From NCBI GenBank assembly GCA_945875435.1, contig CAMCKH010000002.1:62001-126000 (forward strand): a stretch of DNA of 64,000 nt, written 5' to 3'. The DNA comes from an uncultured Erysipelotrichaceae bacterium (GTDB lineage: Bacteria; Bacillota_I; Bacilli_A; Erysipelotrichales; Erysipelotrichaceae). The notes beneath the pieces were generated by a model that was not told the origin of the DNA, did not search any database, and saw only the letters and a list, made by a program, of their open reading frames with translations. Shown one piece after another: positions 1 to 64,000 of the stretch (positions are counted from its first letter, which is position 1; each line of letters begins with the position of its first letter). A program made the position numbers and the translations under genes.

Positions 1-1006
1 AACAAAAACTTTCTGAATTAAATTCATTATTACCATTATAAGTACCAAGATCCATAGCAGCGACATAAACTATTGACTTAAAAACTGAACCAGGTTCATA
101 TGTGTATTGACTACCCTTATTAGTATAATCTTTTATTTCCAAAATATTATTATCAAAGCTAGGATATTGACCCCAAGCTAAAATTCTTCCAGTATCTACT
201 TCCGCAACACTAGCCCAAACATCACTAGCTCCAAATTGTTTCACAGATTCTTCTAAAGCAATATTTAATGCTTCTTGTATGCCTTTATCTATAGTTAAAT
301 AAAGATCATTACCATCTTTAGCTTCAACTATTTCTTTCTTCATTCCAGGCAAAATATAACCATCTTTATCTGCTTGAAAAGACTCATAACCATCTTCACC
401 GGTAAGATATGAATTATAAGAATATTCTATCCCCATCTTTCCAATCAAATTGTTTTTTTCATTTGCCTGAGCATAACCTACAATATAAGGTGCAAAATTT
501 GTTAAGGGATAATTTCTTTTTCTAGTACTTCTAAATTCAATTCCATTCAGTTTATATTCTTCAATTTTTTCTTTTACTTCTTTTGAAATTCCTTTTCCAT
601 AAATTCCTAATTCTGTTTGATATACTCCCTGTTTTGAAAGTAAAGCAAAAAGTTCGCTTTCTTCAGCCTTCAAAATATCCGCAAGTATTTTTGCAGTTTT
701 TAAAGGATCATCTACATAAGCGATTTTTTCACCATTGGAAATTCTATTTTTATCCAATATCGCAATTATATCGTAAGCTACAATATCTTGAGCTACAATT
801 ATTCCGTTTCTATCAAGAATATTTCCTCTTTTTGCAATAATTTTGTTCTCAACCAAATTAGATTCATCTACATAGGGTTTCAAATCTGTACCACTTCTTA
901 AATGATATTTAAAAACGGACACAAAAAGAATATTAACAGTAATGACTGTAAATATTATTAATATTGTTACGAAAATAATTTTTAAAAAATTATTTTTAAT
1001 TTTCAT
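1..1006 (-). CDS. ftsI: Class B penicillin-binding protein (FtsI/PBP2-like), 3' part missing
   Basis: Septal peptidoglycan transpeptidase; the gene starts at ATG 1006 and runs off the left edge, leaving about 335 codons. Translation shows a short basic cytoplasmic start, one membrane anchor (about residues 8-32), a PBP dimerisation region with the conserved RGNILDRNG stretch near residue 55, and the start of the transpeptidase domain with active-site SVFK (SxxK) near residue 307. The later SxN and KTG motifs lie outside the window. It follows ftsL by one base, in the standard mraZ-rsmH-ftsL-pbp order, which supports a division PBP rather than an elongation PBP. In other Gram-positives the same position can hold a sporulation PBP (SpoVD); a C-terminal PASTA domain, which could help decide, is not visible. 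Confidence 0.93.
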   Translation of the reverse strand, partial: MKIKNNFLKIIFVTILIIFTVITVNILFVSVFKYHLRSGTDLKPYVDESNLVENKIIAKRGNILDRNGIIVAQDIVAYDIIAILDKNRISNGEKIAYVDDPLKTAKILADILKAEESELFALLSKQGVYQTELGIYGKGISKEVKEKIEEYKLNGIEFRSTRKRNYPLTNFAPYIVGYAQANEKNNLIGKMGIEYSYNSYLTGEDGYESFQADKDGYILPGMKKEIVEAKDGNDLYLTIDKGIQEALNIALEESVKQFGASDVWASVAEVDTGRILAWGQYPSFDNNILEIKDYTNKGSQYTYEPGSVFKSIVYVAAMDLGTYNGNNEFNSESFC

Positions 1007-1007
1007 A

Positions 1008-1298
1008 TTATCTATTTATAGAAATTACATTTTCTTGATTAATTTCCATTTTGTTAGTTTGAGCAACTTCAAAAACTCTTTCTTGAGAAACTAAATTTTG
1101 AATTTCTATTTTTAAAACTTCGTTTTCATTACTTATTTTTTTAATTTTTGTTTCACTGTTTTGAATATCTATTGTTAATTTTTGATTATAACTTCTCAAA
1201 AATAAAGATGAAGCTAATGAAGCTACTATTGAAAATCCTAATAAACCAAATATAAATTCACTTCTAACTCTTCTTCTTTTTTTAATTACCTTAGCCAT
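1008..1298 (-). CDS. ftsL: FtsL-like cell-division protein
   Basis: A 96-residue bitopic membrane protein of the divisome. A basic N-terminus (KVIKKRRRVR) is followed by one hydrophobic segment (about residues 14-34), then an extracellular stretch with heptad-like spacing suited to a coiled coil with DivIC/FtsB. FtsL proteins are poorly conserved, so the call rests on size, topology and position between rsmH and the division PBP. Its ATG overlaps the rsmH stop by one base, so the two are probably translationally coupled. Confidence 0.85.
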   Translation of the reverse strand: MAKVIKKRRRVRSEFIFGLLGFSIVASLASSLFLRSYNQKLTIDIQNSETKIKKISNENEVLKIEIQNLVSQERVFEVAQTNKMEINQENVISINR

Positions 1299-2215
1299 TA
1301 TTTTACCCTCTTTATTCCTCTTAATTTTGCACTCTTTGCGCGTGAATTAATTTCTAACTCTTCAGTTGTAGAAATTATTATTTTTTTATTTAATAACTCA
1401 AAATCTGGTTTTATTAAATCTTGTTGTTTAATTACTATTCTTTTATCGTCTTTAACAGTTGAAAATTTTTTAAAATAATTTTTAATTAATCTATCTTCTA
1501 ATGAATGAAAGCTAATTATAGCTACTCTTCCATCTTTTTTTAAAATCGCAGGTATTTTATTTAAAAATTCTTCTAAAGAATTAAGTTCATCATTAACCTC
1601 TATTCTCAAGGATTGAAATACTTGTTTAGCAGGATGACCTTTTTCTTTCAACACTTTGTTGCTTAGACAACTTTTAATTATATCCACTAATTCAAAAGTT
1701 GTTTCAATAGGCTTTAGCTTTCTAGCCTCTATAATCTTACTGGCAATTTTATAAGAATTTTTTTCTTCTCCATACTCCTTAAAAATTCTATTTAATGAAT
1801 TTAAATCATAATTATTCACAATCTCATAAGCAGAAAGTTTTGTTTCACTATTCATTCTCATATCCAATCTGGAGTTATATCTATAAGAAAATCCTCTTTC
1901 AGCATTATCAAATTGTGGTGATGAAACTCCTAAATCTAATATGATGCCATCCACTTTTTCAATATAACTATCCATATTCTTGTAGTTATCATGAATAATA
2001 GTGTACTTACCTTTGTATTCTTGTAAAATTTGATGACCTTTTTCTATAGCTTCTAAATCTAAATCAAAGCAATATAAATGTCCTTTGTCTAATTTTTTCA
2101 AAATTTCAAGAGTATGACCGCATCTTCCTAGCGTTCCATCTACATAAATCCCATCTTTTTTAATTTCTAATAAATCAATAGTTTCTTTTTTCAAAACTGA
2201 GATATGTTCAATCAT
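1298..2215 (-). CDS. rsmH: 16S rRNA (cytosine(1402)-N4)-methyltransferase RsmH
   Basis: SAM-dependent methyltransferase that modifies C1402 in the decoding centre of 16S rRNA. The 305-residue length matches the family. The N-terminus MIEHISVLKKE is typical, and the SAM-binding loop GTLGRCGHT (residues 27-35) differs from the usual GRGGHS only conservatively. Further family motifs are DLGVSSPQFD (about 95-104), the GFSYR segment and the C-terminal SFHSLEDR stretch (about 236-243). It overlaps mraZ by four bases at its start. Confidence 0.97.
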   Translation of the reverse strand: MIEHISVLKKETIDLLEIKKDGIYVDGTLGRCGHTLEILKKLDKGHLYCFDLDLEAIEKGHQILQEYKGKYTIIHDNYKNMDSYIEKVDGIILDLGVSSPQFDNAERGFSYRYNSRLDMRMNSETKLSAYEIVNNYDLNSLNRIFKEYGEEKNSYKIASKIIEARKLKPIETTFELVDIIKSCLSNKVLKEKGHPAKQVFQSLRIEVNDELNSLEEFLNKIPAILKKDGRVAIISFHSLEDRLIKNYFKKFSTVKDDKRIVIKQQDLIKPDFELLNKKIIISTTEELEINSRAKSAKLRGIKRVK

Positions 2216-2643
2216 AAAATGTTTACCCCTATTTCTTCAGAAATATCCTCAATATTTTTAGATGTTTCCAGATAGAAATCTCTCCATCTTTTTTCATTCC
2301 AAATCTCAATATGATCATCTACCCCAACAATTACACATCCCTTTTCATTTTCAAAAATTGGCTTTAAAAATAATGGTATTTGTACTCTTCCCATTGAATC
2401 AAAAGATACCTCACAAGCACTTGATAAAAATAATTTTTTATAAGCTCTAACATTTTTTGAATAATCAGGTAATTGTCTTAATTTTTCTACTAATCTATTA
2501 AAATGTTCTTTTGTATATATTGCAATGCAAGTGTCAATTCCTCTAGTCAAAATAAAAGCATCAGAAAGCTCATCCCTAAATTTACTAGGAATGATAATTC
2601 TGTTTTTAGCGTCTAAATTGTGGCTATATTCACCTATAAACAT
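2212..2643 (-). CDS. mraZ: Transcriptional regulator MraZ
   Basis: DNA-binding regulator at the head of the division and cell-wall cluster; in other bacteria it controls its own operon. Two AbrB-like SpoVT/MraZ repeats are visible: the first with HNLDAKNRIIIPSKFR (about residues 8-23), the second with the VSFDSMGRVQIP stretch (about 78-89). I place the start at ATG 2643 (protein MFIGEYSHN). A GGAGG lies nine bases before it, whereas the upstream in-frame GTG at 2649 would sit only three bases from the same GGAGG. The family normally starts with MF-GEY. Confidence 0.95.
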   Translation of the reverse strand: MFIGEYSHNLDAKNRIIIPSKFRDELSDAFILTRGIDTCIAIYTKEHFNRLVEKLRQLPDYSKNVRAYKKLFLSSACEVSFDSMGRVQIPLFLKPIFENEKGCVIVGVDDHIEIWNEKRWRDFYLETSKNIEDISEEIGVNIL

Positions 2644-2655
2644 TACCACATTCCT

Positions 2656-2682
2656 CCACTTTTAACTATTTTTTGACACTTC
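2656..2682 (-). promoter_or_regulatory. Candidate MraZ operator (two AAGTG-type boxes)
   Basis: Reading the minus strand, GAAGTGT (2682-2676) and AAAGTGG (2662-2656) lie between the -10 box and the mraZ start, with the second next to the Shine-Dalgarno. MraZ binds short direct repeats: TGGGN in proteobacteria, AAAGTG-type in mycoplasmas. The match is by eye and the 20-bp repeat spacing is larger than usual. Confidence 0.4.
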
Positions 2683-2690
2683 ATACCACA

Positions 2691-2719
2691 ATTATATTAA
2701 ATAAAAAAATAAATTCCAA
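2691..2719 (-). promoter_or_regulatory. Promoter of the mra operon
   Basis: On the minus strand TTGGAA (2719-2714) and TATAAT (2696-2691) are separated by 17 bp, a good sigma-70/SigA-type match directly upstream of mraZ. Confidence 0.7.
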
Positions 2720-2779
2720 TATTTTTTAATTAAAATTTATAATTTTTCTTATTTATATATGTAATTATATTTTAATATA

Positions 2780-2806
2780 AAATAAAAGTAGTTTCTAAAC
2801 TACTTT
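2780..2806 (-). terminator. Terminator overlapping the end of the 209-aa gene
   Basis: AAAGTAGTTT..AAACTACTTT inverted repeat followed on the minus strand by T-rich sequence. Its 5' arm includes the stop codon of the leftward gene. Confidence 0.7.
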
Positions 2807-3429
2807 AATATATATATTTTTCCTTTTTCAGTTTTAGTTAAAACACCGGAAATTTTCTCAATAATTCTACCATTATAAGCATCTTTGATTATAACACTAT
2901 CATTACTTCCTTTATCGTAAGTTTCAAAATACAAAACATCTTTATCTCTAAAAAGAAAAACTTCATTTTCCTTAACTGTAAATTTATTTTTATAAGGATA
3001 TAAAATATCAATAGTATTATCGTTGTTATGTTTAACTAATGTTAAAGGTGATGTAATGTAAAGATTATAACAATCTTTAATTTCTTTAAGATTTTGTGTG
3101 TATTCAATTGATACATCTTTAAAATCTTTAGAAATTTTATAGATACTAATCAAACTACATTCAAAATCAACCAATAACACATAAATAAAATTATTTTCAT
3201 ATATCACATTATGAATATATTGATATTTTTTAGTTATAATAGGTTCAAAAATTTGATCACTTATTTCGTTAATAAAAATTAAACGGTTATTTATAAATTC
3301 TAACTTATTTAAAAAAACCTCTTCTGCTTCGTATAAATCCCCTAAAGGATAAGTTAAACAATAATGTATATTATCTAAACCACTTAATTTTTCAATAGGT
3401 GCTACGATACCTAATTCAATGATTTTCAT
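2800..3429 (-). CDS. Hypothetical protein, 209 aa
   Basis: I do not recognise this protein. It has no signal peptide or membrane helix. The sequence alternates short beta-strand-like hydrophobic runs with charged turns (for example IYVLLVDFECSLISIYKIS and DKDVLYFETYD), which suggests an all-beta fold such as a partial beta-propeller; this is inference. It stands alone: a terminator of the pit gene pair lies upstream and its own terminator overlaps its stop. The start lacks a strong ribosome-binding site (ATATTTATATATG). Confidence 0.6.
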   Translation of the reverse strand: MKIIELGIVAPIEKLSGLDNIHYCLTYPLGDLYEAEEVFLNKLEFINNRLIFINEISDQIFEPIITKKYQYIHNVIYENNFIYVLLVDFECSLISIYKISKDFKDVSIEYTQNLKEIKDCYNLYITSPLTLVKHNNDNTIDILYPYKNKFTVKENEVFLFRDKDVLYFETYDKGSNDSVIIKDAYNGRIIEKISGVLTKTEKGKIYILK

Positions 3430-3446
3430 ATATAAATATTATAAAT

Positions 3447-3473
3447 AAAAAAAGTTGTGAAAAACAACTTTTT
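3447..3473 (-). terminator. Terminator of the pit/phoU-like operon
   Basis: AAAAAGTTGTTTTTCACAAC-type hairpin with a T-run in the minus-strand direction, immediately after the PhoU-like stop. Confidence 0.75.
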
Positions 3474-4098
3474 ACGAATTTTTTAACATTGCGATTTCAA
3501 TAATTTTAATAGTTTTTTCGCAACTATCAATACATCTTTCTAAATAATTATAAATATCCTTCCATATTATAATATCCCTAGTAGAAATATTTTCATCAAC
3601 ATAAAGTTTACGAACTGCTTGAAGGAATATTTTATCTCCTTGATTTTCTAAAGAATTAATAAGACTCATATTTTTACGAATGGTAGTTGATTTTTTAAAA
3701 TTCTGTAATTCAGATGTTACTTGTTTTAAAACATCACAAGTTTCTATAACTATTTTAATCATTTCAACAGCCTCATCCTTAATGCTTTTAACATTATACA
3801 TATAAACTCTCATTAAAGCGTCATCTAAAGCGTCCACAATATCATCTAAATGATGACTTATTTTCATAATATCATCTCTTTCTAGTGGTGTTATAAAAGC
3901 ATCTGCTAAAAGTTCAGAAATATCATGTCTATATTTATCAGCTTCATTTTCTATAGCATGCATTTCTTTCATTCTATCGATAACTTCTTCATAGTTAAAA
4001 TTTTCAAAAATAGAATGTAAAAGTCTAGCTGCTCGACATGAACAATCGGTTGAATTGATAAAATTTTGATAATAAATAGCGTCTGTTTTCTTTGACAT
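3472..4098 (-). CDS. PhoU-like (DUF47) phosphate transport accessory protein
   Basis: A 208-residue all-helical protein of the DUF47/PhoU-like family (often annotated as Pit accessory protein). The family's acidic metal-binding type motifs are visible: IENEADKYRHD (about residues 50-60), HHLDDIVDALDDA (about 82-94) and LENQGDKIF (about 149-157). It sits 10 bp downstream of the pit gene in the same direction, a very common pairing, and probably tunes PiT activity. It is soluble and cytoplasmic. This is a different family from the PhoU of the Pst system. Confidence 0.92.
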   Translation of the reverse strand: MSKKTDAIYYQNFINSTDCSCRAARLLHSIFENFNYEEVIDRMKEMHAIENEADKYRHDISELLADAFITPLERDDIMKISHHLDDIVDALDDALMRVYMYNVKSIKDEAVEMIKIVIETCDVLKQVTSELQNFKKSTTIRKNMSLINSLENQGDKIFLQAVRKLYVDENISTRDIIIWKDIYNYLERCIDSCEKTIKIIEIAMLKNS

Positions 4099-4108
4099 AA
4101 ATTACTCC

Positions 4109-5164
4109 TTAATTAAAAAATGCAATAAATATTTTAGCCATAACATATCCAATAAGCCCACATCCAGGGAAAGTTAGAATCCAAGCCATAGCCATATCCT
4201 TAACAATATTCATATTAATAGCTGAAAGTCTTTTTACACTACCAACCCCCATTATAGAAGTTGTTTTGGTATGTGTTGTAGAAACTGGGATACCTAAAAC
4301 TGTCGATAGTAATAAGCTGATAGAAGCTGCTAAATCTGCAGCAAAACCTTGGTATTTTTCAAGTTTAACCATATCCATACCTACTGATTTAATTATCTTT
4401 TTACCACCAATTCCGGTACCTACACCCATAATAATAGAACACAAAATCATCATCCAAAAAGGAGGATTAATTCCTTGAGTACTTTCAGCACCACTGCTTA
4501 AAACCATCGCAAGTATCAATACACCCATAAACTTTTGACCATCTTGCGCACCGTGCATAAATGCAGTAAAAGCGGCACCTAAAATTTGAGAACCTCTGAA
4601 GAAAGGTTCTACTTTAGGTCTTTTAGCGTGATAAAATAATACACTAATCAACTTACAAATAGTCCAACCTAATCCAAAACCGATAATAGTTGATAAGAAA
4701 AGTCCATAAATTACTTTTACCCATTCAGCTTTATTTATTCCGTCAATTCCTCCTTGAAGTGCAATTGCAGCACCAGAAAGTCCAGCTATTAAAGCATGGC
4801 TTTCACTAGTTGGAATTCCAAAAACCCAAGCTGCAACAGCCCATATTACTATAGACACCATCGCAGCACATAAAGCTATTAAAGCATGATGTGTATTTCC
4901 ACTAAAATTGACCATTTTAGATATTGTGATTGCAACTTTTGGCGATAACAAAGTCATAATCAACACACCTAAAAAGTTAAAAATTGCAGCCATAAAAATA
5001 GCATCTTGAGCATCCATACTTCTAGTTCCTACACAAGTTGCGATCGCATTTGGAGCATCAGTCCAACCATTAACCAAAATCACACCTAATGTAAGAATCA
5101 CCGATATCAACAACATTCGGTTAGATAAAACTTGTTCTAAAAAATGGTTAAGCGAAATATCCAT
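4109..5164 (-). CDS. pit: PiT-family inorganic phosphate transporter
   Basis: Low-affinity, cation-coupled phosphate permease of the PiT family. The 351-residue protein has about ten hydrophobic segments and the two inverted PiT repeats: GWTDAPNAIATCVGTRSM (about 33-50) in the first half, and GIPVSTTHTKTTSIMGVG (about 291-308) in the second. GIPTSESHALIAG (about 116-128) is the first-half counterpart of the latter. It is first in a two-gene operon with the PhoU-like protein and has a good ribosome-binding site (AAGGAG). The coupling ion cannot be told from sequence. Confidence 0.95.
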   Translation of the reverse strand: MDISLNHFLEQVLSNRMLLISVILTLGVILVNGWTDAPNAIATCVGTRSMDAQDAIFMAAIFNFLGVLIMTLLSPKVAITISKMVNFSGNTHHALIALCAAMVSIVIWAVAAWVFGIPTSESHALIAGLSGAAIALQGGIDGINKAEWVKVIYGLFLSTIIGFGLGWTICKLISVLFYHAKRPKVEPFFRGSQILGAAFTAFMHGAQDGQKFMGVLILAMVLSSGAESTQGINPPFWMMILCSIIMGVGTGIGGKKIIKSVGMDMVKLEKYQGFAADLAASISLLLSTVLGIPVSTTHTKTTSIMGVGSVKRLSAINMNIVKDMAMAWILTFPGCGLIGYVMAKIFIAFFN

Positions 5165-5228
5165 ATTTATCTCCTTATTTGTTATTTAACCAAAGAAATT
5201 CTAACACACTAAAAAAACAATGTCTATT

Positions 5229-5636
5229 TTAGATGCCCATAATATTTCTAATAAATGCATAGATAACTAAAATAATCATCATTAATATTAAAAGAATCTT
5301 TTCTATTTTATTGGGAGTTGTATCTCCTTTTGTTATAAACTGATAAACTTTATAACCAAAATAAACTACAATAAGTGGAATTAAAATAAAAATTAATCTA
5401 TTGTAGTTATAAGCTGCATTAAAATCACCTTTTAAAATAGAAAAACACATTCTAGTAACACCACAACTTGGACATTTTAAACCAGTAATTTTATAAAAAA
5501 TACAAGGAATACCAAAACCTAAATGGTAAAAGCGATAAAAACAAAATACCCCTACCAATAATATCAATACTTTTTTAATTACTAATTTTAACCTATCTGT
5601 TTTTTTATAAAAATTATTAAGCTTCAATTCTTTCAT
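5229..5636 (-). CDS. DUF2752 membrane protein
   Basis: A 135-residue membrane protein with the diagnostic DUF2752 motif CPSCGVTR (about residues 54-61) after the first helix, and two further hydrophobic segments. The family function is unknown; the CxxCG motif could bind metal or form a disulfide. It overlaps the upstream DUF4234 gene by 20 bases, implying translational coupling. Confidence 0.85.
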   Translation of the reverse strand: MKELKLNNFYKKTDRLKLVIKKVLILLVGVFCFYRFYHLGFGIPCIFYKITGLKCPSCGVTRMCFSILKGDFNAAYNYNRLIFILIPLIVVYFGYKVYQFITKGDTTPNKIEKILLILMMIILVIYAFIRNIMGI

Positions 5637-5961
5637 TGATGAATTCTTGAATAATTGACATATTAACTACACCAAGTTGGAACAGAGATAATGCAGCGAA
5701 AAATAAACCAGTGTTGTTGGTAATCTTTCCACTTTCTCGATTAACTGTATCTATTTTATTTCCAGCTTTATAGTACCAATAAATTGGATAAATACCACAA
5801 GTTATAAAACCTAATAAAAACACTACTAATCCAGATTGTTCTCCTTCGCTATCAGTTACTTTATTAAAATCATCTACTAAACTTATAAACCAGATACATA
5901 AGTAGATACCACAAGTAAATATAGATAATAAAATAGAAATTACAATATCTTTCTTTTTCAT
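5617..5961 (-). CDS. DUF4234 membrane protein
   Basis: A 114-residue membrane protein with the DUF4234 pattern: a first helix ending in FTCGIYLCIWFISLVDDFN (about 15-33) and a near repeat, FITCGIYPIYWYYKAGNKID (about 52-71). Family function is unknown. A strong AAAGGAG site precedes the ATG. It forms a two-gene unit with the DUF2752 gene, a pairing often seen in Bacillota. Confidence 0.85.
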   Translation of the reverse strand: MKKKDIVISILLSIFTCGIYLCIWFISLVDDFNKVTDSEGEQSGLVVFLLGFITCGIYPIYWYYKAGNKIDTVNRESGKITNNTGLFFAALSLFQLGVVNMSIIQEFINERIEA

Positions 5962-6044
5962 ATAAATCTCCTTTAAATATATTAAAATTATATATTAAAA
6001 CTGAAATTTAGTATATTAATTATAGATTAATATTTAAAATTTGT

Positions 6045-6050
6045 TATAAT
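6045..6050 (+). promoter_or_regulatory. -10 box of the surface-protein gene
   Basis: TATAAT 28 bp before the ATG, with a strong AAAGGAGG site in between. No convincing -35 is visible. Confidence 0.5.
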
Positions 6051-6078
6051 TAATATCGTATTAAAGGAGGTAATTTAT

Positions 6079-8763
6079 ATGGTTTTTAAAAATACAATAT
6101 TTAAAAAATTATTATTTATAGTAGTTTTAACATTTGCGATTTCAACTATAATTAATCACAATATCGTTACAGCAAACACAAACCCAAGAACTATTTATGT
6201 TAATAACGATGGTTCAGAAACAAGTACAGGAGGTGATGGAACAATTAATTCACCGTACGATAATATCCGTTATGCTTTAGAGCAAGCTAATGAAAACGAT
6301 ACTATTGTTTTGACTGAAGATATTTTAGATAGAGCTCAATCAAATGAAAAATATTTTACAATCAATAAAAAAGTAACTATCGATGGTAATAATCACGCCT
6401 TACGTTTTAGAGGTTTGGATCTACAAATATTACAAGATGTAACTTTAAAAAATATGAACTTGTATTCTATAAAAGATGGAGTTGAAAAAGGATTAAAAAT
6501 ATATGCTTCTGGATATAATTTAACCCTTGAAAATGTAACTACTAAAATAAGTGATCTTCAATCTGACATTAGACCTACTTTATTTGCGGGTGCAGTTTCT
6601 GATGTAAATGAAGGTCCTGGTTCAAATATTAAAATTATTGGCGGTAGCTCTGAAACAAGATTTAATAACATTGTAGCAGGTAGCGATATGGTTGATAATT
6701 ACAATGATGTAAACATTACTATTGAATCTGACTTTGCTAAATCAGATAACGGAATTATTTTAGGTGGTTTAAAAGGTAATCAATCAACAGGAAATATTAC
6801 TGTTACTTCAAACTCTAGAGAAATTAAAAAAATTGACGGTAGTAATACTGTATTAGGTCAAAAAACAATAAATTTCAAAAACATTAGTAATACTGACATC
6901 GAACTTAACAACTTATCTAACTTGAATTTAAACTTAACAGAAAGCGCAAGCATAACACCTATAACAAATAGTTCAAATATAGAAAATTTAAATATTGAAA
7001 CTGGTAGCCAAGTGTGGTTAAACAACGAAGTTACTATAAAAAATGTTGCAGGAGAAGGAACTATTGTTGTTAATAAAGATGCAACTTTAACTTCTAACAG
7101 TATAGCTGATACATTAAAAATAAAAATAAATGTAAATGAAAATGATTTAAACAAGGTATATGTAACAACCACAAATCCAACAAACGCAACAGCTTCATTA
7201 TTATTACCAAATTCAAATTATAAAGTTATAAAAGAAGGTAATAATTTTAAAATCACAAACAATGATGAAACTGCTCCAGATAATAATGGTGGTAATAACC
7301 CTATAAACCATACTGTTACTATAAATTACACCTTCAACAATAATGTAATAAAAAACGAAATCACAGAAATTGAAAATGGCGGTTCTATAAGTTATCAAAA
7401 TATTAAAGACAATATCCCAACTAGCAATGATGTTCGTTATTTAATAGATGAAGCTAACTTTAATAAGGACATTTTAAACAACATTACTGAAACCAAAACA
7501 ATAGTTATTCCTTTAAAAGAAGAAACTGTAACAGCAGTTGAATTCGACCCTAACACAATTCAAAGTATTGATATCGTAACTCAACCTACCAAGACTACTT
7601 ATAACGAAGGAGAAACACTTGATTTAAGTGGTATAGAGCTTAGATTAACTGATGTTAACAATATTTCTAAAACAGTAAGATTAGAGGAATTTGTTAAATA
7701 CAATATTAATGTAAATCCAAATAATAATGCTGTTCTTACTGCTACAAATACAACTGTTACCTTATCAGTAAATAGTGTAAATAAAGAATTTAATATAACC
7801 ATTAATCCTCAAACAAATAGTAACCCTAATGCAAATGGTAGTGATACAAACACTACCCCAACAGATAATGGAGATGCTAACCCAACAGATAACACTACTG
7901 GTGGTACTACTAACACTGAAGATACAGGTAATACTAATACAGCTCCTGTAGATAATACTGGAAATGATACTACTGCTCCTGTGGATAATGGAAATACTAC
8001 TAAACCAGTAGATAATGAAGGTGATAACAATCAACCAGATAATAACGGCACAACAACTACTAATCCTGCTGATAATAGTAACAATACCAATACAGGTACT
8101 ACTAACACAGAAGGTACTAATAATACTGGTGATAACACTAATCCTGATGTAAATAATCCTACTAACAATACAGGAAATGATACTACTACTCCTGTGGATA
8201 ATGGAAATACTACTAAACCAGTAGATAATAGTGGCACAACAACTACTAATCCTGCTGATAATAGTAACGATACAAATTCAGGTACTACTAACACAGGAGA
8301 TACTACTAATACTGATGTAAATAATCCTGCTAACAATACTGGAAATGATACTACTGCTCCTGTGGATAATGGAAATGCTACTAAACCAGTAGATAATAGT
8401 GACACAACAACTACTAGCCCTACTGATAATAGTAACAATACCAATACTGGTACTACAAATACAAATCCTGTAGATAATACTGGAAATGATGCAACAAAAC
8501 CAGTAGATAATGGTAGTACAAATACTACTACAAATACTGGCACAGTAAATAACACTGGTAATAATTCTAATACTGCTAATACAGGAAACACAAACAATAC
8601 TCCTACAAGTACACAAACTAATATTACTTCAACTTCTAACACAACAACCACCACAAACATAACTAAAGAATTACCAAAAACTGGTATTATAGATTTAAAT
8701 GGTTTAGGTATTGTTATGTTATTAACTGGATTAATTAGTTTAGTTATTAAAAAAAGAAAATAG
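6079..8763 (+). CDS. LPXTG-anchored surface protein, beta-helix plus repeat stalk
   Basis: An 894-residue cell-wall-anchored protein. The N-terminus has KKLLF plus a hydrophobic core and a likely cleavage near ANT (about residue 32). Residues 35-380 begin with IYVNNDGSE and GTINSPYDNIRYALEQAN, typical of pectate-lyase-like right-handed beta-helix proteins with many short Asn-rich coils. About residues 490-580 resemble a bacterial Ig-like (group 3) domain (TYNEGETLDLSGIEL). Residues 585-860 are a low-complexity Asn/Thr/Asp/Pro/Gly repeat stalk. The C-terminus has LPKTG (about 865-869), a hydrophobic segment and KKRK: a full sortase signal. No catalytic role can be assigned; adhesion or glycan binding is plausible. 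No sortase gene is in the window. Confidence 0.92.
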   Translation: MVFKNTIFKKLLFIVVLTFAISTIINHNIVTANTNPRTIYVNNDGSETSTGGDGTINSPYDNIRYALEQANENDTIVLTEDILDRAQSNEKYFTINKKVTIDGNNHALRFRGLDLQILQDVTLKNMNLYSIKDGVEKGLKIYASGYNLTLENVTTKISDLQSDIRPTLFAGAVSDVNEGPGSNIKIIGGSSETRFNNIVAGSDMVDNYNDVNITIESDFAKSDNGIILGGLKGNQSTGNITVTSNSREIKKIDGSNTVLGQKTINFKNISNTDIELNNLSNLNLNLTESASITPITNSSNIENLNIETGSQVWLNNEVTIKNVAGEGTIVVNKDATLTSNSIADTLKIKINVNENDLNKVYVTTTNPTNATASLLLPNSNYKVIKEGNNFKITNNDETAPDNNGGNNPINHTVTINYTFNNNVIKNEITEIENGGSISYQNIKDNIPTSNDVRYLIDEANFNKDILNNITETKTIVIPLKEETVTAVEFDPNTIQSIDIVTQPTKTTYNEGETLDLSGIELRLTDVNNISKTVRLEEFVKYNINVNPNNNAVLTATNTTVTLSVNSVNKEFNITINPQTNSNPNANGSDTNTTPTDNGDANPTDNTTGGTTNTEDTGNTNTAPVDNTGNDTTAPVDNGNTTKPVDNEGDNNQPDNNGTTTTNPADNSNNTNTGTTNTEGTNNTGDNTNPDVNNPTNNTGNDTTTPVDNGNTTKPVDNSGTTTTNPADNSNDTNSGTTNTGDTTNTDVNNPANNTGNDTTAPVDNGNATKPVDNSDTTTTSPTDNSNNTNTGTTNTNPVDNTGNDATKPVDNGSTNTTTNTGTVNNTGNNSNTANTGNTNNTPTSTQTNITSTSNTTTTTNITKELPKTGIIDLNGLGIVMLLTGLISLVIKKRK
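7970..8520 (+). repeat. Degenerate tandem repeats in the surface-protein stalk
   Basis: A unit of about 170-190 bp occurs roughly three times (from about 7971, 8170 and 8346). Each begins with a DTTAPVDNGNTTKPVDN-type segment and continues with TTTTNPADNSNNTN-type residues. A shorter partial unit begins near 8480. Units differ by point changes and small indels in multiples of three. Confidence 0.8.
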
Positions 8764-8769
8764 TAATAT

Positions 8770-8802
8770 AAAAATATAGACTTATATAAGTCTATATTTT
8801 TT
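8770..8802 (+). terminator. Terminator after the surface-protein gene
   Basis: AAATATAGACTTATATAAGTCTATATTTTTT hairpin with T-run. It may also serve the converging coaD gene, whose stop is at 8830. Confidence 0.8.
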
Positions 8803-8829
8803 GTTTGGAATAAAACTTTAATAACAAAG

Positions 8830-9339
8830 TTAATTTTCTTCTAGTGCTTTTAAAACATCTTCGTAAATTTCTTCAGGAATAAATTTTTTAATATTTTTAT
8901 TAAATTTATAAATACTTTTTACACTAGAACTGCTGACACTAGAATATTCAGGTTTTGAAAACATTAATATCGTTTCTATATTTTCATCAAGCATCATATT
9001 AATATTAGCTTGATTTAATTCGTATTCAAAATCAGCATTAGTTCTAACTCCTTTTAAAATTTTATTACAATTAAGTTCTTTACAAAGTTCAACCGTCAAA
9101 CTATCACTAGAAACAACTTTGATATTAGGATATTTCCCAAATACTTTGTTGAGCATTAAAATTCTATCTTCTTTTGTTAAAAGATATTTTTTACTATCAT
9201 TAATCATCGCAGCCACATAAACATATTCAAACATTTTCGCAGCTCTTATAATCAAATCTAAATGTCCTATCGTTATAGGATCAAAACTTCCTGGTATTAA
9301 AATACTATTGCTTGTAGTATTCGATTTTACTTTTTCCAT
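8830..9339 (-). CDS. coaD: Phosphopantetheine adenylyltransferase (CoaD)
   Basis: Catalyses the penultimate step of coenzyme A synthesis: 4'-phosphopantetheine plus ATP gives dephospho-CoA. The 169-residue protein has the nucleotidyltransferase motif PGSFDPITIGHLDL (about residues 17-30, with the T/HxGH signature) and the C-terminal SSSSVK motif (about 135-140). The N-terminus is about ten residues longer than most homologues, but the ATG has a good AAAGGA site and no later Met is available. It overlaps the end of rsmD by 35 bases. The rsmD-coaD pair is common in Bacillota. Confidence 0.96.
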   Translation of the reverse strand: MEKVKSNTTSNSILIPGSFDPITIGHLDLIIRAAKMFEYVYVAAMINDSKKYLLTKEDRILMLNKVFGKYPNIKVVSSDSLTVELCKELNCNKILKGVRTNADFEYELNQANINMMLDENIETILMFSKPEYSSVSSSSVKSIYKFNKNIKKFIPEEIYEDVLKALEEN

Positions 9340-9835
9340 ATTTTTTTCCTTTATAATTATTAAAATAATTTATTTTTACATCATTATCACTTGAAATTTC
9401 TAAAATAATAACACCACTATCTTTAAGCATTTTATGTTCATAAATATACTTAAATATTTCATCATAATACTTAAAATTATAAGGTGGATCTAAAAAAATA
9501 TAATCAAATTTCTTATCTTTTACAAGATCTAAAAATTTAAAACACTCTAGATTATATAATTTATAATTGGTAATTTTTAATCTATCTAAGTTATCCTTAA
9601 TAACATCGTACGCTTTCTTATTATAGTCATTTAAATATAATTCCTTACAACCTCTACTGAAAGCCTCAATAGAAATAGCTCCACTACCCGCAAAAACATC
9701 TAAAAAAGTTTTATCCGTAACATCAAAAAGATGACTGAAAATAGCTTCTTTAACCATATCTTTTGTAGGTCTAGTATCATTTCCTTCCAAAGTATTTATT
9801 ATTGAATTTCTTAAAAAACCAGCACTGACTCTCAA
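9305..9835 (-). CDS. rsmD: 16S rRNA (guanine(966)-N2)-methyltransferase RsmD
   Basis: SAM-dependent methyltransferase acting on 16S rRNA. Motifs: TRPTKDMVKEAIFSHL near the N-terminus, the SAM loop FLDVFAGSGAISIE (about residues 43-56) and catalytic LDPPYN (about 113-118). I place the start at TTG 9835, which overlaps the ftsW stop (TTGA). An AGAGGA lies eight bases upstream, and the protein then begins MRVSAGFLRN, like the family's MRVIAG start. An upstream in-frame start at 9877 would add 14 residues that lie inside ftsW. Confidence 0.93.
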   Translation of the reverse strand: MRVSAGFLRNSIINTLEGNDTRPTKDMVKEAIFSHLFDVTDKTFLDVFAGSGAISIEAFSRGCKELYLNDYNKKAYDVIKDNLDRLKITNYKLYNLECFKFLDLVKDKKFDYIFLDPPYNFKYYDEIFKYIYEHKMLKDSGVIILEISSDNDVKINYFNNYKGKKYGKSKIEYYKQ

Positions 9836-11025
9836 CTTATAATTCCTCTTTTGATATGTATAATTATATTTTGACACATACCTATCGCAAACATTAAAGC
9901 TAAAACACTTGATCCTCCACTAGAAACCATAAGCAAAGGAACTCCAGTTAAAGGTATTAAAGCACTAACCCCACCCACATTTAAAATAAAATGAATAGCT
10001 AAATAAAGAGCAGTACCTACTAAAATAATACGATATTTTGTGTCATATATTTTCATAGCATAATGGAATAAACGATATATTATAATAACATAAGCTATTA
10101 AAATAAACGCATAGCCTATAAAACCTACTTCTTCCACTATAATAGCTAAAATAAAATCGGTATCTGCAGCTGGAAATTGAGCATATTTTCTAATACTATT
10201 TGAGTATCCTAAACCATTAATACCACCTGACGCAAAAGAAATTAAACCCGTAACCAACTGAAATCCACTACCATATCTTTCTATAAAAGGATCGGCTGCC
10301 GACATAAATCTTGCGAATTGATAACTCTTACTAGCTAACGATTTAAAAATAGAAGTAGCGATTGGAGTGAAAGTAAATAAAACCATAACTATTCCAAAAA
10401 TAATCGTTAAAAATATATAGTATTGGTATTTTCTAAGCCTAGAATCATTTATCAACAAGAAACTAATCATATTAATAGCAATCAAAACTAAACCACTACC
10501 TAAATCTCTTTGAAAGAAAATAATAACTATCACATAAAACAATAAGCGATAACTGATATTTTTAATTAAATTTAACGCTTTTCCACTTTGTTTTTCTAAC
10601 CTAAAAGCTAATACTGAAATTAAAATAATACTAAATATCTTCGCAAACTCTGCGGGTTGAATGGTAATTTGTACAAAAGGTATCGGAAGATATATCCAAC
10701 CATATGTTCCACCTATCGGAGTAAATGCGAGTGGCATTAATAACATCACAAAAATAATATAATAAAATAAGTAAATATTTTTATTAAAAATATCGAAATT
10801 AAAATATCTGGAACTAAAAACTAAAGTTAAATATCCTAGAATCGCAAAAATCATTTGCTTAACAATAACTATAACTAAAGCTAAAGGATCTCCTGTTTGA
10901 TGTCCCATTGAAGCACTAGTAACCATAAATAATGAAAAAATAACTAAAGCTAAAACTGAAAAGGTGATAAAATTATCACTAAGTGCAGGCATTTTTAAAA
11001 AGAAACTTCTTTTTTTATTACTCAT
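9832..11025 (-). CDS. ftsW: SEDS peptidoglycan polymerase FtsW
   Basis: Lipid II polymerase of the SEDS family working with a class B PBP; 397 residues with about ten membrane segments. Conserved elements: the QPAEFAKI stretch (about 122-129), QRDLGSGLV (about 170-178) including the Arg-Asp region, the AADTDFILAIIVEEVGFIG segment (about 284-302) and PLTGVPLLMVSSGGSS near the C-terminus. The early SASM segment and the neighbours coaD/rsmD favour FtsW over RodA, but the assignment between these relatives is not absolute. Its ATG is only six bases after a TAAAAT box, so the mRNA may be leaderless. Confidence 0.9.
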   Translation of the reverse strand: MSNKKRSFFLKMPALSDNFITFSVLALVIFSLFMVTSASMGHQTGDPLALVIVIVKQMIFAILGYLTLVFSSRYFNFDIFNKNIYLFYYIIFVMLLMPLAFTPIGGTYGWIYLPIPFVQITIQPAEFAKIFSIILISVLAFRLEKQSGKALNLIKNISYRLLFYVIVIIFFQRDLGSGLVLIAINMISFLLINDSRLRKYQYYIFLTIIFGIVMVLFTFTPIATSIFKSLASKSYQFARFMSAADPFIERYGSGFQLVTGLISFASGGINGLGYSNSIRKYAQFPAADTDFILAIIVEEVGFIGYAFILIAYVIIIYRLFHYAMKIYDTKYRIILVGTALYLAIHFILNVGGVSALIPLTGVPLLMVSSGGSSVLALMFAIGMCQNIIIHIKRGIIS

Positions 11026-11031
11026 ATTTAA

Positions 11032-11037
11032 ATTTTA
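11032..11037 (-). promoter_or_regulatory. -10 box directly before ftsW (leaderless type)
   Basis: Minus-strand TAAAAT (11037-11032), six bases, then ATG at 11025. No Shine-Dalgarno fits between them. It is divergent from the def promoter within 35 bp. Confidence 0.45.
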
Positions 11038-11048
11038 CCATACTATGA

Positions 11049-11054
11049 TATAAT
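11049..11054 (+). promoter_or_regulatory. -10 box directly before def (leaderless type)
   Basis: TATAAT, then TTAATA, then ATG at 11061. Transcription would begin at or next to the start codon. No Shine-Dalgarno is present. Confidence 0.6.
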
Positions 11055-11060
11055 TTAATA

Positions 11061-11627
11061 ATGAAAATAAATGATTCAATAATTATTAAAGATCACTTAA
11101 ATCTTGAAATATTAAGACAAAAAAGTGAAAATGTACCTACCCCATTAAATAAAGAAGATGCTGAGCTACTAGAAGATATGCTTAAATATGTAATAGATAG
11201 CACAAACGAAGAAATCGCATTAAAAGAAAATTTAAAACCAGCTGTTGGAATCAGTGCTATTCAAGTTGGAATTGCTAAAAAATTAATTGTGATAGTTATT
11301 AAAGATGAGGAAGATAAAATTATTCATAAATATGCTCTTGCGAACCCTAAAATAATTAGTCATTCCATTCAAAAAAGTTACCTTGCTAGAGGGGAAGGTT
11401 GTTTATCAGTTGATGAAAAAGTTGAAGGTTATGTTTATCGAAGTTCCAGAATAAAAGTAAAAGCCTACAACTACTTAACAAAACAAGAAGAAACTATTGC
11501 TGCTGATGATTTTTTAGCCATTGTTTTTCAACATGAAATAGATCATCTAAATGGAATTTTGTATTATGATCATATCGATAAAGAAAAACCATTAAAAATA
11601 AATAGAGATGCGATAAGAATTGAATAA
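11061..11627 (+). CDS. def: Peptide deformylase
   Basis: Removes the N-formyl group from nascent proteins; metalloenzyme of 188 residues. All three motifs are present: VGISAIQVG (about residues 60-68, the GxGxAAxQ motif with substitutions), EGCLSV (about 113-118, metal-ligand Cys) and QHEIDHLNG (about 156-164, HExxH). The long insertion between motifs 1 and 2 fits type 2 deformylases of Gram-positives. No ribosome-binding site precedes the ATG; the promoter -10 box ends six bases before it. Confidence 0.96.
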   Translation: MKINDSIIIKDHLNLEILRQKSENVPTPLNKEDAELLEDMLKYVIDSTNEEIALKENLKPAVGISAIQVGIAKKLIVIVIKDEEDKIIHKYALANPKIISHSIQKSYLARGEGCLSVDEKVEGYVYRSSRIKVKAYNYLTKQEETIAADDFLAIVFQHEIDHLNGILYYDHIDKEKPLKINRDAIRIE

Positions 11628-11685
11628 TTTTTAAAAATAAGATAATATTATATTTAAATCAAATGCATTAATAAGGAGCTATTAG

Positions 11686-13410
11686 TTGTATATGCAAGAA
11701 AAGAAAATTTATAATCCAAAAACAGACACTTTAGTTTACGCTTTAGGTGGTTTAGGTGAAGTTGGTAAAAATATGTACTGTTATGAACAGGACGATGAAA
11801 TAATAGTAATTGATTCTGGAGTAATGTTTCCTGACAATGATCTTTTAGGTATTGATTATGTAATTCCGGATTATACCCACCTAATTAAAAATAAAGATAA
11901 AATACAAGCCTTGATAATAACTCACGGACACGAAGATCATATTGGTGGTATTGCTTTTTTATTAACAGTATGTCCAATTAAAAAAATATACGCCCCTAGA
12001 TTTGCTAAGGCTTTAATTGAAAAAAAATTAAGTGAAAAAAGAAAACTATCTAAAACAAAAATAATTGAGATAGATAGCGACTCTAGTATTATCACAAAAT
12101 ATTTTAAAATTGGTTTTTTTAATGTAATTCACTCAATACCTGATTCATTAGGAGTTTTAATAAACACAGAAAATGGTAGAATCGTAGAAACTGGTGATTT
12201 TAAATTTGATTTAACACCTGTTGGGCAAAATATGGATTATCAAAAAATCGCATATATCGGAGCTAGTGGAATCACATTGCTTCAATCTGATTCTACCAAT
12301 TCTGAAATCCAAGGATTTAGTATTTCAGAAAAAAAGGTAGCTCAATCAATTCTAGAAATATTTAAGAAAACCCCTCAAAGATTATTGGTAAGTACTTTTG
12401 CATCAAATGTATATAGATTAACACAAATAATTAAAGCTGCGATTGCTTGTGGTCGTAAAATTTGCGTGTTTGGCAGATCAATGGAAAATGTTATTGAAAT
12501 ATGTAGAAAACACAAAATTTTTGATGTTGATGATAATGTATTCATTGATCCTGATACTGTAAATCAATACCCTAACGAAGAATTGTGTATAATTTGCACT
12601 GGATCTCAAGGAGAACCTTTAGCGGCTTTAAGCAGAATCGCAAATGGAATTCATAAACATATTAAAATTGTTCCTGGAGATACTGTAATTTTTAGTTCAA
12701 ATCCAATTCCTGGAAATTCTGTTTCGGTAGATGGAGTTATTAATATGCTTACCAGAATTGGTGCTAACGTAATCACAAACTCACCGCTAAATTCACTTCA
12801 CACAACTGGACACGCTTCTAAGGAAGAACAAAAATTAATGATTCAATTGATCAAACCTAAATACTTTATGCCAGTTCACGGAGAATATAAAATGCTTAAA
12901 ATTCATTGTGAAAACGCAATTGAAACTGGTTTGATAGAAGAAGAAAATTGTTTTATCTGCGGTAATGGCGATGCTTTAATCGTTAGAAATGGTGAAGTTT
13001 TTAGAAGTTTAAACAGAATTGTTACCGACTCTATTTATGTGGATGGAACAGACATTTCAGGTCTAAATACATCAGTAATCAAAGATAGAAAAATACTTGC
13101 AGATAACGGAATGGTTGCGGTAATTATCTGTATCGATTCTAGAGAAAATAAAATATTATGCAAACCAAATATTGTATCGAGAGGTTTTGTATTCATTAAA
13201 GAAAGTCAAACTCTACTCAAAGAAGCTGAAAATATTGTATTTGATGCCTTAAAAATAAAAATGAAAAATAAAACAACTTTTGGGGAATTAAAAAATACAG
13301 TTAGAAATTCTTTAGAACCATTTCTTTACGAAAAAACTAACCGAAACCCTATTGTGATTCCAGTAATCTTAAATCACATAGACGCTATAAATATGAAGAA
13401 GAAAAGTTAA
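11686..13410 (+). CDS. rnjA: Ribonuclease J
   Basis: Metallo-beta-lactamase/beta-CASP ribonuclease with endo- and 5'-3' exonuclease activity in mRNA decay. It has 574 residues, the usual length. The zinc motif HGHEDHIGG lies near residue 80, and GGLGEVGKNMY near the N-terminus is a family hallmark. Later motifs are ETGDFKFD (about 165-172), STFASNVYR (about 237-245), TGSQGEPLAALSR (about 303-315) and MPVHGEY (about 395-401). The start is ambiguous: TTG 11686 lies seven bases after AAGGAG, ATG 11692 thirteen. RNase J1 and J2 cannot be separated here. Confidence 0.95.
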   Translation: MYMQEKKIYNPKTDTLVYALGGLGEVGKNMYCYEQDDEIIVIDSGVMFPDNDLLGIDYVIPDYTHLIKNKDKIQALIITHGHEDHIGGIAFLLTVCPIKKIYAPRFAKALIEKKLSEKRKLSKTKIIEIDSDSSIITKYFKIGFFNVIHSIPDSLGVLINTENGRIVETGDFKFDLTPVGQNMDYQKIAYIGASGITLLQSDSTNSEIQGFSISEKKVAQSILEIFKKTPQRLLVSTFASNVYRLTQIIKAAIACGRKICVFGRSMENVIEICRKHKIFDVDDNVFIDPDTVNQYPNEELCIICTGSQGEPLAALSRIANGIHKHIKIVPGDTVIFSSNPIPGNSVSVDGVINMLTRIGANVITNSPLNSLHTTGHASKEEQKLMIQLIKPKYFMPVHGEYKMLKIHCENAIETGLIEEENCFICGNGDALIVRNGEVFRSLNRIVTDSIYVDGTDISGLNTSVIKDRKILADNGMVAVIICIDSRENKILCKPNIVSRGFVFIKESQTLLKEAENIVFDALKIKMKNKTTFGELKNTVRNSLEPFLYEKTNRNPIVIPVILNHIDAINMKKKS

Positions 13411-13430
13411 TAACTTTTCTTTTTTTATTT
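13402..13430 (+). terminator. Terminator after the RNase J gene
   Basis: GAAAAGTTAATAACTTTTC hairpin plus a T7 run. The hairpin includes the stop codon. Confidence 0.75.
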
Positions 13431-13464
13431 TAAATTATCCATTATAATTAAGTTAGGAGGATAT

Positions 13465-15186
13465 ATGTTAGATTATTTGAAACTATACAATGATTGGTTA
13501 AAAGTTGAAGATTTAGATGAAGAACTAAAATCTGAACTTTTAAAAATTAAAGATAATGAAGAAGAAATTCAAAATAGATTTTATATGAATCTTGAATTTG
13601 GAACTGCCGGTCTTAGAGGTAAATTAGGTGCTGGAAACAACAGAATGAATATTTATGTAATAGGTCGTGCCACCAAAGCTCTTGGTCAAGTAATGTTAGA
13701 TAAAAATGAAGCTAAAAATGGTGTTGTGATTGCTCACGACTCAAGAATTAAATCTGATATTTTCGCTAAAGAATGTGCATTAACACTCGCAAGTATGGGT
13801 ATTAAATCTTATCTTTTTGATTCACTAAGACCCACACCAGAACTTTCTTATGCTGTTAGATATTATAAAGCTGGGGCTGGTATAAATGTAACCGCAAGCC
13901 ATAACCCGAAAGAATATAATGGTTATAAGGTTTATTGGAAAGAAGGATCACAAATTAAATCAGAAATCGCTAATGCAGTTCTTGCAAAAATTGATAATTT
14001 AGATTTATTTGAAAAACGCATAAACATCACTTTTGAAGAAGCTGTTTCAAAAGGATTAATTGTAATTATCAATAAAGAAGTTGATGAAGCTTTCTATAAT
14101 GAAACAATTAATGCATCTTTAAGAAGTGAAAATTTAGATAAAAATATTAAAATTGTATACACACCTTTAAATGGTGCTGGTAATATCCCTTGTAGAACTA
14201 TTTTAAGTAGACTTGGATATAAAAATGTTTATGTGGTTAAGGAGCAGGAACAACCAGACGGAACCTTCCCTACCATTAAATATCCAAACCCTGAAGATAA
14301 AGAAGCATTTGAATACGCAGAAAAACTTGCTAAGGAAGTTGGTGCTGAACTTCTAATCGCCACCGACCCTGACTGCGATCGTTTAGCTGTTGAAATTTTA
14401 GATAAAGACGGTATATTTAGTTTTAATGGTAATCAAATTGGGGTGATATTGGTAAATTATGTATTAGAATCTATGCAAAAACAAAATAAATTACCAAAAA
14501 ATGCTGCCATAGTTAAAAGTATTGTAACTGGTGAAATGAGTAGAGCTATTGCCGAAAGTTATAATGTAAAAATGTTTGATGTTTTAACTGGATTTAAAAA
14601 TATTTGTGAACTACCAAATATTTGGGATATTACTAAAGAATATACTTACATTATGGGATATGAAGAAAGTATTGGATACAATATAGGATCATATTTAAGA
14701 GATAAAGACGGAGTTGCTTCTACCTTAATTCTTTGTGAAGCTGCTGCTTATTATAAAACCTTAGGTAAAACTTTAAAGGATGTATTATTTGAACTATTTG
14801 AAAAATACGGCTATTACGCTGAAAACACAACTTCATTAGTTCTAGAAGGCATTGAGGGTCAAAAACGAATTTCAAGAATGATGAGCGAATATCGTAAAAA
14901 CTTCCCTACCTCACATAATGAAATGAAATTAGTAGAAATCATTGATTATGCAACAGGTATTAAAAAGACTTATCCAGATTCTGTTGAAAGTAGTATTGAT
15001 ATCGAAAAAACAAACGCTGTTAAATTTATCTTAGATGATGGAAGTTGGTACGCTTTAAGACCTTCAGGAACTGAACCAAAAATTAAAGTATACTGCTACT
15101 CAAAAGCTAATACTTATGAAGAATCTTTATTAAAATTAAAAGTATTAGAAGAAACTGTACTTTCAAATCTCTACGCTATTAAATAA
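13465..15186 (+). CDS. pgcA: Phosphoglucomutase/phosphomannomutase, alpha-D-phosphohexomutase family
   Basis: Interconverts glucose-1-P and glucose-6-P (possibly also mannose phosphates). The 573 residues match the Bacillus PgcA type. Motifs: GTAGLRGKLGAG near residue 47, phosphoserine loop TASHNPKEYNGYK (about 143-155), metal-binding DPDCDR (about 302-307), the sugar-binding GYEES loop (about 396-400) and the phosphate-binding RPSGTEPKIK (about 532-541). Strong TAGGAGG site. It links maltodextrin-derived glucose-1-P to glycolysis and to UDP-sugar synthesis for the galE and envelope genes in the window. Confidence 0.94.
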   Translation: MLDYLKLYNDWLKVEDLDEELKSELLKIKDNEEEIQNRFYMNLEFGTAGLRGKLGAGNNRMNIYVIGRATKALGQVMLDKNEAKNGVVIAHDSRIKSDIFAKECALTLASMGIKSYLFDSLRPTPELSYAVRYYKAGAGINVTASHNPKEYNGYKVYWKEGSQIKSEIANAVLAKIDNLDLFEKRINITFEEAVSKGLIVIINKEVDEAFYNETINASLRSENLDKNIKIVYTPLNGAGNIPCRTILSRLGYKNVYVVKEQEQPDGTFPTIKYPNPEDKEAFEYAEKLAKEVGAELLIATDPDCDRLAVEILDKDGIFSFNGNQIGVILVNYVLESMQKQNKLPKNAAIVKSIVTGEMSRAIAESYNVKMFDVLTGFKNICELPNIWDITKEYTYIMGYEESIGYNIGSYLRDKDGVASTLILCEAAAYYKTLGKTLKDVLFELFEKYGYYAENTTSLVLEGIEGQKRISRMMSEYRKNFPTSHNEMKLVEIIDYATGIKKTYPDSVESSIDIEKTNAVKFILDDGSWYALRPSGTEPKIKVYCYSKANTYEESLLKLKVLEETVLSNLYAIK

Positions 15187-15210
15187 CTAGTTTACTAGTT
15201 ATTTTTTATT
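15184..15210 (+). terminator. Terminator after phosphoglucomutase
   Basis: AATAACTAGTTTACTAGTTATTTTTT: the hairpin spans the stop codon and ends in a T-run. Confidence 0.8.
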
Positions 15211-15220
15211 TATTTTATGT

Positions 15221-15226
15221 TAAAAT
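15221..15226 (+). promoter_or_regulatory. -10 box directly before the class A PBP gene
   Basis: TAAAAT, seven bases, ATG at 15234, with no Shine-Dalgarno. The preceding terminator ends 11 bp upstream, so the gene needs its own promoter. No clear -35. Confidence 0.45.
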
Positions 15227-15233
15227 ATTTGTT

Positions 15234-17852
15234 ATGGCGAGAAGAAAAAGAAAGAAAAAAAATCAACCTCAAGAAATAAATGAAAATCAATTTAAAGATC
15301 AAGAAGTAATTATTGAACAAAGTGATAATATTCAAATAGAAAGTGAAAATATAGAAACACAAATAGAAGATATCACCATAAACCTAAGACCAAAATCTAA
15401 AAAAATAACTATTATTTTTGCTGTAATTGTATGGTTTTTCATATTATCTTCTATAATTGCTAGTGTTTTTGGTTACTTTTATTTAAAAAACAATTATTTA
15501 TCACACATGCCTCTTTACAACAAAGAAAAATTAATAGCTGAGGAATCCAGCGTAATCTATGATAAAGAAGGTAATAAAATAATAGAATTAGGTATGTTTT
15601 TAAGAGACAACATAAACTATCAAAATTTACCTGAAAACCTAATAGAATCTTTTTTATCAATAGAAGATTCACGTTTTTTTATTCATAATGGTTTTGATGT
15701 CCCTAGATTTTTAAAAGCACTCATAGAAAATATTAAATCCAAAAGTAATTCTCAAGGTGGTAGTACTTTGGATATGCAACTTATTAAAAACTCATATTTT
15801 GTAGATGATTTAACACAAAAACTACCAGCTAGAAACGGAATTGAAGGTTACATTAGAAAAATTTACGAAATTATCTTAAGTTACCAAATGAATCAAGAAT
15901 TAGATAAAAAAGAAATACTTTCTTTATACTTAAATAAATTGAATTTTGGTGATAGAATTAGAGGAATTGAAAAAGCTAGTGAATATTATTTTGGTAAAAA
16001 AACTAACGAACTTAACCTATCGGAAGGAGCTTTATTAGCTGGTTTAATTAACCTACCAAACCACTATAACCCTTACTACAATTTAAAAAATGCTAAAGTT
16101 AAAAGAGATGATATTTTAGACTCAATGTACTATCACGGATACATTGACGAATTAGAATTAAAACTTGCTAAAAAAATTAAAGTTGAAGATCAATTAATTG
16201 GAATTAAAAGTTATATGAATCATAATATACCACATTACCAATCTTATATTGATGCTGTGGTTAACGAAGTTATTGAACTTACAGGTAAAGACCCTTATTA
16301 TTATTCAATGGAAATTTATAGCAATATGGATAAATATCTTCAAGAAGTTATTTATAAAATCCAAAACGATGGCTATGAAGAAATAGATTTTGAAAGAGAT
16401 AATATTCAAAGTGCCATTGTCCTGATGAATAATAAAAATGGTAGGATAATAGCTTTAGGTGGTGGTAGAAATCAAGATAAAAATTCTTCAAGACTTTTAA
16501 ATAGAGCAATGGATTCATATATATCTCCAGGATCTAGTGTAAAACCATTCTTAGATTATGCCCCTGCTATCGATATGGTCGGATGGGCAAGCAGCCATAC
16601 AATTACTGATAAACCAATTTTTTACCGTAATAGTAAAATAGTAGTAAGTAATTTTAATCATATTTATGCAGGAGATATGCTGATAGACGAAGCGTTAGAG
16701 ATGTCACTAAACACCCCTGCAGTCCAAGCTCTTGAAGCAGTAATTGATAAAGTTGGAATTGATAAATACTATGAATATCTTGCTAAAATTGGATATAAAA
16801 ATCTTAAAAAAGAAGATTTTAGTTACCAATATGCTTTAGGTGGTTATACTTTCAGAACAACAGTTGCTCAACTTGCAGGAGCACACGCAATGCTTTTGAA
16901 TAACGGTAAATATATTAAACCACACCTTACCACCAAGATAATCTTAAATAAAGAAAATAAGACTATAAATTACGATGAAAAAGGGATCCAAGCTATTTCT
17001 CCAGCAGCTGCTTATATCACTTCTCAATTAGTTAAACAGGTAGTTTATGGCCCCACTAGCAGCAATGTTGATATTCTTGGCAAAGGAAGAAATTATACCG
17101 TATATGCAAAAACTGGAACAAGCGATTGGGGAAGTGATGGTTATCAATACGGCATTCCTTTTGGTGCTAGTAAAGATTTACTATTGAGTTTCTCCAACAA
17201 TGAATTTACAGCAGTTTCTTGGTTAGGTTTTGATGAGGCTAAAAAAGGAGAAATGACCTACTTTACTCAATACGATATTTCAAGAAATATCAGAGCAAAA
17301 ATAGCTTTAAAAATATTAGATGAGATTGATATTAGATTTTCTAGCAAAGATAAACCTTATAAAGTAGAAGATTTAAAAAGACCTGATGATGTTAAAGATA
17401 TTAGTCATATTAAAGGATTATTCCCTTACGCTACAGGAGAAGGTGAATATATCAGTGGTTTAGTAGATGAAAGATACGCAAAACTGGTGAGCCTAGAAGA
17501 AGCTATCGCTTATAATCAAGAAAAAGAAAATACTTATACATTTAATGCTGAAAAAAATGATCACACAATCAATATAACTTACTCAGGATATGATCATTGT
17601 TATGAAGAAAATGGAAATTTAATAAAAGATATTAGTCTTTCGTCTTACGATATCACAGTAAATGCAACTGGTTCTTGTTTCTTTAATTTAGGAAATAACC
17701 GTGTTTATACTGCTGAAATATATAAAAATGACAATCTTGTAGAAATTATTAATTCAGATAAACCTAATTTCTCTTATACCTCAAGTGATAATAGTAATAT
17801 TACTGTTTGTGGATTTATAGGAGAAAACAAAGAATGTGTTAATGTAAATTAA
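15234..17852 (+). CDS. pbp1A: Class A penicillin-binding protein (PBP1A-like)
   Basis: Bifunctional peptidoglycan glycosyltransferase/transpeptidase. The 872-residue protein starts with a basic cytoplasmic tail (RRKRKKKNQ) and an acidic stretch, then one membrane helix (about 58-82). The GT51 domain has EDSRFFIHNGFD (about 144-155) and QGGSTLDMQLIKN (about 171-183, usually QGGSTITQQ). The transpeptidase domain has SPGSSVKPF (active-site SxxK near 436), SLNTPA (about 489-494) and KTGTSDWG (about 627-634). A C-terminal extension of about 130 residues contains two cysteines and resembles an Ig-like tail. The gene stands alone between two terminators. Confidence 0.95.
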   Translation: MARRKRKKKNQPQEINENQFKDQEVIIEQSDNIQIESENIETQIEDITINLRPKSKKITIIFAVIVWFFILSSIIASVFGYFYLKNNYLSHMPLYNKEKLIAEESSVIYDKEGNKIIELGMFLRDNINYQNLPENLIESFLSIEDSRFFIHNGFDVPRFLKALIENIKSKSNSQGGSTLDMQLIKNSYFVDDLTQKLPARNGIEGYIRKIYEIILSYQMNQELDKKEILSLYLNKLNFGDRIRGIEKASEYYFGKKTNELNLSEGALLAGLINLPNHYNPYYNLKNAKVKRDDILDSMYYHGYIDELELKLAKKIKVEDQLIGIKSYMNHNIPHYQSYIDAVVNEVIELTGKDPYYYSMEIYSNMDKYLQEVIYKIQNDGYEEIDFERDNIQSAIVLMNNKNGRIIALGGGRNQDKNSSRLLNRAMDSYISPGSSVKPFLDYAPAIDMVGWASSHTITDKPIFYRNSKIVVSNFNHIYAGDMLIDEALEMSLNTPAVQALEAVIDKVGIDKYYEYLAKIGYKNLKKEDFSYQYALGGYTFRTTVAQLAGAHAMLLNNGKYIKPHLTTKIILNKENKTINYDEKGIQAISPAAAYITSQLVKQVVYGPTSSNVDILGKGRNYTVYAKTGTSDWGSDGYQYGIPFGASKDLLLSFSNNEFTAVSWLGFDEAKKGEMTYFTQYDISRNIRAKIALKILDEIDIRFSSKDKPYKVEDLKRPDDVKDISHIKGLFPYATGEGEYISGLVDERYAKLVSLEEAIAYNQEKENTYTFNAEKNDHTINITYSGYDHCYEENGNLIKDISLSSYDITVNATGSCFFNLGNNRVYTAEIYKNDNLVEIINSDKPNFSYTSSDNSNITVCGFIGENKECVNVN

Positions 17853-17885
17853 AAGAATGTTTAATCACTTAAACATTCTTTTTTT
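17851..17885. terminator. Bidirectional terminator between the PBP gene and SPOUT genes
   Basis: AAGAATGTTTAATCACTTAAACATTCTT flanked by A and T runs. It serves both converging transcripts. Confidence 0.85.
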
Positions 17886-18594
17886 GAAAATAATCAATGC
17901 ATATAGCACCGGAAATCGCAACATTTAAAGAATCTAAATTATCCATTGAAATCTTAATAACCTCATCTGCGATTTTAAATATTTCTTCTCTAACACCTCT
18001 GGCTTCATTTCCTAATACCAAGACTATTTTCTCAGCTTTAGGAGTTTTTAACAGTTCTTTAGAAACATTATTTAATCCAGTAACATATATTTTATAACCA
18101 TCAACTTTTAGTTTTTTTATTTCCTCAAGTAAATCAACTTGCATAAAATCAACATTAAATAAACTTTCTTTAGCTTTTTCTATTACTTTATCTTGATAAA
18201 TATCAGTGGTGTTTTTACTAAAAATTAACTGCATACAATTATAAAAATCCATTGTATTTAAAATAAGTGCTAAATTATTAGGGTCAGAAACATCATCTAA
18301 AGCGACTATAAAATTCGGTTTTTGATAATCATTTTTAAATTTTGAAAAAATACCTATTATTTTATTATTATTTTTATCACTAATTTTATTAAAAATCTCA
18401 TAACTTACCAAAATATCATTATCATTAAGAATATAAGGATCAAAGCTAATAATATAATCAGCTAAAAAACGATATTTTAATACCAATTCATCATTACATA
18501 TTATAAATTTATTATTAAGATCACGATATTTCTTTTGTTTTAATTTATTAATATTTTTTATTCTTTCATTATTTAACGAACTAATCTTTAACAT
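17869..18594 (-). CDS. TrmH/SpoU-family RNA 2'-O-methyltransferase (copy 1)
   Basis: SPOUT-class methyltransferase of 241 residues, expected to methylate ribose 2'-OH in rRNA or tRNA. Motif 1 DVSDPNNLALILNTMDFYN (about 99-117), motif 2 LVLGNEARG (about 192-200) and motif 3 ISMDNLDSLNVAISGAI (about 214-230) form the knotted SAM site. An N-terminal part (about 1-85) resembles an SpoU substrate-binding domain. It overlaps the upstream paralogue by 14 bases and uses an AAAGGAG site. The RNA target cannot be predicted. Confidence 0.88.
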   Translation of the reverse strand: MLKISSLNNERIKNINKLKQKKYRDLNNKFIICNDELVLKYRFLADYIISFDPYILNDNDILVSYEIFNKISDKNNNKIIGIFSKFKNDYQKPNFIVALDDVSDPNNLALILNTMDFYNCMQLIFSKNTTDIYQDKVIEKAKESLFNVDFMQVDLLEEIKKLKVDGYKIYVTGLNNVSKELLKTPKAEKIVLVLGNEARGVREEIFKIADEVIKISMDNLDSLNVAISGAICIDYFQKKNV

Positions 18595-19282
18595 TAAAAC
18601 TCCTTTGTGCCATTATAATAGCACTAGCACTCGTAGCATTTAAAGCGTTTTTAAAATTAGAATTATAAGGGATATAAATATATTCATCACACATACTTAG
18701 AATTTCTTTACTAATACCTCTTTTTTCACCACCTAAAATAAATACTGATTTTTGATGATACTCAACATCATAAATGGATTTTGAAGTATTATTTCTTTGT
18801 AAAGCATAAATTTTATATCCTTGTAGTTTTAAATCAATGATTGTTTTTTTAAAATCTAAAGAATAATGTATATTCAATAAATCAAAAGCACCTGCACTGG
18901 ATTTTAAAATAGTAGCTTCTAAGCTGGTGTAATCTCTAGCTTTTATAATGAAATCATAGTTAAAACAAGCTCCATTTCTAAAAATATACCCTAAATTAAA
19001 AGGGTCCTCAATACCATCTATCATCATAATTGAATTTTTAAATTTTTCTAATTCAAAATCGCCAATTCTTTGTTCCACTTCCGCTAAAACTTTTCCTGAA
19101 TTTTGGTAACTTAAAAAGAAGTCGTCGTGTTTATACACAATTTCAACGCCTTTATTTACAGCAATTTTCTTTATAAAATTAATATCTTTATCATTTTTAT
19201 TTTTGCTCAAATAGATAGCATTAACCTTTCTTTTGTCATTAAGTAGTGCAAATTTTACACTTATCTTTCCTTCTATAATCAT
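18581..19282 (-). CDS. TrmH/SpoU-family RNA methyltransferase (copy 2, divergent)
   Basis: A second SPOUT-like protein of 233 residues, adjacent to the first. Motif 1 is MIDGIEDPFNLGYIFRNGACF (residues 89-109, DPFNLG instead of DPxNLG) and motif 2 is FILGGEKRGIS (about 174-184, GGEKRG for GNExxG). Motif 3 NALNATSASAIIM (about 210-222) replaces the usual SLNVS. These changes keep the SAM-fold residues, so activity is plausible but less certain. The N-terminal 25 residues (ISVKFALLNDKRKVNAIYLSK) resemble the RlmB substrate domain. Confidence 0.8.
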   Translation of the reverse strand: MIIEGKISVKFALLNDKRKVNAIYLSKNKNDKDINFIKKIAVNKGVEIVYKHDDFFLSYQNSGKVLAEVEQRIGDFELEKFKNSIMMIDGIEDPFNLGYIFRNGACFNYDFIIKARDYTSLEATILKSSAGAFDLLNIHYSLDFKKTIIDLKLQGYKIYALQRNNTSKSIYDVEYHQKSVFILGGEKRGISKEILSMCDEYIYIPYNSNFKNALNATSASAIIMAQRSFNVKD

Positions 19283-19848
19283 ATTAACCTCTTTAAATTA
19301 TTAATAATTACTGCATTTTTAAGTTCATCTTTTTCTGCTTTAATCACAAAATTTTTAATATTCAATCTAAAACAATTTCTAATAAAATCTCTACTTAAAA
19401 TTAATTTCTCTTCATACAACAACACTTCTAATGGTAAATCTAAAACATCTATCTCTTTAATATTTTTAATTAAGCTGAATTCTTTTAAATATAAAAAATC
19501 AATTCCACATTCTTTATAAAACTTTACAAGCAACTTATTTATATTGTTTTTAACTTCAAAAACAATGGTAAAATCACCTCTTTTTTTAATAAATTTTACC
19601 AATGCTAATTTAGATACTCTAATTTTTTTAATGTCAAGTTCTTTAAATAAAATTAAAAATTTACTCAAATTAAAATAATCAACATCACCTATTGAAATTA
19701 TAACCTCTTTATGTGGGTATTCATTTAAGATTGTTTTAACTTTATAATAATCAAAATTATTATCAATATTCAAACACACACCATCCGCATTGTAAGTAAA
19801 GGCAGTTTTAATATTTTCTAAACTAAATGCCTCAACAATTATCCCCAT
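19279..19848 (-). CDS. Degenerate peptidase U32-like protein
   Basis: A 189-residue soluble protein. It resembles the N-terminal TIM-barrel half of peptidase U32/YrrN proteins: VEAFSLENIKTAFTYNADGVCLN (start) corresponds to the family's 'PAGS-E-L-AA--GADAVY-G', and LKEFSLIKNIKEIDVLDLPLEV (about 121-142) to 'REFSL-EI--I---LPLEV'. The cysteines and the C-terminal half of true U32 members are missing, as is the metal-site region. The assignment is by pattern memory, not by search. It overlaps the 119-aa gene upstream by 17 bases and the SPOUT gene downstream by four. Confidence 0.5.
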   Translation of the reverse strand: MGIIVEAFSLENIKTAFTYNADGVCLNIDNNFDYYKVKTILNEYPHKEVIISIGDVDYFNLSKFLILFKELDIKKIRVSKLALVKFIKKRGDFTIVFEVKNNINKLLVKFYKECGIDFLYLKEFSLIKNIKEIDVLDLPLEVLLYEEKLILSRDFIRNCFRLNIKNFVIKAEKDELKNAVIINNLKRLI

Positions 19849-20191
19849 ATTCCTCCACTTTAATATTTAAGTTTTTTATGAAATTTTTATCAAAAATATC
19901 TAAATCACTAGCTAAAAAACATAATTTATTTAAATAATCGGTATCTTTTAAAATCATGTAGATAGTAAAATCTTGAAAATATATCTTATCAAAATAAACC
20001 GCATAATTAAAAAGAAAAAATTTTAAATCTTCTAATTCTTTTTCTTCAAAAAACTTGTCAATAAAAATACTAATATTTCTATTCAAAAAAGTGTAATCTA
20101 GATTAAGATCTGTTTTTCTTAAAATCCATTCGACTTCCTTTGAAAAATAGTTATTAAAATCTTCAATTTTATTAAAAATTATTCTATTCAT
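19832..20191 (-). CDS. Hypothetical protein, 119 aa
   Basis: Unrecognised small acidic, Phe- and Asp-rich soluble protein. No membrane segment or known motif is visible. It overlaps pulA upstream by eight bases and the U32-like gene downstream by 17, so it is in one transcription and translation chain. Because it is coupled to the U32-like gene, the two products may act together (inference only). Confidence 0.6.
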   Translation of the reverse strand: MNRIIFNKIEDFNNYFSKEVEWILRKTDLNLDYTFLNRNISIFIDKFFEEKELEDLKFFLFNYAVYFDKIYFQDFTIYMILKDTDYLNKLCFLASDLDIFDKNFIKNLNIKVEEYGDNC

Positions 20192-22181
20192 ATTCTTTCA
20201 CAATAACTACTGAAATTGGGTCTATTTTAATATTGGTAATGATTTTTTCTTCTATTTTTCCTTGAAAGATAAGTTTCATCTCTTTATTAAAATCATAGTA
20301 ATAAGTTTCATTAGTTGGATTAATAAAAACTTTAAAATCATCAACTTTATAAATCAAATAATTATAATGTCTTTCAAAACTAACCCTCTTTTCAATTTCT
20401 TCTTTCCCAACTATTCTAAAAGAAGAGTATTTTTTTCTAATCTTAATCAAATCTTTAAAAAATTGGATACTATCACTATTTTTAATAGTTAAAGCATAAT
20501 CAATCGCATTAATTTTATCAGGAAGATTATAAGAATTTTCTTTTCCTTGTTTTGTTCTTAAAAATTCTTGTCCACAGTGAATGAAAGGAATTCCTTGACT
20601 TAGCATAATAATTGCCATAATTAAATTAGCTTTACTTTTTTTAGAATAGTAATCATCATTTAAAGCAACATTCATTTTATCAAATAAAGTCATATTATCA
20701 TGGCATTCAACATAATTTATACTTTGATTATTTGAATAAAAATGTCCATTTAAACAATTTCCAACAATTATATTTTCAATATCTTTATTAAGATCTCCTA
20801 ATCCATAACCTCTATCCATAATATTATCTAGCGAGGTTGCTCCTTTCAAATTATCACGAAACTTATCATTAAAAAAAGCAATGTTTTTCAATTGATAATT
20901 GTTGTCAATTGTAGACTTTTGATGGTCAGGAAGAGTGCTTGGCATATTCCAACCTTCGCCATAAATCATAAACTCTTTTTTCAATTCAAAACATTTTTCA
21001 CTAAGTTTTTGCATTGTTTCAATATCTAAAAGACCCATTAAATCAAATCTTAATCCATCAATATCAAAAATTTTAATATATCTAAGACACATATCAATGA
21101 TATATTTTCTAATCATTTTAGCTTCACTTCTAACTTCGTTACCACAAAAAGATCCGTTTGAATAACTATTATCTTCATTTAATCTAAAAGAATAATAAGG
21201 CACTAATTTTTCATAAGCAAAATTTTCAACTTTATATACATGATTAAAAACAACATCTAAATTAACTCTTATATTATCCTTATGAAATTTATTAACTAAT
21301 TCTCTAAAAATATTAACTCTATTATAACCACTATCATTATTCAAATAAGATCCTTCAACTGTGCTATATTGAATAGGATCATAGCCCCAATTATAATTTT
21401 CATAATATTCATTTTCATCGTAAGAATCAAAATCAAAAATAGGTAATAATTGAATATGAGTAAAACCTAGAGATTTTAAATAATCATAACCGGTAGGATA
21501 TTTAAAATAACTAGTAGTTTCAAATAAACTTTCAAATTTTGATTTGATTAAATGATTTGAGTTTGAGTGCGAACTAATATCTCTAACACTAACTTCATAA
21601 ATAATCGCATCAGTATAGTTATTGAACTCAGTGTTTGGTTTAATTACTTCTTTTTCAAATTTACTCTCATCTAATATTATTGATGTTTGAGCATTTCTTG
21701 TCGTAGCAAAACTATAAGGGTCAATAGTTTGAATAGTTTTATTTTCAAAAACAACTTCATATAAATATTGGTAGTTTTCAAGATTTTTTTCAATTCTAAC
21801 AAAATGAACCCCTCTATCTTTATTCATTAAATATTTTTCATCATCTATAATCTTTACATAAACTTCTTTAGCAGTTGGTGCAAAAACTTTAAAATCAGTA
21901 TAACTAGAATGATATTTAGACCCTAAATCATCTCCATCATAATAAAAATAATCATCAAATTCATTACTTAAAACAATATAACGATAAATTGGTAGAACCT
22001 TAACACCATTAATTATAAAATAATAAAAACCACCGAAATCATAATCAGTTAAAATATTTATTTCTTTACCATTTATAATAAATTCTTCTTTTTTATCATT
22101 TTTAAAAAGTTCAATCTCATTGATTGAAACTTCACTTTCTAAGTTAAATTTTCTTATTCCATCTATATATACTTTAAACAT
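20184..22181 (-). CDS. pulA: Type I pullulanase (GH13_14)
   Basis: Debranching enzyme that hydrolyses alpha-1,6 bonds in pullulan and branched maltodextrin. No signal peptide, so it acts inside the cell. I place the start at ATG 22181 (MFKVYIDG) after TAGGAG; an upstream in-frame start at 22217 lies within the Mur-ligase gene. An N-terminal CBM48-like domain is followed by a GH13 barrel. The type I pullulanase signature YNWGYDP is near residue 265, the nucleophile region DGLRFDLMGL near 375, the acid/base EGWNMPS near 415 and ECHDNMT near 495. It lies at the end of a cell-envelope operon, not with the mal genes. Confidence 0.94.
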   Translation of the reverse strand: MFKVYIDGIRKFNLESEVSINEIELFKNDKKEEFIINGKEINILTDYDFGGFYYFIINGVKVLPIYRYIVLSNEFDDYFYYDGDDLGSKYHSSYTDFKVFAPTAKEVYVKIIDDEKYLMNKDRGVHFVRIEKNLENYQYLYEVVFENKTIQTIDPYSFATTRNAQTSIILDESKFEKEVIKPNTEFNNYTDAIIYEVSVRDISSHSNSNHLIKSKFESLFETTSYFKYPTGYDYLKSLGFTHIQLLPIFDFDSYDENEYYENYNWGYDPIQYSTVEGSYLNNDSGYNRVNIFRELVNKFHKDNIRVNLDVVFNHVYKVENFAYEKLVPYYSFRLNEDNSYSNGSFCGNEVRSEAKMIRKYIIDMCLRYIKIFDIDGLRFDLMGLLDIETMQKLSEKCFELKKEFMIYGEGWNMPSTLPDHQKSTIDNNYQLKNIAFFNDKFRDNLKGATSLDNIMDRGYGLGDLNKDIENIIVGNCLNGHFYSNNQSINYVECHDNMTLFDKMNVALNDDYYSKKSKANLIMAIIMLSQGIPFIHCGQEFLRTKQGKENSYNLPDKINAIDYALTIKNSDSIQFFKDLIKIRKKYSSFRIVGKEEIEKRVSFERHYNYLIYKVDDFKVFINPTNETYYYDFNKEMKLIFQGKIEEKIITNIKIDPISVVIVKEYE

Positions 22182-22188
22182 ATTTCTC

Positions 22189-23718
22189 CTATTTACTAAA
22201 AGCATCTGGTAAATCATTTTCTAAAAGAATAACTACATCATTTTTATTTTTATGAATATAAACATAGTTTATAGCTTCTTTTACATCTTTAAAAACAATT
22301 ATTTTTGTTGAATCAAATCCTTGATCAATCAAACCTTTTTTGATAGATAAAGTTTTATCAATACCAACCAAATAAACTTCATCAACTCTGTTAGCCATAT
22401 AGCTACCAAATTCATAATTGTAAAACTCTTCTTTTTCACCTAAATCTATAAATCCTGGGGTAATTACTATTTTTTCCTTATTTATTAAATTCAAGGTATC
22501 AATAGACATTTTACTAGAAATCGGGTTGGAATTAAAGGCATTATCAATAAAAGTATAACCGTTTATATTTTTTTTCTCCCAGCGATGAGGAGTATAATCA
22601 AGAGTCTTAATTCCTATTTTTATTTTATCGGTAGTAATGCCGATTTCTTTGGCTAGTGCTATCGCAAATAAACAATTCAAAATATTATGTTTTCCATATA
22701 ATTTAGTTTCAAAATCAATAACTTCGTTATTAATATTAACTTTAAAGAAACTGCCATTTTCATTTATTTTAATATCAAATGCATAAATATCAGCTTCCTT
22801 TTTATCTAAACTAACCTTAATAACTTTACACTTATTAATAATACGGTAATTTTTGATATATTCATTATCAATATTAATAAAAGCTATGCCATTTGGATTT
22901 AATTTTTCAATTAATTGCATCTTTTCTGTAATGATGTTTTCCATAGTTTTAAAAGTACTTAAATGCTGTGGTCCTATAGAAGTTAAAATCGCAATATCTG
23001 GGTTAATAAAATCCATTAATTCTACAATATCCCCTTTTTTATCAGCCCCCATTTCACAAACAAAAAATTTATGAATTTTCTTTAAATTTTCTCTAACAAC
23101 TCTAGTGATTCCCATTGGAGTATTGTAACTTAAAGGGGTCATATAGGTATTGAATTTTTGTTTTAAAACATTAGTAACAATATATTTAGTACTAGTTTTT
23201 CCATAAGAACCAGTAATCGCAACTTTAGTAAGTTTATCAAAATCTTTTAATATTTTTTTAGCATCGTTCAAATAAATTCTAGCAATAATATTTTCAATAG
23301 GACTATTAATAAAATTAGTAATTAAAATAAAAATCCACACAAAATTTAAAATCAACACCAATGATTTACTGTCTATAAAAAAATAAATAAATAGTATCTC
23401 AATTAAAGACAATGTAAAAATTTGTCTAATAACCCTTTTAGTAAATACTAGAGGTTTAATATACTTAATTTTAAAATTTGTATATATAATTTTAAAATTA
23501 AGTAAAAATAATATAATTAAAATATAATTTTTAGAAACAAAAAACGATAATAAAAAAATTCCAATTAGTGCAATTTCAATATAATCTATTTTTTTATCTT
23601 TAAACCACATTAAAAATCTTTTGGTTTCATATCTGTTTTGTTGAAAAAATAAAAGATATTTATAATTATAGATTATTAATGGAATAATAATCAGACCTAA
23701 AATAATATATTTATCCAT
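22189..23718 (-). CDS. murF: Membrane-anchored Mur ligase (MurF-like)
   Basis: ATP-dependent Mur ligase, probably adding D-Ala-D-Ala to the UDP-MurNAc tripeptide. The 509 residues begin with about 150 residues containing four or five hydrophobic helices, in place of the usual MurF N-terminal UDP-substrate domain. Then comes the ATP loop ITGSYGKTSTK (about 169-179), the SYNTPMGITRVV stretch typical of MurF (about 198-209), EMGADKKGDI (about 224-233), SIGPQHLSTF (about 247-256) and the C-terminal domain with HNILNCLFAIALAKEIG and PHRWEKK. The MurF assignment rests on the SYNTP and EMG motifs. It overlaps the hydrolase gene upstream by eight bases. Confidence 0.85.
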   Translation of the reverse strand: MDKYIILGLIIIPLIIYNYKYLLFFQQNRYETKRFLMWFKDKKIDYIEIALIGIFLLSFFVSKNYILIILFLLNFKIIYTNFKIKYIKPLVFTKRVIRQIFTLSLIEILFIYFFIDSKSLVLILNFVWIFILITNFINSPIENIIARIYLNDAKKILKDFDKLTKVAITGSYGKTSTKYIVTNVLKQKFNTYMTPLSYNTPMGITRVVRENLKKIHKFFVCEMGADKKGDIVELMDFINPDIAILTSIGPQHLSTFKTMENIITEKMQLIEKLNPNGIAFINIDNEYIKNYRIINKCKVIKVSLDKKEADIYAFDIKINENGSFFKVNINNEVIDFETKLYGKHNILNCLFAIALAKEIGITTDKIKIGIKTLDYTPHRWEKKNINGYTFIDNAFNSNPISSKMSIDTLNLINKEKIVITPGFIDLGEKEEFYNYEFGSYMANRVDEVYLVGIDKTLSIKKGLIDQGFDSTKIIVFKDVKEAINYVYIHKNKNDVVILLENDLPDAFSK

Positions 23719-24466
23719 TTAAACCTCCTAAAAAAGCATCTAAAACTCTATTAAATCTTTGATATTGATTAAAATAAGCATAATGGTCATCATTTTCAAA
23801 AATAACAAGTGTTGCGTTAGGCATTGTTTTTTCAATAATCCTACCCTCAACCACTCTAGTAGCTTCATCTTTTTCGCCGTAGACCAATAAAGTTTCAACA
23901 GCTATTTTATCAATAAAATTTCTAACATCATCATTAACTATTTTTACAAATGAATCTCTTAAAAAACCAGTGGTATTTTTATAATCTTCACTACCAACTT
24001 TATTTTGTAGTTTAACTAATAAATTATTCATTTTCAAAGACAATAATAATTTTTTAATGTTTTTATAAATATTTAATTTAATTTTAGCTTTAAAATCTAG
24101 TTCTCTTTTAATACCAGCAGCTCCTGTTAAAACCATTTTTTTAACTTTAAAATTTTTAGCATAATGAAAAGCTATTCTGCAACCAAAAGAGTGAGCAATA
24201 ATAATAGGGTTTTCAATTTTTAAAAGAACAGCAACTTCTCTTAACCATTGTGCATACTCTTCGCAACCCCAAACTTCTTTTAACTCTTCGCTTTTACCAA
24301 AATTTGGAAAATCAAAATTATAAACAGTATAACTTTTTTTTAAATGACTTTGAATATGCTTCATCATTATGGTGTTTTGACCCCAACCGTGAAGCAAAAT
24401 AACAGGTTCACCATTACCTTCAACTTCATAATAACAATTTATTCCTTTTACATTAACATAACTCAT
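23711..24466 (-). CDS. Alpha/beta-hydrolase
   Basis: A 251-residue alpha/beta-hydrolase fold protein, cytoplasmic. The oxyanion region LLHGWGQN (about 24-31) and the nucleophile elbow AHSFGCR (Ser near residue 93) are visible. The acid is probably in LVYGEKDEATR (about 194-204) and the catalytic His in ENDDHYAYF (about 224-232). The substrate is unknown. Its position between a sensor kinase and a Mur ligase is conserved-looking but does not define a function. Confidence 0.88.
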   Translation of the reverse strand: MSYVNVKGINCYYEVEGNGEPVILLHGWGQNTIMMKHIQSHLKKSYTVYNFDFPNFGKSEELKEVWGCEEYAQWLREVAVLLKIENPIIIAHSFGCRIAFHYAKNFKVKKMVLTGAAGIKRELDFKAKIKLNIYKNIKKLLLSLKMNNLLVKLQNKVGSEDYKNTTGFLRDSFVKIVNDDVRNFIDKIAVETLLVYGEKDEATRVVEGRIIEKTMPNATLVIFENDDHYAYFNQYQRFNRVLDAFLGGLNG

Positions 24467-25752
24467 TATTTATTTTTCCTTACTATAAATTTAACGCCTT
24501 CTTCTACATTAAAAACATCTACTGATAACCCAAAAGAACTAGCAATTTTTTTAACTATGCTTAATCCTAATCCGAATTTACCACTAATACCGACTTCATA
24601 CATTTTAAATAATTTACCAATTATCTCATCATCAATTTTATTTCCATCGTTAAAAAAAACAATTTCTTCTGCAGATAAGGTTATTGTGATTTTATTTTTT
24701 GCATATCTTAAAGCATTATCTAATAAATTTTCCACCAAAATACGATAAGATTCGGCCTCCCCCAAATAAAAAACATCATCTAAAAAAGTTTCAATTTCAA
24801 TATCATTTCTAATAAATTTCATATTTAAAATTACAGATTCAATAATATTTTTCATTTCAACTTTATATTTTTTATTTTCAATCTTATTAAAATGTTCTAA
24901 TCTATTTAAAATAATTAGATTGTGAACCTTACTTTCTAATCTTTCAGCATGATTGATAATGACATCTATTGAATGTTCAATAGTATCATAAGGAAAAACT
25001 CCATCTTTAATAGATTCAGCATATGATTTTATTGTGGCGATTGGGGTTTTTAAATCATGAGATATATTTTGAATCATTTCTTCTTTAATATTGTTTTGTT
25101 TAATAAGTTCGTTATTTAAGTCTACAATTTCTCTTGCGAGTTGACCTATCTCATCTCTACGGTGGATATTTAAAGTTGTATTTTTATCATTTTTAATCAT
25201 TTTTACGTATTCTTTTATTTTATTCAACGGAAGCACAATGGTTCTAATCCATAAAAACCAAAAAACATAAATACAAAAAATTATTAGCAATAGAGTATTT
25301 AATAAATTGCTAAAAATATCTTTGCGATATGAATAAAAATATTCGCTATCTAAAATAGATATTAATTTAATATCATTTTTAACATCTATTTTATTATACA
25401 AAACATCACCTTTAACATCTTCAATTTTACCTTGATAAGATGTACTGTTAATTATCTTATCGATTGAAACAGAAGCTACAACATTATTTACAATTTTATT
25501 TTCTTTTGTGTTATATAGAATATGAGCTATATTATGACTATAAATTAAATGTTTATTTTCATAAGCAGTGATAAAACTATCTCCACTACTTTTTAAATAA
25601 CTATACATTTGTTCTTCAATGAAAATTTCAACTTTTGGCTTTACAAAAATAAAAAATACTAGAAACAAATTAATAAAAATTAAAAAAGTAATCGCAAAAA
25701 ATTGTTGAAGAATTGTTAAATCAATTAGCCATAATCTAATTCTTTTCATCAT
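24466..25752 (-). CDS. Sensor histidine kinase
   Basis: Membrane sensor of a two-component system, 428 residues. Two hydrophobic segments (about 13-35 and 150-170) flank an extracytoplasmic sensor of about 110 residues, followed by HAMP (about 168-220). The HisKA box is NISHDLKTPIATIKSYAE (His near 233) and the ATPase domain has the N box NLLDNALRYAKN (about 337-348) and G box FGLGLSIVKK (about 396-405). The stop overlaps the hydrolase start and its start overlaps the response-regulator stop by four bases. The architecture matches OmpR-type systems; the stimulus is unknown. Confidence 0.93.
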   Translation of the reverse strand: MMKRIRLWLIDLTILQQFFAITFLIFINLFLVFFIFVKPKVEIFIEEQMYSYLKSSGDSFITAYENKHLIYSHNIAHILYNTKENKIVNNVVASVSIDKIINSTSYQGKIEDVKGDVLYNKIDVKNDIKLISILDSEYFYSYRKDIFSNLLNTLLLIIFCIYVFWFLWIRTIVLPLNKIKEYVKMIKNDKNTTLNIHRRDEIGQLAREIVDLNNELIKQNNIKEEMIQNISHDLKTPIATIKSYAESIKDGVFPYDTIEHSIDVIINHAERLESKVHNLIILNRLEHFNKIENKKYKVEMKNIIESVILNMKFIRNDIEIETFLDDVFYLGEAESYRILVENLLDNALRYAKNKITITLSAEEIVFFNDGNKIDDEIIGKLFKMYEVGISGKFGLGLSIVKKIASSFGLSVDVFNVEEGVKFIVRKNK

Positions 25753-26405
25753 AACCTATAACCAAAACCATATATTGTCTGAATGTTTATTTCAGGCATT
25801 TTTTTTCTTAATCTTCTTAAAGTATCATCCACCACTCTATCTGAACCGTAAAAATCTTCTTCCCAAACTTTTTCTAAAACTTGAAGTCTTGAAAAAGCAT
25901 AACCCTTATTTTTAACAAAAAGTAATAATAAATCAAATTCTTTGGTTGTAAGATCTATTGATTTGTTGTGTTGATCAAATACTTTTCTTTGATTCTCATC
26001 AATAATATAATTATCTATTCTAATCTTACCTTCATCTTCTTGGTATACTCTTTTAATTATATTATTAACTCTTAAAACTAATTCTTTAGGACTAAAAGGT
26101 TTAGAAATATAATCATCACTACCTTTTTCTAATCCGATAATTCGATCAAACTCTTTATCTCTTGCACTCATAAAAATCACAGGAACTTTATTATTTCTAA
26201 CCTTTATTTCCTCTATTAAATCAAAACCGCTTTTATCATCAAGCATAATATCCAAGATCCATAAATGACATTGTTCATTTATATTAAGATATGCTTCTTC
26301 AAAAGTGTAATAAGAAAAAACTAGATATCCTTCTTTTTCTAAATATCCTTTAATTAAAGTGTTTAAGTCTTTTTCATCTTCTACAATATTAATTATTTTC
26401 TTCAT
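25749..26405 (-). CDS. OmpR-family response regulator
   Basis: A 218-residue regulator with a receiver domain (acidic VEDEKD at 8-13, phospho-acceptor Asp in LWILDIMLDDKSG near residue 53, Lys in DDYISKPFSP near 103) and a C-terminal winged helix (about 125-218, with the STKEFDLLLLF and VDDTLRRLRKK signatures). It overlaps glmM by 17 bases and the kinase by four, so it is co-translated with cell-wall precursor genes. Target genes are unknown. Confidence 0.95.
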   Translation of the reverse strand: MKKIINIVEDEKDLNTLIKGYLEKEGYLVFSYYTFEEAYLNINEQCHLWILDIMLDDKSGFDLIEEIKVRNNKVPVIFMSARDKEFDRIIGLEKGSDDYISKPFSPKELVLRVNNIIKRVYQEDEGKIRIDNYIIDENQRKVFDQHNKSIDLTTKEFDLLLLFVKNKGYAFSRLQVLEKVWEEDFYGSDRVVDDTLRRLRKKMPEINIQTIYGFGYRL

Positions 26406-27717
26406 TTTTAATTAACTCTATTACTTCATTTACATATTGTTCGCATTCTTCATTACTTTTAGCTTCAACCATAACTCTGATTAAAGGTTCAGTTCCTGAA
26501 GGTCTTACAAAAATTCTACCTTCATCTTTCATAATATTTTGAATTTCATTAATACGATTTTTTATTATCACACTGTTTAAAACTTTAGTTTTATCTTTAA
26601 CCTTAATATTTTTTAATAATTGTGGATATATTTTGATATCGTTAGTTAATGATAAAATATCGCTACCACTTTCCTTCATTATTGTTAAAATAAGTATACT
26701 TATCAATAATCCGTCACCAAAATTATTATAATTCATATTAATGATATGACCAGATTGTTCACCACCAAGACTATAATTATCTTGATTTAATTTTTCTAGC
26801 ACATATTTATCACCCACATCAACAATCTCAGCTTTAATATCGTTTTCTTTTAATGCTTTAAAAAGTCCGATATTTGACATTTTAGTTGTAACTAGAGTAT
26901 TTTTATTTAATTGATTTTTTGATTTTAAGTATTTTGCAATCACATACATCAATTTATCACCATCAATAACATCGCCATTACTAGATACTGCTAAAACTCG
27001 ATCACCATCTCCATCATAGGCAAAACCAATATCGTATTTTTTTTGTTTAATTTGTGTAATTAAATTTTCCAAATGAGTGCTTCCACAACCATCATTGATA
27101 TTTATTCCATTTGACTCATCATTGATAAATTTAGCATCAATTTTCTTTAAATTAAAAACATCTTTAGCAGTATAAATATTAGAACCGTTACTTAAATCTA
27201 AAAGAACTTTAAACTCACTTAAATCATCAGGAAAAATATTTAAAATATAATCAATATAGGTCTTTATTCTATATTCGTAATTATATAAACTACCTATTTC
27301 TTTATCATAATTAACTTTTAAAGTAATCTTATCATCAATAAAATCTTCAATTTTTAATAATATTTCTTCATCTAATTTAACACCAGTATTTGAAAATATT
27401 TTAATTCCATTATCATAATAAGGGTTATGAGATGCACTTATCATCACACCAACTTCAAATTTATCATTTTTAGTAATATAAGCTAAAGCTGGAGTAGAAC
27501 AATACCCTAAAATGTAAGCATCGCATCCTCCTGCCAAAATTCCAGAAACCAAACTATTTTCAAGCATTGTGCTAGAAATTCTAGTGTCTTTTCCAATTAA
27601 AATTTTTCTTTCTTTATAGTAATTTCCTAAAAACAATCCTATTTTATATGCGATTTCATTAGTTAATGTTACTCCCGCAACACCTCTAATACCATCTGTT
27701 CCAAAATATTTTCCCAT
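26389..27717 (-). CDS. glmM: Phosphoglucosamine mutase GlmM
   Basis: Converts glucosamine-6-P to glucosamine-1-P for UDP-GlcNAc synthesis. The 442 residues have the GlmM start MGKYFGTDGIRG, phosphoserine loop ISASHNPYYDNG (about 95-106), metal loop DGDGDR (about 237-242), sugar loop GGEQSGH (about 319-325) and phosphate-binding RPSGTEPLIR (about 403-412). It follows cdaA and cdaR in the order standard for Bacillota; in that group CdaA activity is modulated by both CdaR and GlmM. Confidence 0.97.
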   Translation of the reverse strand: MGKYFGTDGIRGVAGVTLTNEIAYKIGLFLGNYYKERKILIGKDTRISSTMLENSLVSGILAGGCDAYILGYCSTPALAYITKNDKFEVGVMISASHNPYYDNGIKIFSNTGVKLDEEILLKIEDFIDDKITLKVNYDKEIGSLYNYEYRIKTYIDYILNIFPDDLSEFKVLLDLSNGSNIYTAKDVFNLKKIDAKFINDESNGININDGCGSTHLENLITQIKQKKYDIGFAYDGDGDRVLAVSSNGDVIDGDKLMYVIAKYLKSKNQLNKNTLVTTKMSNIGLFKALKENDIKAEIVDVGDKYVLEKLNQDNYSLGGEQSGHIINMNYNNFGDGLLISILILTIMKESGSDILSLTNDIKIYPQLLKNIKVKDKTKVLNSVIIKNRINEIQNIMKDEGRIFVRPSGTEPLIRVMVEAKSNEECEQYVNEVIELIKNEENN

Positions 27718-29045
27718 TAGCTTTCACCTTCCGTAACCATTTCAAGTGTAATATTTAAAGTTTTTTGTAATAATTCTAATTTTACATAAGGGTTTGAAGT
27801 TTTGTTTATTTGTAGTTCGATATCACTAGTTCCTACCCCAACATTTTTAAGATCTAAAAAAACAGTTAAATCTTCTTTATTAATTTGTGAAATATTACTT
27901 TCACTACCATATACTTTAACTGAAACAGTTGTCTGATTATCTAAAACTTTAACATTATAAGTGTTGTCATAATTTTCAAGCGTTATCGGAACTGCTTCAA
28001 CAATTTTTTCTTTTTTCTCAGCAACTTTAATCTCTAAATTTAATTTTGTGATATCACTGCTAGTAACATTGTTCGGTAATGATATAGGTTGAGTCATCTT
28101 AGTATCCTTACTAAGAGTACTAGCATCAATATTAACTGTTACATAATTAATATTCGCAAGTTCACTTTCAGGTGCATAAATTGTAACTGTCTGATGATCC
28201 ATATAAACACTATCGATAGCTAAATTATTTGGAAGCTCTCCAGTTATATTCATAACAACAGGAACTGTTTTATTTGGCGAAGAAACCGAAACAGACACAT
28301 TAACCTTGTTAGGAACAATGTCGGCATTTACTGGTTCCCCTTTTTTATTATAAGCAACAAGAACAGCTTCTTTACTAAAATCACCACTAATCCCATTAAC
28401 ATCAATCAACGCCTTAACAAAAGCTATACTATCTAAAACATCTTGAGAAGCTCTGATATTTACTTTATTTTTTTCAAATATTGGATTTGATAAAATATAT
28501 TTATCTTCTAATTTATCTGCATTAATAAAATCATAAGAAATTGGAAATTGTGAAGTTGTTTTCTTTTTAAGCGTAACAATCGCATTACTTGGATTAATCT
28601 TGATATCAACACCCTCTCCATAACCTATAGCTTGCAGTTTAACATTATGAGTACCTTCAGTATAACCTTCTAAATCAACTAAACAATAACCTTTTTTACT
28701 AGTTGCACTATTGACATTGACAGCATCACCACTAAAAGTTAAATCACAATATTCAGGAACATTGCTTATTTCAAAAGTTTCATTATTGTATCTTTCAGTA
28801 ACACTAATTTGATTTAAATTTTTTGAACTATTTAAACTTTTAGTAAAAATACCATCTTCTGAATTAAAATTAATACTAAAATAAAGAACTATCGCAATCC
28901 CAAGAGCTACAATAAAAGAATATCTATTTTCAAAAATAAATCTATCAATATAGGTACTAAACCACTTAAATATTTTAAAAATATTATCTTCAAAAGAATT
29001 GTAAGAATCGCTAATATTTTTTTTATTTTTACCTTGATTAACCAT
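27717..29045 (-). CDS. cdaR: CdaA regulator CdaR (YbbR repeat protein)
   Basis: Membrane-anchored regulator of the diadenylate cyclase. One membrane segment (about residues 40-58) is followed by an extracytoplasmic region of about 385 residues made of YbbR-like repeats, with recurring 'P.V..I.G..P' and 'V.V.G....' patterns. I take ATG 29045 as start because AAAGG lies eight bases upstream; an upstream GTG at 29054 is too close. It overlaps cdaA by eight bases and abuts glmM. Confidence 0.92.
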   Translation of the reverse strand: MVNQGKNKKNISDSYNSFEDNIFKIFKWFSTYIDRFIFENRYSFIVALGIAIVLYFSINFNSEDGIFTKSLNSSKNLNQISVTERYNNETFEISNVPEYCDLTFSGDAVNVNSATSKKGYCLVDLEGYTEGTHNVKLQAIGYGEGVDIKINPSNAIVTLKKKTTSQFPISYDFINADKLEDKYILSNPIFEKNKVNIRASQDVLDSIAFVKALIDVNGISGDFSKEAVLVAYNKKGEPVNADIVPNKVNVSVSVSSPNKTVPVVMNITGELPNNLAIDSVYMDHQTVTIYAPESELANINYVTVNIDASTLSKDTKMTQPISLPNNVTSSDITKLNLEIKVAEKKEKIVEAVPITLENYDNTYNVKVLDNQTTVSVKVYGSESNISQINKEDLTVFLDLKNVGVGTSDIELQINKTSNPYVKLELLQKTLNITLEMVTEGES

Positions 29046-30018
29046 TATTATCACCTTTATTTGTATTATCTAAAACCTCTATAGCATCATCATTATTTTT
29101 AGATTCATAAATTAACTTTCTATTATTTTTATTTTCAGGTATTTTCATTTCTCTCAAAGGAATATTATTTGTAATTACCAATTTATTTTCATCATCTATT
29201 AAAACTTTATTATCATTTCTAGTAATTTCAATTTCTTCATTTTTAATTACTCTATTTAAGAATTTTTTAAGTTCGTCGTGATTTAATTTAGTAATTCTTC
29301 CTTTTTCAGCTACACTAATAGTTCCAGTTTCTTCAGATACAACAAAGGTAATCGCATCACTTACTTCAGAAATACCCAATGCAGCTCTGTGTCTTGATCC
29401 GTATTTATTTGAAATTACTTGTTGTGAAGTTGAAGGAAAATATGCACTAGCACAGACTATTTTCATACCGTTAATAATTACTGCACCATCATGCAGAGGT
29501 GTTGTAGTCATAAAAATACTAGTTAAAAGCTCAGCATTCACATCGCTATTCAACTTAATTCCTGTATCAATATATTCTTTCATAGATTGCATTTGTTCAA
29601 TAGAAATTAAAGCACCTACTCTTTTTTCACTTAAAATCACAAGAGTATCGTATAACTCTTTTGACAATTTTTCTTTTTCATCACTTAATAAAATATTAAA
29701 TTTATTAAAATTATTACTTTTACCTAATTTCTCTAAAAAACTTCTAATTTCAGGTTGAAATATAATAACAATACCTAAAAACCCCCAATTCACTACCATT
29801 GATGTTAATGAAGAAACGGTTTTTAAATTAAAAAGTTTTGCGAGTAAATCAATCAATATAATAACAAATATTCCTTTAAAAATTTGCACAGTTCTAGTGT
29901 TATTTTTAATAATTTTAATTGTATAATGGATTATAAAAAACATAATACCAATATCTAATAATATTCTTGAAACATTCCAAATGGTTTGTATTATTAAATT
30001 TATACTATAATCTTGCAT
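29038..30018 (-). CDS. cdaA: Diadenylate cyclase CdaA (DacA)
   Basis: Makes the second messenger c-di-AMP from two ATP. Three N-terminal hydrophobic helices (about 12-95) precede a DAC domain with the catalytic motifs LHDGAVII (about 174-181) and GSRHRAALG (about 205-213). The C-terminal tail (about 265-326) is charged and low in complexity. It has an AAAGGAG site and is the first gene of the cdaA-cdaR-glmM operon. c-di-AMP typically controls potassium and osmolyte balance and hence cell-wall stress. Confidence 0.97.
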   Translation of the reverse strand: MQDYSINLIIQTIWNVSRILLDIGIMFFIIHYTIKIIKNNTRTVQIFKGIFVIILIDLLAKLFNLKTVSSLTSMVVNWGFLGIVIIFQPEIRSFLEKLGKSNNFNKFNILLSDEKEKLSKELYDTLVILSEKRVGALISIEQMQSMKEYIDTGIKLNSDVNAELLTSIFMTTTPLHDGAVIINGMKIVCASAYFPSTSQQVISNKYGSRHRAALGISEVSDAITFVVSEETGTISVAEKGRITKLNHDELKKFLNRVIKNEEIEITRNDNKVLIDDENKLVITNNIPLREMKIPENKNNRKLIYESKNNDDAIEVLDNTNKGDNNG

Positions 30019-30073
30019 AAAACTCCTTTTAATAACATCTCAATTATAACATAATTTAAAAACCTTTTTATAA

Positions 30074-30103
30074 TTGGATTTTTTTTAAAAAATATATTAT
30101 AAT
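30074..30103 (+). promoter_or_regulatory. Promoter of tRNA-Leu
   Basis: TTGGAT (30074-30079), 18 bp, TATAAT (30098-30103), eight bp before the mature tRNA 5' end. Confidence 0.7.
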
Positions 30104-30111
30104 ATTTTAGC

Positions 30112-30195
30112 GCATCAGTGGTGGAATGGTAGACACGCACGCTTGAGGGGCGTGTGAAGCAATTCGTGCAAGTTCAAGTCTTGTCTGATGCACCA
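30112..30195 (+). tRNA. tRNA-Leu (anticodon GAG)
   Basis: An 84-nt class II tRNA. Acceptor GCATCAG pairs with CTGATGC, the discriminator is A and the CCA is encoded. The anticodon stem CACGC/GCGTG closes loop TTGAGGG (anticodon GAG), a long variable arm follows (typical of Leu/Ser), and the T-arm is GCAAG-TTCAAGT-CTTGT. It reads CUC/CUU leucine codons. Confidence 0.96.
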
Positions 30196-30232
30196 TTTAT
30201 GAAAAAAGTCCCTAAAAATAGGGACTTTTTAT
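30184..30232 (+). repeat. Direct repeat copy A: tRNA-Leu 3' end plus terminator (att-like)
   Basis: 49 bp starting in the tRNA acceptor 3' strand (TCTGATGCACCA) and running through the terminator hairpin. It matches 30901-30949 at 47 of 49 positions. This is the layout expected for an attachment site of a tRNA-integrating element. Confidence 0.8.
30202..30232 (+). terminator. Terminator of tRNA-Leu
   Basis: AAAAAGTCCC TAAAAATA GGGACTTTTT hairpin with T-run, seven bases after the CCA. Confidence 0.85.
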
Positions 30233-30259
30233 TATTTAGCCACGAATTTTTGGTTTTTA

Positions 30260-30463
30260 TCACTCAATTTCTAAACCATCAATAACATTTATTAACCATT
30301 CTTTTTTACTTTGTTTAGTTTTAGTTAAATATGTTTGTAGTTTGTCAAAACTTTCATTTGGGATTATGATGTTAAGGGTTCTCCCGCCCTCTCTTTGTTT
30401 TCTTTGGTTTTCTCTCCAGTATTCTCTCATCAGTTCTTTAACTGACATTTCTTTATTATTCAT
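30260..30463 (-). CDS. Small ribbon-helix-helix-like protein, 67 aa
   Basis: A 67-residue basic protein. The N-terminal half (SVKELMREYWRENQRKQREGG) is a charged helix. The second half, RTLNIIIPNESFDKLQTYLTKTKQSKKEWLINVID (described: strand at about 29-34, helix about 37-48, helix about 51-62), has the strand-helix-helix layout of CopG/Arc-type DNA-binding proteins. A very strong AGAAAGGAG site precedes it by eight bases. It lies inside the tRNA-flanking island and a decayed copy of its second half lies at 30972-31060. A regulator of a small mobile or plasmid-like element is the likeliest role; antitoxin is an alternative. Confidence 0.7.
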   Translation of the reverse strand: MNNKEMSVKELMREYWRENQRKQREGGRTLNIIIPNESFDKLQTYLTKTKQSKKEWLINVIDGLEIE

Positions 30464-30477
30464 TTATGTTCTCCTTT

Positions 30478-30576
30478 CTATTTAACACCATTTCTTATAT
30501 GAATAAATAACATAATAGCAGTAATAATTATAAGTATAATTAATAATACTATTTGAATTATATCTAAAATTGTCAT
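30478..30576 (-). CDS. Small hydrophobic membrane peptide, 32 aa
   Basis: ATG 30576 to TAG 30478 encodes MTILDIIQ, then a run of Ile/Leu/Val/Ala (about residues 6-24), ending in HIRNGVK: one membrane helix with a positive C-terminal tail. A minus-strand TATAAT lies at 30605-30600, about 24 bases upstream. The ribosome-binding site (AAAGTAAAG) is weak. The stop is 14 bases before the RHH-like gene start, so the two could form one transcript. Size and composition resemble type I toxin or small membrane-regulator peptides, but no antisense RNA is proven. It could also be a chance reading frame in AT-rich DNA. Confidence 0.45.
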   Translation of the reverse strand: MTILDIIQIVLLIILIIITAIMLFIHIRNGVK

Positions 30577-30609
30577 ACTTTACTTTTTAATGAAAAACGA
30601 TTATACTTT

Positions 30610-30642
30610 AAGTAGCAGTTGGGTTTAGCACCCAACTACTTC
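30610..30642. repeat. Inverted repeat H2
   Basis: AGTTGGGT / ACCCAACT stem with loop TTAGC, extended by AAGT / ACTT. No T-run follows, so it is not an ordinary terminator. Confidence 0.65.
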
Positions 30643-30655
30643 TAGTATTTTAATA

Positions 30656-30688
30656 ATTAAAGTTAATATCGTGATTATTAACTTTAAT
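30656..30688. repeat. Inverted repeat H3
   Basis: Perfect 12-bp stem ATTAAAGTTAAT / ATTAACTTTAAT around a nine-base loop. Confidence 0.65.
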
Positions 30689-30691
30689 ACT

Positions 30692-30731
30692 AAAGCTATA
30701 ATTATATATTTATAATATAGCTTTTTTATTT
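30692..30731 (+). terminator. Inverted repeat H4, terminator-like
   Basis: AAAGCTAT / ATAGCTTT with an inner ATTATA / TATAAT pairing, followed by TTTTATTTT on the plus strand. No plus-strand gene ends upstream of it, other than the already terminated tRNA. Confidence 0.5.
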
Positions 30732-30784
30732 TGTCTTATAATCTCAAACTTTACTTTCCACATATTCTATTATATAATGGTGTT

Positions 30785-30815
30785 GTAACGGAAAAGGCTA
30801 AACCTTTTCCGTTAC
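30785..30815. repeat. Inverted repeat H5
   Basis: Perfect 13-bp stem GTAACGGAAAAGG / CCTTTTCCGTTAC with loop CTAAA. It is the strongest hairpin in the island and has no T-run. Confidence 0.75.
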
Positions 30816-30825
30816 TTTAAATAGT

Positions 30826-30888
30826 ACTCTTATCACTACTAGTTTTATTTCTATTTCTATGGTAGTAGTTGTTAAGAGTTTTTTATTT
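30826..30888 (+). terminator. Inverted repeat H6, terminator-like
   Basis: ACTCTTA..ACTACTA pairs with TAGTAGT..TAAGAGT around an 18-21-base loop, followed by TTTTTATTTT. It sits just before repeat copy B. Confidence 0.55.
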
Positions 30889-30900
30889 TCCTTCTCCATT

Positions 30901-30949
30901 TCTGATGCACCATTTATGAAAAAAGTCCTTATAAATAGGGACTTTTTAT
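30901..30949 (+). repeat. Direct repeat copy B: displaced tRNA-Leu 3' end plus terminator
   Basis: Matches 30184-30232 at 47 of 49 positions, with the first 28 bases identical. Upstream sequence is unrelated to the tRNA body, so this is not a second tRNA gene. The terminator hairpin is retained. Confidence 0.8.
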
Positions 30950-30971
30950 ATAGATACTAAATTTTATTATT

Positions 30972-31060
30972 AAACCACCAATAAACTTTTTACTTTGTTT
31001 AATTTTAGTTAAATGTTTTTATGCTTTGTTAAAACCTTTATTTAGAATTATTTCATTATT
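30972..31060 (-). pseudogene. Decayed fragment of an RHH-like gene
   Basis: Reading the minus strand gives I-L-N-K-G-F-N-K-A-stop-K-H-L-T-K-I-K-Q-S-K-K and then a shortened end. This lines up with the second half of the intact 67-aa protein (SFDKLQTYLTKTKQSKK) but carries a stop and a deletion of about 15 bases. It lies in the same position relative to repeat copy B as the intact gene does to copy A. Confidence 0.7.
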
Positions 31061-31085
31061 TTTTCTAAATATTTTTTAAAATAAA

Positions 31086-31110
31086 TAAAAAGGGTATTAA
31101 ACCCTTTTTA
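31086..31110 (-). terminator. Terminator of rpsB-tsf
   Basis: AAAAAGGGT / ACCCTTTTT hairpin with a T-run on the minus strand, overlapping the tsf stop. Confidence 0.85.
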
Positions 31111-31995
31111 TTTAGACATTTTTGCTACTTCTTCAGCAAAATTTTCTTCTTTCTTTTCAATACCTTCACCAACTTCAAATCTTACAAATTTAATAACTTC
31201 AGTATTGTTGTTAGCTAAATATTCACCACATTTTAAACCAGGTTCTTTAAAATATACTTGGTCTACTAAGCATAATTCTTGTAGAGATTTACTTAATCTA
31301 CCTTCAACTATTTTTTCTAAAACAGCAAGTGGTTTATTTGAATTAGCTTCATCATTTTTAAGAATTTCTAATTGTATTTCTCTTTCGTGAGCAATAAATT
31401 CAGCAGACATATAATTTCTTGAAATATATGAAGGATTCATACTAGCAACTTGCATCGCCATATCTTTAGCAACAACTGCATTATCGCTATTTTTACATAA
31501 AGTGATAACAGAAATTTTACCACCCATATGAATGTATAATCCGAATACATCAGTATCCACTTTTTCAATAATTTCAAATCTTCTTAATACAATTTTTTCA
31601 CCAATTGTAACATTAGCATTTACAAAAATTGATTCTAAAGTTTCATTTCCAACTTGTAAAGCTAAAGCCTCTTCAACTGTTTTAGCATTTGAATTAATAA
31701 TTGTATTTAAAGTAACATCTAATAATTCAATAAATTGTTGGTTCTTAGCAACAAAGTCAGTTTCACTATTAACTTCAATAATACAAGCACGATTTCCAGA
31801 CACTGCAGCTTTTGTAAGTCCTTCTGCAGCAATTCTTCCAGATTTTTTAGCAGCTTTCGCAATTCCTTTTTCTCTTAACCAATCTAAAGCCTTGGTAATA
31901 TCTCCATTAGTTTCTTCTAGTGCCTTTTTGCAATCAAGCATTCCAGCTCCAGATTTTTCACGTAATTCTTTAACTAATTGTGCACTAACAGCCAT
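31108..31995 (-). CDS. tsf: Translation elongation factor Ts
   Basis: Guanine-nucleotide exchange factor for EF-Tu, 295 residues. Start ATG 31995 (MAVSAQLVKELREKSGAGM) is chosen for the family N-terminus and the GAAGGAG site; an upstream in-frame start at 32028 lies inside rpsB. The UBA-like N-terminal domain is followed by the EF-Tu-contacting TDFVAKNQQF motif (about residues 79-88). The start lies two bases beyond the rpsB stop region, in the conserved rpsB-tsf pair. Confidence 0.97.
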   Translation of the reverse strand: MAVSAQLVKELREKSGAGMLDCKKALEETNGDITKALDWLREKGIAKAAKKSGRIAAEGLTKAAVSGNRACIIEVNSETDFVAKNQQFIELLDVTLNTIINSNAKTVEEALALQVGNETLESIFVNANVTIGEKIVLRRFEIIEKVDTDVFGLYIHMGGKISVITLCKNSDNAVVAKDMAMQVASMNPSYISRNYMSAEFIAHEREIQLEILKNDEANSNKPLAVLEKIVEGRLSKSLQELCLVDQVYFKEPGLKCGEYLANNNTEVIKFVRFEVGEGIEKKEENFAEEVAKMSK

Positions 31996-31996
31996 A

Positions 31997-32929
31997 TTAT
32001 TCTCCTTCCACTTCTTGACTAATTTCAACTACTTGTTCAGCCTCAACATTTTCCTCAGATTTTTCTTCTTTTTTAGGGAATACTCTTTTTTCTGAATTAA
32101 ATCTACGAGGTCTTGCATTTTTCTTTTCTTCGTTTTTAGCACGTCTGCGTCTTTCTTGTTCTTCAACGTGTTTTTCAACATTGATAATGACATCTTCCAT
32201 ACTAATATCTTCTAAACTTGGATCTTCTTGGTAAGCATCTTGCAAAATACCACCTTTAGTTTCTACTATCGCATCCGCAAGTAAACTAATAATTAATCTA
32301 ATTGATTTAATAGCATCGTCATTTGCAGGAATTGGATAATCAACTAAACTTGGATCGCAGTTTGTATCAATTAAACCAAATACAGGGATTTTTAATTTTC
32401 TAGCTTCCGCAACCGCATTGTGTTCTTCAGTAGGATCCACAACCACAATCGCATCAGGTAATTTTTTCATTTCTTTAATTCCGCCAAGGAAATTTTCTAA
32501 TCTAGTAGCTTCTTTTCTTAAGCCAATAACTTCCTTTTTAGGATATAAATTAATAGTATCGCTAGCTTCTAGTTCTTGAATTTCAAGTAATCTTTTAATT
32601 CTTTTTTGAATAGTTCTGAAATTAGTTAAAATTCCACCTAACCATCTTTGATTAATATAGAAACTACCACTTCTTAACGCTTCATCCAAAATAATTTGTT
32701 GAGCTTGTTTTTTAGTACCTACAAAAAGTACCTTTCCACCATTTTCTACAATTTCTTTCATCTTGCCATAAGCAACATCAATTGCAGCTAATGTTTTGTT
32801 TAGATCAATGATATAAATACCATTTTTAGCAGTGTAAATATTAACTTTACACTTAGGGTTCCATCTTCTAGTTTGATGCCCAAAATGAACACCATTTTCT
32901 AAAAGTTTACGCATTGAAACAATAGACAT
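31997..32929 (-). CDS. rpsB: 30S ribosomal protein S2 (uS2) with C-terminal extension
   Basis: Small-subunit ribosomal protein S2. [21 protein letters not shown] at the N-terminus and the [11 protein letters not shown] segment (about 66-76) are hallmark motifs, as is [15 protein letters not shown] (about 158-172). The 310 residues exceed the usual 230-260: after the S2 core, about 60 residues ([15 protein letters not shown] onward) are highly charged and end in an acidic Glu/Val stretch. The GGAGG site lies next to a possible regulatory pseudoknot. Confidence 0.97.
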
Positions 32930-33002
32930 AATATACCTCCGTTAGTCCTCCACAAGTTCGAACATTTTTAACTAATAAGCACGGAAAAATGAATCCCTTG
33001 TG
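32930..33002 (-). promoter_or_regulatory. Candidate pseudoknot leader of rpsB
   Basis: On the minus strand, CACAAG (33002-32997) can pair with CTTGTG (32956-32951). CCGT..TTAGT (32984-32971, with a bulge) can pair with ACTAACGG (32946-32939), whose last two bases start the GGAGG ribosome-binding site. The two helices interleave, giving an H-type pseudoknot that would hide the site. S2 is known to repress its own operon in E. coli through a pseudoknot-containing leader. The pairings were found by eye, without an alignment. Confidence 0.45.
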
Positions 33003-33019
33003 TGTGTATTTTTGCATAA

Positions 33020-33049
33020 GCGATATAATTTTATCAAAATATAGACTTA
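33020..33049 (-). promoter_or_regulatory. Candidate promoter of rpsB-tsf
   Basis: Minus-strand TTTACT, 17 bp, TAAAAT, in the stretch before the leader. An overlapping TTGATA could be an alternative -35, so exact boxes are uncertain. Confidence 0.4.
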
Positions 33050-33090
33050 AAGTAAAGCGAAAAAAATATATTTCAAATTAAAATATGATG

Positions 33091-33096
33091 TATAAT
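33091..33096 (+). promoter_or_regulatory. -10 box directly before rseP (leaderless type)
   Basis: TATAAT, then TTAAAT, then ATG at 33103. It lies inside the upstream in-frame extension starting at 33085, which argues against that extension being translated. Confidence 0.6.
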
Positions 33097-33102
33097 TTAA
33101 AT

Positions 33103-34167
33103 ATGATTAATATATTAGTTTTTATTATTGCATTATCTTTTATAGTCTTAATCCATGAATTAGGACATTTAATAAGTGCTAAAATCTTTGGAGTGTTTTG
33201 TTTTGAATTTTCTATTGGTTTTGGTCCTAAAATTTTCTCATTCAAATATAAAGATACTTACTACAGCTTGCGTTTAATACCTTTAGGTGGGTATGTGTCT
33301 ATGGCGGGCGAAGTTGATGAGGATAATAATGAATTTAAAGATCGTGAAATACCTTATGAAAATACTCTTGCAGGAATATCTAAAATTAAAAAAATAATAA
33401 TTTTACTTGCGGGTGTATTTATGAATTTTTTATTATCTTATATAATTTTTTCATTAATTTTACTACACAATGGTAAACATGCCCTTCCACAACAACCAAT
33501 AATCACCAAAGTTGTTGAAAATTACCCTGCGGATATTGCTGGAATTAAAAGTGGTGATTTAATCAAAAAAATAACTTTCAATGATGGCACTGTTTTAAAT
33601 AACATCAAAAATTATGATGATATTTTAATTTTTGCAGGAGTTAAAGAAGGTGAAACAATTTTTAATATTTTAAGAAATAATGAAGAATTGACTTTCAAAA
33701 TAACCCCTATTAAAGAAAATGAAAGAAACATATATGGTTTTAGCTTCAAGGAAAAAGAAGTAATACCTATAACTATAACTAATACCTGGGTTTATGGTTT
33801 TGATTATATGTTTAGATTTTTAAAAAATATGTTCACAACTGTTGTGAATCTTTTTAAAGGAATTGGTCTTTCTGATGTAAGTGGACCTATAGGGATAGTT
33901 CAAGCTAGTTCAAGTGTTATCAAAAACGGTTTTAAAAGCTATATGTTTTTTGTAGCTTTAATATCATTAAATATCGGTTTAATGAATTTATTACCTATTC
34001 CTGCGGTAGATGGAGGTAGAGTTTTATTAACTTTAATTGAAATCATCATCAATAAAAAATTAAATAAAAAATTTGAATATTATGCAATAGGCATAAGTAT
34101 GCTTTTATTAATTATTCTAACAATAATTGTTACATTTAATGATATAATAAAATTGTTTATAAAATAG
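33103..34167 (+). CDS. rseP: Site-2 protease RseP/RasP
   Basis: Intramembrane zinc metalloprotease (M50). ATG 33103 gives MINILVFIIALSFIVLIHELGH, like other RseP starts; an upstream ATG at 33085 would place the -10 box inside the gene. The HELGH zinc motif lies in the first membrane helix (about residues 18-22). A PDZ domain follows (about 130-200), with PADIAGIKSGDLI as its core. The second catalytic motif is LLPIPAVDGGR (about 298-308). It acts on membrane-bound anti-sigma factors or signal-peptide remnants. There is no Shine-Dalgarno. Confidence 0.95.
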   Translation: MINILVFIIALSFIVLIHELGHLISAKIFGVFCFEFSIGFGPKIFSFKYKDTYYSLRLIPLGGYVSMAGEVDEDNNEFKDREIPYENTLAGISKIKKIIILLAGVFMNFLLSYIIFSLILLHNGKHALPQQPIITKVVENYPADIAGIKSGDLIKKITFNDGTVLNNIKNYDDILIFAGVKEGETIFNILRNNEELTFKITPIKENERNIYGFSFKEKEVIPITITNTWVYGFDYMFRFLKNMFTTVVNLFKGIGLSDVSGPIGIVQASSSVIKNGFKSYMFFVALISLNIGLMNLLPIPAVDGGRVLLTLIEIIINKKLNKKFEYYAIGISMLLLIILTIIVTFNDIIKLFIK

Positions 34168-34179
34168 GAGGGATTGTAA

Positions 34180-35184
34180 ATGAAAATACTGGTTACTGGC
34201 GGCTTAGGATATATAGGATCACATACGGTAGTAGAACTTTTAAATAACAATCATAGCGTAGTGATTGTTGACAATCTGATTAATTCTAAAATAGAAGTTT
34301 TAGATAATTTAAAAATAATCACCAAGAAAGAAATAGATTTTTATCAAATAGATATTTTAAATTTTATTGAATTAGAAAAAATATTTAAAAAATATAAATT
34401 TGATGCGATTATTCATTTTGCAGGTTTAAAAGCTGTAGGTGAATCTTGTGATAAACCGCTTCTATATTACGAAAACAATGTATCTGGATCAATTAATTTA
34501 TATAATTTAGCTATTAAACACAATGTTAAAAATATTGTATTTAGCTCAAGTGCCACTGTGTATGGCGATGATTTTAAAGTTCCTTTTAAAGAAGAGTATG
34601 GACTTGGTACTTGTACCAACCCTTACGGTGAAACTAAAAAAATAAATGAAATAATCTTAACAGATCTTTCAAAAACCGATAAAGATTTAAGTGTTGTATT
34701 ACTCAGATATTTTAATCCAGTAGGTGCTTCAAAAACCCAATTACTAGGAGAAAATCCTAATGGAATTCCTAACAATCTTGTTCCTTATATCGCTAAAGTG
34801 GCTATTAAAGAATTACCATATCTTAATGTGTATGGAAATGATTATAATACCCCTGACGGAACTGCGATTAGAGATTATATCCATATAATCGATCTTGCGA
34901 AAGGCCATTTAAAAGCAGTTGAGTATGCGGTAAAAAATAAAGGTATCGAAGTCATAAATTTAGGAACAGGGAAAGGAACTTCTGTTTTAGAAATGGTAAA
35001 AGCATACGAAAAAGCTTCTAACATTAAAATAGACTATAAAATTCAACCTCGTCGTAAAGGTGATATTGAAACTTGTTTCGCCGATACTGCTAAGGCAAAG
35101 AAATTATTAAACTTTGAAACTGAATACGATATCGAAGAAATGTGTTTAGATTCATACAACTATATGATTAAAAATATAAAATGA
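34180..35184 (+). CDS. galE: UDP-glucose 4-epimerase GalE
   Basis: Interconverts UDP-glucose and UDP-galactose. This 334-residue extended short-chain dehydrogenase has the NAD loop TGGLGYIGSH (about residues 6-15), SSSATVYGD (about 123-131) and catalytic YGETK (about 148-152), plus the RYFNPVGA stretch (about 178-185). It follows rseP by 12 bp with an AGGAGG site. UDP-galactose would feed envelope polysaccharide synthesis. A UDP-GlcNAc-type epimerase cannot be excluded. Confidence 0.93.
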   Translation: MKILVTGGLGYIGSHTVVELLNNNHSVVIVDNLINSKIEVLDNLKIITKKEIDFYQIDILNFIELEKIFKKYKFDAIIHFAGLKAVGESCDKPLLYYENNVSGSINLYNLAIKHNVKNIVFSSSATVYGDDFKVPFKEEYGLGTCTNPYGETKKINEIILTDLSKTDKDLSVVLLRYFNPVGASKTQLLGENPNGIPNNLVPYIAKVAIKELPYLNVYGNDYNTPDGTAIRDYIHIIDLAKGHLKAVEYAVKNKGIEVINLGTGKGTSVLEMVKAYEKASNIKIDYKIQPRRKGDIETCFADTAKAKKLLNFETEYDIEEMCLDSYNYMIKNIK

Positions 35185-35206
35185 AGCTAGTCGCTTCATT
35201 TTTTTA
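35179..35206. terminator. Terminator between galE and lgt-ppaX
   Basis: AAATGAAGC / GCTTCATTT nine-bp hairpin with loop TAGTC and a T-run. It spans the galE stop. It may also serve the converging lgt-ppaX gene. Confidence 0.85.
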
Positions 35207-35207
35207 A

Positions 35208-36659
35208 TTATTTTAAATCACTGGTGAAATGGATATCTTTATTAACAATATCTACAATATCTTTTAAATCATCAATATAGATATTAGCATTAGCACTATC
35301 TAAATCAATTTTTCTATCAGGGTTAAAATAATAACCAACAGAATAAGCATTCGCATTTTTTGCAGCTATAATATCGTTATAGCTATCACCCACATAAATT
35401 AATTCATCTCTATTCCATTTCATAATTTTAACAGCTTTATTGATACCTTCAGGATCAGGTTTAACATTGCTAACATCATCAACCCCAATAATAATATCAA
35501 TAAATTTATCAATATTATAAATTTTTAAATTATCTAAAATGGCTTGGTGCATTTTTGAAGAAACAATTCCTACATTATAATTATTATCCTTTAAATACTT
35601 TAAAATATAATATGAATTATCCATAATTTTATTATAACTTTCAAAAATTTCTTCATTAATTTTACGATACCTTAAAATTAACTCTTCAACATCTTTACCT
35701 TTAAAATATTTAGGAAAAAGCTCATAAAGAGATGGACCTATAACTTCTTTTCTTTTATATTGATCAAATTCTTCAATTTTACCTTCTTCTTTAAATAATT
35801 CTTCAAAAGTTTTAATTATGCCTTTTTCTGTATCAATTAATGTACCATCTAAATCAAATAAAATGGTAGGTTTACTTTTTTTAAACAATTTATCAAAACA
35901 ACCAAAATAACCAACTAAACCTATTAATATAAATAAAATACTGATTAATTGTGCTATTTTAAAACTACCAATAAGCAAAGCATCACTTCTATATATTTCA
36001 ATAAAAAATCTTACAGCACCATACCAAAGTAAATAAGCGTATGTCATTTGTCCTCTTCTAAAGACATACTTTTTCAATACTAAAGCTATAATTAAAAAAC
36101 CTAAAATATTTAAACCACTTTCAACAATAAAGGTCGGAAAATAATATTTACCATTAATATACATCCCTTCTTTAATGAACCCTAATATTCCATTAAAAAA
36201 ATTTTCAGTAACTTCATAACCGTAAGCTTCTTGATTTATAAAATTACCCCATCTACCAATAGCTTGAGCTATTAAAACATTTGGTAAAATTTGATCTATT
36301 ATTTTTAAAAAAGAAACTCCTTTTCTTTTAGCATAATAATAAGCGTAACTAACTCCAAAAATTATGCCTCCGTGTATTGCTAAGCCGCCTTTGTATATTT
36401 CTAAAATTCTTAAAGGATTACTGAAAAAATAATTAAAATCATAAAAAATACAATACCACAACCTAGCACCCACAACACCTACTATCAAAACATCCATAAA
36501 TAAATCATCTAAATAAAAGTCTGGATACTTTATTTTTCTGGTATTTCTTCTGCTTAAAAAATAAACAACACTAGCCCCCAAAACAATTAGAATTGCATAA
36601 TATGTAATACTTATAGGGCCAATTTTAATAAATTCAGTTCTTGACGGAAATATTTGCAT
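35208..36659 (-). CDS. lgt: Fusion: prolipoprotein diacylglyceryl transferase (Lgt) + HAD pyrophosphatase (PpaX-like)
   Basis: One 483-residue reading frame. Residues 1-260 are Lgt, a seven-helix membrane enzyme that attaches diacylglycerol to lipobox cysteines; GGLAIHGGIIFG (about 89-100) and the signature GRWGNFINQEAYG (about 136-148) are intact. Residues 268-475 are a HAD phosphatase: motif I DLDGTLIDT (about 269-277), SSKMH (about 363-367), KPDP (about 398-401) and VGDSYND (about 417-423). The HAD part resembles PpaX/PGP. In Bacillus, hprK, lgt and ppaX are separate genes in this order; PpaX removes the pyrophosphate released by HprK. Fusion places the HAD domain at the membrane face, presumably cytoplasmic. 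Confidence 0.93.
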   Translation of the reverse strand: MQIFPSRTEFIKIGPISITYYAILIVLGASVVYFLSRRNTRKIKYPDFYLDDLFMDVLIVGVVGARLWYCIFYDFNYFFSNPLRILEIYKGGLAIHGGIIFGVSYAYYYAKRKGVSFLKIIDQILPNVLIAQAIGRWGNFINQEAYGYEVTENFFNGILGFIKEGMYINGKYYFPTFIVESGLNILGFLIIALVLKKYVFRRGQMTYAYLLWYGAVRFFIEIYRSDALLIGSFKIAQLISILFILIGLVGYFGCFDKLFKKSKPTILFDLDGTLIDTEKGIIKTFEELFKEEGKIEEFDQYKRKEVIGPSLYELFPKYFKGKDVEELILRYRKINEEIFESYNKIMDNSYYILKYLKDNNYNVGIVSSKMHQAILDNLKIYNIDKFIDIIIGVDDVSNVKPDPEGINKAVKIMKWNRDELIYVGDSYNDIIAAKNANAYSVGYYFNPDRKIDLDSANANIYIDDLKDIVDIVNKDIHFTSDLK

Positions 36660-37601
36660 CTAATCATCACCTCTTTCATTTTCCTTAATATATTCGATGG
36701 TTTGTTGGTTGAAAAGCTCAGCAATATTATGACCTTGTTCAAATAGTCTAAAATGACTAACTGCGGTTTCAATCATCACACTCACAGCTCTACCTTCTTT
36801 AACTGGAATTTCCATAGTATTCATTTCAACCCCCATAATATTCATAGTTTTAAAGCCATTAATCCCTATTCTATCTTCAGTAAAAAATTCTTTCTTCTTC
36901 AAATTTATAACAAGCGATATTTTAACTTTATCCAAAACAGAACTAGCTCCAAACATTAACGGAACATCAATAATACCAATACCTCTAATTTCTAAAAAGT
37001 TTTTAAGAATTTTATGAGATTCTCCATATAATTCATTATGAATTTTTTTAATCTCAACTCTATCATCAGCTACTAAAATATGACCTTTTTTAATTAATTC
37101 AAGTGCTAGCTCACTTTTACCAACACCACTATCTCCAATAAGCATAACTCCTAAACCATAGATATTCATCAAAACACCGTGGTAAGATCCTGTCGGAGCT
37201 AATTTATCATCTAAAAAAGCACATATTTCAACTATACTACGATAAGTTAAACTATCTGTTTCAAATACCGGGAAATTTTTTTCATTCGCAACATCAAAAA
37301 GAGCATTATCTATTTTTTCACCATTAGTGATTATGATGCAAGGTGTAAAACTATCGGTAATGATATGAAATCTTTCCCTTTTAGTTTCATAATCTAATTT
37401 ATTTATATAATAAGTTTCTTTTTTACCTATCAAAATTACCCTTTTTAAATCAATTGCTTCATTAAAACCGGTAAGTTCCAAACCTGGTCTGTTGATATCT
37501 GGGGTTATAATCCATCTATCTAAAGATTCTTCATTTCCTGTAACCTGTTTAAGTTTAAAATATTCTTTTAATTCTCTAACATATACTCTTTTATCACCCA
37601 T
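36660..37601 (-). CDS. hprK: HPr kinase/phosphorylase
   Basis: Phosphorylates and dephosphorylates Ser46 of HPr, controlling carbon catabolite repression. The 313 residues contain the Walker A GDSGVGKSE (about 155-163), the following HILVADDRVEIK segment (about 172-183) and the family signature LEIRGIGIIDVP (about 203-214). Strong AAAGGAG site; it lies one base from uvrA and abuts lgt-ppaX. Phosphorolytic dephosphorylation releases pyrophosphate, which suits the neighbouring HAD domain. The HPr gene itself is not in the window. Confidence 0.96.
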   Translation of the reverse strand: MGDKRVYVRELKEYFKLKQVTGNEESLDRWIITPDINRPGLELTGFNEAIDLKRVILIGKKETYYINKLDYETKRERFHIITDSFTPCIIITNGEKIDNALFDVANEKNFPVFETDSLTYRSIVEICAFLDDKLAPTGSYHGVLMNIYGLGVMLIGDSGVGKSELALELIKKGHILVADDRVEIKKIHNELYGESHKILKNFLEIRGIGIIDVPLMFGASSVLDKVKISLVINLKKKEFFTEDRIGINGFKTMNIMGVEMNTMEIPVKEGRAVSVMIETAVSHFRLFEQGHNIAELFNQQTIEYIKENERGDD

Positions 37602-37602
37602 T

Positions 37603-40422
37603 TTAGATAAGCTCCTTTCTTAAATATGTAGCTGTATAAGAAATTTTAGATTTTTTAACCTCTTCTGGTGTACCACAAGCTATAACTTCACCACCGTTAA
37701 CACCGCCATCAGGACCTAAATCTATTAAATAATCCGCATTTTTTAAAACATCTAAATTATGTTCAATAACCACAACACTATCACCATTATCAACTATTTT
37801 CCTTAATACTTGAATCAATTTATTTACATCTTCGCTATGTAAACCAGTTGTAGGTTCATCTAAGATAAATATTGTTTTTCCTGTTGCTTTTTTTTGAAGT
37901 TCATAAGCTAATTTAACTCTTTGTGCCTCTCCTCCAGAAAGGGTGGTAGAACTTTGACCTAATTCCAAATACCCTAACCCAACATCATAAAGTACTTTTA
38001 ATTTATTTTTAATAAGATGATGATTTTCAAAAAAAACCATCGCATCACTGACACTCATTTTTAAAACATCATAAATATTTTTACCTTTAAATCTAACATT
38101 TAAAGTTTCACTATTGTATCTTTGACCATTACAATCTTCACAATTCACATAAACATCAGGAACTAAAAGCATTGATATTTTTTTAACACCATCACCAGCA
38201 CAACTTTCACATCTTCCACCTTTAACGTTAAAACTAAATCTTCCCTTAGTATATCCTTTTGCTTTAGCATCTGGAGTTAAAGCGAATAAATCTCTAATGT
38301 CATCAAAAACACCCACATAAGTGGAAGGATTACTTCTAGGACTTCTACCAATAGGATCTTGATCTATCAAAACTATTTTATCAATATGTTCTAATCCTTT
38401 AATTTCTTGATGTTTTCCAGCTTTAATCTTAACTCTTTCAAAATGTTTCATAATACCTTTAGCTAAAATTTCATTAATTAAGGTAGATTTTCCGCTTCCA
38501 GATACCCCACTAACTCCAGTTAAAGTATTTAATGGTATTTTAACATCTATATTTTTTAAATTATTTTCACTAGCACCTATTATTTCAATATATTTACCAT
38601 TACCCTTATTTCTTTCTTTAGGGTAAGTTATTACTTTTCTTTTTGATAAATAAGCTCCTGTGATTGAGGTAGGATGATTCATTATTTCCAAAGGAGTTCC
38701 TTGTGCAACTATGTAGCCACCGTCTTTTCCAGCATAAGGACCAACATCCACAATATAATCACTAGCCTTCATCGTATCTTCATCATGTTCTACGACTATT
38801 AAAGTGTTACCTAGATCTCTAATATTCAAAAGACTATTTATCAATCTATCATTATCTTTTTGGTGAAGCCCGATGCTTGGTTCATCCAAAACATATAAAA
38901 CTCCGGTTAAAGCACTACCTATTTGAGTTGCGAGCCTTATTCTTTGAGATTCACCGCCAGATAGAGTAGAGCTCATTCGATTTAAAGTTAAATAATTTAA
39001 ACCTACATCATTTAAAAATTTAAAACGTTTTGTAAGATCTGTCAGCAACATTTGTGCAATTTCTTTTTTTGTTTTATCAAGATTTAAATTTACTAAAAAT
39101 TCATAGGCCTTATCAATGCTTAGTTTGGTAAATTCACTTATATTTAAACCACCAACCTTAACTGATAAAGATTTCTCATTCAATCTATCACCATCACAAG
39201 TAATACATTTTTTATCTTCTAAAAAACTAGCATAATAAGTCTTTGCGAAATCAGAAGTTGTTTCTAAACTTCTTCTTTCAATTAAACTTGATATCCCTTC
39301 AATATAATCATCACGGTAATAGGTGTTACCACTATCAGAAGTTAATTTATATTTTATTCTTTCTTTTGAACCTCTAGTAATAATTTCCATTTCATTGCTA
39401 TCAAAATCTTTAAGTGGTTTATCTAAATCAATCTTATAATGCACACATAAGGCTTTAAATGTTTGCCACTCAAGATTATTGGTATTTAAAATATTTTTAT
39501 AATATTTTATTCCTCCTTGATTAATACTAAGATTACTATCAGGTATTAAAAGTTCATTATCTACACTTTGACTAATTCCAAGACCATTACAAGTTACACA
39601 GGCACCTATTGGAGAATTAAAACTAAAAAAGCTAGGTTCAAGATTAGGAACGCTAAATCCGCATATATGACAAGTATTTGTGGTGGAATAAAGTTTAAAT
39701 TCAGTTTCATTTTTAACAATTACACTGCTTCCATTTAATTTTAAAGCCACTTCAATAGAATCGAAAAGTCTAGTTCTACTATCTTCTTTTAATTTAATCC
39801 TATCCACAACCACATCTATAGTATGTTTTTTATTTTTTTCTAATTCTTCTATTTCTTCCAATAGAAATAATTGTTTATTAATATATACTCTTAAAAAACC
39901 TTCTTTTCTTAATTTAGAAAAAAGTTCTTTAAAACTACCCTTGGCATTTTCTTTAATTCTTGAAAGTATCTCTATCTTACTCTCTAAGGGACTATTCATA
40001 ATATTTTTCACAATAAAATCAATAGAATTACCTTCTATTTTAATATTATGATTAGGGCAGTAAACATCACCACATCTTGCATAAAGCAATCTTAAATAAT
40101 CATAAATTTCAGTTACAGTACCAACAGTACTTCTTGGATTATTTGAAGTTGTTTTTTGATCAATACTAATCGCAGGACTTAGACCTTCAATGCTATCTAC
40201 ATCAGGTTTTTCGATTCCGCCTAAAAATTGTCTAGCATAAGAACTTAAAGACTCAATGTATCTTCTTCTTCCCTCGGCATAAATTGTATCGAAAGCTAAC
40301 GATGTTTTACCGCTACCACTTAAACCAGTCATAATTATCATTTTATTTCTTGGTAAAGTTAAGTCTATATTTTTTAAGTTATTTACTCTAGCACCTTTAA
40401 TTACTATTGAATCATTTTTCAT
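37603..40422 (-). CDS. uvrA: Excinuclease ABC subunit UvrA
   Basis: DNA-damage recognition ATPase of nucleotide excision repair; 939 residues, full length. Two ABC modules are visible: Walker A GLSGSGKTSL (about 33-42) and GVSGSGKSTL (about 636-645), with signatures LSGGESQR and LSGGEAQR. The zinc modules have CxxC pairs (CHICGF about 253, CITCDG about 409, CESCAGDG and CEDCNGQ about 735-765). uvrB is not adjacent. The ATG is seven bases after TATAAT, so the mRNA is probably leaderless. No LexA box is evident. Confidence 0.97.
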   Translation of the reverse strand: MKNDSIVIKGARVNNLKNIDLTLPRNKMIIMTGLSGSGKTSLAFDTIYAEGRRRYIESLSSYARQFLGGIEKPDVDSIEGLSPAISIDQKTTSNNPRSTVGTVTEIYDYLRLLYARCGDVYCPNHNIKIEGNSIDFIVKNIMNSPLESKIEILSRIKENAKGSFKELFSKLRKEGFLRVYINKQLFLLEEIEELEKNKKHTIDVVVDRIKLKEDSRTRLFDSIEVALKLNGSSVIVKNETEFKLYSTTNTCHICGFSVPNLEPSFFSFNSPIGACVTCNGLGISQSVDNELLIPDSNLSINQGGIKYYKNILNTNNLEWQTFKALCVHYKIDLDKPLKDFDSNEMEIITRGSKERIKYKLTSDSGNTYYRDDYIEGISSLIERRSLETTSDFAKTYYASFLEDKKCITCDGDRLNEKSLSVKVGGLNISEFTKLSIDKAYEFLVNLNLDKTKKEIAQMLLTDLTKRFKFLNDVGLNYLTLNRMSSTLSGGESQRIRLATQIGSALTGVLYVLDEPSIGLHQKDNDRLINSLLNIRDLGNTLIVVEHDEDTMKASDYIVDVGPYAGKDGGYIVAQGTPLEIMNHPTSITGAYLSKRKVITYPKERNKGNGKYIEIIGASENNLKNIDVKIPLNTLTGVSGVSGSGKSTLINEILAKGIMKHFERVKIKAGKHQEIKGLEHIDKIVLIDQDPIGRSPRSNPSTYVGVFDDIRDLFALTPDAKAKGYTKGRFSFNVKGGRCESCAGDGVKKISMLLVPDVYVNCEDCNGQRYNSETLNVRFKGKNIYDVLKMSVSDAMVFFENHHLIKNKLKVLYDVGLGYLELGQSSTTLSGGEAQRVKLAYELQKKATGKTIFILDEPTTGLHSEDVNKLIQVLRKIVDNGDSVVVIEHNLDVLKNADYLIDLGPDGGVNGGEVIACGTPEEVKKSKISYTATYLRKELI

Positions 40423-40429
40423 ATCTATA

Positions 40430-40435
40430 ATTATA
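40430..40435 (-). promoter_or_regulatory. -10 box directly before uvrA (leaderless type)
   Basis: Minus-strand TATAAT, seven bases, then ATG at 40422, with no Shine-Dalgarno. Confidence 0.55.
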
Positions 40436-40620
40436 CATTAATTTATACTTATTTATAATAAAGACTGCTTTACAAATCTAAAATAGTCATAACAATTTAA
40501 GATAAGTAATTATGGTGTAGGAAACCCTTGTTCTTACTTGTGATTAGAAATACACTTAACAAATTACTTTTTATATTTCAAAACAAAGATAAGGTTAGCT
40601 AAAATTTGTTAAAATCTATT
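40436..40620. other. Intergenic region between uvrA and the GDPD gene
   Basis: About 185 bp with no gene. It contains a ten-bp inverted repeat, TTAACAAATT (40556-40565) and AATTTGTTAA (40603-40612), separated by 37 bp. No role can be assigned. Confidence 0.4.
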
Positions 40621-40652
40621 TTAAAAAGTTAGTATCACTAACTTTTTATTTT
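40621..40652 (-). terminator. Terminator of the msrC-GDPD operon
   Basis: AAAAAGTTAGT / ACTAACTTTTT hairpin with T-rich flank, 12 bp beyond the GDPD stop. Confidence 0.8.
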
Positions 40653-40663
40653 TATAATAATTA

Positions 40664-42457
40664 TTAATTTAATAAATTATCAATAACAATTTCTATATCA
40701 CTTCTTTTTTCTCTTTTCTCAATCCCTAATTTAACACATTTAACACAGTCGGTAATAATACCATCTATTTCCATATTCACAAATTTCGCTATAGATTCTT
40801 CGCTATTAACAGTCCAAACTACTACTTTTTTTCCTTTTGATTTTATACTATCTATTTTTTCAATCGTAGCTTCTCTTTCTTCCATAATTAAAATATCCCC
40901 TTTTAATTCGTCAACTTTTCCAAACGCAAAGAAATATAAAAAACCACTTGTAACTTCAGGATATTTTTCTTCAATATATTCAATCAATGAATAATCCAAA
41001 GATATTAAAGCAACTTCTTGAATCATATTTTTTGACTTTACAATTTCAACAACATCATCAACCATTTTAAAATCTGCACTAACACCTTTTAATTCAATAT
41101 ATAAACCTATTTTTCCTTTTGCAGCATCTAAAAATTCTTCCAAAGTTGCGACTTTATAAGAAGGTCTAGAAGTATCAAACAAATCTTTAACACTTAATTG
41201 TTTAATTTCAAACAAACTCATTTCTTGTGCTTTTCTTTTATCATTCGCAACACGCAAAAAGTCAGAATCATGATTAATAATGTAATAGCCATCTTTAGTT
41301 CTTTGAACATCTATCTCACTCCAAGAAATCTTTTCTTCAATAGCTTTCTTTAAACTTTCAACTGTATTTTCCGCAGCCAAATCTCCCCCACCACGATGAG
41401 CTACTATTTCAATTTTATGATTAAACTTAAAAATTTCATCAAAATATGTTGCAGCAACTTTACTAAAAATAATATTAAATGAAATAATTAAAAATACTAT
41501 AATACTAAAAAATAATAATTTCAAAAATACTTTAGTATCTTTATCTTTAATTACAATTTCGTTTTCAAAAATATTACCTTCATTCTTGTTATAACGATAA
41601 AACACATTGGTTAAAATATAAGAAAAGATAGGCATAGACATAAAAGCTATTAAAAACAAATACTCACTCAAAAACATTGTAATTAAAATAAGATATTCTT
41701 TAGTCAATGTTAAAATATTAAATGCTCTACAAATAATGCAAGTAAGTACCAAAATAAAGCTGCCTATTAAAATAAATAAACCTACATTCACAAATATGCT
41801 TTTTATAATTTCAAAAATTAAAGACTTATAATATTTTAAAAATAATATTCTTGATTTTTTTAAAGATTGTACAATATCATTTTTTAATATCAAAATATAA
41901 TGAAAAATAAAACAATGAATAATACTAACCACAAATAAAATTATTAATAACCCTATATAAATAGATGTATAAAACGTGTTATTAAAAATCACATCGGTAA
42001 TAAAATTTGGAATTTCAAATTGTTTTAATAAATTAATAGTAAAACCAATTCCAGTTAAAGGAACTATCAGTGCTACATATAATAAAACAAATAATCCTGA
42101 TGGTTTTAAAAAAGATTTTAAACTTTTTTGTACTAAAATTAAAATACTTCTAATACTAAAATTAGTTTTTCCTTCACAAATCAATGATCCTATATATATG
42201 AAAGCATTAATATCTACTCCGATTAAAATTATAAATAATAAAATAACTATAAATAAGAAAAATATACCTTGTATACTAAACAAAAACCTTATAAAATTAC
42301 TACTAGAAACACTACTTCTGCCACTACTTTTAAGCAATAAATCAATGATAATTGAACTTAACGGCAAAATAAATAAAGTTACAATTCCTTTAGTTACAAT
42401 TTGGTATTTTAAATATATCCATAAAATATTAATCGATTTAATAATTTTTTCCTTCAT
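40664..42457 (-). CDS. Membrane glycerophosphodiester phosphodiesterase
   Basis: Hydrolyses glycerophosphodiesters (lipid or teichoic-acid derived) to glycerol-3-P. The 597-residue protein has an N-terminal membrane domain of about 330 residues with eight or so helices (GDPD-associated membrane domain). The catalytic domain begins at IVAHRGGGDLAAENTVESL (about 351-369, with the HR and E..EN motif), then SEIDVQRTKDG (about 378-388) and NHDSDFLR (about 394-401). YIELKG (about 448-453) and the final GIITD follow. The catalytic domain probably faces outside. It overlaps or abuts the msrC-like gene upstream. Confidence 0.92.
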   Translation of the reverse strand: MKEKIIKSINILWIYLKYQIVTKGIVTLFILPLSSIIIDLLLKSSGRSSVSSSNFIRFLFSIQGIFFLFIVILLFIILIGVDINAFIYIGSLICEGKTNFSIRSILILVQKSLKSFLKPSGLFVLLYVALIVPLTGIGFTINLLKQFEIPNFITDVIFNNTFYTSIYIGLLIILFVVSIIHCFIFHYILILKNDIVQSLKKSRILFLKYYKSLIFEIIKSIFVNVGLFILIGSFILVLTCIICRAFNILTLTKEYLILITMFLSEYLFLIAFMSMPIFSYILTNVFYRYNKNEGNIFENEIVIKDKDTKVFLKLLFFSIIVFLIISFNIIFSKVAATYFDEIFKFNHKIEIVAHRGGGDLAAENTVESLKKAIEEKISWSEIDVQRTKDGYYIINHDSDFLRVANDKRKAQEMSLFEIKQLSVKDLFDTSRPSYKVATLEEFLDAAKGKIGLYIELKGVSADFKMVDDVVEIVKSKNMIQEVALISLDYSLIEYIEEKYPEVTSGFLYFFAFGKVDELKGDILIMEEREATIEKIDSIKSKGKKVVVWTVNSEESIAKFVNMEIDGIITDCVKCVKLGIEKREKRSDIEIVIDNLLN

Positions 42458-42460
42458 AGA

Positions 42461-42937
42461 TTAATATTTATTTTCTTTCAAATAATTGAAAAGAATAGCA
42501 CCTTTCTTTTCACTAATAATTTGTGCAATATTTTCAAATAGATTTTTATCTTCCTCACTAAATCTACTAAACAATGGAGAATCAACATCAATCACAGCTA
42601 AAACATTACCATTATAAATAATTGGTACCACAAGTTCACTATTGCTGGCACTATCACAAGCGATATGATCTTCAAATTTATGAACATCTTCAACTATAAT
42701 ACTGGTTTTATTTCTAGCCGCATAACCACAAACCCCTCTATTTAAAGCAATTCTAGTACACGCAACCTTTCCTTGAAAAGTTCCAAGAACCAATTCATCA
42801 TCTTTCATAAAATAAAAACCTACCCAATTAAGATTGTTTAAACTTTCATTAATCAAAGCTGTTATGTTTGATAAAGATGCGATTAAATCTTTCTCTTCCA
42901 ACAAATATTTAATTTGATTTATAATAATTTCATTCAT
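42461..42937 (-). CDS. msrC: Free methionine-(R)-sulfoxide reductase (GAF domain)
   Basis: Reduces free Met-R-sulfoxide using a GAF-domain active site. The 158 residues contain the three family cysteines: VACTRIALNRGVCGYAA (Cys near 79 and 89) and HIACDSASNSELVVP (Cys near 113). AVIDVDSP (about 133-140) is the GAF core. A GAGGG site lies close to the start. It is first in a two-gene unit with the GDPD gene. Confidence 0.95.
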   Translation of the reverse strand: MNEIIINQIKYLLEEKDLIASLSNITALINESLNNLNWVGFYFMKDDELVLGTFQGKVACTRIALNRGVCGYAARNKTSIIVEDVHKFEDHIACDSASNSELVVPIIYNGNVLAVIDVDSPLFSRFSEEDKNLFENIAQIISEKKGAILFNYLKENKY

Positions 42938-43278
42938 ATTTTTACCCTCAACATAATAATATTATAACTTATTATTATTTTTGTTTTTAAAATATTCTCT
43001 CACTATAGTGATAACTTTTGTTTGATAAAGTCTAGTCGCATTAAAATATCTTAACGATGAATTTATCATATTGGTAAACCTATCTATTTGAACTACTTAT
43101 TATCTAAAGCCAAAGAGATTGCAACAACAATCTTTCAATACCGTTTAAATAAATTGTATCAACACATTTATTTGAGCATAGCTTATTCAACATTATTGAC
43201 TAAAGTAACAAAACACTGTTTTAAATAATTTAATAATATTGCATTCTATATATAAGTTATTTTTTTGAAAGATTTTAA
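42938..43278. other. Intergenic region without an intact gene; possible gene relic
   Basis: About 340 bp. A perfect 12-bp palindrome TCACTATAGTGA lies at 43000-43011, upstream of msrC. On the plus strand 43061-43228 stays open for 55 codons and ends in TAA, but has no ATG or ribosome-binding site. It reads KPIYLNYLLSKAKEIATTIF and on. It may be a relic (for example of a transposase) or chance. Confidence 0.35.
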
Positions 43279-43307
43279 AAATAAAAGAGTTTTTAACTCT
43301 TTTATTT
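43279..43307 (-). terminator. Terminator of the thiolase-mvaS operon
   Basis: Perfect 13-bp hairpin AAATAAAAGAGTT / AACTCTTTTATTT overlapping the mvaS stop. Confidence 0.85.
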
Positions 43308-44429
43308 AATTTTATAAATTCTCTTATGATTTTCTATTCCATCAAAATAAATTTGATGTTTATTTTTATCAATATATTTATCTTCCCCTTCAAGATAAAG
43401 TTTTTCATACTCATCAATGCTTAATTTAATTCTATTATTTAATAATTTTTGATGTTTAATGCTGTTTAGGTGGTTTTTAAAACCACTTACTAATTCTAGA
43501 CTAAAAAACTGACCTACTGCCCCAGATCCATACGCAAACATTCCAATCATATCATTAGCTTTTAAAGTATCATCATTTTCAATAAGCGATAAAAAACTTA
43601 AATATAAAGAACCAGTATAGATATTTCCTATTTTTTTATTGTAAGTCTTACTTATCTCATATCTTTTTAAAATATGTTCATCTTCAATCAAACTAGAAAT
43701 GGCTTTTTGCCCTAATTTACCATAAGGTATATGACAACATATAGCTGCAAAATCTTTACTTGAAATTTTATTTTTAGTTATATAATCACTAAATGTTTTT
43801 TGGAAAAAATTAATATAAGTATCTATAGATAATTTTCCATCCACAATCGGTGTATTACTGTAATTCGGACGATAAAAATCCATCACATCTTCACTAATAT
43901 AAGAACTATTCGACGAAATAGTTGCGATTTTTGGATCTTTTGAAACAATAATCGCAATAGATCCCACTCCTTGAGTTGCTTCAGCACTTGAAAACATTTC
44001 ATACTTAGCTAAATCAGAAGTTAGAATTAAAACCTTTTTATCTTCATTTAAAGCTATATAATTTCTTGCGATCTCAAGAGCCATAGTTGATGAAAAACAC
44101 GCTTGTTTTAATTCAATAAATCTTGAATTAGAATTTATTTTTAATAACTCTTTTAAAAATATTCCATTAGCCTTCGATTGATCAATGCTACTTTCAGTCG
44201 CAAATAAAACTAAATCTATTTCTTTTAAATCTTCATCGTTCAAAATTGAAATAGCTGCATTTCCAGCTAAAGAAATTATATCTTGGCTATTTTCAATAAT
44301 AGCCATTTCTTCTTGTCCTAAACCTGTAATATATTTATTTGGATCAACACCCCTTTTGATTGCTAGATCTTCTAATTTTATAAAATAACTAGGTATATAA
44401 AACCCTATCTTATCTATCCCTATTTTCAT
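43302..44429 (-). CDS. mvaS: Hydroxymethylglutaryl-CoA synthase
   Basis: Condenses acetoacetyl-CoA with acetyl-CoA to HMG-CoA in the mevalonate route to isoprenoids. Start ATG 44429 gives MKIGIDKIGFYIPSYF, the family N-terminus; an upstream in-frame start at 44456 has an AGGAGG near it, but that is thiolase coding sequence for its conserved GGGNA. Motifs: LGQEEMAI (catalytic Glu region, about 69-76), FIELKQACFSSTMAL (catalytic Cys near 107) and CHIPYGKLGQKA (His near 230). It overlaps the thiolase gene by 20 bases. Confidence 0.95.
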   Translation of the reverse strand: MKIGIDKIGFYIPSYFIKLEDLAIKRGVDPNKYITGLGQEEMAIIENSQDIISLAGNAAISILNDEDLKEIDLVLFATESSIDQSKANGIFLKELLKINSNSRFIELKQACFSSTMALEIARNYIALNEDKKVLILTSDLAKYEMFSSAEATQGVGSIAIIVSKDPKIATISSNSSYISEDVMDFYRPNYSNTPIVDGKLSIDTYINFFQKTFSDYITKNKISSKDFAAICCHIPYGKLGQKAISSLIEDEHILKRYEISKTYNKKIGNIYTGSLYLSFLSLIENDDTLKANDMIGMFAYGSGAVGQFFSLELVSGFKNHLNSIKHQKLLNNRIKLSIDEYEKLYLEGEDKYIDKNKHQIYFDGIENHKRIYKIK

Positions 44430-45570
44430 ATCTTTTAATTGATACTGCAATCGCATTTCCTCCTCCTATGCATAGTGTCGCAATTCCTTTATTTAATTTT
44501 TTATTATTTAATTGATGAGTTAATGACACCACAATTCTAGCTCCACTAGCTCCCAAAGGATGTCCTAAAGCTATAGCACCACCATTAATATTAAATTTAT
44601 TAACATCTATTCCAAGACCATCAATAACCGATAAAGCCTGTGCCGCAAAAGCCTCTGTCATTTCTATTAAATCATAATCCTTTAATGAGGTTTTAGTTTT
44701 TTCTAATAATTTTAAAACTGCCTTTACCGGTGCATAACCCATAATATTAGGATCAATTCCTGCATAGACATAATCCTCTATTATAGCTAGAGGTTTTAAA
44801 TTTAATTCTAAAGCATCTTTTTCTCTCATTAAAATTAAAAGTGCAGCTCCATCATTTATTGATGAAGAATTTCCAGCTGTAACAGTTCCATCAGGAATTA
44901 AAGGTTTTAATTTAGATAATTTTTCTAAATTAATATCAAATCTTATTTGTTCATCAAAATTTAATTCATCTACAGTAATAACTTCATTATCAAATTCTTT
45001 ATTTTCTGTAGCTTTTATCGCTTTTAAATGTGAATTATAAGCGAATTCATCTTGTCTTGTTCTTGAAATATTAAATTTGTTTGCTAAATTTTCAGCAGTT
45101 TCAATCATTGAAATTTCATTATATATATCATAAAGACCGTCATTTTGAATTGAATCTAAAACTTCTCTTTTACCTATTTTATTATTAAATCTTGAATCTT
45201 TAAGTAAAAATGGAGCATTTGACATCGATTCAACACCACCCACTAAACAAGCATAACTATCATTTAATTTTAAACTTTGATAACCATGGATAATTGCCTG
45301 CATTCCACTACCACAAACACTGTTTACTACAGTAGCCATAAAATCATTATCCAATGAAAGTTTGAAACCTAATTGTCTTGCTAAATTCTGTCCATTTCCA
45401 GCTTGAATAACATTACCCAAATAAATAGTATCAATTTTATCTTTAGGGAATTTTTCAAGCATCTTTTTTCCAACTAGTGAAGCTATTTCTAAGGCACTTA
45501 AATTTTTAAATGAACCACCGAATTTCGTAATCAAACTTCTTTTAGCTTCAACTATTACAATTTTATCCAT
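44410..45570 (-). CDS. Acetyl-CoA acetyltransferase (thiolase)
   Basis: Makes acetoacetyl-CoA, the first step of the mevalonate pathway. Start ATG 45570 (MDKIVIVEAKRS) is chosen for the AAAGGAG site and family N-terminus; an upstream in-frame start at 45612 adds 14 unlikely residues. Catalytic elements: NSVCGSGMQA (nucleophile Cys near residue 86), GGHPLGASGAR-type motif (ALGHPLGASGAR, about 334-345) and CIGGGNA (second Cys near 367). It is transcribed divergently from mvaA and coupled to mvaS. Confidence 0.95.
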   Translation of the reverse strand: MDKIVIVEAKRSLITKFGGSFKNLSALEIASLVGKKMLEKFPKDKIDTIYLGNVIQAGNGQNLARQLGFKLSLDNDFMATVVNSVCGSGMQAIIHGYQSLKLNDSYACLVGGVESMSNAPFLLKDSRFNNKIGKREVLDSIQNDGLYDIYNEISMIETAENLANKFNISRTRQDEFAYNSHLKAIKATENKEFDNEVITVDELNFDEQIRFDINLEKLSKLKPLIPDGTVTAGNSSSINDGAALLILMREKDALELNLKPLAIIEDYVYAGIDPNIMGYAPVKAVLKLLEKTKTSLKDYDLIEMTEAFAAQALSVIDGLGIDVNKFNINGGAIALGHPLGASGARIVVSLTHQLNNKKLNKGIATLCIGGGNAIAVSIKRYENRDR

Positions 45571-45627
45571 ACAAACTCCTTTGATTACTAAATATATTTT
45601 AACATTTTTCAAAATAAATAAAAATGA

Positions 45628-45633
45628 TATAAT
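45628..45633 (+). promoter_or_regulatory. -10 box directly before mvaA (leaderless type)
   Basis: TATAAT, TTTAAT, then ATG at 45640, with no Shine-Dalgarno. It is 57 bp from the divergent thiolase start. Confidence 0.6.
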
Positions 45634-45639
45634 TTTAAT

Positions 45640-46890
45640 ATGAATAAATTAAATAAATTTTACGAAAAAAATACTAATCAAAGAATTTTAGCTTTAAAAG
45701 AAGCTGGTATAATTTCTAATGAAACTTTTGAAAAACTAAGTAATGATGATTTAAGATTAAATGAAATAAGTGATAAATTAATTGAAAATCAAATTTCTAA
45801 TTATGAACTCCCTTATGGAGTAGCTTTAAATTTTTTAGTTAATAATAAAGAATATGTAATTCCTATGGCAATAGAAGAACCATCTGTAATTGCTGCAGCG
45901 AGTTATTCTGCTAAAATAATTAAAGAAAACGGTGGATTTATATCAAAAATGCCTCAAAAATATATTTGTGGTCAAATTGCTTTTACCGAATATGAAAATA
46001 TCAATAAAATTGATGAAAATAAAAATGAATTAATAGATTTTATTTATCAAAATAATCCTGCTATTAAAAATTACGGTAAAATCATTGATATTAAATACGA
46101 AATTAAAGATATTTTTCTAATAGTTTATTTGATAATAGATTCTGGCGAAGCTATGGGTGCCAATATGATGAATACTGCTTTAGAATCTTTATCAAATAAA
46201 ATTAAAGACATGATAAATGGAGAAATTTTAATTTCTATAATCTCTAACTATGGAAATTATAGTGTTGTGGAATCAGAATTTAAAATACATACATCATCAC
46301 TTGATAAAAACAATTTTAAAGGAATTGATATCGCAAAGAAAATAGTACTCGCAAACAGACTTGCAAAAGCCGATATTTATCGTGCCACAACTCACAATAA
46401 AGGTATAATGAACGGCATCACAGCTGCTGTAATTGCTTCAGGAAATGATTTTAGAGCAATAGAGGCATCTATTCATTCTTTCGCAACAAAAAGCGGAAAA
46501 TACCAACCACTAACCGATTATTATTTAGAAAATGAATATCTAATAGGAAAAATATCTCTACCTATGCTTATTGGTACAGTTGGTGCCAGCATAACTTCTC
46601 ACCCTATGGCAAGACTAAGTAAAGAAATAACTAAATGCGAAAATGCTAAAGAGTATTCACAACTAATCGCAGCTGTTGGTTTAGCACAAAACTTCGCCGC
46701 TCTTAGAGCTTTAGTTTCAGAAGGCATCCAAAAAGGACATATGAAACTTCATTATAAATCAATGGCGTTAAATTCAGGTGCCACCATTGAAGAAATCCCA
46801 ACCATTTTAGAGAAAATAAAAAATTTAAAAATAATTGATACGGATATTATTAAAAACATCATTAAAGATTTAAGAGAAAAAGGAGCTTAG
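45640..46890 (+). CDS. mvaA: Hydroxymethylglutaryl-CoA reductase, degradative-type (class II)
   Basis: Reduces HMG-CoA to mevalonate. The 416 residues match the class II bacterial enzymes. MAIEEPSVIAAASY (about 85-98) carries the catalytic Glu, SGEAMGANMMN (about 167-177) is the dinucleotide-binding signature, THNKGIMNG (about 248-256) contains the catalytic Lys, and GHMKLHYKS (about 366-374) the catalytic His. With thiolase and mvaS it completes the upper mevalonate pathway. The mevalonate kinase/decarboxylase genes are not in the window. Confidence 0.96.
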   Translation: MNKLNKFYEKNTNQRILALKEAGIISNETFEKLSNDDLRLNEISDKLIENQISNYELPYGVALNFLVNNKEYVIPMAIEEPSVIAAASYSAKIIKENGGFISKMPQKYICGQIAFTEYENINKIDENKNELIDFIYQNNPAIKNYGKIIDIKYEIKDIFLIVYLIIDSGEAMGANMMNTALESLSNKIKDMINGEILISIISNYGNYSVVESEFKIHTSSLDKNNFKGIDIAKKIVLANRLAKADIYRATTHNKGIMNGITAAVIASGNDFRAIEASIHSFATKSGKYQPLTDYYLENEYLIGKISLPMLIGTVGASITSHPMARLSKEITKCENAKEYSQLIAAVGLAQNFAALRALVSEGIQKGHMKLHYKSMALNSGATIEEIPTILEKIKNLKIIDTDIIKNIIKDLREKGA

Positions 46891-46900
46891 CTCCTTTTAA
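46876..46900 (+). terminator. Hairpin after mvaA
   Basis: AAAAGGAGC / GCTCCTTTT around TTA, with only a short T-run. It may serve both converging genes. Confidence 0.6.
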
Positions 46901-48270
46901 TTTACTTTCTTAACTTCTTTTAAATAATAATCTTCTATCTGTTTAATGATCCAATCTTCTTCATCATCATAAATATCCATAAAATAAAGTGCTTCAATCT
47001 TAACCCTAAAAGGTTTAAGTGTTACAAACTTTAAATTTTCATCATTTAAAAGTTTTATTCTTTCTAAATTCTCTTCTCTATAAATAAACGCTTGTCCATT
47101 TATTAAAGGATTTAAACTTTTAAAAAAACTGCTATGTTCAAATTCAATAATATTAAATACCATAAAAAATAAAATAAAATATTTTAAAAATACTGACTTA
47201 AATTTTAATTTAAAATAATTAATCCATAAAAAAGTAATTAAAATAATAAATAAATAAAGTTTAAAATAAATAATATTAATTATTCTATCCCATAAATTAA
47301 AAATTCCCATTGCATATATAGGCGGGGTAAATAATGCTGCATAGACACTAAAAATAATAAATGTTAAAAAAATTAATAATTTTAAATTTAATCTAACTTT
47401 AAAATCTTTAAGTAAGTAATTGATAATAGCTATTGAAAAAATAATACTTCCTTTATTTAATAATTTAAAATACATGAAGGCATTTTTATAAGAATATAGT
47501 ATTGATTTTAACGGTGTTACTGATTCAGAAATATAATATAACTGCCTAACTTTATTACCTGGTGCAAAAACACTAACCCCAAAGAAAAATATAGAAACAA
47601 TCAATAAAATTACAATAAATTTAAAATCTTGCTTCTTATAAACAAAATAAAGACATAAAAGAAATAAAATAATCAAATAGTTTAAAGTAGAAACAAAATT
47701 TCCACCCACAAAAAATATACTTAAAACAACTATTAAGTATTTTAAAATATCTTTATTATCAAAATAATATTTATAAATTAAAGCATATAAAATAAGTTCT
47801 AAAGAATAGAAAAATGTATAGTATACAGATCCATTATACCAGTAAAAAGAAGAATTAAGATTGTGTACATACTGAATTTGAATAAAGGTGCTAATGATAA
47901 ATATTATAAATATCTTATAGTTATCAAGATATTTTTTTAATATTGTATTTAAAAATAAATAATTTGAAAATATGAAAAATAACACTAAAAAATAGGTAGT
48001 AAAAAAATATAAATTTTCATTAATAAAAGCAGGATTAATACTAAACATAAAGATAGCACTATAAGTACCTTGCCAATTTAAGTAAAAATCTTTTACACTA
48101 ACTAAAACTGCTTTAATCATACTTAAAAATCCACCATTTAAATAACCTTGGTGTGCATAACTTCCAAAACCAAAATCATCTCCACTCATATAATTAAAAT
48201 GGGCTAATAAGAATATTGGTAAAAGCGAAATTAAATATAATATTAAAATAATATTTTTTTTATTTTTCAT
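46897..48270 (-). CDS. Polytopic membrane protein (DUF6056-like)
   Basis: About 457 residues with about 12 hydrophobic helices. The N-terminal motif HFNYMSGDDFGFG (about 23-35) and the NWQGTYSAIF stretch (about 70-79) resemble DUF6056 membrane proteins, which are thought to be GT-C-type glycosyltransferases. The acidic GDD pair after the first helix fits a GT-C catalytic position. I prefer ATG 48270 (MKNKKNIILILYL), overlapping the upstream gene by 11 bases; an in-frame start at 48336 is also possible. It is last in a four-gene envelope cluster. Confidence 0.75.
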   Translation of the reverse strand: MKNKKNIILILYLISLLPIFLLAHFNYMSGDDFGFGSYAHQGYLNGGFLSMIKAVLVSVKDFYLNWQGTYSAIFMFSINPAFINENLYFFTTYFLVLFFIFSNYLFLNTILKKYLDNYKIFIIFIISTFIQIQYVHNLNSSFYWYNGSVYYTFFYSLELILYALIYKYYFDNKDILKYLIVVLSIFFVGGNFVSTLNYLIILFLLCLYFVYKKQDFKFIVILLIVSIFFFGVSVFAPGNKVRQLYYISESVTPLKSILYSYKNAFMYFKLLNKGSIIFSIAIINYLLKDFKVRLNLKLLIFLTFIIFSVYAALFTPPIYAMGIFNLWDRIINIIYFKLYLFIILITFLWINYFKLKFKSVFLKYFILFFMVFNIIEFEHSSFFKSLNPLINGQAFIYREENLERIKLLNDENLKFVTLKPFRVKIEALYFMDIYDDEEDWIIKQIEDYYLKEVKKVN

Positions 48271-50290
48271 ATTCTCTAATATCAAATACAGCGTATTTTG
48301 AAGTTGCGTAATCTTTTTCATTATCAAATTTTTCATTTATTTTCTCATATAAATGTTTATAACTACCGTTTTCTTCATAAACAAATTCATATTTTAAAGT
48401 CAATATATCATAACCACTCTTTAACAAATCATTGTTTATTTCACTATAATCTCCTTTTTCTTCAGGTTTAAAATTATCATAAATATAATCATAAGGGAAA
48501 AGTGATGTAAATAATTTATAATGATATTCGTTTTCTAATAAATAATTATATCTTTTTTCCTTACCAAATAAATATACCGAATCAGGAATATAAGAATACA
48601 TATAAAAAGAATCTGTTATAATATGAGGGTTTTTAATATTTTTATCCTTAACCATTCTTCTAACATTATAGATGATTTCTAATTCATCATTATCAATTTT
48701 AAATAGTTTATTATAATTATCATAAATTTTAAAAGTAGGATGATAATGCATCGGAATTTGCACGAAAGCTAATACACAAGATCCAATCAATAAAAAACCA
48801 GAAACAAATATTTTTAACATCTTATTTTTTAAATCATTAAAAAACACAACCACAAATAGCGAAATAGTGTATGGATTAATGATAATATCATAACCGCGAT
48901 AATAAACCCAATTGATTTTATTCATAAAAGTACTACCTAAAGGATTAAAAAATACTGCTATTAAAATAATAAAGGTAATTGCGATAGGTTTTTGACGATT
49001 TTTAACTAAATAATAAAATAACGGAATTAAAACAATGGTATTGAAAATATAATGTCTAATATCATTAAACATAAAATAATCAAAAGACATGTCTGCGATT
49101 TCACTATAATTTTCAAAAAACATCTTAATGTTAAATAAATCTTTAGTTATATAAAAAGAACCCACAATAAAAATTAACGATGATAAGATAATAGTTATTA
49201 TTCTTATTTTTTTATTTTTAAAAATTTTTATAATATAATCGTTTAAAAAATATAATATTCCAAAAATAATCACATATCCAATAAGTAAATCAAATCTTGT
49301 TTTAAATTTGGTGAAAACGATATTCAATAAAGGAATGAAAGATACAAAAACATATTCTTTAATCAACTTATTTCTATGATCAACAAGCACAAAAAATAAT
49401 CCAAATAAATAAAAAATAGTTGTGAATGCACCGGTAGAAGAAACTCCAGATAAACCTGATAAAGTAAGATAAAATAAATAGATATTCATATCATCTTTAT
49501 TGTAAAAATACCTATATATAAAGATACTTGAAATCACAAGTATATACATTCTATGATTATTGCCAATAAAACCATAAACATTATTATAATAAAGGTTTGC
49601 CATAAAAAGATTAAAAATAAATAATAATGATATTTTTAAAATTTTATTATTAATTTTCAATTCATCTAAAGCAATAATGCTGCTGGCTGAGAAAGAAAAA
49701 GTTAAAATTATTTGATTTGTCCAAATAAAAGCAGGCATCGTTTCAAAACTAACCTTAAAAAAACCATAAATGCTTCTAAACAAATATATAAACAAAGAAG
49801 AAAAATTATAAAAAGATTGAAAAGTATAATCCGCTCCAATATAGTTATAATCAACACCTCCAAAATGAGGGTGGATACTATTTAAAGAATTATTACCTAT
49901 ATTATTAGAAACAATGTTTAAATAAAATAAAGTATCAAATCCGTGAGTTTCACCAAGAGTTCTATTGTAAGAAATATATAAAGAAATTAAAGCAAAAATT
50001 AATAGTAATATCCATTTTTTATAATTAAAATTCAAATTTAATTGTTTAATATTTTTAATAATAAAATAAATAGATAATATAAAACCAATCAAAAATACTG
50101 CTAATAATAAATAAAACGATAAATGAAATGCAGATATTAGACTTGTAGTTAAGTATAAATATCCCATCACCGATATAAATCCCAAAACAAAAGAAAACTC
50201 AAAATGCTTTTGTTTAAATCTATAAAACAAAAATCTTCCTAATAATTCAAAATAAATTAAACAAATAAAAGGTGTAATAAAATATTTCAT
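48260..50290 (-). CDS. Large polytopic membrane protein, GT-C-like (paralogue 1)
   Basis: 676 residues with about 13 hydrophobic helices and a C-terminal soluble part of about 150 residues. Unrecognised by name. The segment RTLGETHGFDTLFYLNIVSNNI (described here by position, about 110-131) contains an acidic residue in the first outer loop, typical of GT-C enzymes. SEIADMSFDYFMFND (about 397-411) is almost identical in the next gene. It is a tandem paralogue of the gene at 50295-52316 and probably transfers sugar from a polyprenyl-phosphate carrier to a wall polymer (inference). Confidence 0.75.
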   Translation of the reverse strand: MKYFITPFICLIYFELLGRFLFYRFKQKHFEFSFVLGFISVMGYLYLTTSLISAFHLSFYLLLAVFLIGFILSIYFIIKNIKQLNLNFNYKKWILLLIFALISLYISYNRTLGETHGFDTLFYLNIVSNNIGNNSLNSIHPHFGGVDYNYIGADYTFQSFYNFSSLFIYLFRSIYGFFKVSFETMPAFIWTNQIILTFSFSASSIIALDELKINNKILKISLLFIFNLFMANLYYNNVYGFIGNNHRMYILVISSIFIYRYFYNKDDMNIYLFYLTLSGLSGVSSTGAFTTIFYLFGLFFVLVDHRNKLIKEYVFVSFIPLLNIVFTKFKTRFDLLIGYVIIFGILYFLNDYIIKIFKNKKIRIITIILSSLIFIVGSFYITKDLFNIKMFFENYSEIADMSFDYFMFNDIRHYIFNTIVLIPLFYYLVKNRQKPIAITFIILIAVFFNPLGSTFMNKINWVYYRGYDIIINPYTISLFVVVFFNDLKNKMLKIFVSGFLLIGSCVLAFVQIPMHYHPTFKIYDNYNKLFKIDNDELEIIYNVRRMVKDKNIKNPHIITDSFYMYSYIPDSVYLFGKEKRYNYLLENEYHYKLFTSLFPYDYIYDNFKPEEKGDYSEINNDLLKSGYDILTLKYEFVYEENGSYKHLYEKINEKFDNEKDYATSKYAVFDIREYEK
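49044..49106 (-). repeat. Near-identical DNA tract shared by the two GT-C-like paralogues (copy 1)
   Basis: 62 of 63 bases match 51067-51129, including 47 in a row, although the rest of the two genes has diverged strongly. Confidence 0.8.
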
Positions 50291-50294
50291 AATC

Positions 50295-52316
50295 TTACTT
50301 TAATGGATAAACTTTGTATTTCCAATTTTCATAAATTGATTTATAACCACAACTTTCAATCAGTAAAGTTCTTGGTTTTTCTTCGTTTTCAAAAGTATAA
50401 TTAATATACTTATCTTCAATAATATAATCGTAATCACTTTTCTTAATAAGCTCACAAGTGTCTTGGTAAAGAGGAATATTATCAGCCATAAAGTTATCAT
50501 AATCATTATCTTTAGGGAAAAATATTAACCACAATTGATAGGTTGTGTCCGAGTAATGTTCTCCCCAATTATATCTTTTTTCTTTACCGAAAAGATAGCT
50601 GCTGTTTGGTATATAGCTTTGCATATAAAAAGTTCCGGTAATAATTTTTGGGTTTTTAGCTTTCCTTTCAATCAAAATATTTCTAAAATTTCTAATCAAA
50701 TCTAACTCCACATTACTAATTTTATAAAAATAATTATAATCTTCATTAGGAATAAAACTAGGATGATAATAAATAGGTATTTGAATTACAGAAAGCACAA
50801 TCGAACTTATAAGTACAGTTCCTATAAAAACTATTTTATATTTCTTATTTTTAAAATAGTTATACATATATTCAAGCATATACATTAAAGTAAATTGATT
50901 GATAATAATATCATAAGCACGATAATATACCCAATTGACGCTGTTTAAATAAGTTACATTAAAAGGATTAAAGAAGACTAAAATCATGATTGCATAAGTC
51001 TTGCTGATTTCTTTTTTAAAATTAGTAATCAACATAAAAAACAACGGAATTAAAACAATAGGATTAAAAATATAATGTCTAATATCATTAAACATAAAAT
51101 AATCAAAAGACATATCTGCGATTTCACTAAAATTATTAAAAAAGGCGTAGAAATCAAAAATATTATTGGTCATTCTATATGATAAAAACATTAATAAGAG
51201 TGAGCTTAAAACAATTGTAGCTATTTTTACAATTTTATTTTTATAAATTTTAATTATAAGGTCATTTAAAAAATATAAAATTAAAAATCCTAAAGCTACC
51301 ATTAAACATAAATCTAATCTACTATCTAGTTTAGTACATAAAATATTAATAGCTGGAACATAACACACCCATACATAATCTTTTATTAATTGTTTTTCAG
51401 TATCAACTAACACAAAAAATAATCCATATAATAAAAATATAATACTGAAAGCACCTGTAGAAGATACGGCAGCTAGTCCGCTTAAAGAAATTAAAAATAG
51501 CTGCCAATATTTTTTGTCTGTTTTATTTTCAAGATATTTAAATAAAAAAATACTTAAAATAGCTAAAATACTAAAACGATAATTATTACCTATGAAGCCA
51601 TAAACTTGATTATAGTATAAACTACCCATAAAAGTTAAAAATAAAACACCATAAGCAATAGACAACAATTTATTATTACTTTTAATTTCTTTAACACTTA
51701 TCAAGGTTGTTGCGATGTAAAAAACAGATAAAATTACTTGAAACCCCCACACAAACGCAGGCATTGTTTCAAATTCTATTTTAAAAATTGAAAAAAATTG
51801 CCTAAAAACATAGATAATAACAGAGGCAAAAGTATAAAATGATTGAAAAGTATAATCTGCCCTGACAAAATCATAAGAAATAGTTCCAAAATGAGGATGG
51901 ATGCTGAAAAGATTATTTACATCAATATTATTAGAAACGATATTTAAATAAAATAAGGTATCAAAACCGTGAACTTCACCTAAAGTTCTATACCAAGAAG
52001 CCACTAATGATAAAATAAAACAAATTAAAAATATTAATAAATATTTTTTATTAAAACTAAAATCAATCTTTTTAAAATCTTTAACAATTAAAAATATTGA
52101 TAACAAAAATACAATTATATATTCGGCTAAAAGTAATTTAAAGGATAAATGAAAAACAGTTATCGGAAAACTAATTAAATAAAAAACTCCTAAAAATACA
52201 ATAAAACCTAAAACAAAAGAAAAATCAAAAGGTTTCTTATTAAATTTATAAAAAATCCATCTCCCTAAAAGTTCAAAGTAGAGAATTAAAAATAAAGGAT
52301 AAATAAAATACTGCAT
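50295..52316 (-). CDS. Large polytopic membrane protein, GT-C-like (paralogue 2)
   Basis: 673 residues with the same plan as its neighbour: an N-terminal MQYFIYPLFLILYFELLGRW start, HGFDTLFYLNIVSNNI (about 116-131), the IHPHFGT and RADYTFQSFY segments (about 139-160), IADMSFDYFMFND (about 399-411) and a soluble C-terminus with FYMQSYIP and LFGKEKRYNW. The two clearly arose by duplication. It follows the GT2 gene by eight bases and has an AGGAG site. Different acceptor or sugar specificity of the pair is plausible. Confidence 0.75.
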   Translation of the reverse strand: MQYFIYPLFLILYFELLGRWIFYKFNKKPFDFSFVLGFIVFLGVFYLISFPITVFHLSFKLLLAEYIIVFLLSIFLIVKDFKKIDFSFNKKYLLIFLICFILSLVASWYRTLGEVHGFDTLFYLNIVSNNIDVNNLFSIHPHFGTISYDFVRADYTFQSFYTFASVIIYVFRQFFSIFKIEFETMPAFVWGFQVILSVFYIATTLISVKEIKSNNKLLSIAYGVLFLTFMGSLYYNQVYGFIGNNYRFSILAILSIFLFKYLENKTDKKYWQLFLISLSGLAAVSSTGAFSIIFLLYGLFFVLVDTEKQLIKDYVWVCYVPAINILCTKLDSRLDLCLMVALGFLILYFLNDLIIKIYKNKIVKIATIVLSSLLLMFLSYRMTNNIFDFYAFFNNFSEIADMSFDYFMFNDIRHYIFNPIVLIPLFFMLITNFKKEISKTYAIMILVFFNPFNVTYLNSVNWVYYRAYDIIINQFTLMYMLEYMYNYFKNKKYKIVFIGTVLISSIVLSVIQIPIYYHPSFIPNEDYNYFYKISNVELDLIRNFRNILIERKAKNPKIITGTFYMQSYIPNSSYLFGKEKRYNWGEHYSDTTYQLWLIFFPKDNDYDNFMADNIPLYQDTCELIKKSDYDYIIEDKYINYTFENEEKPRTLLIESCGYKSIYENWKYKVYPLK
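51067..51129 (-). repeat. Near-identical DNA tract shared by the two GT-C-like paralogues (copy 2)
   Basis: Partner of 49044-49106; codon third positions are also conserved, which suggests recent gene conversion or recombination. Confidence 0.8.
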
Positions 52317-52324
52317 AACTTCTC

Positions 52325-53245
52325 CTAATATTCGTTCCTAATTATATACACTGGTCTTTTTTTAGTTTCTAAATAGGTTCTCGCAAGATATTCGCCTATA
52401 ATTCCAAGCACAATTAATTGAATTCCTCCAAGAATAGAAATAAGTACAACTAATGAAGGATAACCACTCACAACTTCACCAAATATCAAAGTTTTGAAAG
52501 TGATATAAAACATAAATGAGAAACCTATAATTGAAAATAAAATTCCAAAAATTGTAGCAATTTTTAGTGGCACAATAGTAAAAGCAACTATACCTTCAAT
52601 CGCATAATTAAATAATTTAAAAAACGACCACTTAGTTTCTCCTGCAATTCTTTTTTTATTTTCAAATTCTAAATATTTAGTTTTAAAACCAACCCAAGAA
52701 AATATACCTTTACTAAAACGATTTACTTCATTTAATGAAATAACTGCATTTACCATTGTTCGTTTCATCATTCGATAGTCTCTAGCACCATCAACTATAT
52801 CTACTTCTATCATTTTATTGATTAGTTTATAAAAAGTTCTCGCAAAAATCGATCGGATAAAAGGTTCTCCTTTTCTATCAACTCTATATGTTGCGACACT
52901 ATCATATTCATCATTATCTAAAATTTCAATCATTTCTTTAATTAAATTAGGTGGATCTTGAAGATCTGCATCCATTACAACCACCAAATCTCCTTTGCTA
53001 GCATTAAGTCCAGCATACATTGCGGCTTCTTTGCCAAAATTTCTTGAAAATTCAATAATTCTGATTTTTTGATTGTTAGATTTTAAATTTTTTAAAATAT
53101 CTAAAGTTTTATCTTTTGATCCATCATCCACAAAAATCAATTCATAATTTTCATTTAAAAATTTAAGTTCTTTAATTAATTCTAAATAAAATAAATTAAG
53201 TGCTTTTTCTTCGTTAAAACAAGGTACTATTACTGATAATTTCAT
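52325..53245 (-). CDS. GtrB/CsbB-like polyprenyl-phosphate glycosyltransferase (GT2)
   Basis: A 306-residue GT2 enzyme expected to move a sugar from a nucleotide sugar to undecaprenyl phosphate on the inner membrane face. MKLSVIVPCFNEEKAL is the GT2 start; VDDGSKDKT (about 39-47), VMDADLQDPP (about 90-99) and the RVDRKGEPFIRS segment (about 121-132) are DPM1/GtrB-type motifs. Two C-terminal membrane helices (about 229-252 and 263-288) complete the GtrB plan. It is first in the cluster with the three membrane GT-C-like genes. Confidence 0.9.
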   Translation of the reverse strand: MKLSVIVPCFNEEKALNLFYLELIKELKFLNENYELIFVDDGSKDKTLDILKNLKSNNQKIRIIEFSRNFGKEAAMYAGLNASKGDLVVVMDADLQDPPNLIKEMIEILDNDEYDSVATYRVDRKGEPFIRSIFARTFYKLINKMIEVDIVDGARDYRMMKRTMVNAVISLNEVNRFSKGIFSWVGFKTKYLEFENKKRIAGETKWSFFKLFNYAIEGIVAFTIVPLKIATIFGILFSIIGFSFMFYITFKTLIFGEVVSGYPSLVVLISILGGIQLIVLGIIGEYLARTYLETKKRPVYIIRNEY

Positions 53246-53266
53246 ATATTCTCCACATTCATTATA

Positions 53267-53917
53267 TTATAGTTCTAATAATTTTTTGACTTTTTCTTTA
53301 AAATCACCTTTAAATAAATAAGATCCTGATACCAGCCATTCACAACCAGCTTCCTTAACTCTTTTAACAGTTGTATCATTAATACCACCATCTATTTCGA
53401 TTATATAATTATAATTGTACTTATTTTTCAATTCTTTAAGTTCAATAATTTTTTCCAAACTAGATTCAATAAATCCTTGACCACCCAAACCCGGCTCAAC
53501 ACTCATCACTAACACTAAATCAAAATATTTTAATAGATTAGTTATTTTTGAAACAGGTGTGTTTGGTTTAATTGAAATTCCTGCTTTAATATTATTATTT
53601 TTAATTTTATGTGCTAAATCAATAATTTCTGTTTCGCTTTCTAAGGCTTCATAGTGAAATGTTATAATATCAGCTCCAGCATTAATAAAAATATCACTAA
53701 CTTTTTTAGGATTTGTAACCATAATATGAACATCCATTACTAAATTAGTGTAATTTTTAAATGCTTTCATAATATCTGGACCAAATGAAAGATTATTCAC
53801 AAAATGCCCATCCATTACATCAAAATGAATTACCTTACAAGTTTCTTTTATTAAATCTAAATATTTTTTAGTATCACTATAATCTAGCGATAATACAGAG
53901 GGAAGTATTTCTACCAT
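53267..53917 (-). CDS. rpe: Ribulose-phosphate 3-epimerase
   Basis: Pentose phosphate pathway enzyme, 216 residues, TIM barrel. Motifs: PSVLSLDY (about 6-13), HFDVMDGHFV (about 31-40), DVHIMV (about 62-67), MSVEPGLGGQGF (about 136-147) and EIDGGIN (about 170-176). The AAAGGAAAC site precedes the start, which overlaps rsgA by seven bases. The ogt-rsgA-rpe row is a plausible single transcript; rsgA and rpe are neighbours in many Bacillota. Confidence 0.96.
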   Translation of the reverse strand: MVEILPSVLSLDYSDTKKYLDLIKETCKVIHFDVMDGHFVNNLSFGPDIMKAFKNYTNLVMDVHIMVTNPKKVSDIFINAGADIITFHYEALESETEIIDLAHKIKNNNIKAGISIKPNTPVSKITNLLKYFDLVLVMSVEPGLGGQGFIESSLEKIIELKELKNKYNYNYIIEIDGGINDTTVKRVKEAGCEWLVSGSYLFKGDFKEKVKKLLEL

Positions 53918-54756
53918 TTTGTTTCCTTTCTTAGTTTAGTAACTATGTTTTTATATTCTTGATAAAATCCAATGTCTTTATTGTTAAAATATTCTTTAAC
54001 TTTACAATCATTTTCTTCAAAATGTAAACAGTTGCTGTATCTACATTGACCACACTTATTAAATAATGAAATTTTATCTTTTATTTCTAAATAATTAATC
54101 TTTTCAAATTCAATACTGCTAAAACCTGGAGTATCCGCAATCATCCCTTCAAAATACATATACATTTCAAAATGTGTAGTAGTATGTTTTCCTCTAGAAA
54201 GTGCTTTTGAAATTTCCTGAACTTTTAAATTTAATTCAGGGATTAAAAAGTTAAGCAAACTTGATTTACCTACTCCACTTTGACCAGAAAATACAGATAT
54301 TTTATCGGCAAGTTTATTTTTAAGTTCATTAGAAACTTTATTTTTAAAAGTAATATATACATCAATATCTAAATTTTTATATATTTCAATAACCTTAATT
54401 AAATTTCCATCGTCCAAATCTGCTTTAGTGATAATTAAAGACGGTTTAATATTATTAATATTAGCCATTATAATCATTCTATCAACTAATTTATAATCAA
54501 ATTCTGGTTCTTTATAACTCATTAAAATGAAGAAATTATCAATATTCGCAATAGAAGGTCTAATTAATTGATTTTTTCTAGGCAAAACATCAATAATAAT
54601 ACATTTATCATTTTCTAATTTAAAAGTTACATTATCTCCTAAAATAACTTTTTTATTTTTTCTAACATTTCCACTAATAATACTACTATGTTTATTTTTG
54701 TTTTCATCTTCAATCACAAAAATATTAGAATTTACTTTTATCACTTTTCCGATCAT
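53911..54756 (-). CDS. rsgA: Ribosome small-subunit GTPase RsgA
   Basis: Circularly permuted GTPase for late 30S maturation, 281 residues. An N-terminal OB-fold is followed by permuted motifs: ITKADL (G4, about 103-108), then SGQSGVGKSSLLNFL (G1, about 159-173), RGKHTTTH (G2) and ADTPGFSS (G3). A zinc knuckle CGQCRYSNCLHFEENDC (about 239-255) follows. It overlaps ogt upstream by four bases. Confidence 0.96.
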   Translation of the reverse strand: MIGKVIKVNSNIFVIEDENKNKHSSIISGNVRKNKKVILGDNVTFKLENDKCIIIDVLPRKNQLIRPSIANIDNFFILMSYKEPEFDYKLVDRMIIMANINNIKPSLIITKADLDDGNLIKVIEIYKNLDIDVYITFKNKVSNELKNKLADKISVFSGQSGVGKSSLLNFLIPELNLKVQEISKALSRGKHTTTHFEMYMYFEGMIADTPGFSSIEFEKINYLEIKDKISLFNKCGQCRYSNCLHFEENDCKVKEYFNNKDIGFYQEYKNIVTKLRKETKW

Positions 54757-55220
54757 TTATTTAATTTTAACATATTAACGCCTTCTATGTTTAAAAGTTT
54801 TTCTTTCAATAAATTACCCCCTGAAAAATTACCTATTTTACCATTTTTTAAAATCACTCGATGACAAGGTAAAATTATAGGAAGTTTATTTTTACCTATA
54901 AGTGAAGCAATACTTCTAACTGCTTTTTCTTTTTGGTGCATTTCCGCAAACTCTTGATAAGAAATTGTATTTCCATAAGGTATTTGTAGCAGTTTAGCAT
55001 AAAAATCATCAATCTTAAAAATACTAAGGTCAAATTCTCTAATTTCCCTGGTTAAATAATGTTTAATCATTGAAAAGCATTTTTTTATTAATTCTGTTTC
55101 TTTTAAAATGAAATCAAAATCAATCTTTTGGTTTTCAAAAAAAATGTTTGTAATCAACCCTTCGCTTTCAATTATTGTGAGTAAACCAATCGTACTAAAA
55201 TACCTAAATCCATATTTCAT
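54753..55220 (-). CDS. ogt: Methylated-DNA-protein cysteine methyltransferase
   Basis: Repairs O6-alkylguanine in DNA by suicide alkyl transfer. The 155-residue protein has the DNA-binding YGNTISYQEFA segment (about 78-88), the catalytic ILPCHRVI (Cys near 117) and GNFSGG (about 131-136). The ATG is six bases after TATAAT, so the mRNA is likely leaderless. It is first in an apparent ogt-rsgA-rpe unit. Confidence 0.93.
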   Translation of the reverse strand: MKYGFRYFSTIGLLTIIESEGLITNIFFENQKIDFDFILKETELIKKCFSMIKHYLTREIREFDLSIFKIDDFYAKLLQIPYGNTISYQEFAEMHQKEKAVRSIASLIGKNKLPIILPCHRVILKNGKIGNFSGGNLLKEKLLNIEGVNMLKLNK

Positions 55221-55226
55221 ATTAAA

Positions 55227-55232
55227 ATTATA
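55227..55232 (-). promoter_or_regulatory. -10 box directly before ogt (leaderless type)
   Basis: Minus-strand TATAAT, TTTAAT, ATG at 55220, immediately downstream of the malQ terminator. Confidence 0.6.
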
Positions 55233-55257
55233 ACAAAAAGCGTAAATATATTACGCT
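55233..55257 (-). terminator. Terminator of the mal operon after malQ
   Basis: AGCGTAA / TTACGCT hairpin with a TTTTTG tail on the minus strand. It overlaps the malQ stop and abuts the ogt -10 box. Confidence 0.7.
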
Positions 55258-56692
55258 ATCTGTTGTATTTTATAATTGATTTTTTTAATATAGGAAGCAT
55301 TTCTTTAAAACTTTGGAAATCATTTAATTTCCAAGTCCAATTCAATTCCCCTAAAGTTCCAGGAGTATTTAATCTAGCATTATCATCAAGAGATAAAATG
55401 TCGTAGAGTGGAATAATAGCAATTTCAGCGTTACTATTCAAAGTATAATCTACAAAATTTAATACTACATTTTCTTGATTATAATTATTTTTGATGAAAA
55501 ACTCATTAATTTCTAATTGTTTTTCAAGATCTAAACCAGCATACCAACTATAAATTGTTTGGTTATCGTGAGTTCCCGTATAAATAACTAGATTCTCAAT
55601 ATCTTCTTCATCATTTAAAGGATCAAATGTGAATTGTACAATTCTCATACCTTTAAACTTATAGTGATCTCGTAAAATTAAAACCTCAGGTCTTAAATCA
55701 CCTAAATCTTCCGCAATTATCTTTATATCTGGATGAATGCTGAAAAGTTTATCAAATAATTTATAACCCGGAGCTTCAAGCCAAACTCCATCTATTGCGG
55801 TAGGACAAGAAGATTCTATTCTCCAATAAGTATCAAAAGCTCTAAAATGATCTATTCTGATAATATCAAATAAATTTTTATTATACCCTAATCTATTTAA
55901 CCAAAAACTGAAATCATTTTTTTCAATATATTCCCAATCGTAAATTGGATTACCCCATCTTTGTCCGGTTTTTGAAAAATAATCAGGAGGTACACCCGCA
56001 ATAAATATCGGTCTTCCATCATCATCTAATAAGAATGATTTTTGGTTAGTCCACACATCATCACTATCAATACCGACATAAAAGGGAATATCACCCATCA
56101 CCTCAACACCTTTGGCATTAGCATATTTTTTTAATTTTAACCACTGTTTATATAAATTGTATTGGATGAACATTTCGTAATTGATTTTATCTTGAAAATT
56201 ACTTAAATCTAATTCTTGATTTAAAATCCAATCTTTGTGAGATTTTTCCCACTCATTCCAACATTTTAAATTATTTTCTTTTTTTAAGGTTAAAAATACC
56301 GCATATTTATAAACCCAATCCATTTTAATAAATTGGAAATAATCTTCTGATGCTTTAAACTTATTGAAAGCCTCTTTTAAATAAAATTCTTTATATTTTC
56401 TAACTCTGTCATAATCAATTCTATCGCTATCAAAGTAAGGATCTGTTGATAAAATCAAACCCTCTTCTTTCAAAAAATCTAACGATAAATAAATTTCATC
56501 CATTGCATAACTAGAATATGCTTGGTACGGAGAAGATCCGTAACCCAGTGGATTTAATGGTAAAATTTGCCATATTTTAAAACCACTTTCTGATATTAAA
56601 TCCACAAATTCATAGCTGCTGCTACCAAAATCTCCAACTCCATATTTTGATGGAAGTGAGGCGATTGGCATTAATATTCCTGCTTTTCTCAT
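55256..56692 (-). CDS. malQ: 4-alpha-glucanotransferase (amylomaltase), GH77
   Basis: Disproportionates maltodextrins in the cytoplasm. The 478 residues fit the family. MRKAGILMPIASLPSKYGVGDFG at the N-terminus is typical, as are PLGYGSSPYQAYSSYA (about 44-59), GDIPFYVGIDSDDVW (about 198-212), RIDHFRAFDTYWRI (nucleophile region, about 277-290), IAEDLG (acid/base, about 323-328) and TGTHDNQT (about 370-377). It overlaps the alpha-amylase gene by four bases. Confidence 0.95.
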   Translation of the reverse strand: MRKAGILMPIASLPSKYGVGDFGSSSYEFVDLISESGFKIWQILPLNPLGYGSSPYQAYSSYAMDEIYLSLDFLKEEGLILSTDPYFDSDRIDYDRVRKYKEFYLKEAFNKFKASEDYFQFIKMDWVYKYAVFLTLKKENNLKCWNEWEKSHKDWILNQELDLSNFQDKINYEMFIQYNLYKQWLKLKKYANAKGVEVMGDIPFYVGIDSDDVWTNQKSFLLDDDGRPIFIAGVPPDYFSKTGQRWGNPIYDWEYIEKNDFSFWLNRLGYNKNLFDIIRIDHFRAFDTYWRIESSCPTAIDGVWLEAPGYKLFDKLFSIHPDIKIIAEDLGDLRPEVLILRDHYKFKGMRIVQFTFDPLNDEEDIENLVIYTGTHDNQTIYSWYAGLDLEKQLEINEFFIKNNYNQENVVLNFVDYTLNSNAEIAIIPLYDILSLDDNARLNTPGTLGELNWTWKLNDFQSFKEMLPILKKSIIKYNR

Positions 56693-58185
56693 TTATTACT
56701 CCTGCTTAAAACAATACTAGAGTAAGGTTGAATCTCTAATTCACCATTTTTAAGTGATGAAGCTGTATTGTTTATTTTTTCTACAATATAATAATTTTCA
56801 ATTTCTTCTTTAATAATCTTATCTGATAAATTATGAACAATTAGTATTTCATCATCATTATTTTTAAAAGAAATTCCTGTAAGTTCTTTATTTTTAAATT
56901 CATAACTTGTAACCACACTATCAGTGAAAATGTGATATTTATTTCTAATATTCACCAAATTACGATAATGATTTAAAAGTGAACTTTTATCCTTATCTTG
57001 ACTTATAAAATCAAGGCTATCATCTTTAACATAATCAGCATTTAAAGGACTTTTAGCTTGATATTTATCATTCCATTTGAATGCTAGTCTTTTATTTTCA
57101 TCTCTCCCAGAACCTTTCATCCCTAGCTCTTCTCCATAGTATATAAAAGGTTTATCTGGACTTAAAAGATAGATACTTGCAGCTACTTTTCTAACATCAT
57201 CATTAAAGAAATAACCGCTACTTCTACCTTGATCGTGATTTGAAAGAAAAATACTGTTAATAGCTTTTTCATTAATATTTTTAATGCTTTGGTGTTTTTT
57301 AACTAAATAATTACTTAATAAATCACCACTAGAAGTTCTGATATAAGTTGCGATTTTACCAGTTGAATCGCTGCTTTCAAAATCAAAGAAGCTATCAACA
57401 CCACTACGATAATGATCAATAACTACATTAGGACTATTCCAAACTTCTCCCACTATAAAGCTATTTTCATTAATACTTTTTACATAATCGTTCAATTCTT
57501 TCAATAATTTGTTGTTTTCGCTAATATTACCATTGAAATAATGATACACTGCATCTAATCTAAAACCAGAAACACCTAAATCTAAATAATATTTAATAAT
57601 ATTTTTAATTTCAGCAATAACTTCTGGATTATGTAAATTCAAATCAGGCATCCCTTCATAAAATCTAGCTTCATAATAAATATCATTACTGATTTTAGCA
57701 TAACCATTTTCAAATTTATCAACAAAATTATAATAAGAACATTCTTTAACTTCTTGACATTTGTTGTTAAGTTTAGCTTGTTTTGCCTTAATAAACCAAG
57801 GATGTTTGCTGGAAGTATGATTTATTACCAAATCTATAATGATATCAATATCTTTATTTTTAGCTGATTTAATTAGATTTTTAAAATCCTCATTACTTCC
57901 ATATTGCTTATCTATTTGATAATAATCTATAACATCATATTTATGATAGCTATCGCTAGTATTTATCGGCATCAACCAAATACCTTTTACACCTAAATCA
58001 TCTAAATAAGGCAGTTTATCAATAATACCGTTAATATCTCCGACACCATCTTGATTGCTATCCGCAAAACTTCCAATAAATATTTCATAATAAACATCAT
58101 TTTTACTAACTTTATTTGAACATCCACTAATTAATAAAATGAATATTAAAATGAAAATTATTTTAAATCTAACCTTTAGCACCAC
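56689..58185 (-). CDS. Secreted lipoprotein alpha-amylase (GH13)
   Basis: Extracellular starch- or maltodextrin-cleaving enzyme, about 498 residues. The N-terminus is a lipoprotein signal: basic VRFK, a hydrophobic core and LISGC (lipidated Cys near residue 22). GH13 regions: DLVINHTSSKHPWF (about 115-128), GFRLDAVYHY (nucleophile, about 206-215), IVGEVWN (acid/base, about 238-244) and FLSNHDQGR (about 307-315). The start is uncertain: GTG 58185 lacks a good ribosome-binding site and overlaps malG by 17 bases. It would supply dextrins to MalEFG and is a substrate of Lgt. Confidence 0.92.
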   Translation of the reverse strand: MVLKVRFKIIFILIFILLISGCSNKVSKNDVYYEIFIGSFADSNQDGVGDINGIIDKLPYLDDLGVKGIWLMPINTSDSYHKYDVIDYYQIDKQYGSNEDFKNLIKSAKNKDIDIIIDLVINHTSSKHPWFIKAKQAKLNNKCQEVKECSYYNFVDKFENGYAKISNDIYYEARFYEGMPDLNLHNPEVIAEIKNIIKYYLDLGVSGFRLDAVYHYFNGNISENNKLLKELNDYVKSINENSFIVGEVWNSPNVVIDHYRSGVDSFFDFESSDSTGKIATYIRTSSGDLLSNYLVKKHQSIKNINEKAINSIFLSNHDQGRSSGYFFNDDVRKVAASIYLLSPDKPFIYYGEELGMKGSGRDENKRLAFKWNDKYQAKSPLNADYVKDDSLDFISQDKDKSSLLNHYRNLVNIRNKYHIFTDSVVTSYEFKNKELTGISFKNNDDEILIVHNLSDKIIKEEIENYYIVEKINNTASSLKNGELEIQPYSSIVLSRSNK

Positions 58186-59023
58186 CAGAAGTTACCCCAC
58201 TCACATAATATTTTTGCATATTTATAAACAGAATAGTGATAGGTACTGCAATTAAAACTGCACCAGCACAAAATTGTGTAAAGTATGCTTGAATATTTTC
58301 TCTACTTAACATTTGATACAAACCTAAGGCAACTGTATAATTTTGATAATTATCTTTCATAATTACTGATACAAAGATAAAATCCATCCAAGGAGCTAAA
58401 AAACTGGTCAAAATAGTATAGATAACTACTGGTTTTGACATCGGTAAGATTATCTTCCAAAATACTTGATTTTTATTAGCTCCATCAAGCATTGCGGCTT
58501 CATCTATTGAATAAGGTACAGTATCAAAAAAACCTTTCGCAATATAATACCCCATGGCAGCACCACCAGAATAAACCAAAATAAGTGCTAATAAACTTTG
58601 AGTTAAGCCAACTGCTTTTAAAATGTGATAAATCGCAATCATTGACATAAAACCAGGGAACATTCCCAAAATCAAAATAACATTCATCATTGGTTTACGC
58701 ATTTTAAATCTTAATCTTGAGAAAGCGTAAGCCGTTAATAAAACTAAAATTGTAGTGATAATACAAGCTGCAATCGCAACCAATAAAGTGTTTAAAAACC
58801 ATCTTGGAAAATTAAATAATTTAGTTTCTGTAAATAATTTAATATAATTATCTAAAGTCCAAGTTTTAGGAATGATATAACTAGTAAAAGCACCTGGTTC
58901 TTTTCTAAAAGATTGCATTATAAGCCAAGCAACAGGGAAAAGCCAAACAACACTCATAAATGAAAGAATGCTATAAATTATGGTATTAATTATCTTATTT
59001 TTAAATTTAACACTTTTAATCAT
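58169..59023 (-). CDS. malG: Maltodextrin ABC transporter permease MalG
   Basis: Inner permease subunit, 284 residues with six hydrophobic helices. The EAA loop for the ATPase is EAAMLDGANKNQVFWKIILPMSKP (about 178-201; key EAA...G). It overlaps malF by four bases and the amylase gene by 17. The C-terminus VTSGGAKG matches MalG-type proteins. Confidence 0.95.
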   Translation of the reverse strand: MIKSVKFKNKIINTIIYSILSFMSVVWLFPVAWLIMQSFRKEPGAFTSYIIPKTWTLDNYIKLFTETKLFNFPRWFLNTLLVAIAACIITTILVLLTAYAFSRLRFKMRKPMMNVILILGMFPGFMSMIAIYHILKAVGLTQSLLALILVYSGGAAMGYYIAKGFFDTVPYSIDEAAMLDGANKNQVFWKIILPMSKPVVIYTILTSFLAPWMDFIFVSVIMKDNYQNYTVALGLYQMLSRENIQAYFTQFCAGAVLIAVPITILFINMQKYYVSGVTSGGAKG

Positions 59024-60426
59024 GAGAATGTATCCTCCTCTTTAACTGCACTTGTCATATTATAACTTATCAATGAGAAAGTAGCTAAAATCACAAAAAT
59101 TATGATTCCTATAGTACTCGCAAGTGCATAATTTTGAGCTTCGGTAGTTAATTTATAAAGCCAAGTTACTAATAAATCAGTTTCTCCTGCTTGATATAAA
59201 TTAAGAGATTTAGGTCCTCCTCCAGTAAGTAAGTAAATAACATTAAAATTGTTTATATTTCCTACAAATTGAGTTATCAAATAAGGAGTTGTAACATGGA
59301 GCATATATGGTAGTGTTATAGAAAAGAATTGTTTTACACTATTAGCACCATCAATCTTACTAGCTTCATATAAATCTTTAGGAATATTCATTAAAATACC
59401 ACTGCTAATAAGCATTGAATAAGGAATACCTACCCAAAGGTTTACAATAATAACCACAACTTTCGCAACATCCGCATCTGATAAAAAAGGAATAAATGTT
59501 TTTATAAAATTAAAATTAATTAATAAATTGTTTAATGCACCATTATCTGCAAGTAATTTTGACATCAAAAGAAGTGATACAAATTGCGGAACTGCGATTG
59601 TAGTTACAAAAATAGTACGCCACATCTTCTTTAATTTAATGCCTTGTTTATTAATCATAATTGCTAACAAAATACCTAAAACATAGTTTAATGATGTTGC
59701 AAAAAATGCCCATATTATTGTCCAAACTAATAAACGCATAAAGGTTTTAGACCACAAAGGATTTGAAACTAAAACGCTTGAAAAATTAGTTAAACCTACC
59801 CAAGTAAATAATTTTCCTGGAGGCTGATGATTGCCATCGAAATTAGTGAATGCCATTAAAATCATAAAAATAAGTGGCATAATAGTGAAGGCAAAAGTTA
59901 AAATTGTTGGAATCGATAAAATAGTAATGTGATACTTACTATCTAAAAGATCATCAAGTTCTTCTTTAAAAGATTTAATTTTAATATTATTTTTGATATT
60001 TATTTCATTTTGATAAGCGTTTTTAACACTTCCAAAATAAACTAGAAAAAAAGCTACACTAATAAACACAGTTGTAACGCCAAAAAGCAGCAACAACATT
60101 GAATTATCGCCCAATTGAATACGGTATATCTGTGCTGTAGCATCCCATACCTCTCCTTGTTCTTTAACACCTAGAGTTGTAAGCATTTGTAGATAATAAA
60201 ACCCTTTAGTAAACATATAGAAAAGATATGAAAGTTGTACAGTTAAAAATATTATCCCCTTAACAACTTGTTTTCGCATAACACACCCAAAACCCATTAC
60301 AAAATAAGAAATTTTGGTTATGCTGTCACCTTTTATAAAATTACTAAAATAATTTTTAAAACCATTAATTATTGATACAAAGAAAGATGATATTGTTTTT
60401 ATTATTATATTAAATATTTTTTTCAT
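59020..60426 (-). CDS. malF: Maltodextrin ABC transporter permease MalF
   Basis: Permease subunit, about 468 residues. Start ATG 60426 (MKKIFNIIIK) has AAAGG five to six bases upstream; an in-frame start at 60462 would begin inside a hairpin. The N-terminal 190 residues hold three helices and a soluble loop, typical of Gram-positive MalF. The permease core has the EAA loop YEASKIDGANSVKQFFSITLP (about 362-382). GGGPKSLN (about 413-420) is a further family motif. Confidence 0.94.
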   Translation of the reverse strand: MKKIFNIIIKTISSFFVSIINGFKNYFSNFIKGDSITKISYFVMGFGCVMRKQVVKGIIFLTVQLSYLFYMFTKGFYYLQMLTTLGVKEQGEVWDATAQIYRIQLGDNSMLLLLFGVTTVFISVAFFLVYFGSVKNAYQNEINIKNNIKIKSFKEELDDLLDSKYHITILSIPTILTFAFTIMPLIFMILMAFTNFDGNHQPPGKLFTWVGLTNFSSVLVSNPLWSKTFMRLLVWTIIWAFFATSLNYVLGILLAIMINKQGIKLKKMWRTIFVTTIAVPQFVSLLLMSKLLADNGALNNLLINFNFIKTFIPFLSDADVAKVVVIIVNLWVGIPYSMLISSGILMNIPKDLYEASKIDGANSVKQFFSITLPYMLHVTTPYLITQFVGNINNFNVIYLLTGGGPKSLNLYQAGETDLLVTWLYKLTTEAQNYALASTIGIIIFVILATFSLISYNMTSAVKEEDTFS

Positions 60427-60441
60427 ATTGCACCTTTTATT

Positions 60442-60475
60442 AAAAATAGGGATGTTTTTCATCCCTATTTTGTTT
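60442..60475 (-). terminator. Intercistronic hairpin between malE and malF
   Basis: AAAATAGGGATG / CATCCCTATTTT stem with a T-run in the minus-strand direction. It probably lets only part of the transcripts continue into malF, giving more binding protein than permease. Confidence 0.75.
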
Positions 60476-60483
60476 TATTTATT

Positions 60484-61701
60484 TTATTGAGCTGCTGAGA
60501 TTTGAGCAACCATTTCATCTAATAATTCTTTAACTGTCTTGCTGTAATCTTTTGCTTCTAAAGTAGCACCGAATGCTTCAGCAGGTCCCCAGTATGTTCC
60601 TAATACATCGTTTTGTAAAGTAGCGTATTGAGATTGTGCTATTAAAGCTGAAAGAGCTACGTTTCCTGCTACTGCTGGAGAAGCAGCTGCATTAGTATTA
60701 CTTGGTCCATAACCTTTAGTTTCAAAACGAAGTGTTTGATTTGCTTCGTTTGTTAAGAAGTCAGCTAAATCCATTGCTTCAACAGGGAATTTTGTTTGTG
60801 AATTAACACCAATCAATTTGTATCCAGCAAATGAAGATAATTGTACTTGTCCACTTGGAGTAGTGTAAGTTGGAAGTTTAGCAGCAGCGTATCTATCTCC
60901 TAAAGCTTCTTGAATAGCCTTAGCATTCCAAGTTCCAGAAACACCAGCTGCGATTGAGCCATCTGTAATTCCAGCAACTAAAACGCTGTCATCACCTGTT
61001 AAGAACGCATTAGAAGCTGTAAATGCTTTAATAGCTTCACCTGCTTCAACACCTTTTTCATTATTGAAATCAGTGAATTGAGTTCCATCAGGATTAATAC
61101 TTAAAGTACCACCATTTCCTAAGAAGAATGAAGCGATGTACCAACCATTTGAAATATCCATGAATACTTTTTTGTTTGCAGCATCAGCTTTCGCAAGCAT
61201 TGTATCTAATGAAGCAACATCTTCAGCAGTAAATACTGATGAATCATAATACATAAAGTAACCATTGTCTGCTGTCATTGGATATGCATATAATTGTCCA
61301 TCTCTAGTTGCAGCACTTACTGAACCAGCACTATTTCTAGCTTGGATATCTTCAGCATTTCTAGTTACTTTATATAAAGCACCTACTTTTACTAAATCTA
61401 TCAATTGGTCATTCGCAAAAGCGAATACGTCAGCTGCAGCTGAAGGATCTTCTAAATATTTAGTTTTTGCATCTGGTTCGCCAACTACTGATAATGTAAT
61501 ATCCCATTTCTTATCAGGATTTGCAGCGATAAACGCATCAACCATTTTTTGTGTCATTTCTTGGTCATCTTGAGAAGCCCAAACTTTTAATGACACTGTA
61601 TCTGTTGTTTCAGTAGTAGCAGTAGTAGCTGTATCTTCTTTTTTAGTACATCCACTAAGAACCATTAATGAAACTAATAGTAAGACTAAAATCTTTTTCA
61701 T
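60484..61701 (-). CDS. malE: Maltodextrin-binding lipoprotein MalE
   Basis: Solute-binding protein of the ABC importer, about 405 residues. Start ATG 61701 (MKKILVLLLVSLMVLSGC) gives a lipoprotein signal with lipidated Cys at 18; an in-frame start at 61740 would put charged residues before the signal. AGAAAGGA lies upstream. The mature part has LKVWASQDDQEMTQKMVDAF (about 35-54) and other family-1 binding-protein features such as AYPMTADNGYFMYYD (about 135-149). Its base and codon usage is less AT-rich (many GCA/GCT/GCG Ala codons), as expected for a highly expressed gene. Confidence 0.95.
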   Translation of the reverse strand: MKKILVLLLVSLMVLSGCTKKEDTATTATTETTDTVSLKVWASQDDQEMTQKMVDAFIAANPDKKWDITLSVVGEPDAKTKYLEDPSAAADVFAFANDQLIDLVKVGALYKVTRNAEDIQARNSAGSVSAATRDGQLYAYPMTADNGYFMYYDSSVFTAEDVASLDTMLAKADAANKKVFMDISNGWYIASFFLGNGGTLSINPDGTQFTDFNNEKGVEAGEAIKAFTASNAFLTGDDSVLVAGITDGSIAAGVSGTWNAKAIQEALGDRYAAAKLPTYTTPSGQVQLSSFAGYKLIGVNSQTKFPVEAMDLADFLTNEANQTLRFETKGYGPSNTNAAASPAVAGNVALSALIAQSQYATLQNDVLGTYWGPAEAFGATLEAKDYSKTVKELLDEMVAQISAAQ

Positions 61702-61714
61702 TTTTTTCCTTTCT

Positions 61715-61732
61715 GAAAACGAAATCGTTTTC
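61715..61732. promoter_or_regulatory. LacI-family operator before malE
   Basis: GAAAACGAAATCGTTTTC: two perfect eight-base arms (GAAAACGA/TCGTTTTC) around AA. It lies 13 bp downstream of the malE -10 box, between the promoter and the ribosome-binding site. The probable ligand is the LacI-type regulator encoded at 63499; CcpA is an alternative. Confidence 0.75.
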
Positions 61733-61744
61733 CTTAACACTTAT

Positions 61745-61773
61745 ATATTATTACTTTATTTTTATTTTGTAAA
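61745..61773 (-). promoter_or_regulatory. Promoter of the malEFG operon
   Basis: Minus-strand TTTACA (61773-61768), 17 bp, TAATAT (61750-61745), upstream of the operator. Confidence 0.7.
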
Positions 61774-61784
61774 GGCTTTTATTT

Positions 61785-63446
61785 TTATTTTTTTAAAAGT
61801 AATGCTTGGAAAGGGGCTAAGTTAATCTTATTATTTTGATATTTCAAAATTTCATAATTATTATACAAGACTTCATAACCATCTAAATCAAAATCAAAAT
61901 CTACTTCAAAATTTCTAAAATTACCAATTATAGTCAATGGTTTTATTTGATAAGCAAAAATATCTTGATTATCTAAATCAATAAATTCAATTTTATTTGT
62001 AATAATAAAATCAATAAATTCTTTACGGTATTTAATGAATTGTTTATAACTTTTTAATATTGATTTAGTTTCATTTTCTTGTTTAGAAACATTAATTTCT
62101 TTGTAGTTATCATTAATTTTTAATTTTTTTAAAGTACTTGAAAAACCTGCATTAAAAGAATCGTTCCACTGCATAATACTTCTGGCATTATCCCTGCTAC
62201 ATCTATTTAAAATATGAACTATCCATTCTTTAGAATAATTATCTTTATGGGCATCGTAGAAATTTTTAGCCGATATATCATCAAAATCACTAATATCTTT
62301 ATAGTTTACATTACTCATCCCAATCTCTTCTCCTTGGTAGATAAAGGGTGTTGCGGGCATAAAAAGCAATACCATACCAAGCATAGATCCTGATTCATAA
62401 TGATAGTTTAAATCCCCATATTGCGATAAAACTCGTGGATGGTCATGGTTAAGCCAATAAACCGGTTGCCATCCTTTTTGATAAAAAGCATCAAACCATC
62501 TTTTGAAATTAGTTTTTAAATTATAAACATCGGTAACAATTTCACTATCTTTTTTATCAATAGATCCATAAGCTCCATTTTGCCAACATGTATCAAAATT
62601 AAACACCATATCTAAAAAACCACTTTGATAATTACTGTATCTTAACCCTTCTTGTTCGCTAGCACAACCACCAACTTCACCAACAGTAAAACATTCATAT
62701 TTATCAAATACTTCGGTTTTTAATTCTTTCAAATAATCAAAAAGCTCTTCCCTGTTAGAAAATTTGCCAGAATCAAAAGCTAGCTCTAAATCGTTGATAT
62801 TTGTAAAAGTGTTGTCTTTTGAAAGATGGGCTATCGCATCTAAACGAAATCCATCACAACCAAGTTCTAAATAATATCTAGCAATTTTTTTCATTTCATT
62901 TCTTAATTTTGGATTAGTCCAATTTAAATCAGGCATTTTTTTTGAAAAAATATGTAAATAATACTTATCTATCGATTCAACATAAGTCCAAGCACTTTGA
63001 CTAAAAAAACTTTGCCAATTAGTAGGAGGTTTTCTAACATCATTTTCGTATCTGCCCTCTTTAAAATAATAGTATTCTTGATATTCATTATCTTTACTTG
63101 AAATAGCTTTTTGAAACCAAAGATGTTCATCGCTGCTATGATTTAAAACTAAATCCACAATAATTTTTATTCCTAAATCATGTGCTTTTTTAATTAAATT
63201 TTTAAAATCTAATAAATTCCCAAAACTTTTATCAATAGCTAAAAAATCTGAAATATCATAACCGTTATCATCCATAGGCGATTGATATATAGGGCATATC
63301 CAAATAAAATCAATACCTAAATCTTTTAAATAAGGTAATTTTTCAATAATACCATTAATATCTCCAACACCATCGCCATTAGAATCTTTAAAACTTCTAG
63401 GATAAATTTGATACCCTACTGCCTTTTTAAACCATTTTTCTTTCAT
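61785..63446 (-). CDS. malL: Alpha-glucosidase / oligo-1,6-glucosidase (GH13_31)
   Basis: Cytoplasmic exo-acting glucosidase for maltose or isomaltose-type oligosaccharides; 553 residues, no signal peptide. GH13 regions: VGYQIYPRSFKDSNGDGVGD (about 10-29), DLVLNHSSDEHLWF (about 98-111), GFRLDAIAHL (nucleophile, about 197-206), TVGEVGG (acid/base, about 256-262) and LNHDHPR (about 328-334). DGVGD is a calcium-site motif of this subfamily. A TAAAAT box ends eight bases before the ATG. It is divergent from the LacI-type regulator. Confidence 0.94.
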   Translation of the reverse strand: MKEKWFKKAVGYQIYPRSFKDSNGDGVGDINGIIEKLPYLKDLGIDFIWICPIYQSPMDDNGYDISDFLAIDKSFGNLLDFKNLIKKAHDLGIKIIVDLVLNHSSDEHLWFQKAISSKDNEYQEYYYFKEGRYENDVRKPPTNWQSFFSQSAWTYVESIDKYYLHIFSKKMPDLNWTNPKLRNEMKKIARYYLELGCDGFRLDAIAHLSKDNTFTNINDLELAFDSGKFSNREELFDYLKELKTEVFDKYECFTVGEVGGCASEQEGLRYSNYQSGFLDMVFNFDTCWQNGAYGSIDKKDSEIVTDVYNLKTNFKRWFDAFYQKGWQPVYWLNHDHPRVLSQYGDLNYHYESGSMLGMVLLFMPATPFIYQGEEIGMSNVNYKDISDFDDISAKNFYDAHKDNYSKEWIVHILNRCSRDNARSIMQWNDSFNAGFSSTLKKLKINDNYKEINVSKQENETKSILKSYKQFIKYRKEFIDFIITNKIEFIDLDNQDIFAYQIKPLTIIGNFRNFEVDFDFDLDGYEVLYNNYEILKYQNNKINLAPFQALLLKK

Positions 63447-63454
63447 ACTTTTTT

Positions 63455-63460
63455 ATTTTA
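63455..63460 (-). promoter_or_regulatory. -10 box before the alpha-glucosidase gene (near-leaderless)
   Basis: Minus-strand TAAAAT, eight bases, ATG at 63446, with no Shine-Dalgarno. Confidence 0.4.
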
Positions 63461-63482
63461 GCACTTTTTTTAATTTTTAAGG

Positions 63483-63488
63483 TATAAT
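63483..63488 (+). promoter_or_regulatory. -10 box before the LacI-family regulator gene
   Basis: TATAAT ending ten bases before ATG 63499, leaving a leader of only a few bases. Confidence 0.5.
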
Positions 63489-63498
63489 AATTGTAGCT

Positions 63499-64000
63499 AT
63501 GGTAACCACAATTAAAGATGTCGCAAAAAAAGCAGGTGTTTCAATTTCAACAGTTTCAAAAGTTTTAAAAAACTATAAAAATATCTCTAAAGAAACTAAA
63601 GAAAAGGTATTAAAAGCTGTTAAAGAATTAAAGTATATTCCAAACACTATGGCTAGCGGTTTATCTAGTAAAAATTATAATAAAATTGCTCTTTATATAT
63701 ATATCAATGATAAATTTCAAGCAATTGATGAAATTAATATGCAATATATCCAAGGAGCTTTTAAAGTTACAAGTGAATTAAATCTTAATGTAATCACTAT
63801 ATTTAATGATTCTGTAAAGAATTTGAATGATGATGAATTTTTACAATATATATTATCTGAAGGTATTAATGGAATAGTAGTATACGGTTTAAATAAAGAA
63901 GATAAATTAATACACCAAATAATTAAAAAAAATATTTTTAAAATGGTAGTAATAGATGCTCCGATTTTAAATGACAATATTTCTAATGTGAGTGTCGATC
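63499..64000 (+). CDS. malR: LacI-family transcriptional regulator (MalR-like), 3' part missing
   Basis: The gene starts at ATG 63499 and runs off the right edge after about 167 codons. The N-terminal helix-turn-helix TIKDVAKKAGVSISTVSKVLKN (residues 3-24) and the hinge-helix region (IPNTMASGLSS, about 49-59) are classic LacI/GalR. The following part (KIALYIYIND onward) is the start of the periplasmic-binding-like effector domain. Its position next to the mal genes and the LacI-type palindrome before malE suggest it is the maltose/maltodextrin repressor. Confidence 0.9.
   Translation, partial: MVTTIKDVAKKAGVSISTVSKVLKNYKNISKETKEKVLKAVKELKYIPNTMASGLSSKNYNKIALYIYINDKFQAIDEINMQYIQGAFKVTSELNLNVITIFNDSVKNLNDDEFLQYILSEGINGIVVYGLNKEDKLIHQIIKKNIFKMVVIDAPILNDNISNVSVD

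Follow-up and report, generated by a model that had tools for sequence, protein, structure and literature searches.

How the 3' end of a tRNA-Leu(GAG) gene came to stand twice, 717 bp apart, on either side of a few small genes is the question raised by this locus, which was analysed in a window of 64,000 nucleotides (the whole stretch of DNA under study; positions given without a prefix refer to it) from a genome of 1.17 Mb in 20 contigs. The tRNA gene itself (30112–30195, plus strand; ARAGORN, Rfam RF00005) is intact and forms the integration target. A 49-bp direct repeat begins in the 3' strand of its acceptor stem (left copy, attL-like, 30184–30232, plus strand) and recurs with a start-to-start spacing of 717 bp (right copy, attR/attI-like, 30901–30949, plus strand), with 47 of 49 positions identical, exactly as a preliminary description of this DNA had claimed. 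The search for the 49-bp core that had been proposed there was run on the window with up to three mismatches allowed and returned these two copies and nothing else (0 in 100 shuffles). The repeat unites the tRNA 3' end with a terminator hairpin that is flanked by T-tracts on either side; in the left copy this hairpin (30203–30230; terminator scan; folding energy −15.5/−15.9 kcal/mol) serves both the tRNA on the plus strand and an operon with an RHH-like gene on the minus strand. The right copy, a displaced tRNA-Leu 3' end with an older terminator, includes the Leu-specific TCTGATG in direct orientation. The tRNA was the sole match above threshold in the Rfam scan, the others being AT-rich and below gathering scores.

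All genes between the repeats lie on the minus strand and are oriented toward the tRNA. Proceeding from left to right, the following features were found: an intact RHH-like gene (30260–30463, 67 aa; ORF list, weak phrog_3896 match, dN/dS), ORF C for a hydrophobic, transmembrane peptide of 32 aa (30478–30576; ORF list, comparison of copies), a strong hairpin in the loop of which the hydrophobic frame 30625–30735 ends with its stop codon (approximately 30610–30642; z −4.7), the start of a truncated membrane-peptide gene (MWKVKFEIIRQNKKAIL*; 30710–30763; comparison with the tmRNA, Ala and Thr copies treated below), an RNA hairpin of 13–14 bp (30785–30815), and ORF A (30798–30899, 33 aa, MEKENKK...; ORF list, comparison of copies), the first gene of the operon, which directly adjoins the right repeat. 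In two of these places, a short ORF has its stop codon in a strong hairpin, the one at 30610–30642 being specific to the Leu copy in the alignment of copies and the one at 30785–30815, with the ORF A stop codon inside, being kept in five copies. The ORF list holds no integrase gene in the 717 bp. The RHH-like gene, small membrane peptide, strong hairpins and missing integrase of the preliminary description were thus all recovered from the ORF list and from folding; ORF A, the membership in a multi-copy family and a degenerate second match past the right repeat had been missed.

This second match is a block of 65 nt (30987–31051) with 83% identity to the 3' end of the RHH-like gene, within a decayed remnant that corresponds to the 3' part of such a gene (30950–31060, minus strand; similarity to the RHH-like gene). 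The right repeat thus opens a second copy of the element, one that has decayed. We consider the region to be the residue of two successive integrations of elements of the same family at the 3' end of tRNA-Leu(GAG), that is, of tandem accretion, with a probability of about 0.7. In this history, a first element would have integrated and then degenerated, whereas the tRNA 3' end and terminator that it had brought remained functional under selection. A second element, bringing its own tRNA-Leu 3' end and terminator, would then have inserted at the same tRNA end and displaced the old 3' end, its terminator and the remnant to the right repeat at 30901. A later deletion reaching up to the displaced repeat would have removed everything to the right of the second element's first ORF, leaving 717 bp devoid of promoter, ribosome site, recombinase and transfer genes. 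We infer that a tyrosine integrase performed the integrations.

Relatives of the unit were found at five further loci in this genome, namely at the tmRNA gene and at tRNA-Ala(TGC), tRNA-Val(GAC), tRNA-Phe(GAA) and tRNA-Thr(GGT). Each of the six loci abuts or stems from a tRNA or tmRNA 3' end, and together they account for six of the approximately 17 transcription-unit ends seen in a survey that covered search matches and retrieved genome stretches; the eleven tRNA/tmRNA unit ends free of the element have other terminators. tRNA-Leu(CAA), for instance, carries a similar and distinct terminator of host type and no element. The element-type terminator recurs at the tmRNA, Ala, Val and Thr copies. 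This distribution, with the Leu-specific TCTGATG in the right repeat, supports the site-specific integration into a tRNA gene put forward in the preliminary description. The Thr locus is rearranged: an element-type terminator and left-end sequence stand at the tRNA, and the remainder is found about 0.5 kb from there in inverted order. Intact RHH-like genes occur in the Leu and Ala copies; the gene is frameshifted in the tmRNA and Thr copies, cut short in the Val copy and absent from the Phe copy.

Several observations were made around these loci. The motif TAGCCACGAAT is doubled in the tRNA-Ala copy (TAGCCACGAATTAGCCACGAATTTTTG; L010:3070–3100), and CACGAATTTT flanks the inverted copy at the Thr locus on both sides; the doubled motif at Ala and the two-sided motif at Thr hint at recombination at this motif. 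A DUF7675 gene (L011:3332–3640, minus strand, 102 aa, E 2e-31, also phrog_6473) is located between the inverted copy and tRNA-Thr. A restriction-modification set (L060:12205–14896, contig C1) is located between the tRNA-Ala copy, behind which it starts at approximately 2.7 kb, and guaA; it consists of a Dam-family methyltransferase, a type II restriction enzyme and a second type II methyltransferase, with a GC content of 0.33–0.36 versus about 0.27; it could be cargo of the tRNA-Ala integration. Contig C12 starts inside the same tRNA-Met with which C10 ends, one tRNA cluster being split over the two contigs.

Read toward the tRNA, the operon of the better copies opens with a promoter/ribosome-site block, followed by a 33-aa ORF with the conserved RNA hairpin at its end, by the membrane-peptide gene and, last, by the RHH-like gene. 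A block of 38 nt is identical at the operon starts of the tmRNA, Ala and Thr copies and contains a TATAAT-like box and GGAGG ahead of the ORF A start codon. In place of this identical block (TTATTATATAATTATAGTATAGAAAGGAGGAAGAAATG), the Leu copy has tRNA sequence, the displaced tRNA end following directly after the ORF A start (junction CTCCATTTCTGATGCACC). The tmRNA and Ala copies have a common right flank of about 200 nt more, which ends in a gene tail (AKEIKIYRAKQHGCIIQLIK*). That the better copies run on past the right end of the Leu copy with the promoter/ribosome-site block and the upstream gene tail speaks for a deletion remnant, one of the two options that the preliminary description had offered. 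The deletion appears to have closed on a match of 3–5 nt (TTTCT/TCT). Closure on TCT or TTTCT would mean that the deletion may have set the left edge of the repeat, which does not then have to coincide with the crossover point. In the Leu copy, the start of the membrane-peptide gene is split from its C-terminal part; the other copies have a membrane peptide of 40 aa, the end of which is similar to the C-terminal part of ORF C.

The order of events was read from the divergence of the left and right copies, which were aligned with the tmRNA, Ala, Val and Thr copies, these four being used for polarising the changes. Left and right differ at 2 of 49 sites inside the repeat and at 32 of 122 aligned sites outside it (Fisher p = 0.001), a contrast that rests on few sites and gives p = 0.04 with the 65-nt block alone. 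Outside the repeat, 20 changes are private to the right copy, 0 to the left copy, and 12 are ambiguous. The right terminator is the Ala-copy allele. The asymmetry of decay, taken together with a near-perfect right repeat, fits a history in which the old element decayed first and the second one entered later. The same data bear on a simpler scheme, in which a resident unit was tandemly duplicated, independently of site-specific recombination, through the TTTCT/TCT shared by the tRNA 3' end and the ORF A start, the right copy decaying afterwards. Such a duplication would agree with the stretch of 3–5 nt common to both sides at the junction CTCCATTTCTGATGCACC and with the Leu-specific sequence in both copies. 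It predicts copies of equal age, however, whereas 20 polarised changes stand on the right against 0 on the left outside a repeat that is almost unchanged; the right copy would also have retained the native promoter and is nonetheless the decayed one, and its terminator is that of the Ala copy. We therefore regard a tandem duplication as unlikely.

The 717-bp unit might still be alive as a CIME-like or MITE-like minimal element, with excision and movement provided in trans by the recombinase of another element, which was the second option of the preliminary description; the predicted circle junction would be CTTCTCCATTTCTGATGCACCATTTATG running into TATTATTTAGCCACGAATTTTTGG. Both flanking repeats are present with 96% identity, the RHH-like gene and ORF A are open, and integrase-free ssrA islands have been proposed to be cis-mobilizable (PMC3146451). 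The state of the unit argues against this: the promoter and ribosome site of its operon are lost and its membrane-peptide gene is split. In addition, a search of the assembly for tyrosine recombinases (PF00589) gave only three proteins, all Xer-type. Neither a second copy of the 717-bp form in this genome nor anything similar in viral contigs was found, and no displaced tRNA end was found behind the other copies within the retrieved regions, the Leu locus alone keeping one. Mobilisation in trans is accordingly not supported, and we rate a live minimal element as highly improbable. The three Xer-type genes lie at the end of contig C4 (L062:11465–12355, minus strand), in a topA-trmFO context on C3, and beside a recN-like gene on C1.

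Relatives of the element were sought in several collections. The Leu copy has neither recombinase nor relaxase, and no such gene could be identified in the ORFs flanking the tmRNA and Ala copies. The assembly yielded no integrase, no relaxase and no intact element; if it is metagenome-assembled, mobile elements may have been dropped from it by binning. Homologues of the unit were absent from viral contigs (protein and DNA-pattern searches) and from phages and plasmids, and at the DNA level 60 relatives gave no match above chance-level AT-rich ones. In 19 more distant relatives with a similar tRNA-Leu, its 3' flank is unrelated sequence with different neighbouring genes, and these genomes therefore speak neither for nor against an empty site. 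The gene tail of the tmRNA and Ala copies has a single relative in 273 genomes of the family, a 98-aa ORF (54% over 35 aa, E 5.2e-7) located about 0.8 kb upstream of a MobC/NikA-family gene in another genome, and this one match of 35 residues is suggestive of an IME origin. The closest relative of the RHH-like protein (33%), likewise in another genome, has a Rha regulator, a resolvase and a helicase-loader-like gene in its neighbourhood. The two neighbourhoods, Rha/resolvase and MobC/NikA, and the weak phrog_3896 match of the RHH-like protein are thin affiliations with mobile elements. The family was probably a small mobilisable element or a satellite.

The element's genes were compared between copies. 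The RHH-like genes of the Leu and Ala copies differ with dS 0.25 and dN 0.025 (dN/dS about 0.1), and since the differences are mostly silent, these copies diverged while working. The protein has a weak match to phrog_3896 (E 4.6e-5, residues 20–62), no significant Pfam match, and no sequence or fold match in the PDB; its structural model is of moderate quality (pLDDT 71) and shows a helix, an extended stretch and a helix-helix unit, the fold comparison being uninformative. We infer that it regulates or maintains the element. In the ORF A hairpin, all 14 pairs are kept on the minus strand in the five copies, and G-U pairs become mismatches on the plus strand; with pairs intact on the minus strand only, the hairpin acts, if at all, in the operon RNA. 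Covariation alone is weak for these five sequences, 79 of 500 shuffles being equally good. The position of the ORF A stop codon in the hairpin suggests a role in termination or in translation coupling to the next gene. An attC-like DNA site was ruled out for the conserved hairpin, the pairs of which hold on minus-strand RNA and break on the plus strand.

Hydrophobic peptides of this kind resemble small membrane toxins in size. Host-maintained small operons beside tRNAs (for example, a toxin-antitoxin pair of peptide and RHH protein), with a common tRNA terminator and copied by ordinary recombination, were weighed as the source of the six loci. Such operons would be in line with the purifying selection on the RHH-like gene and with the fact that four to five copies conserve ORF A and its hairpin. 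The RHH-like gene, however, is broken, truncated or missing in four of the six copies, and a search of 273 family genomes yielded a single clear relative of the protein, which is distant and not at a tRNA (among 395 genomes of the class, a few weak relatives were found, the best-looking of which, L160, has no tRNA nearby). Furthermore, copying by recombination would not duplicate the Leu-specific tRNA end. Maintenance by the host was consequently judged very improbable.

Under two successive integrations, the age of the events can be read from the tRNA repeat, because the displaced end was preserved for as long as it was the working end of the tRNA and the element behind it was not. The signature of a displaced tRNA end is known, and the element family itself appears to be undescribed; the novelty lies in this family and in its having reached six tRNA/tmRNA genes of a single small genome, and apart from distant protein relatives the family was not found in the phage, plasmid, viral and species collections searched. 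It is tempting, though this reading is unlikely, to assign all six loci to a single family with a recombinase that recognises a generic tRNA 3' end (about CACCATTTAT plus terminator) in place of one particular tRNA. Such a family would have seeded at least five tRNA genes and the tmRNA gene, with repeated stacking at one of these sites, and would keep the invaded tRNA genes properly ended by means of its own bidirectional terminator. If one recombinase did serve all six sites, its specificity for tRNA ends would be unusually broad.

Among known systems, tDNA islands are recognised by a displaced fragment of a tRNA or tmRNA gene (the Islander principle, PMC4383910), and tRNA fragments as attR have been treated in PMC9897764. 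The Leu locus resembles these islands in having an intact tRNA on one side, a 3' fragment of the same tRNA in direct orientation on the other and foreign small genes between them, and its family also counts tmRNA among its targets. It differs in that the Leu unit comprises 717 bp only and has no integrase, so that the integrase requirement of Islander would exclude it. A MITE was ruled out, the ends being tRNA-derived and only the terminator palindromes facing each other. The 67-aa RHH-like protein has a weak likeness to phrog_3896, a phage family without curated function. CIMEs and the accretion of ICEs and IMEs are reviewed in PMC5704250, which cites Pavlovic 2004 and Bellanger 2011. In such accretion, one element decays and another then uses the target end that was retained for its own integration, so that a repeat comes to lie internally between the two, as is proposed here; by contrast, both elements at the Leu locus are decayed and no helper is present. 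As in a CIME, both att-like repeats are kept (47/49). The ORF list of the Leu unit holds no integration or transfer genes. The ssrA islands of Dehalococcoides are arranged in tandem, separated by direct repeats of the tmRNA 3' end, and some of them have no integration module (PMC3146451). The stacking on direct repeats and the absent integration module are shared with the Leu locus; unlike those islands, which use a serine recombinase and a single gene, the Leu family occupies five tRNA genes and the tmRNA gene. We class the Leu island as a decayed member of this broad kind, to which tDNA islands, CIMEs and ssrA islands belong.
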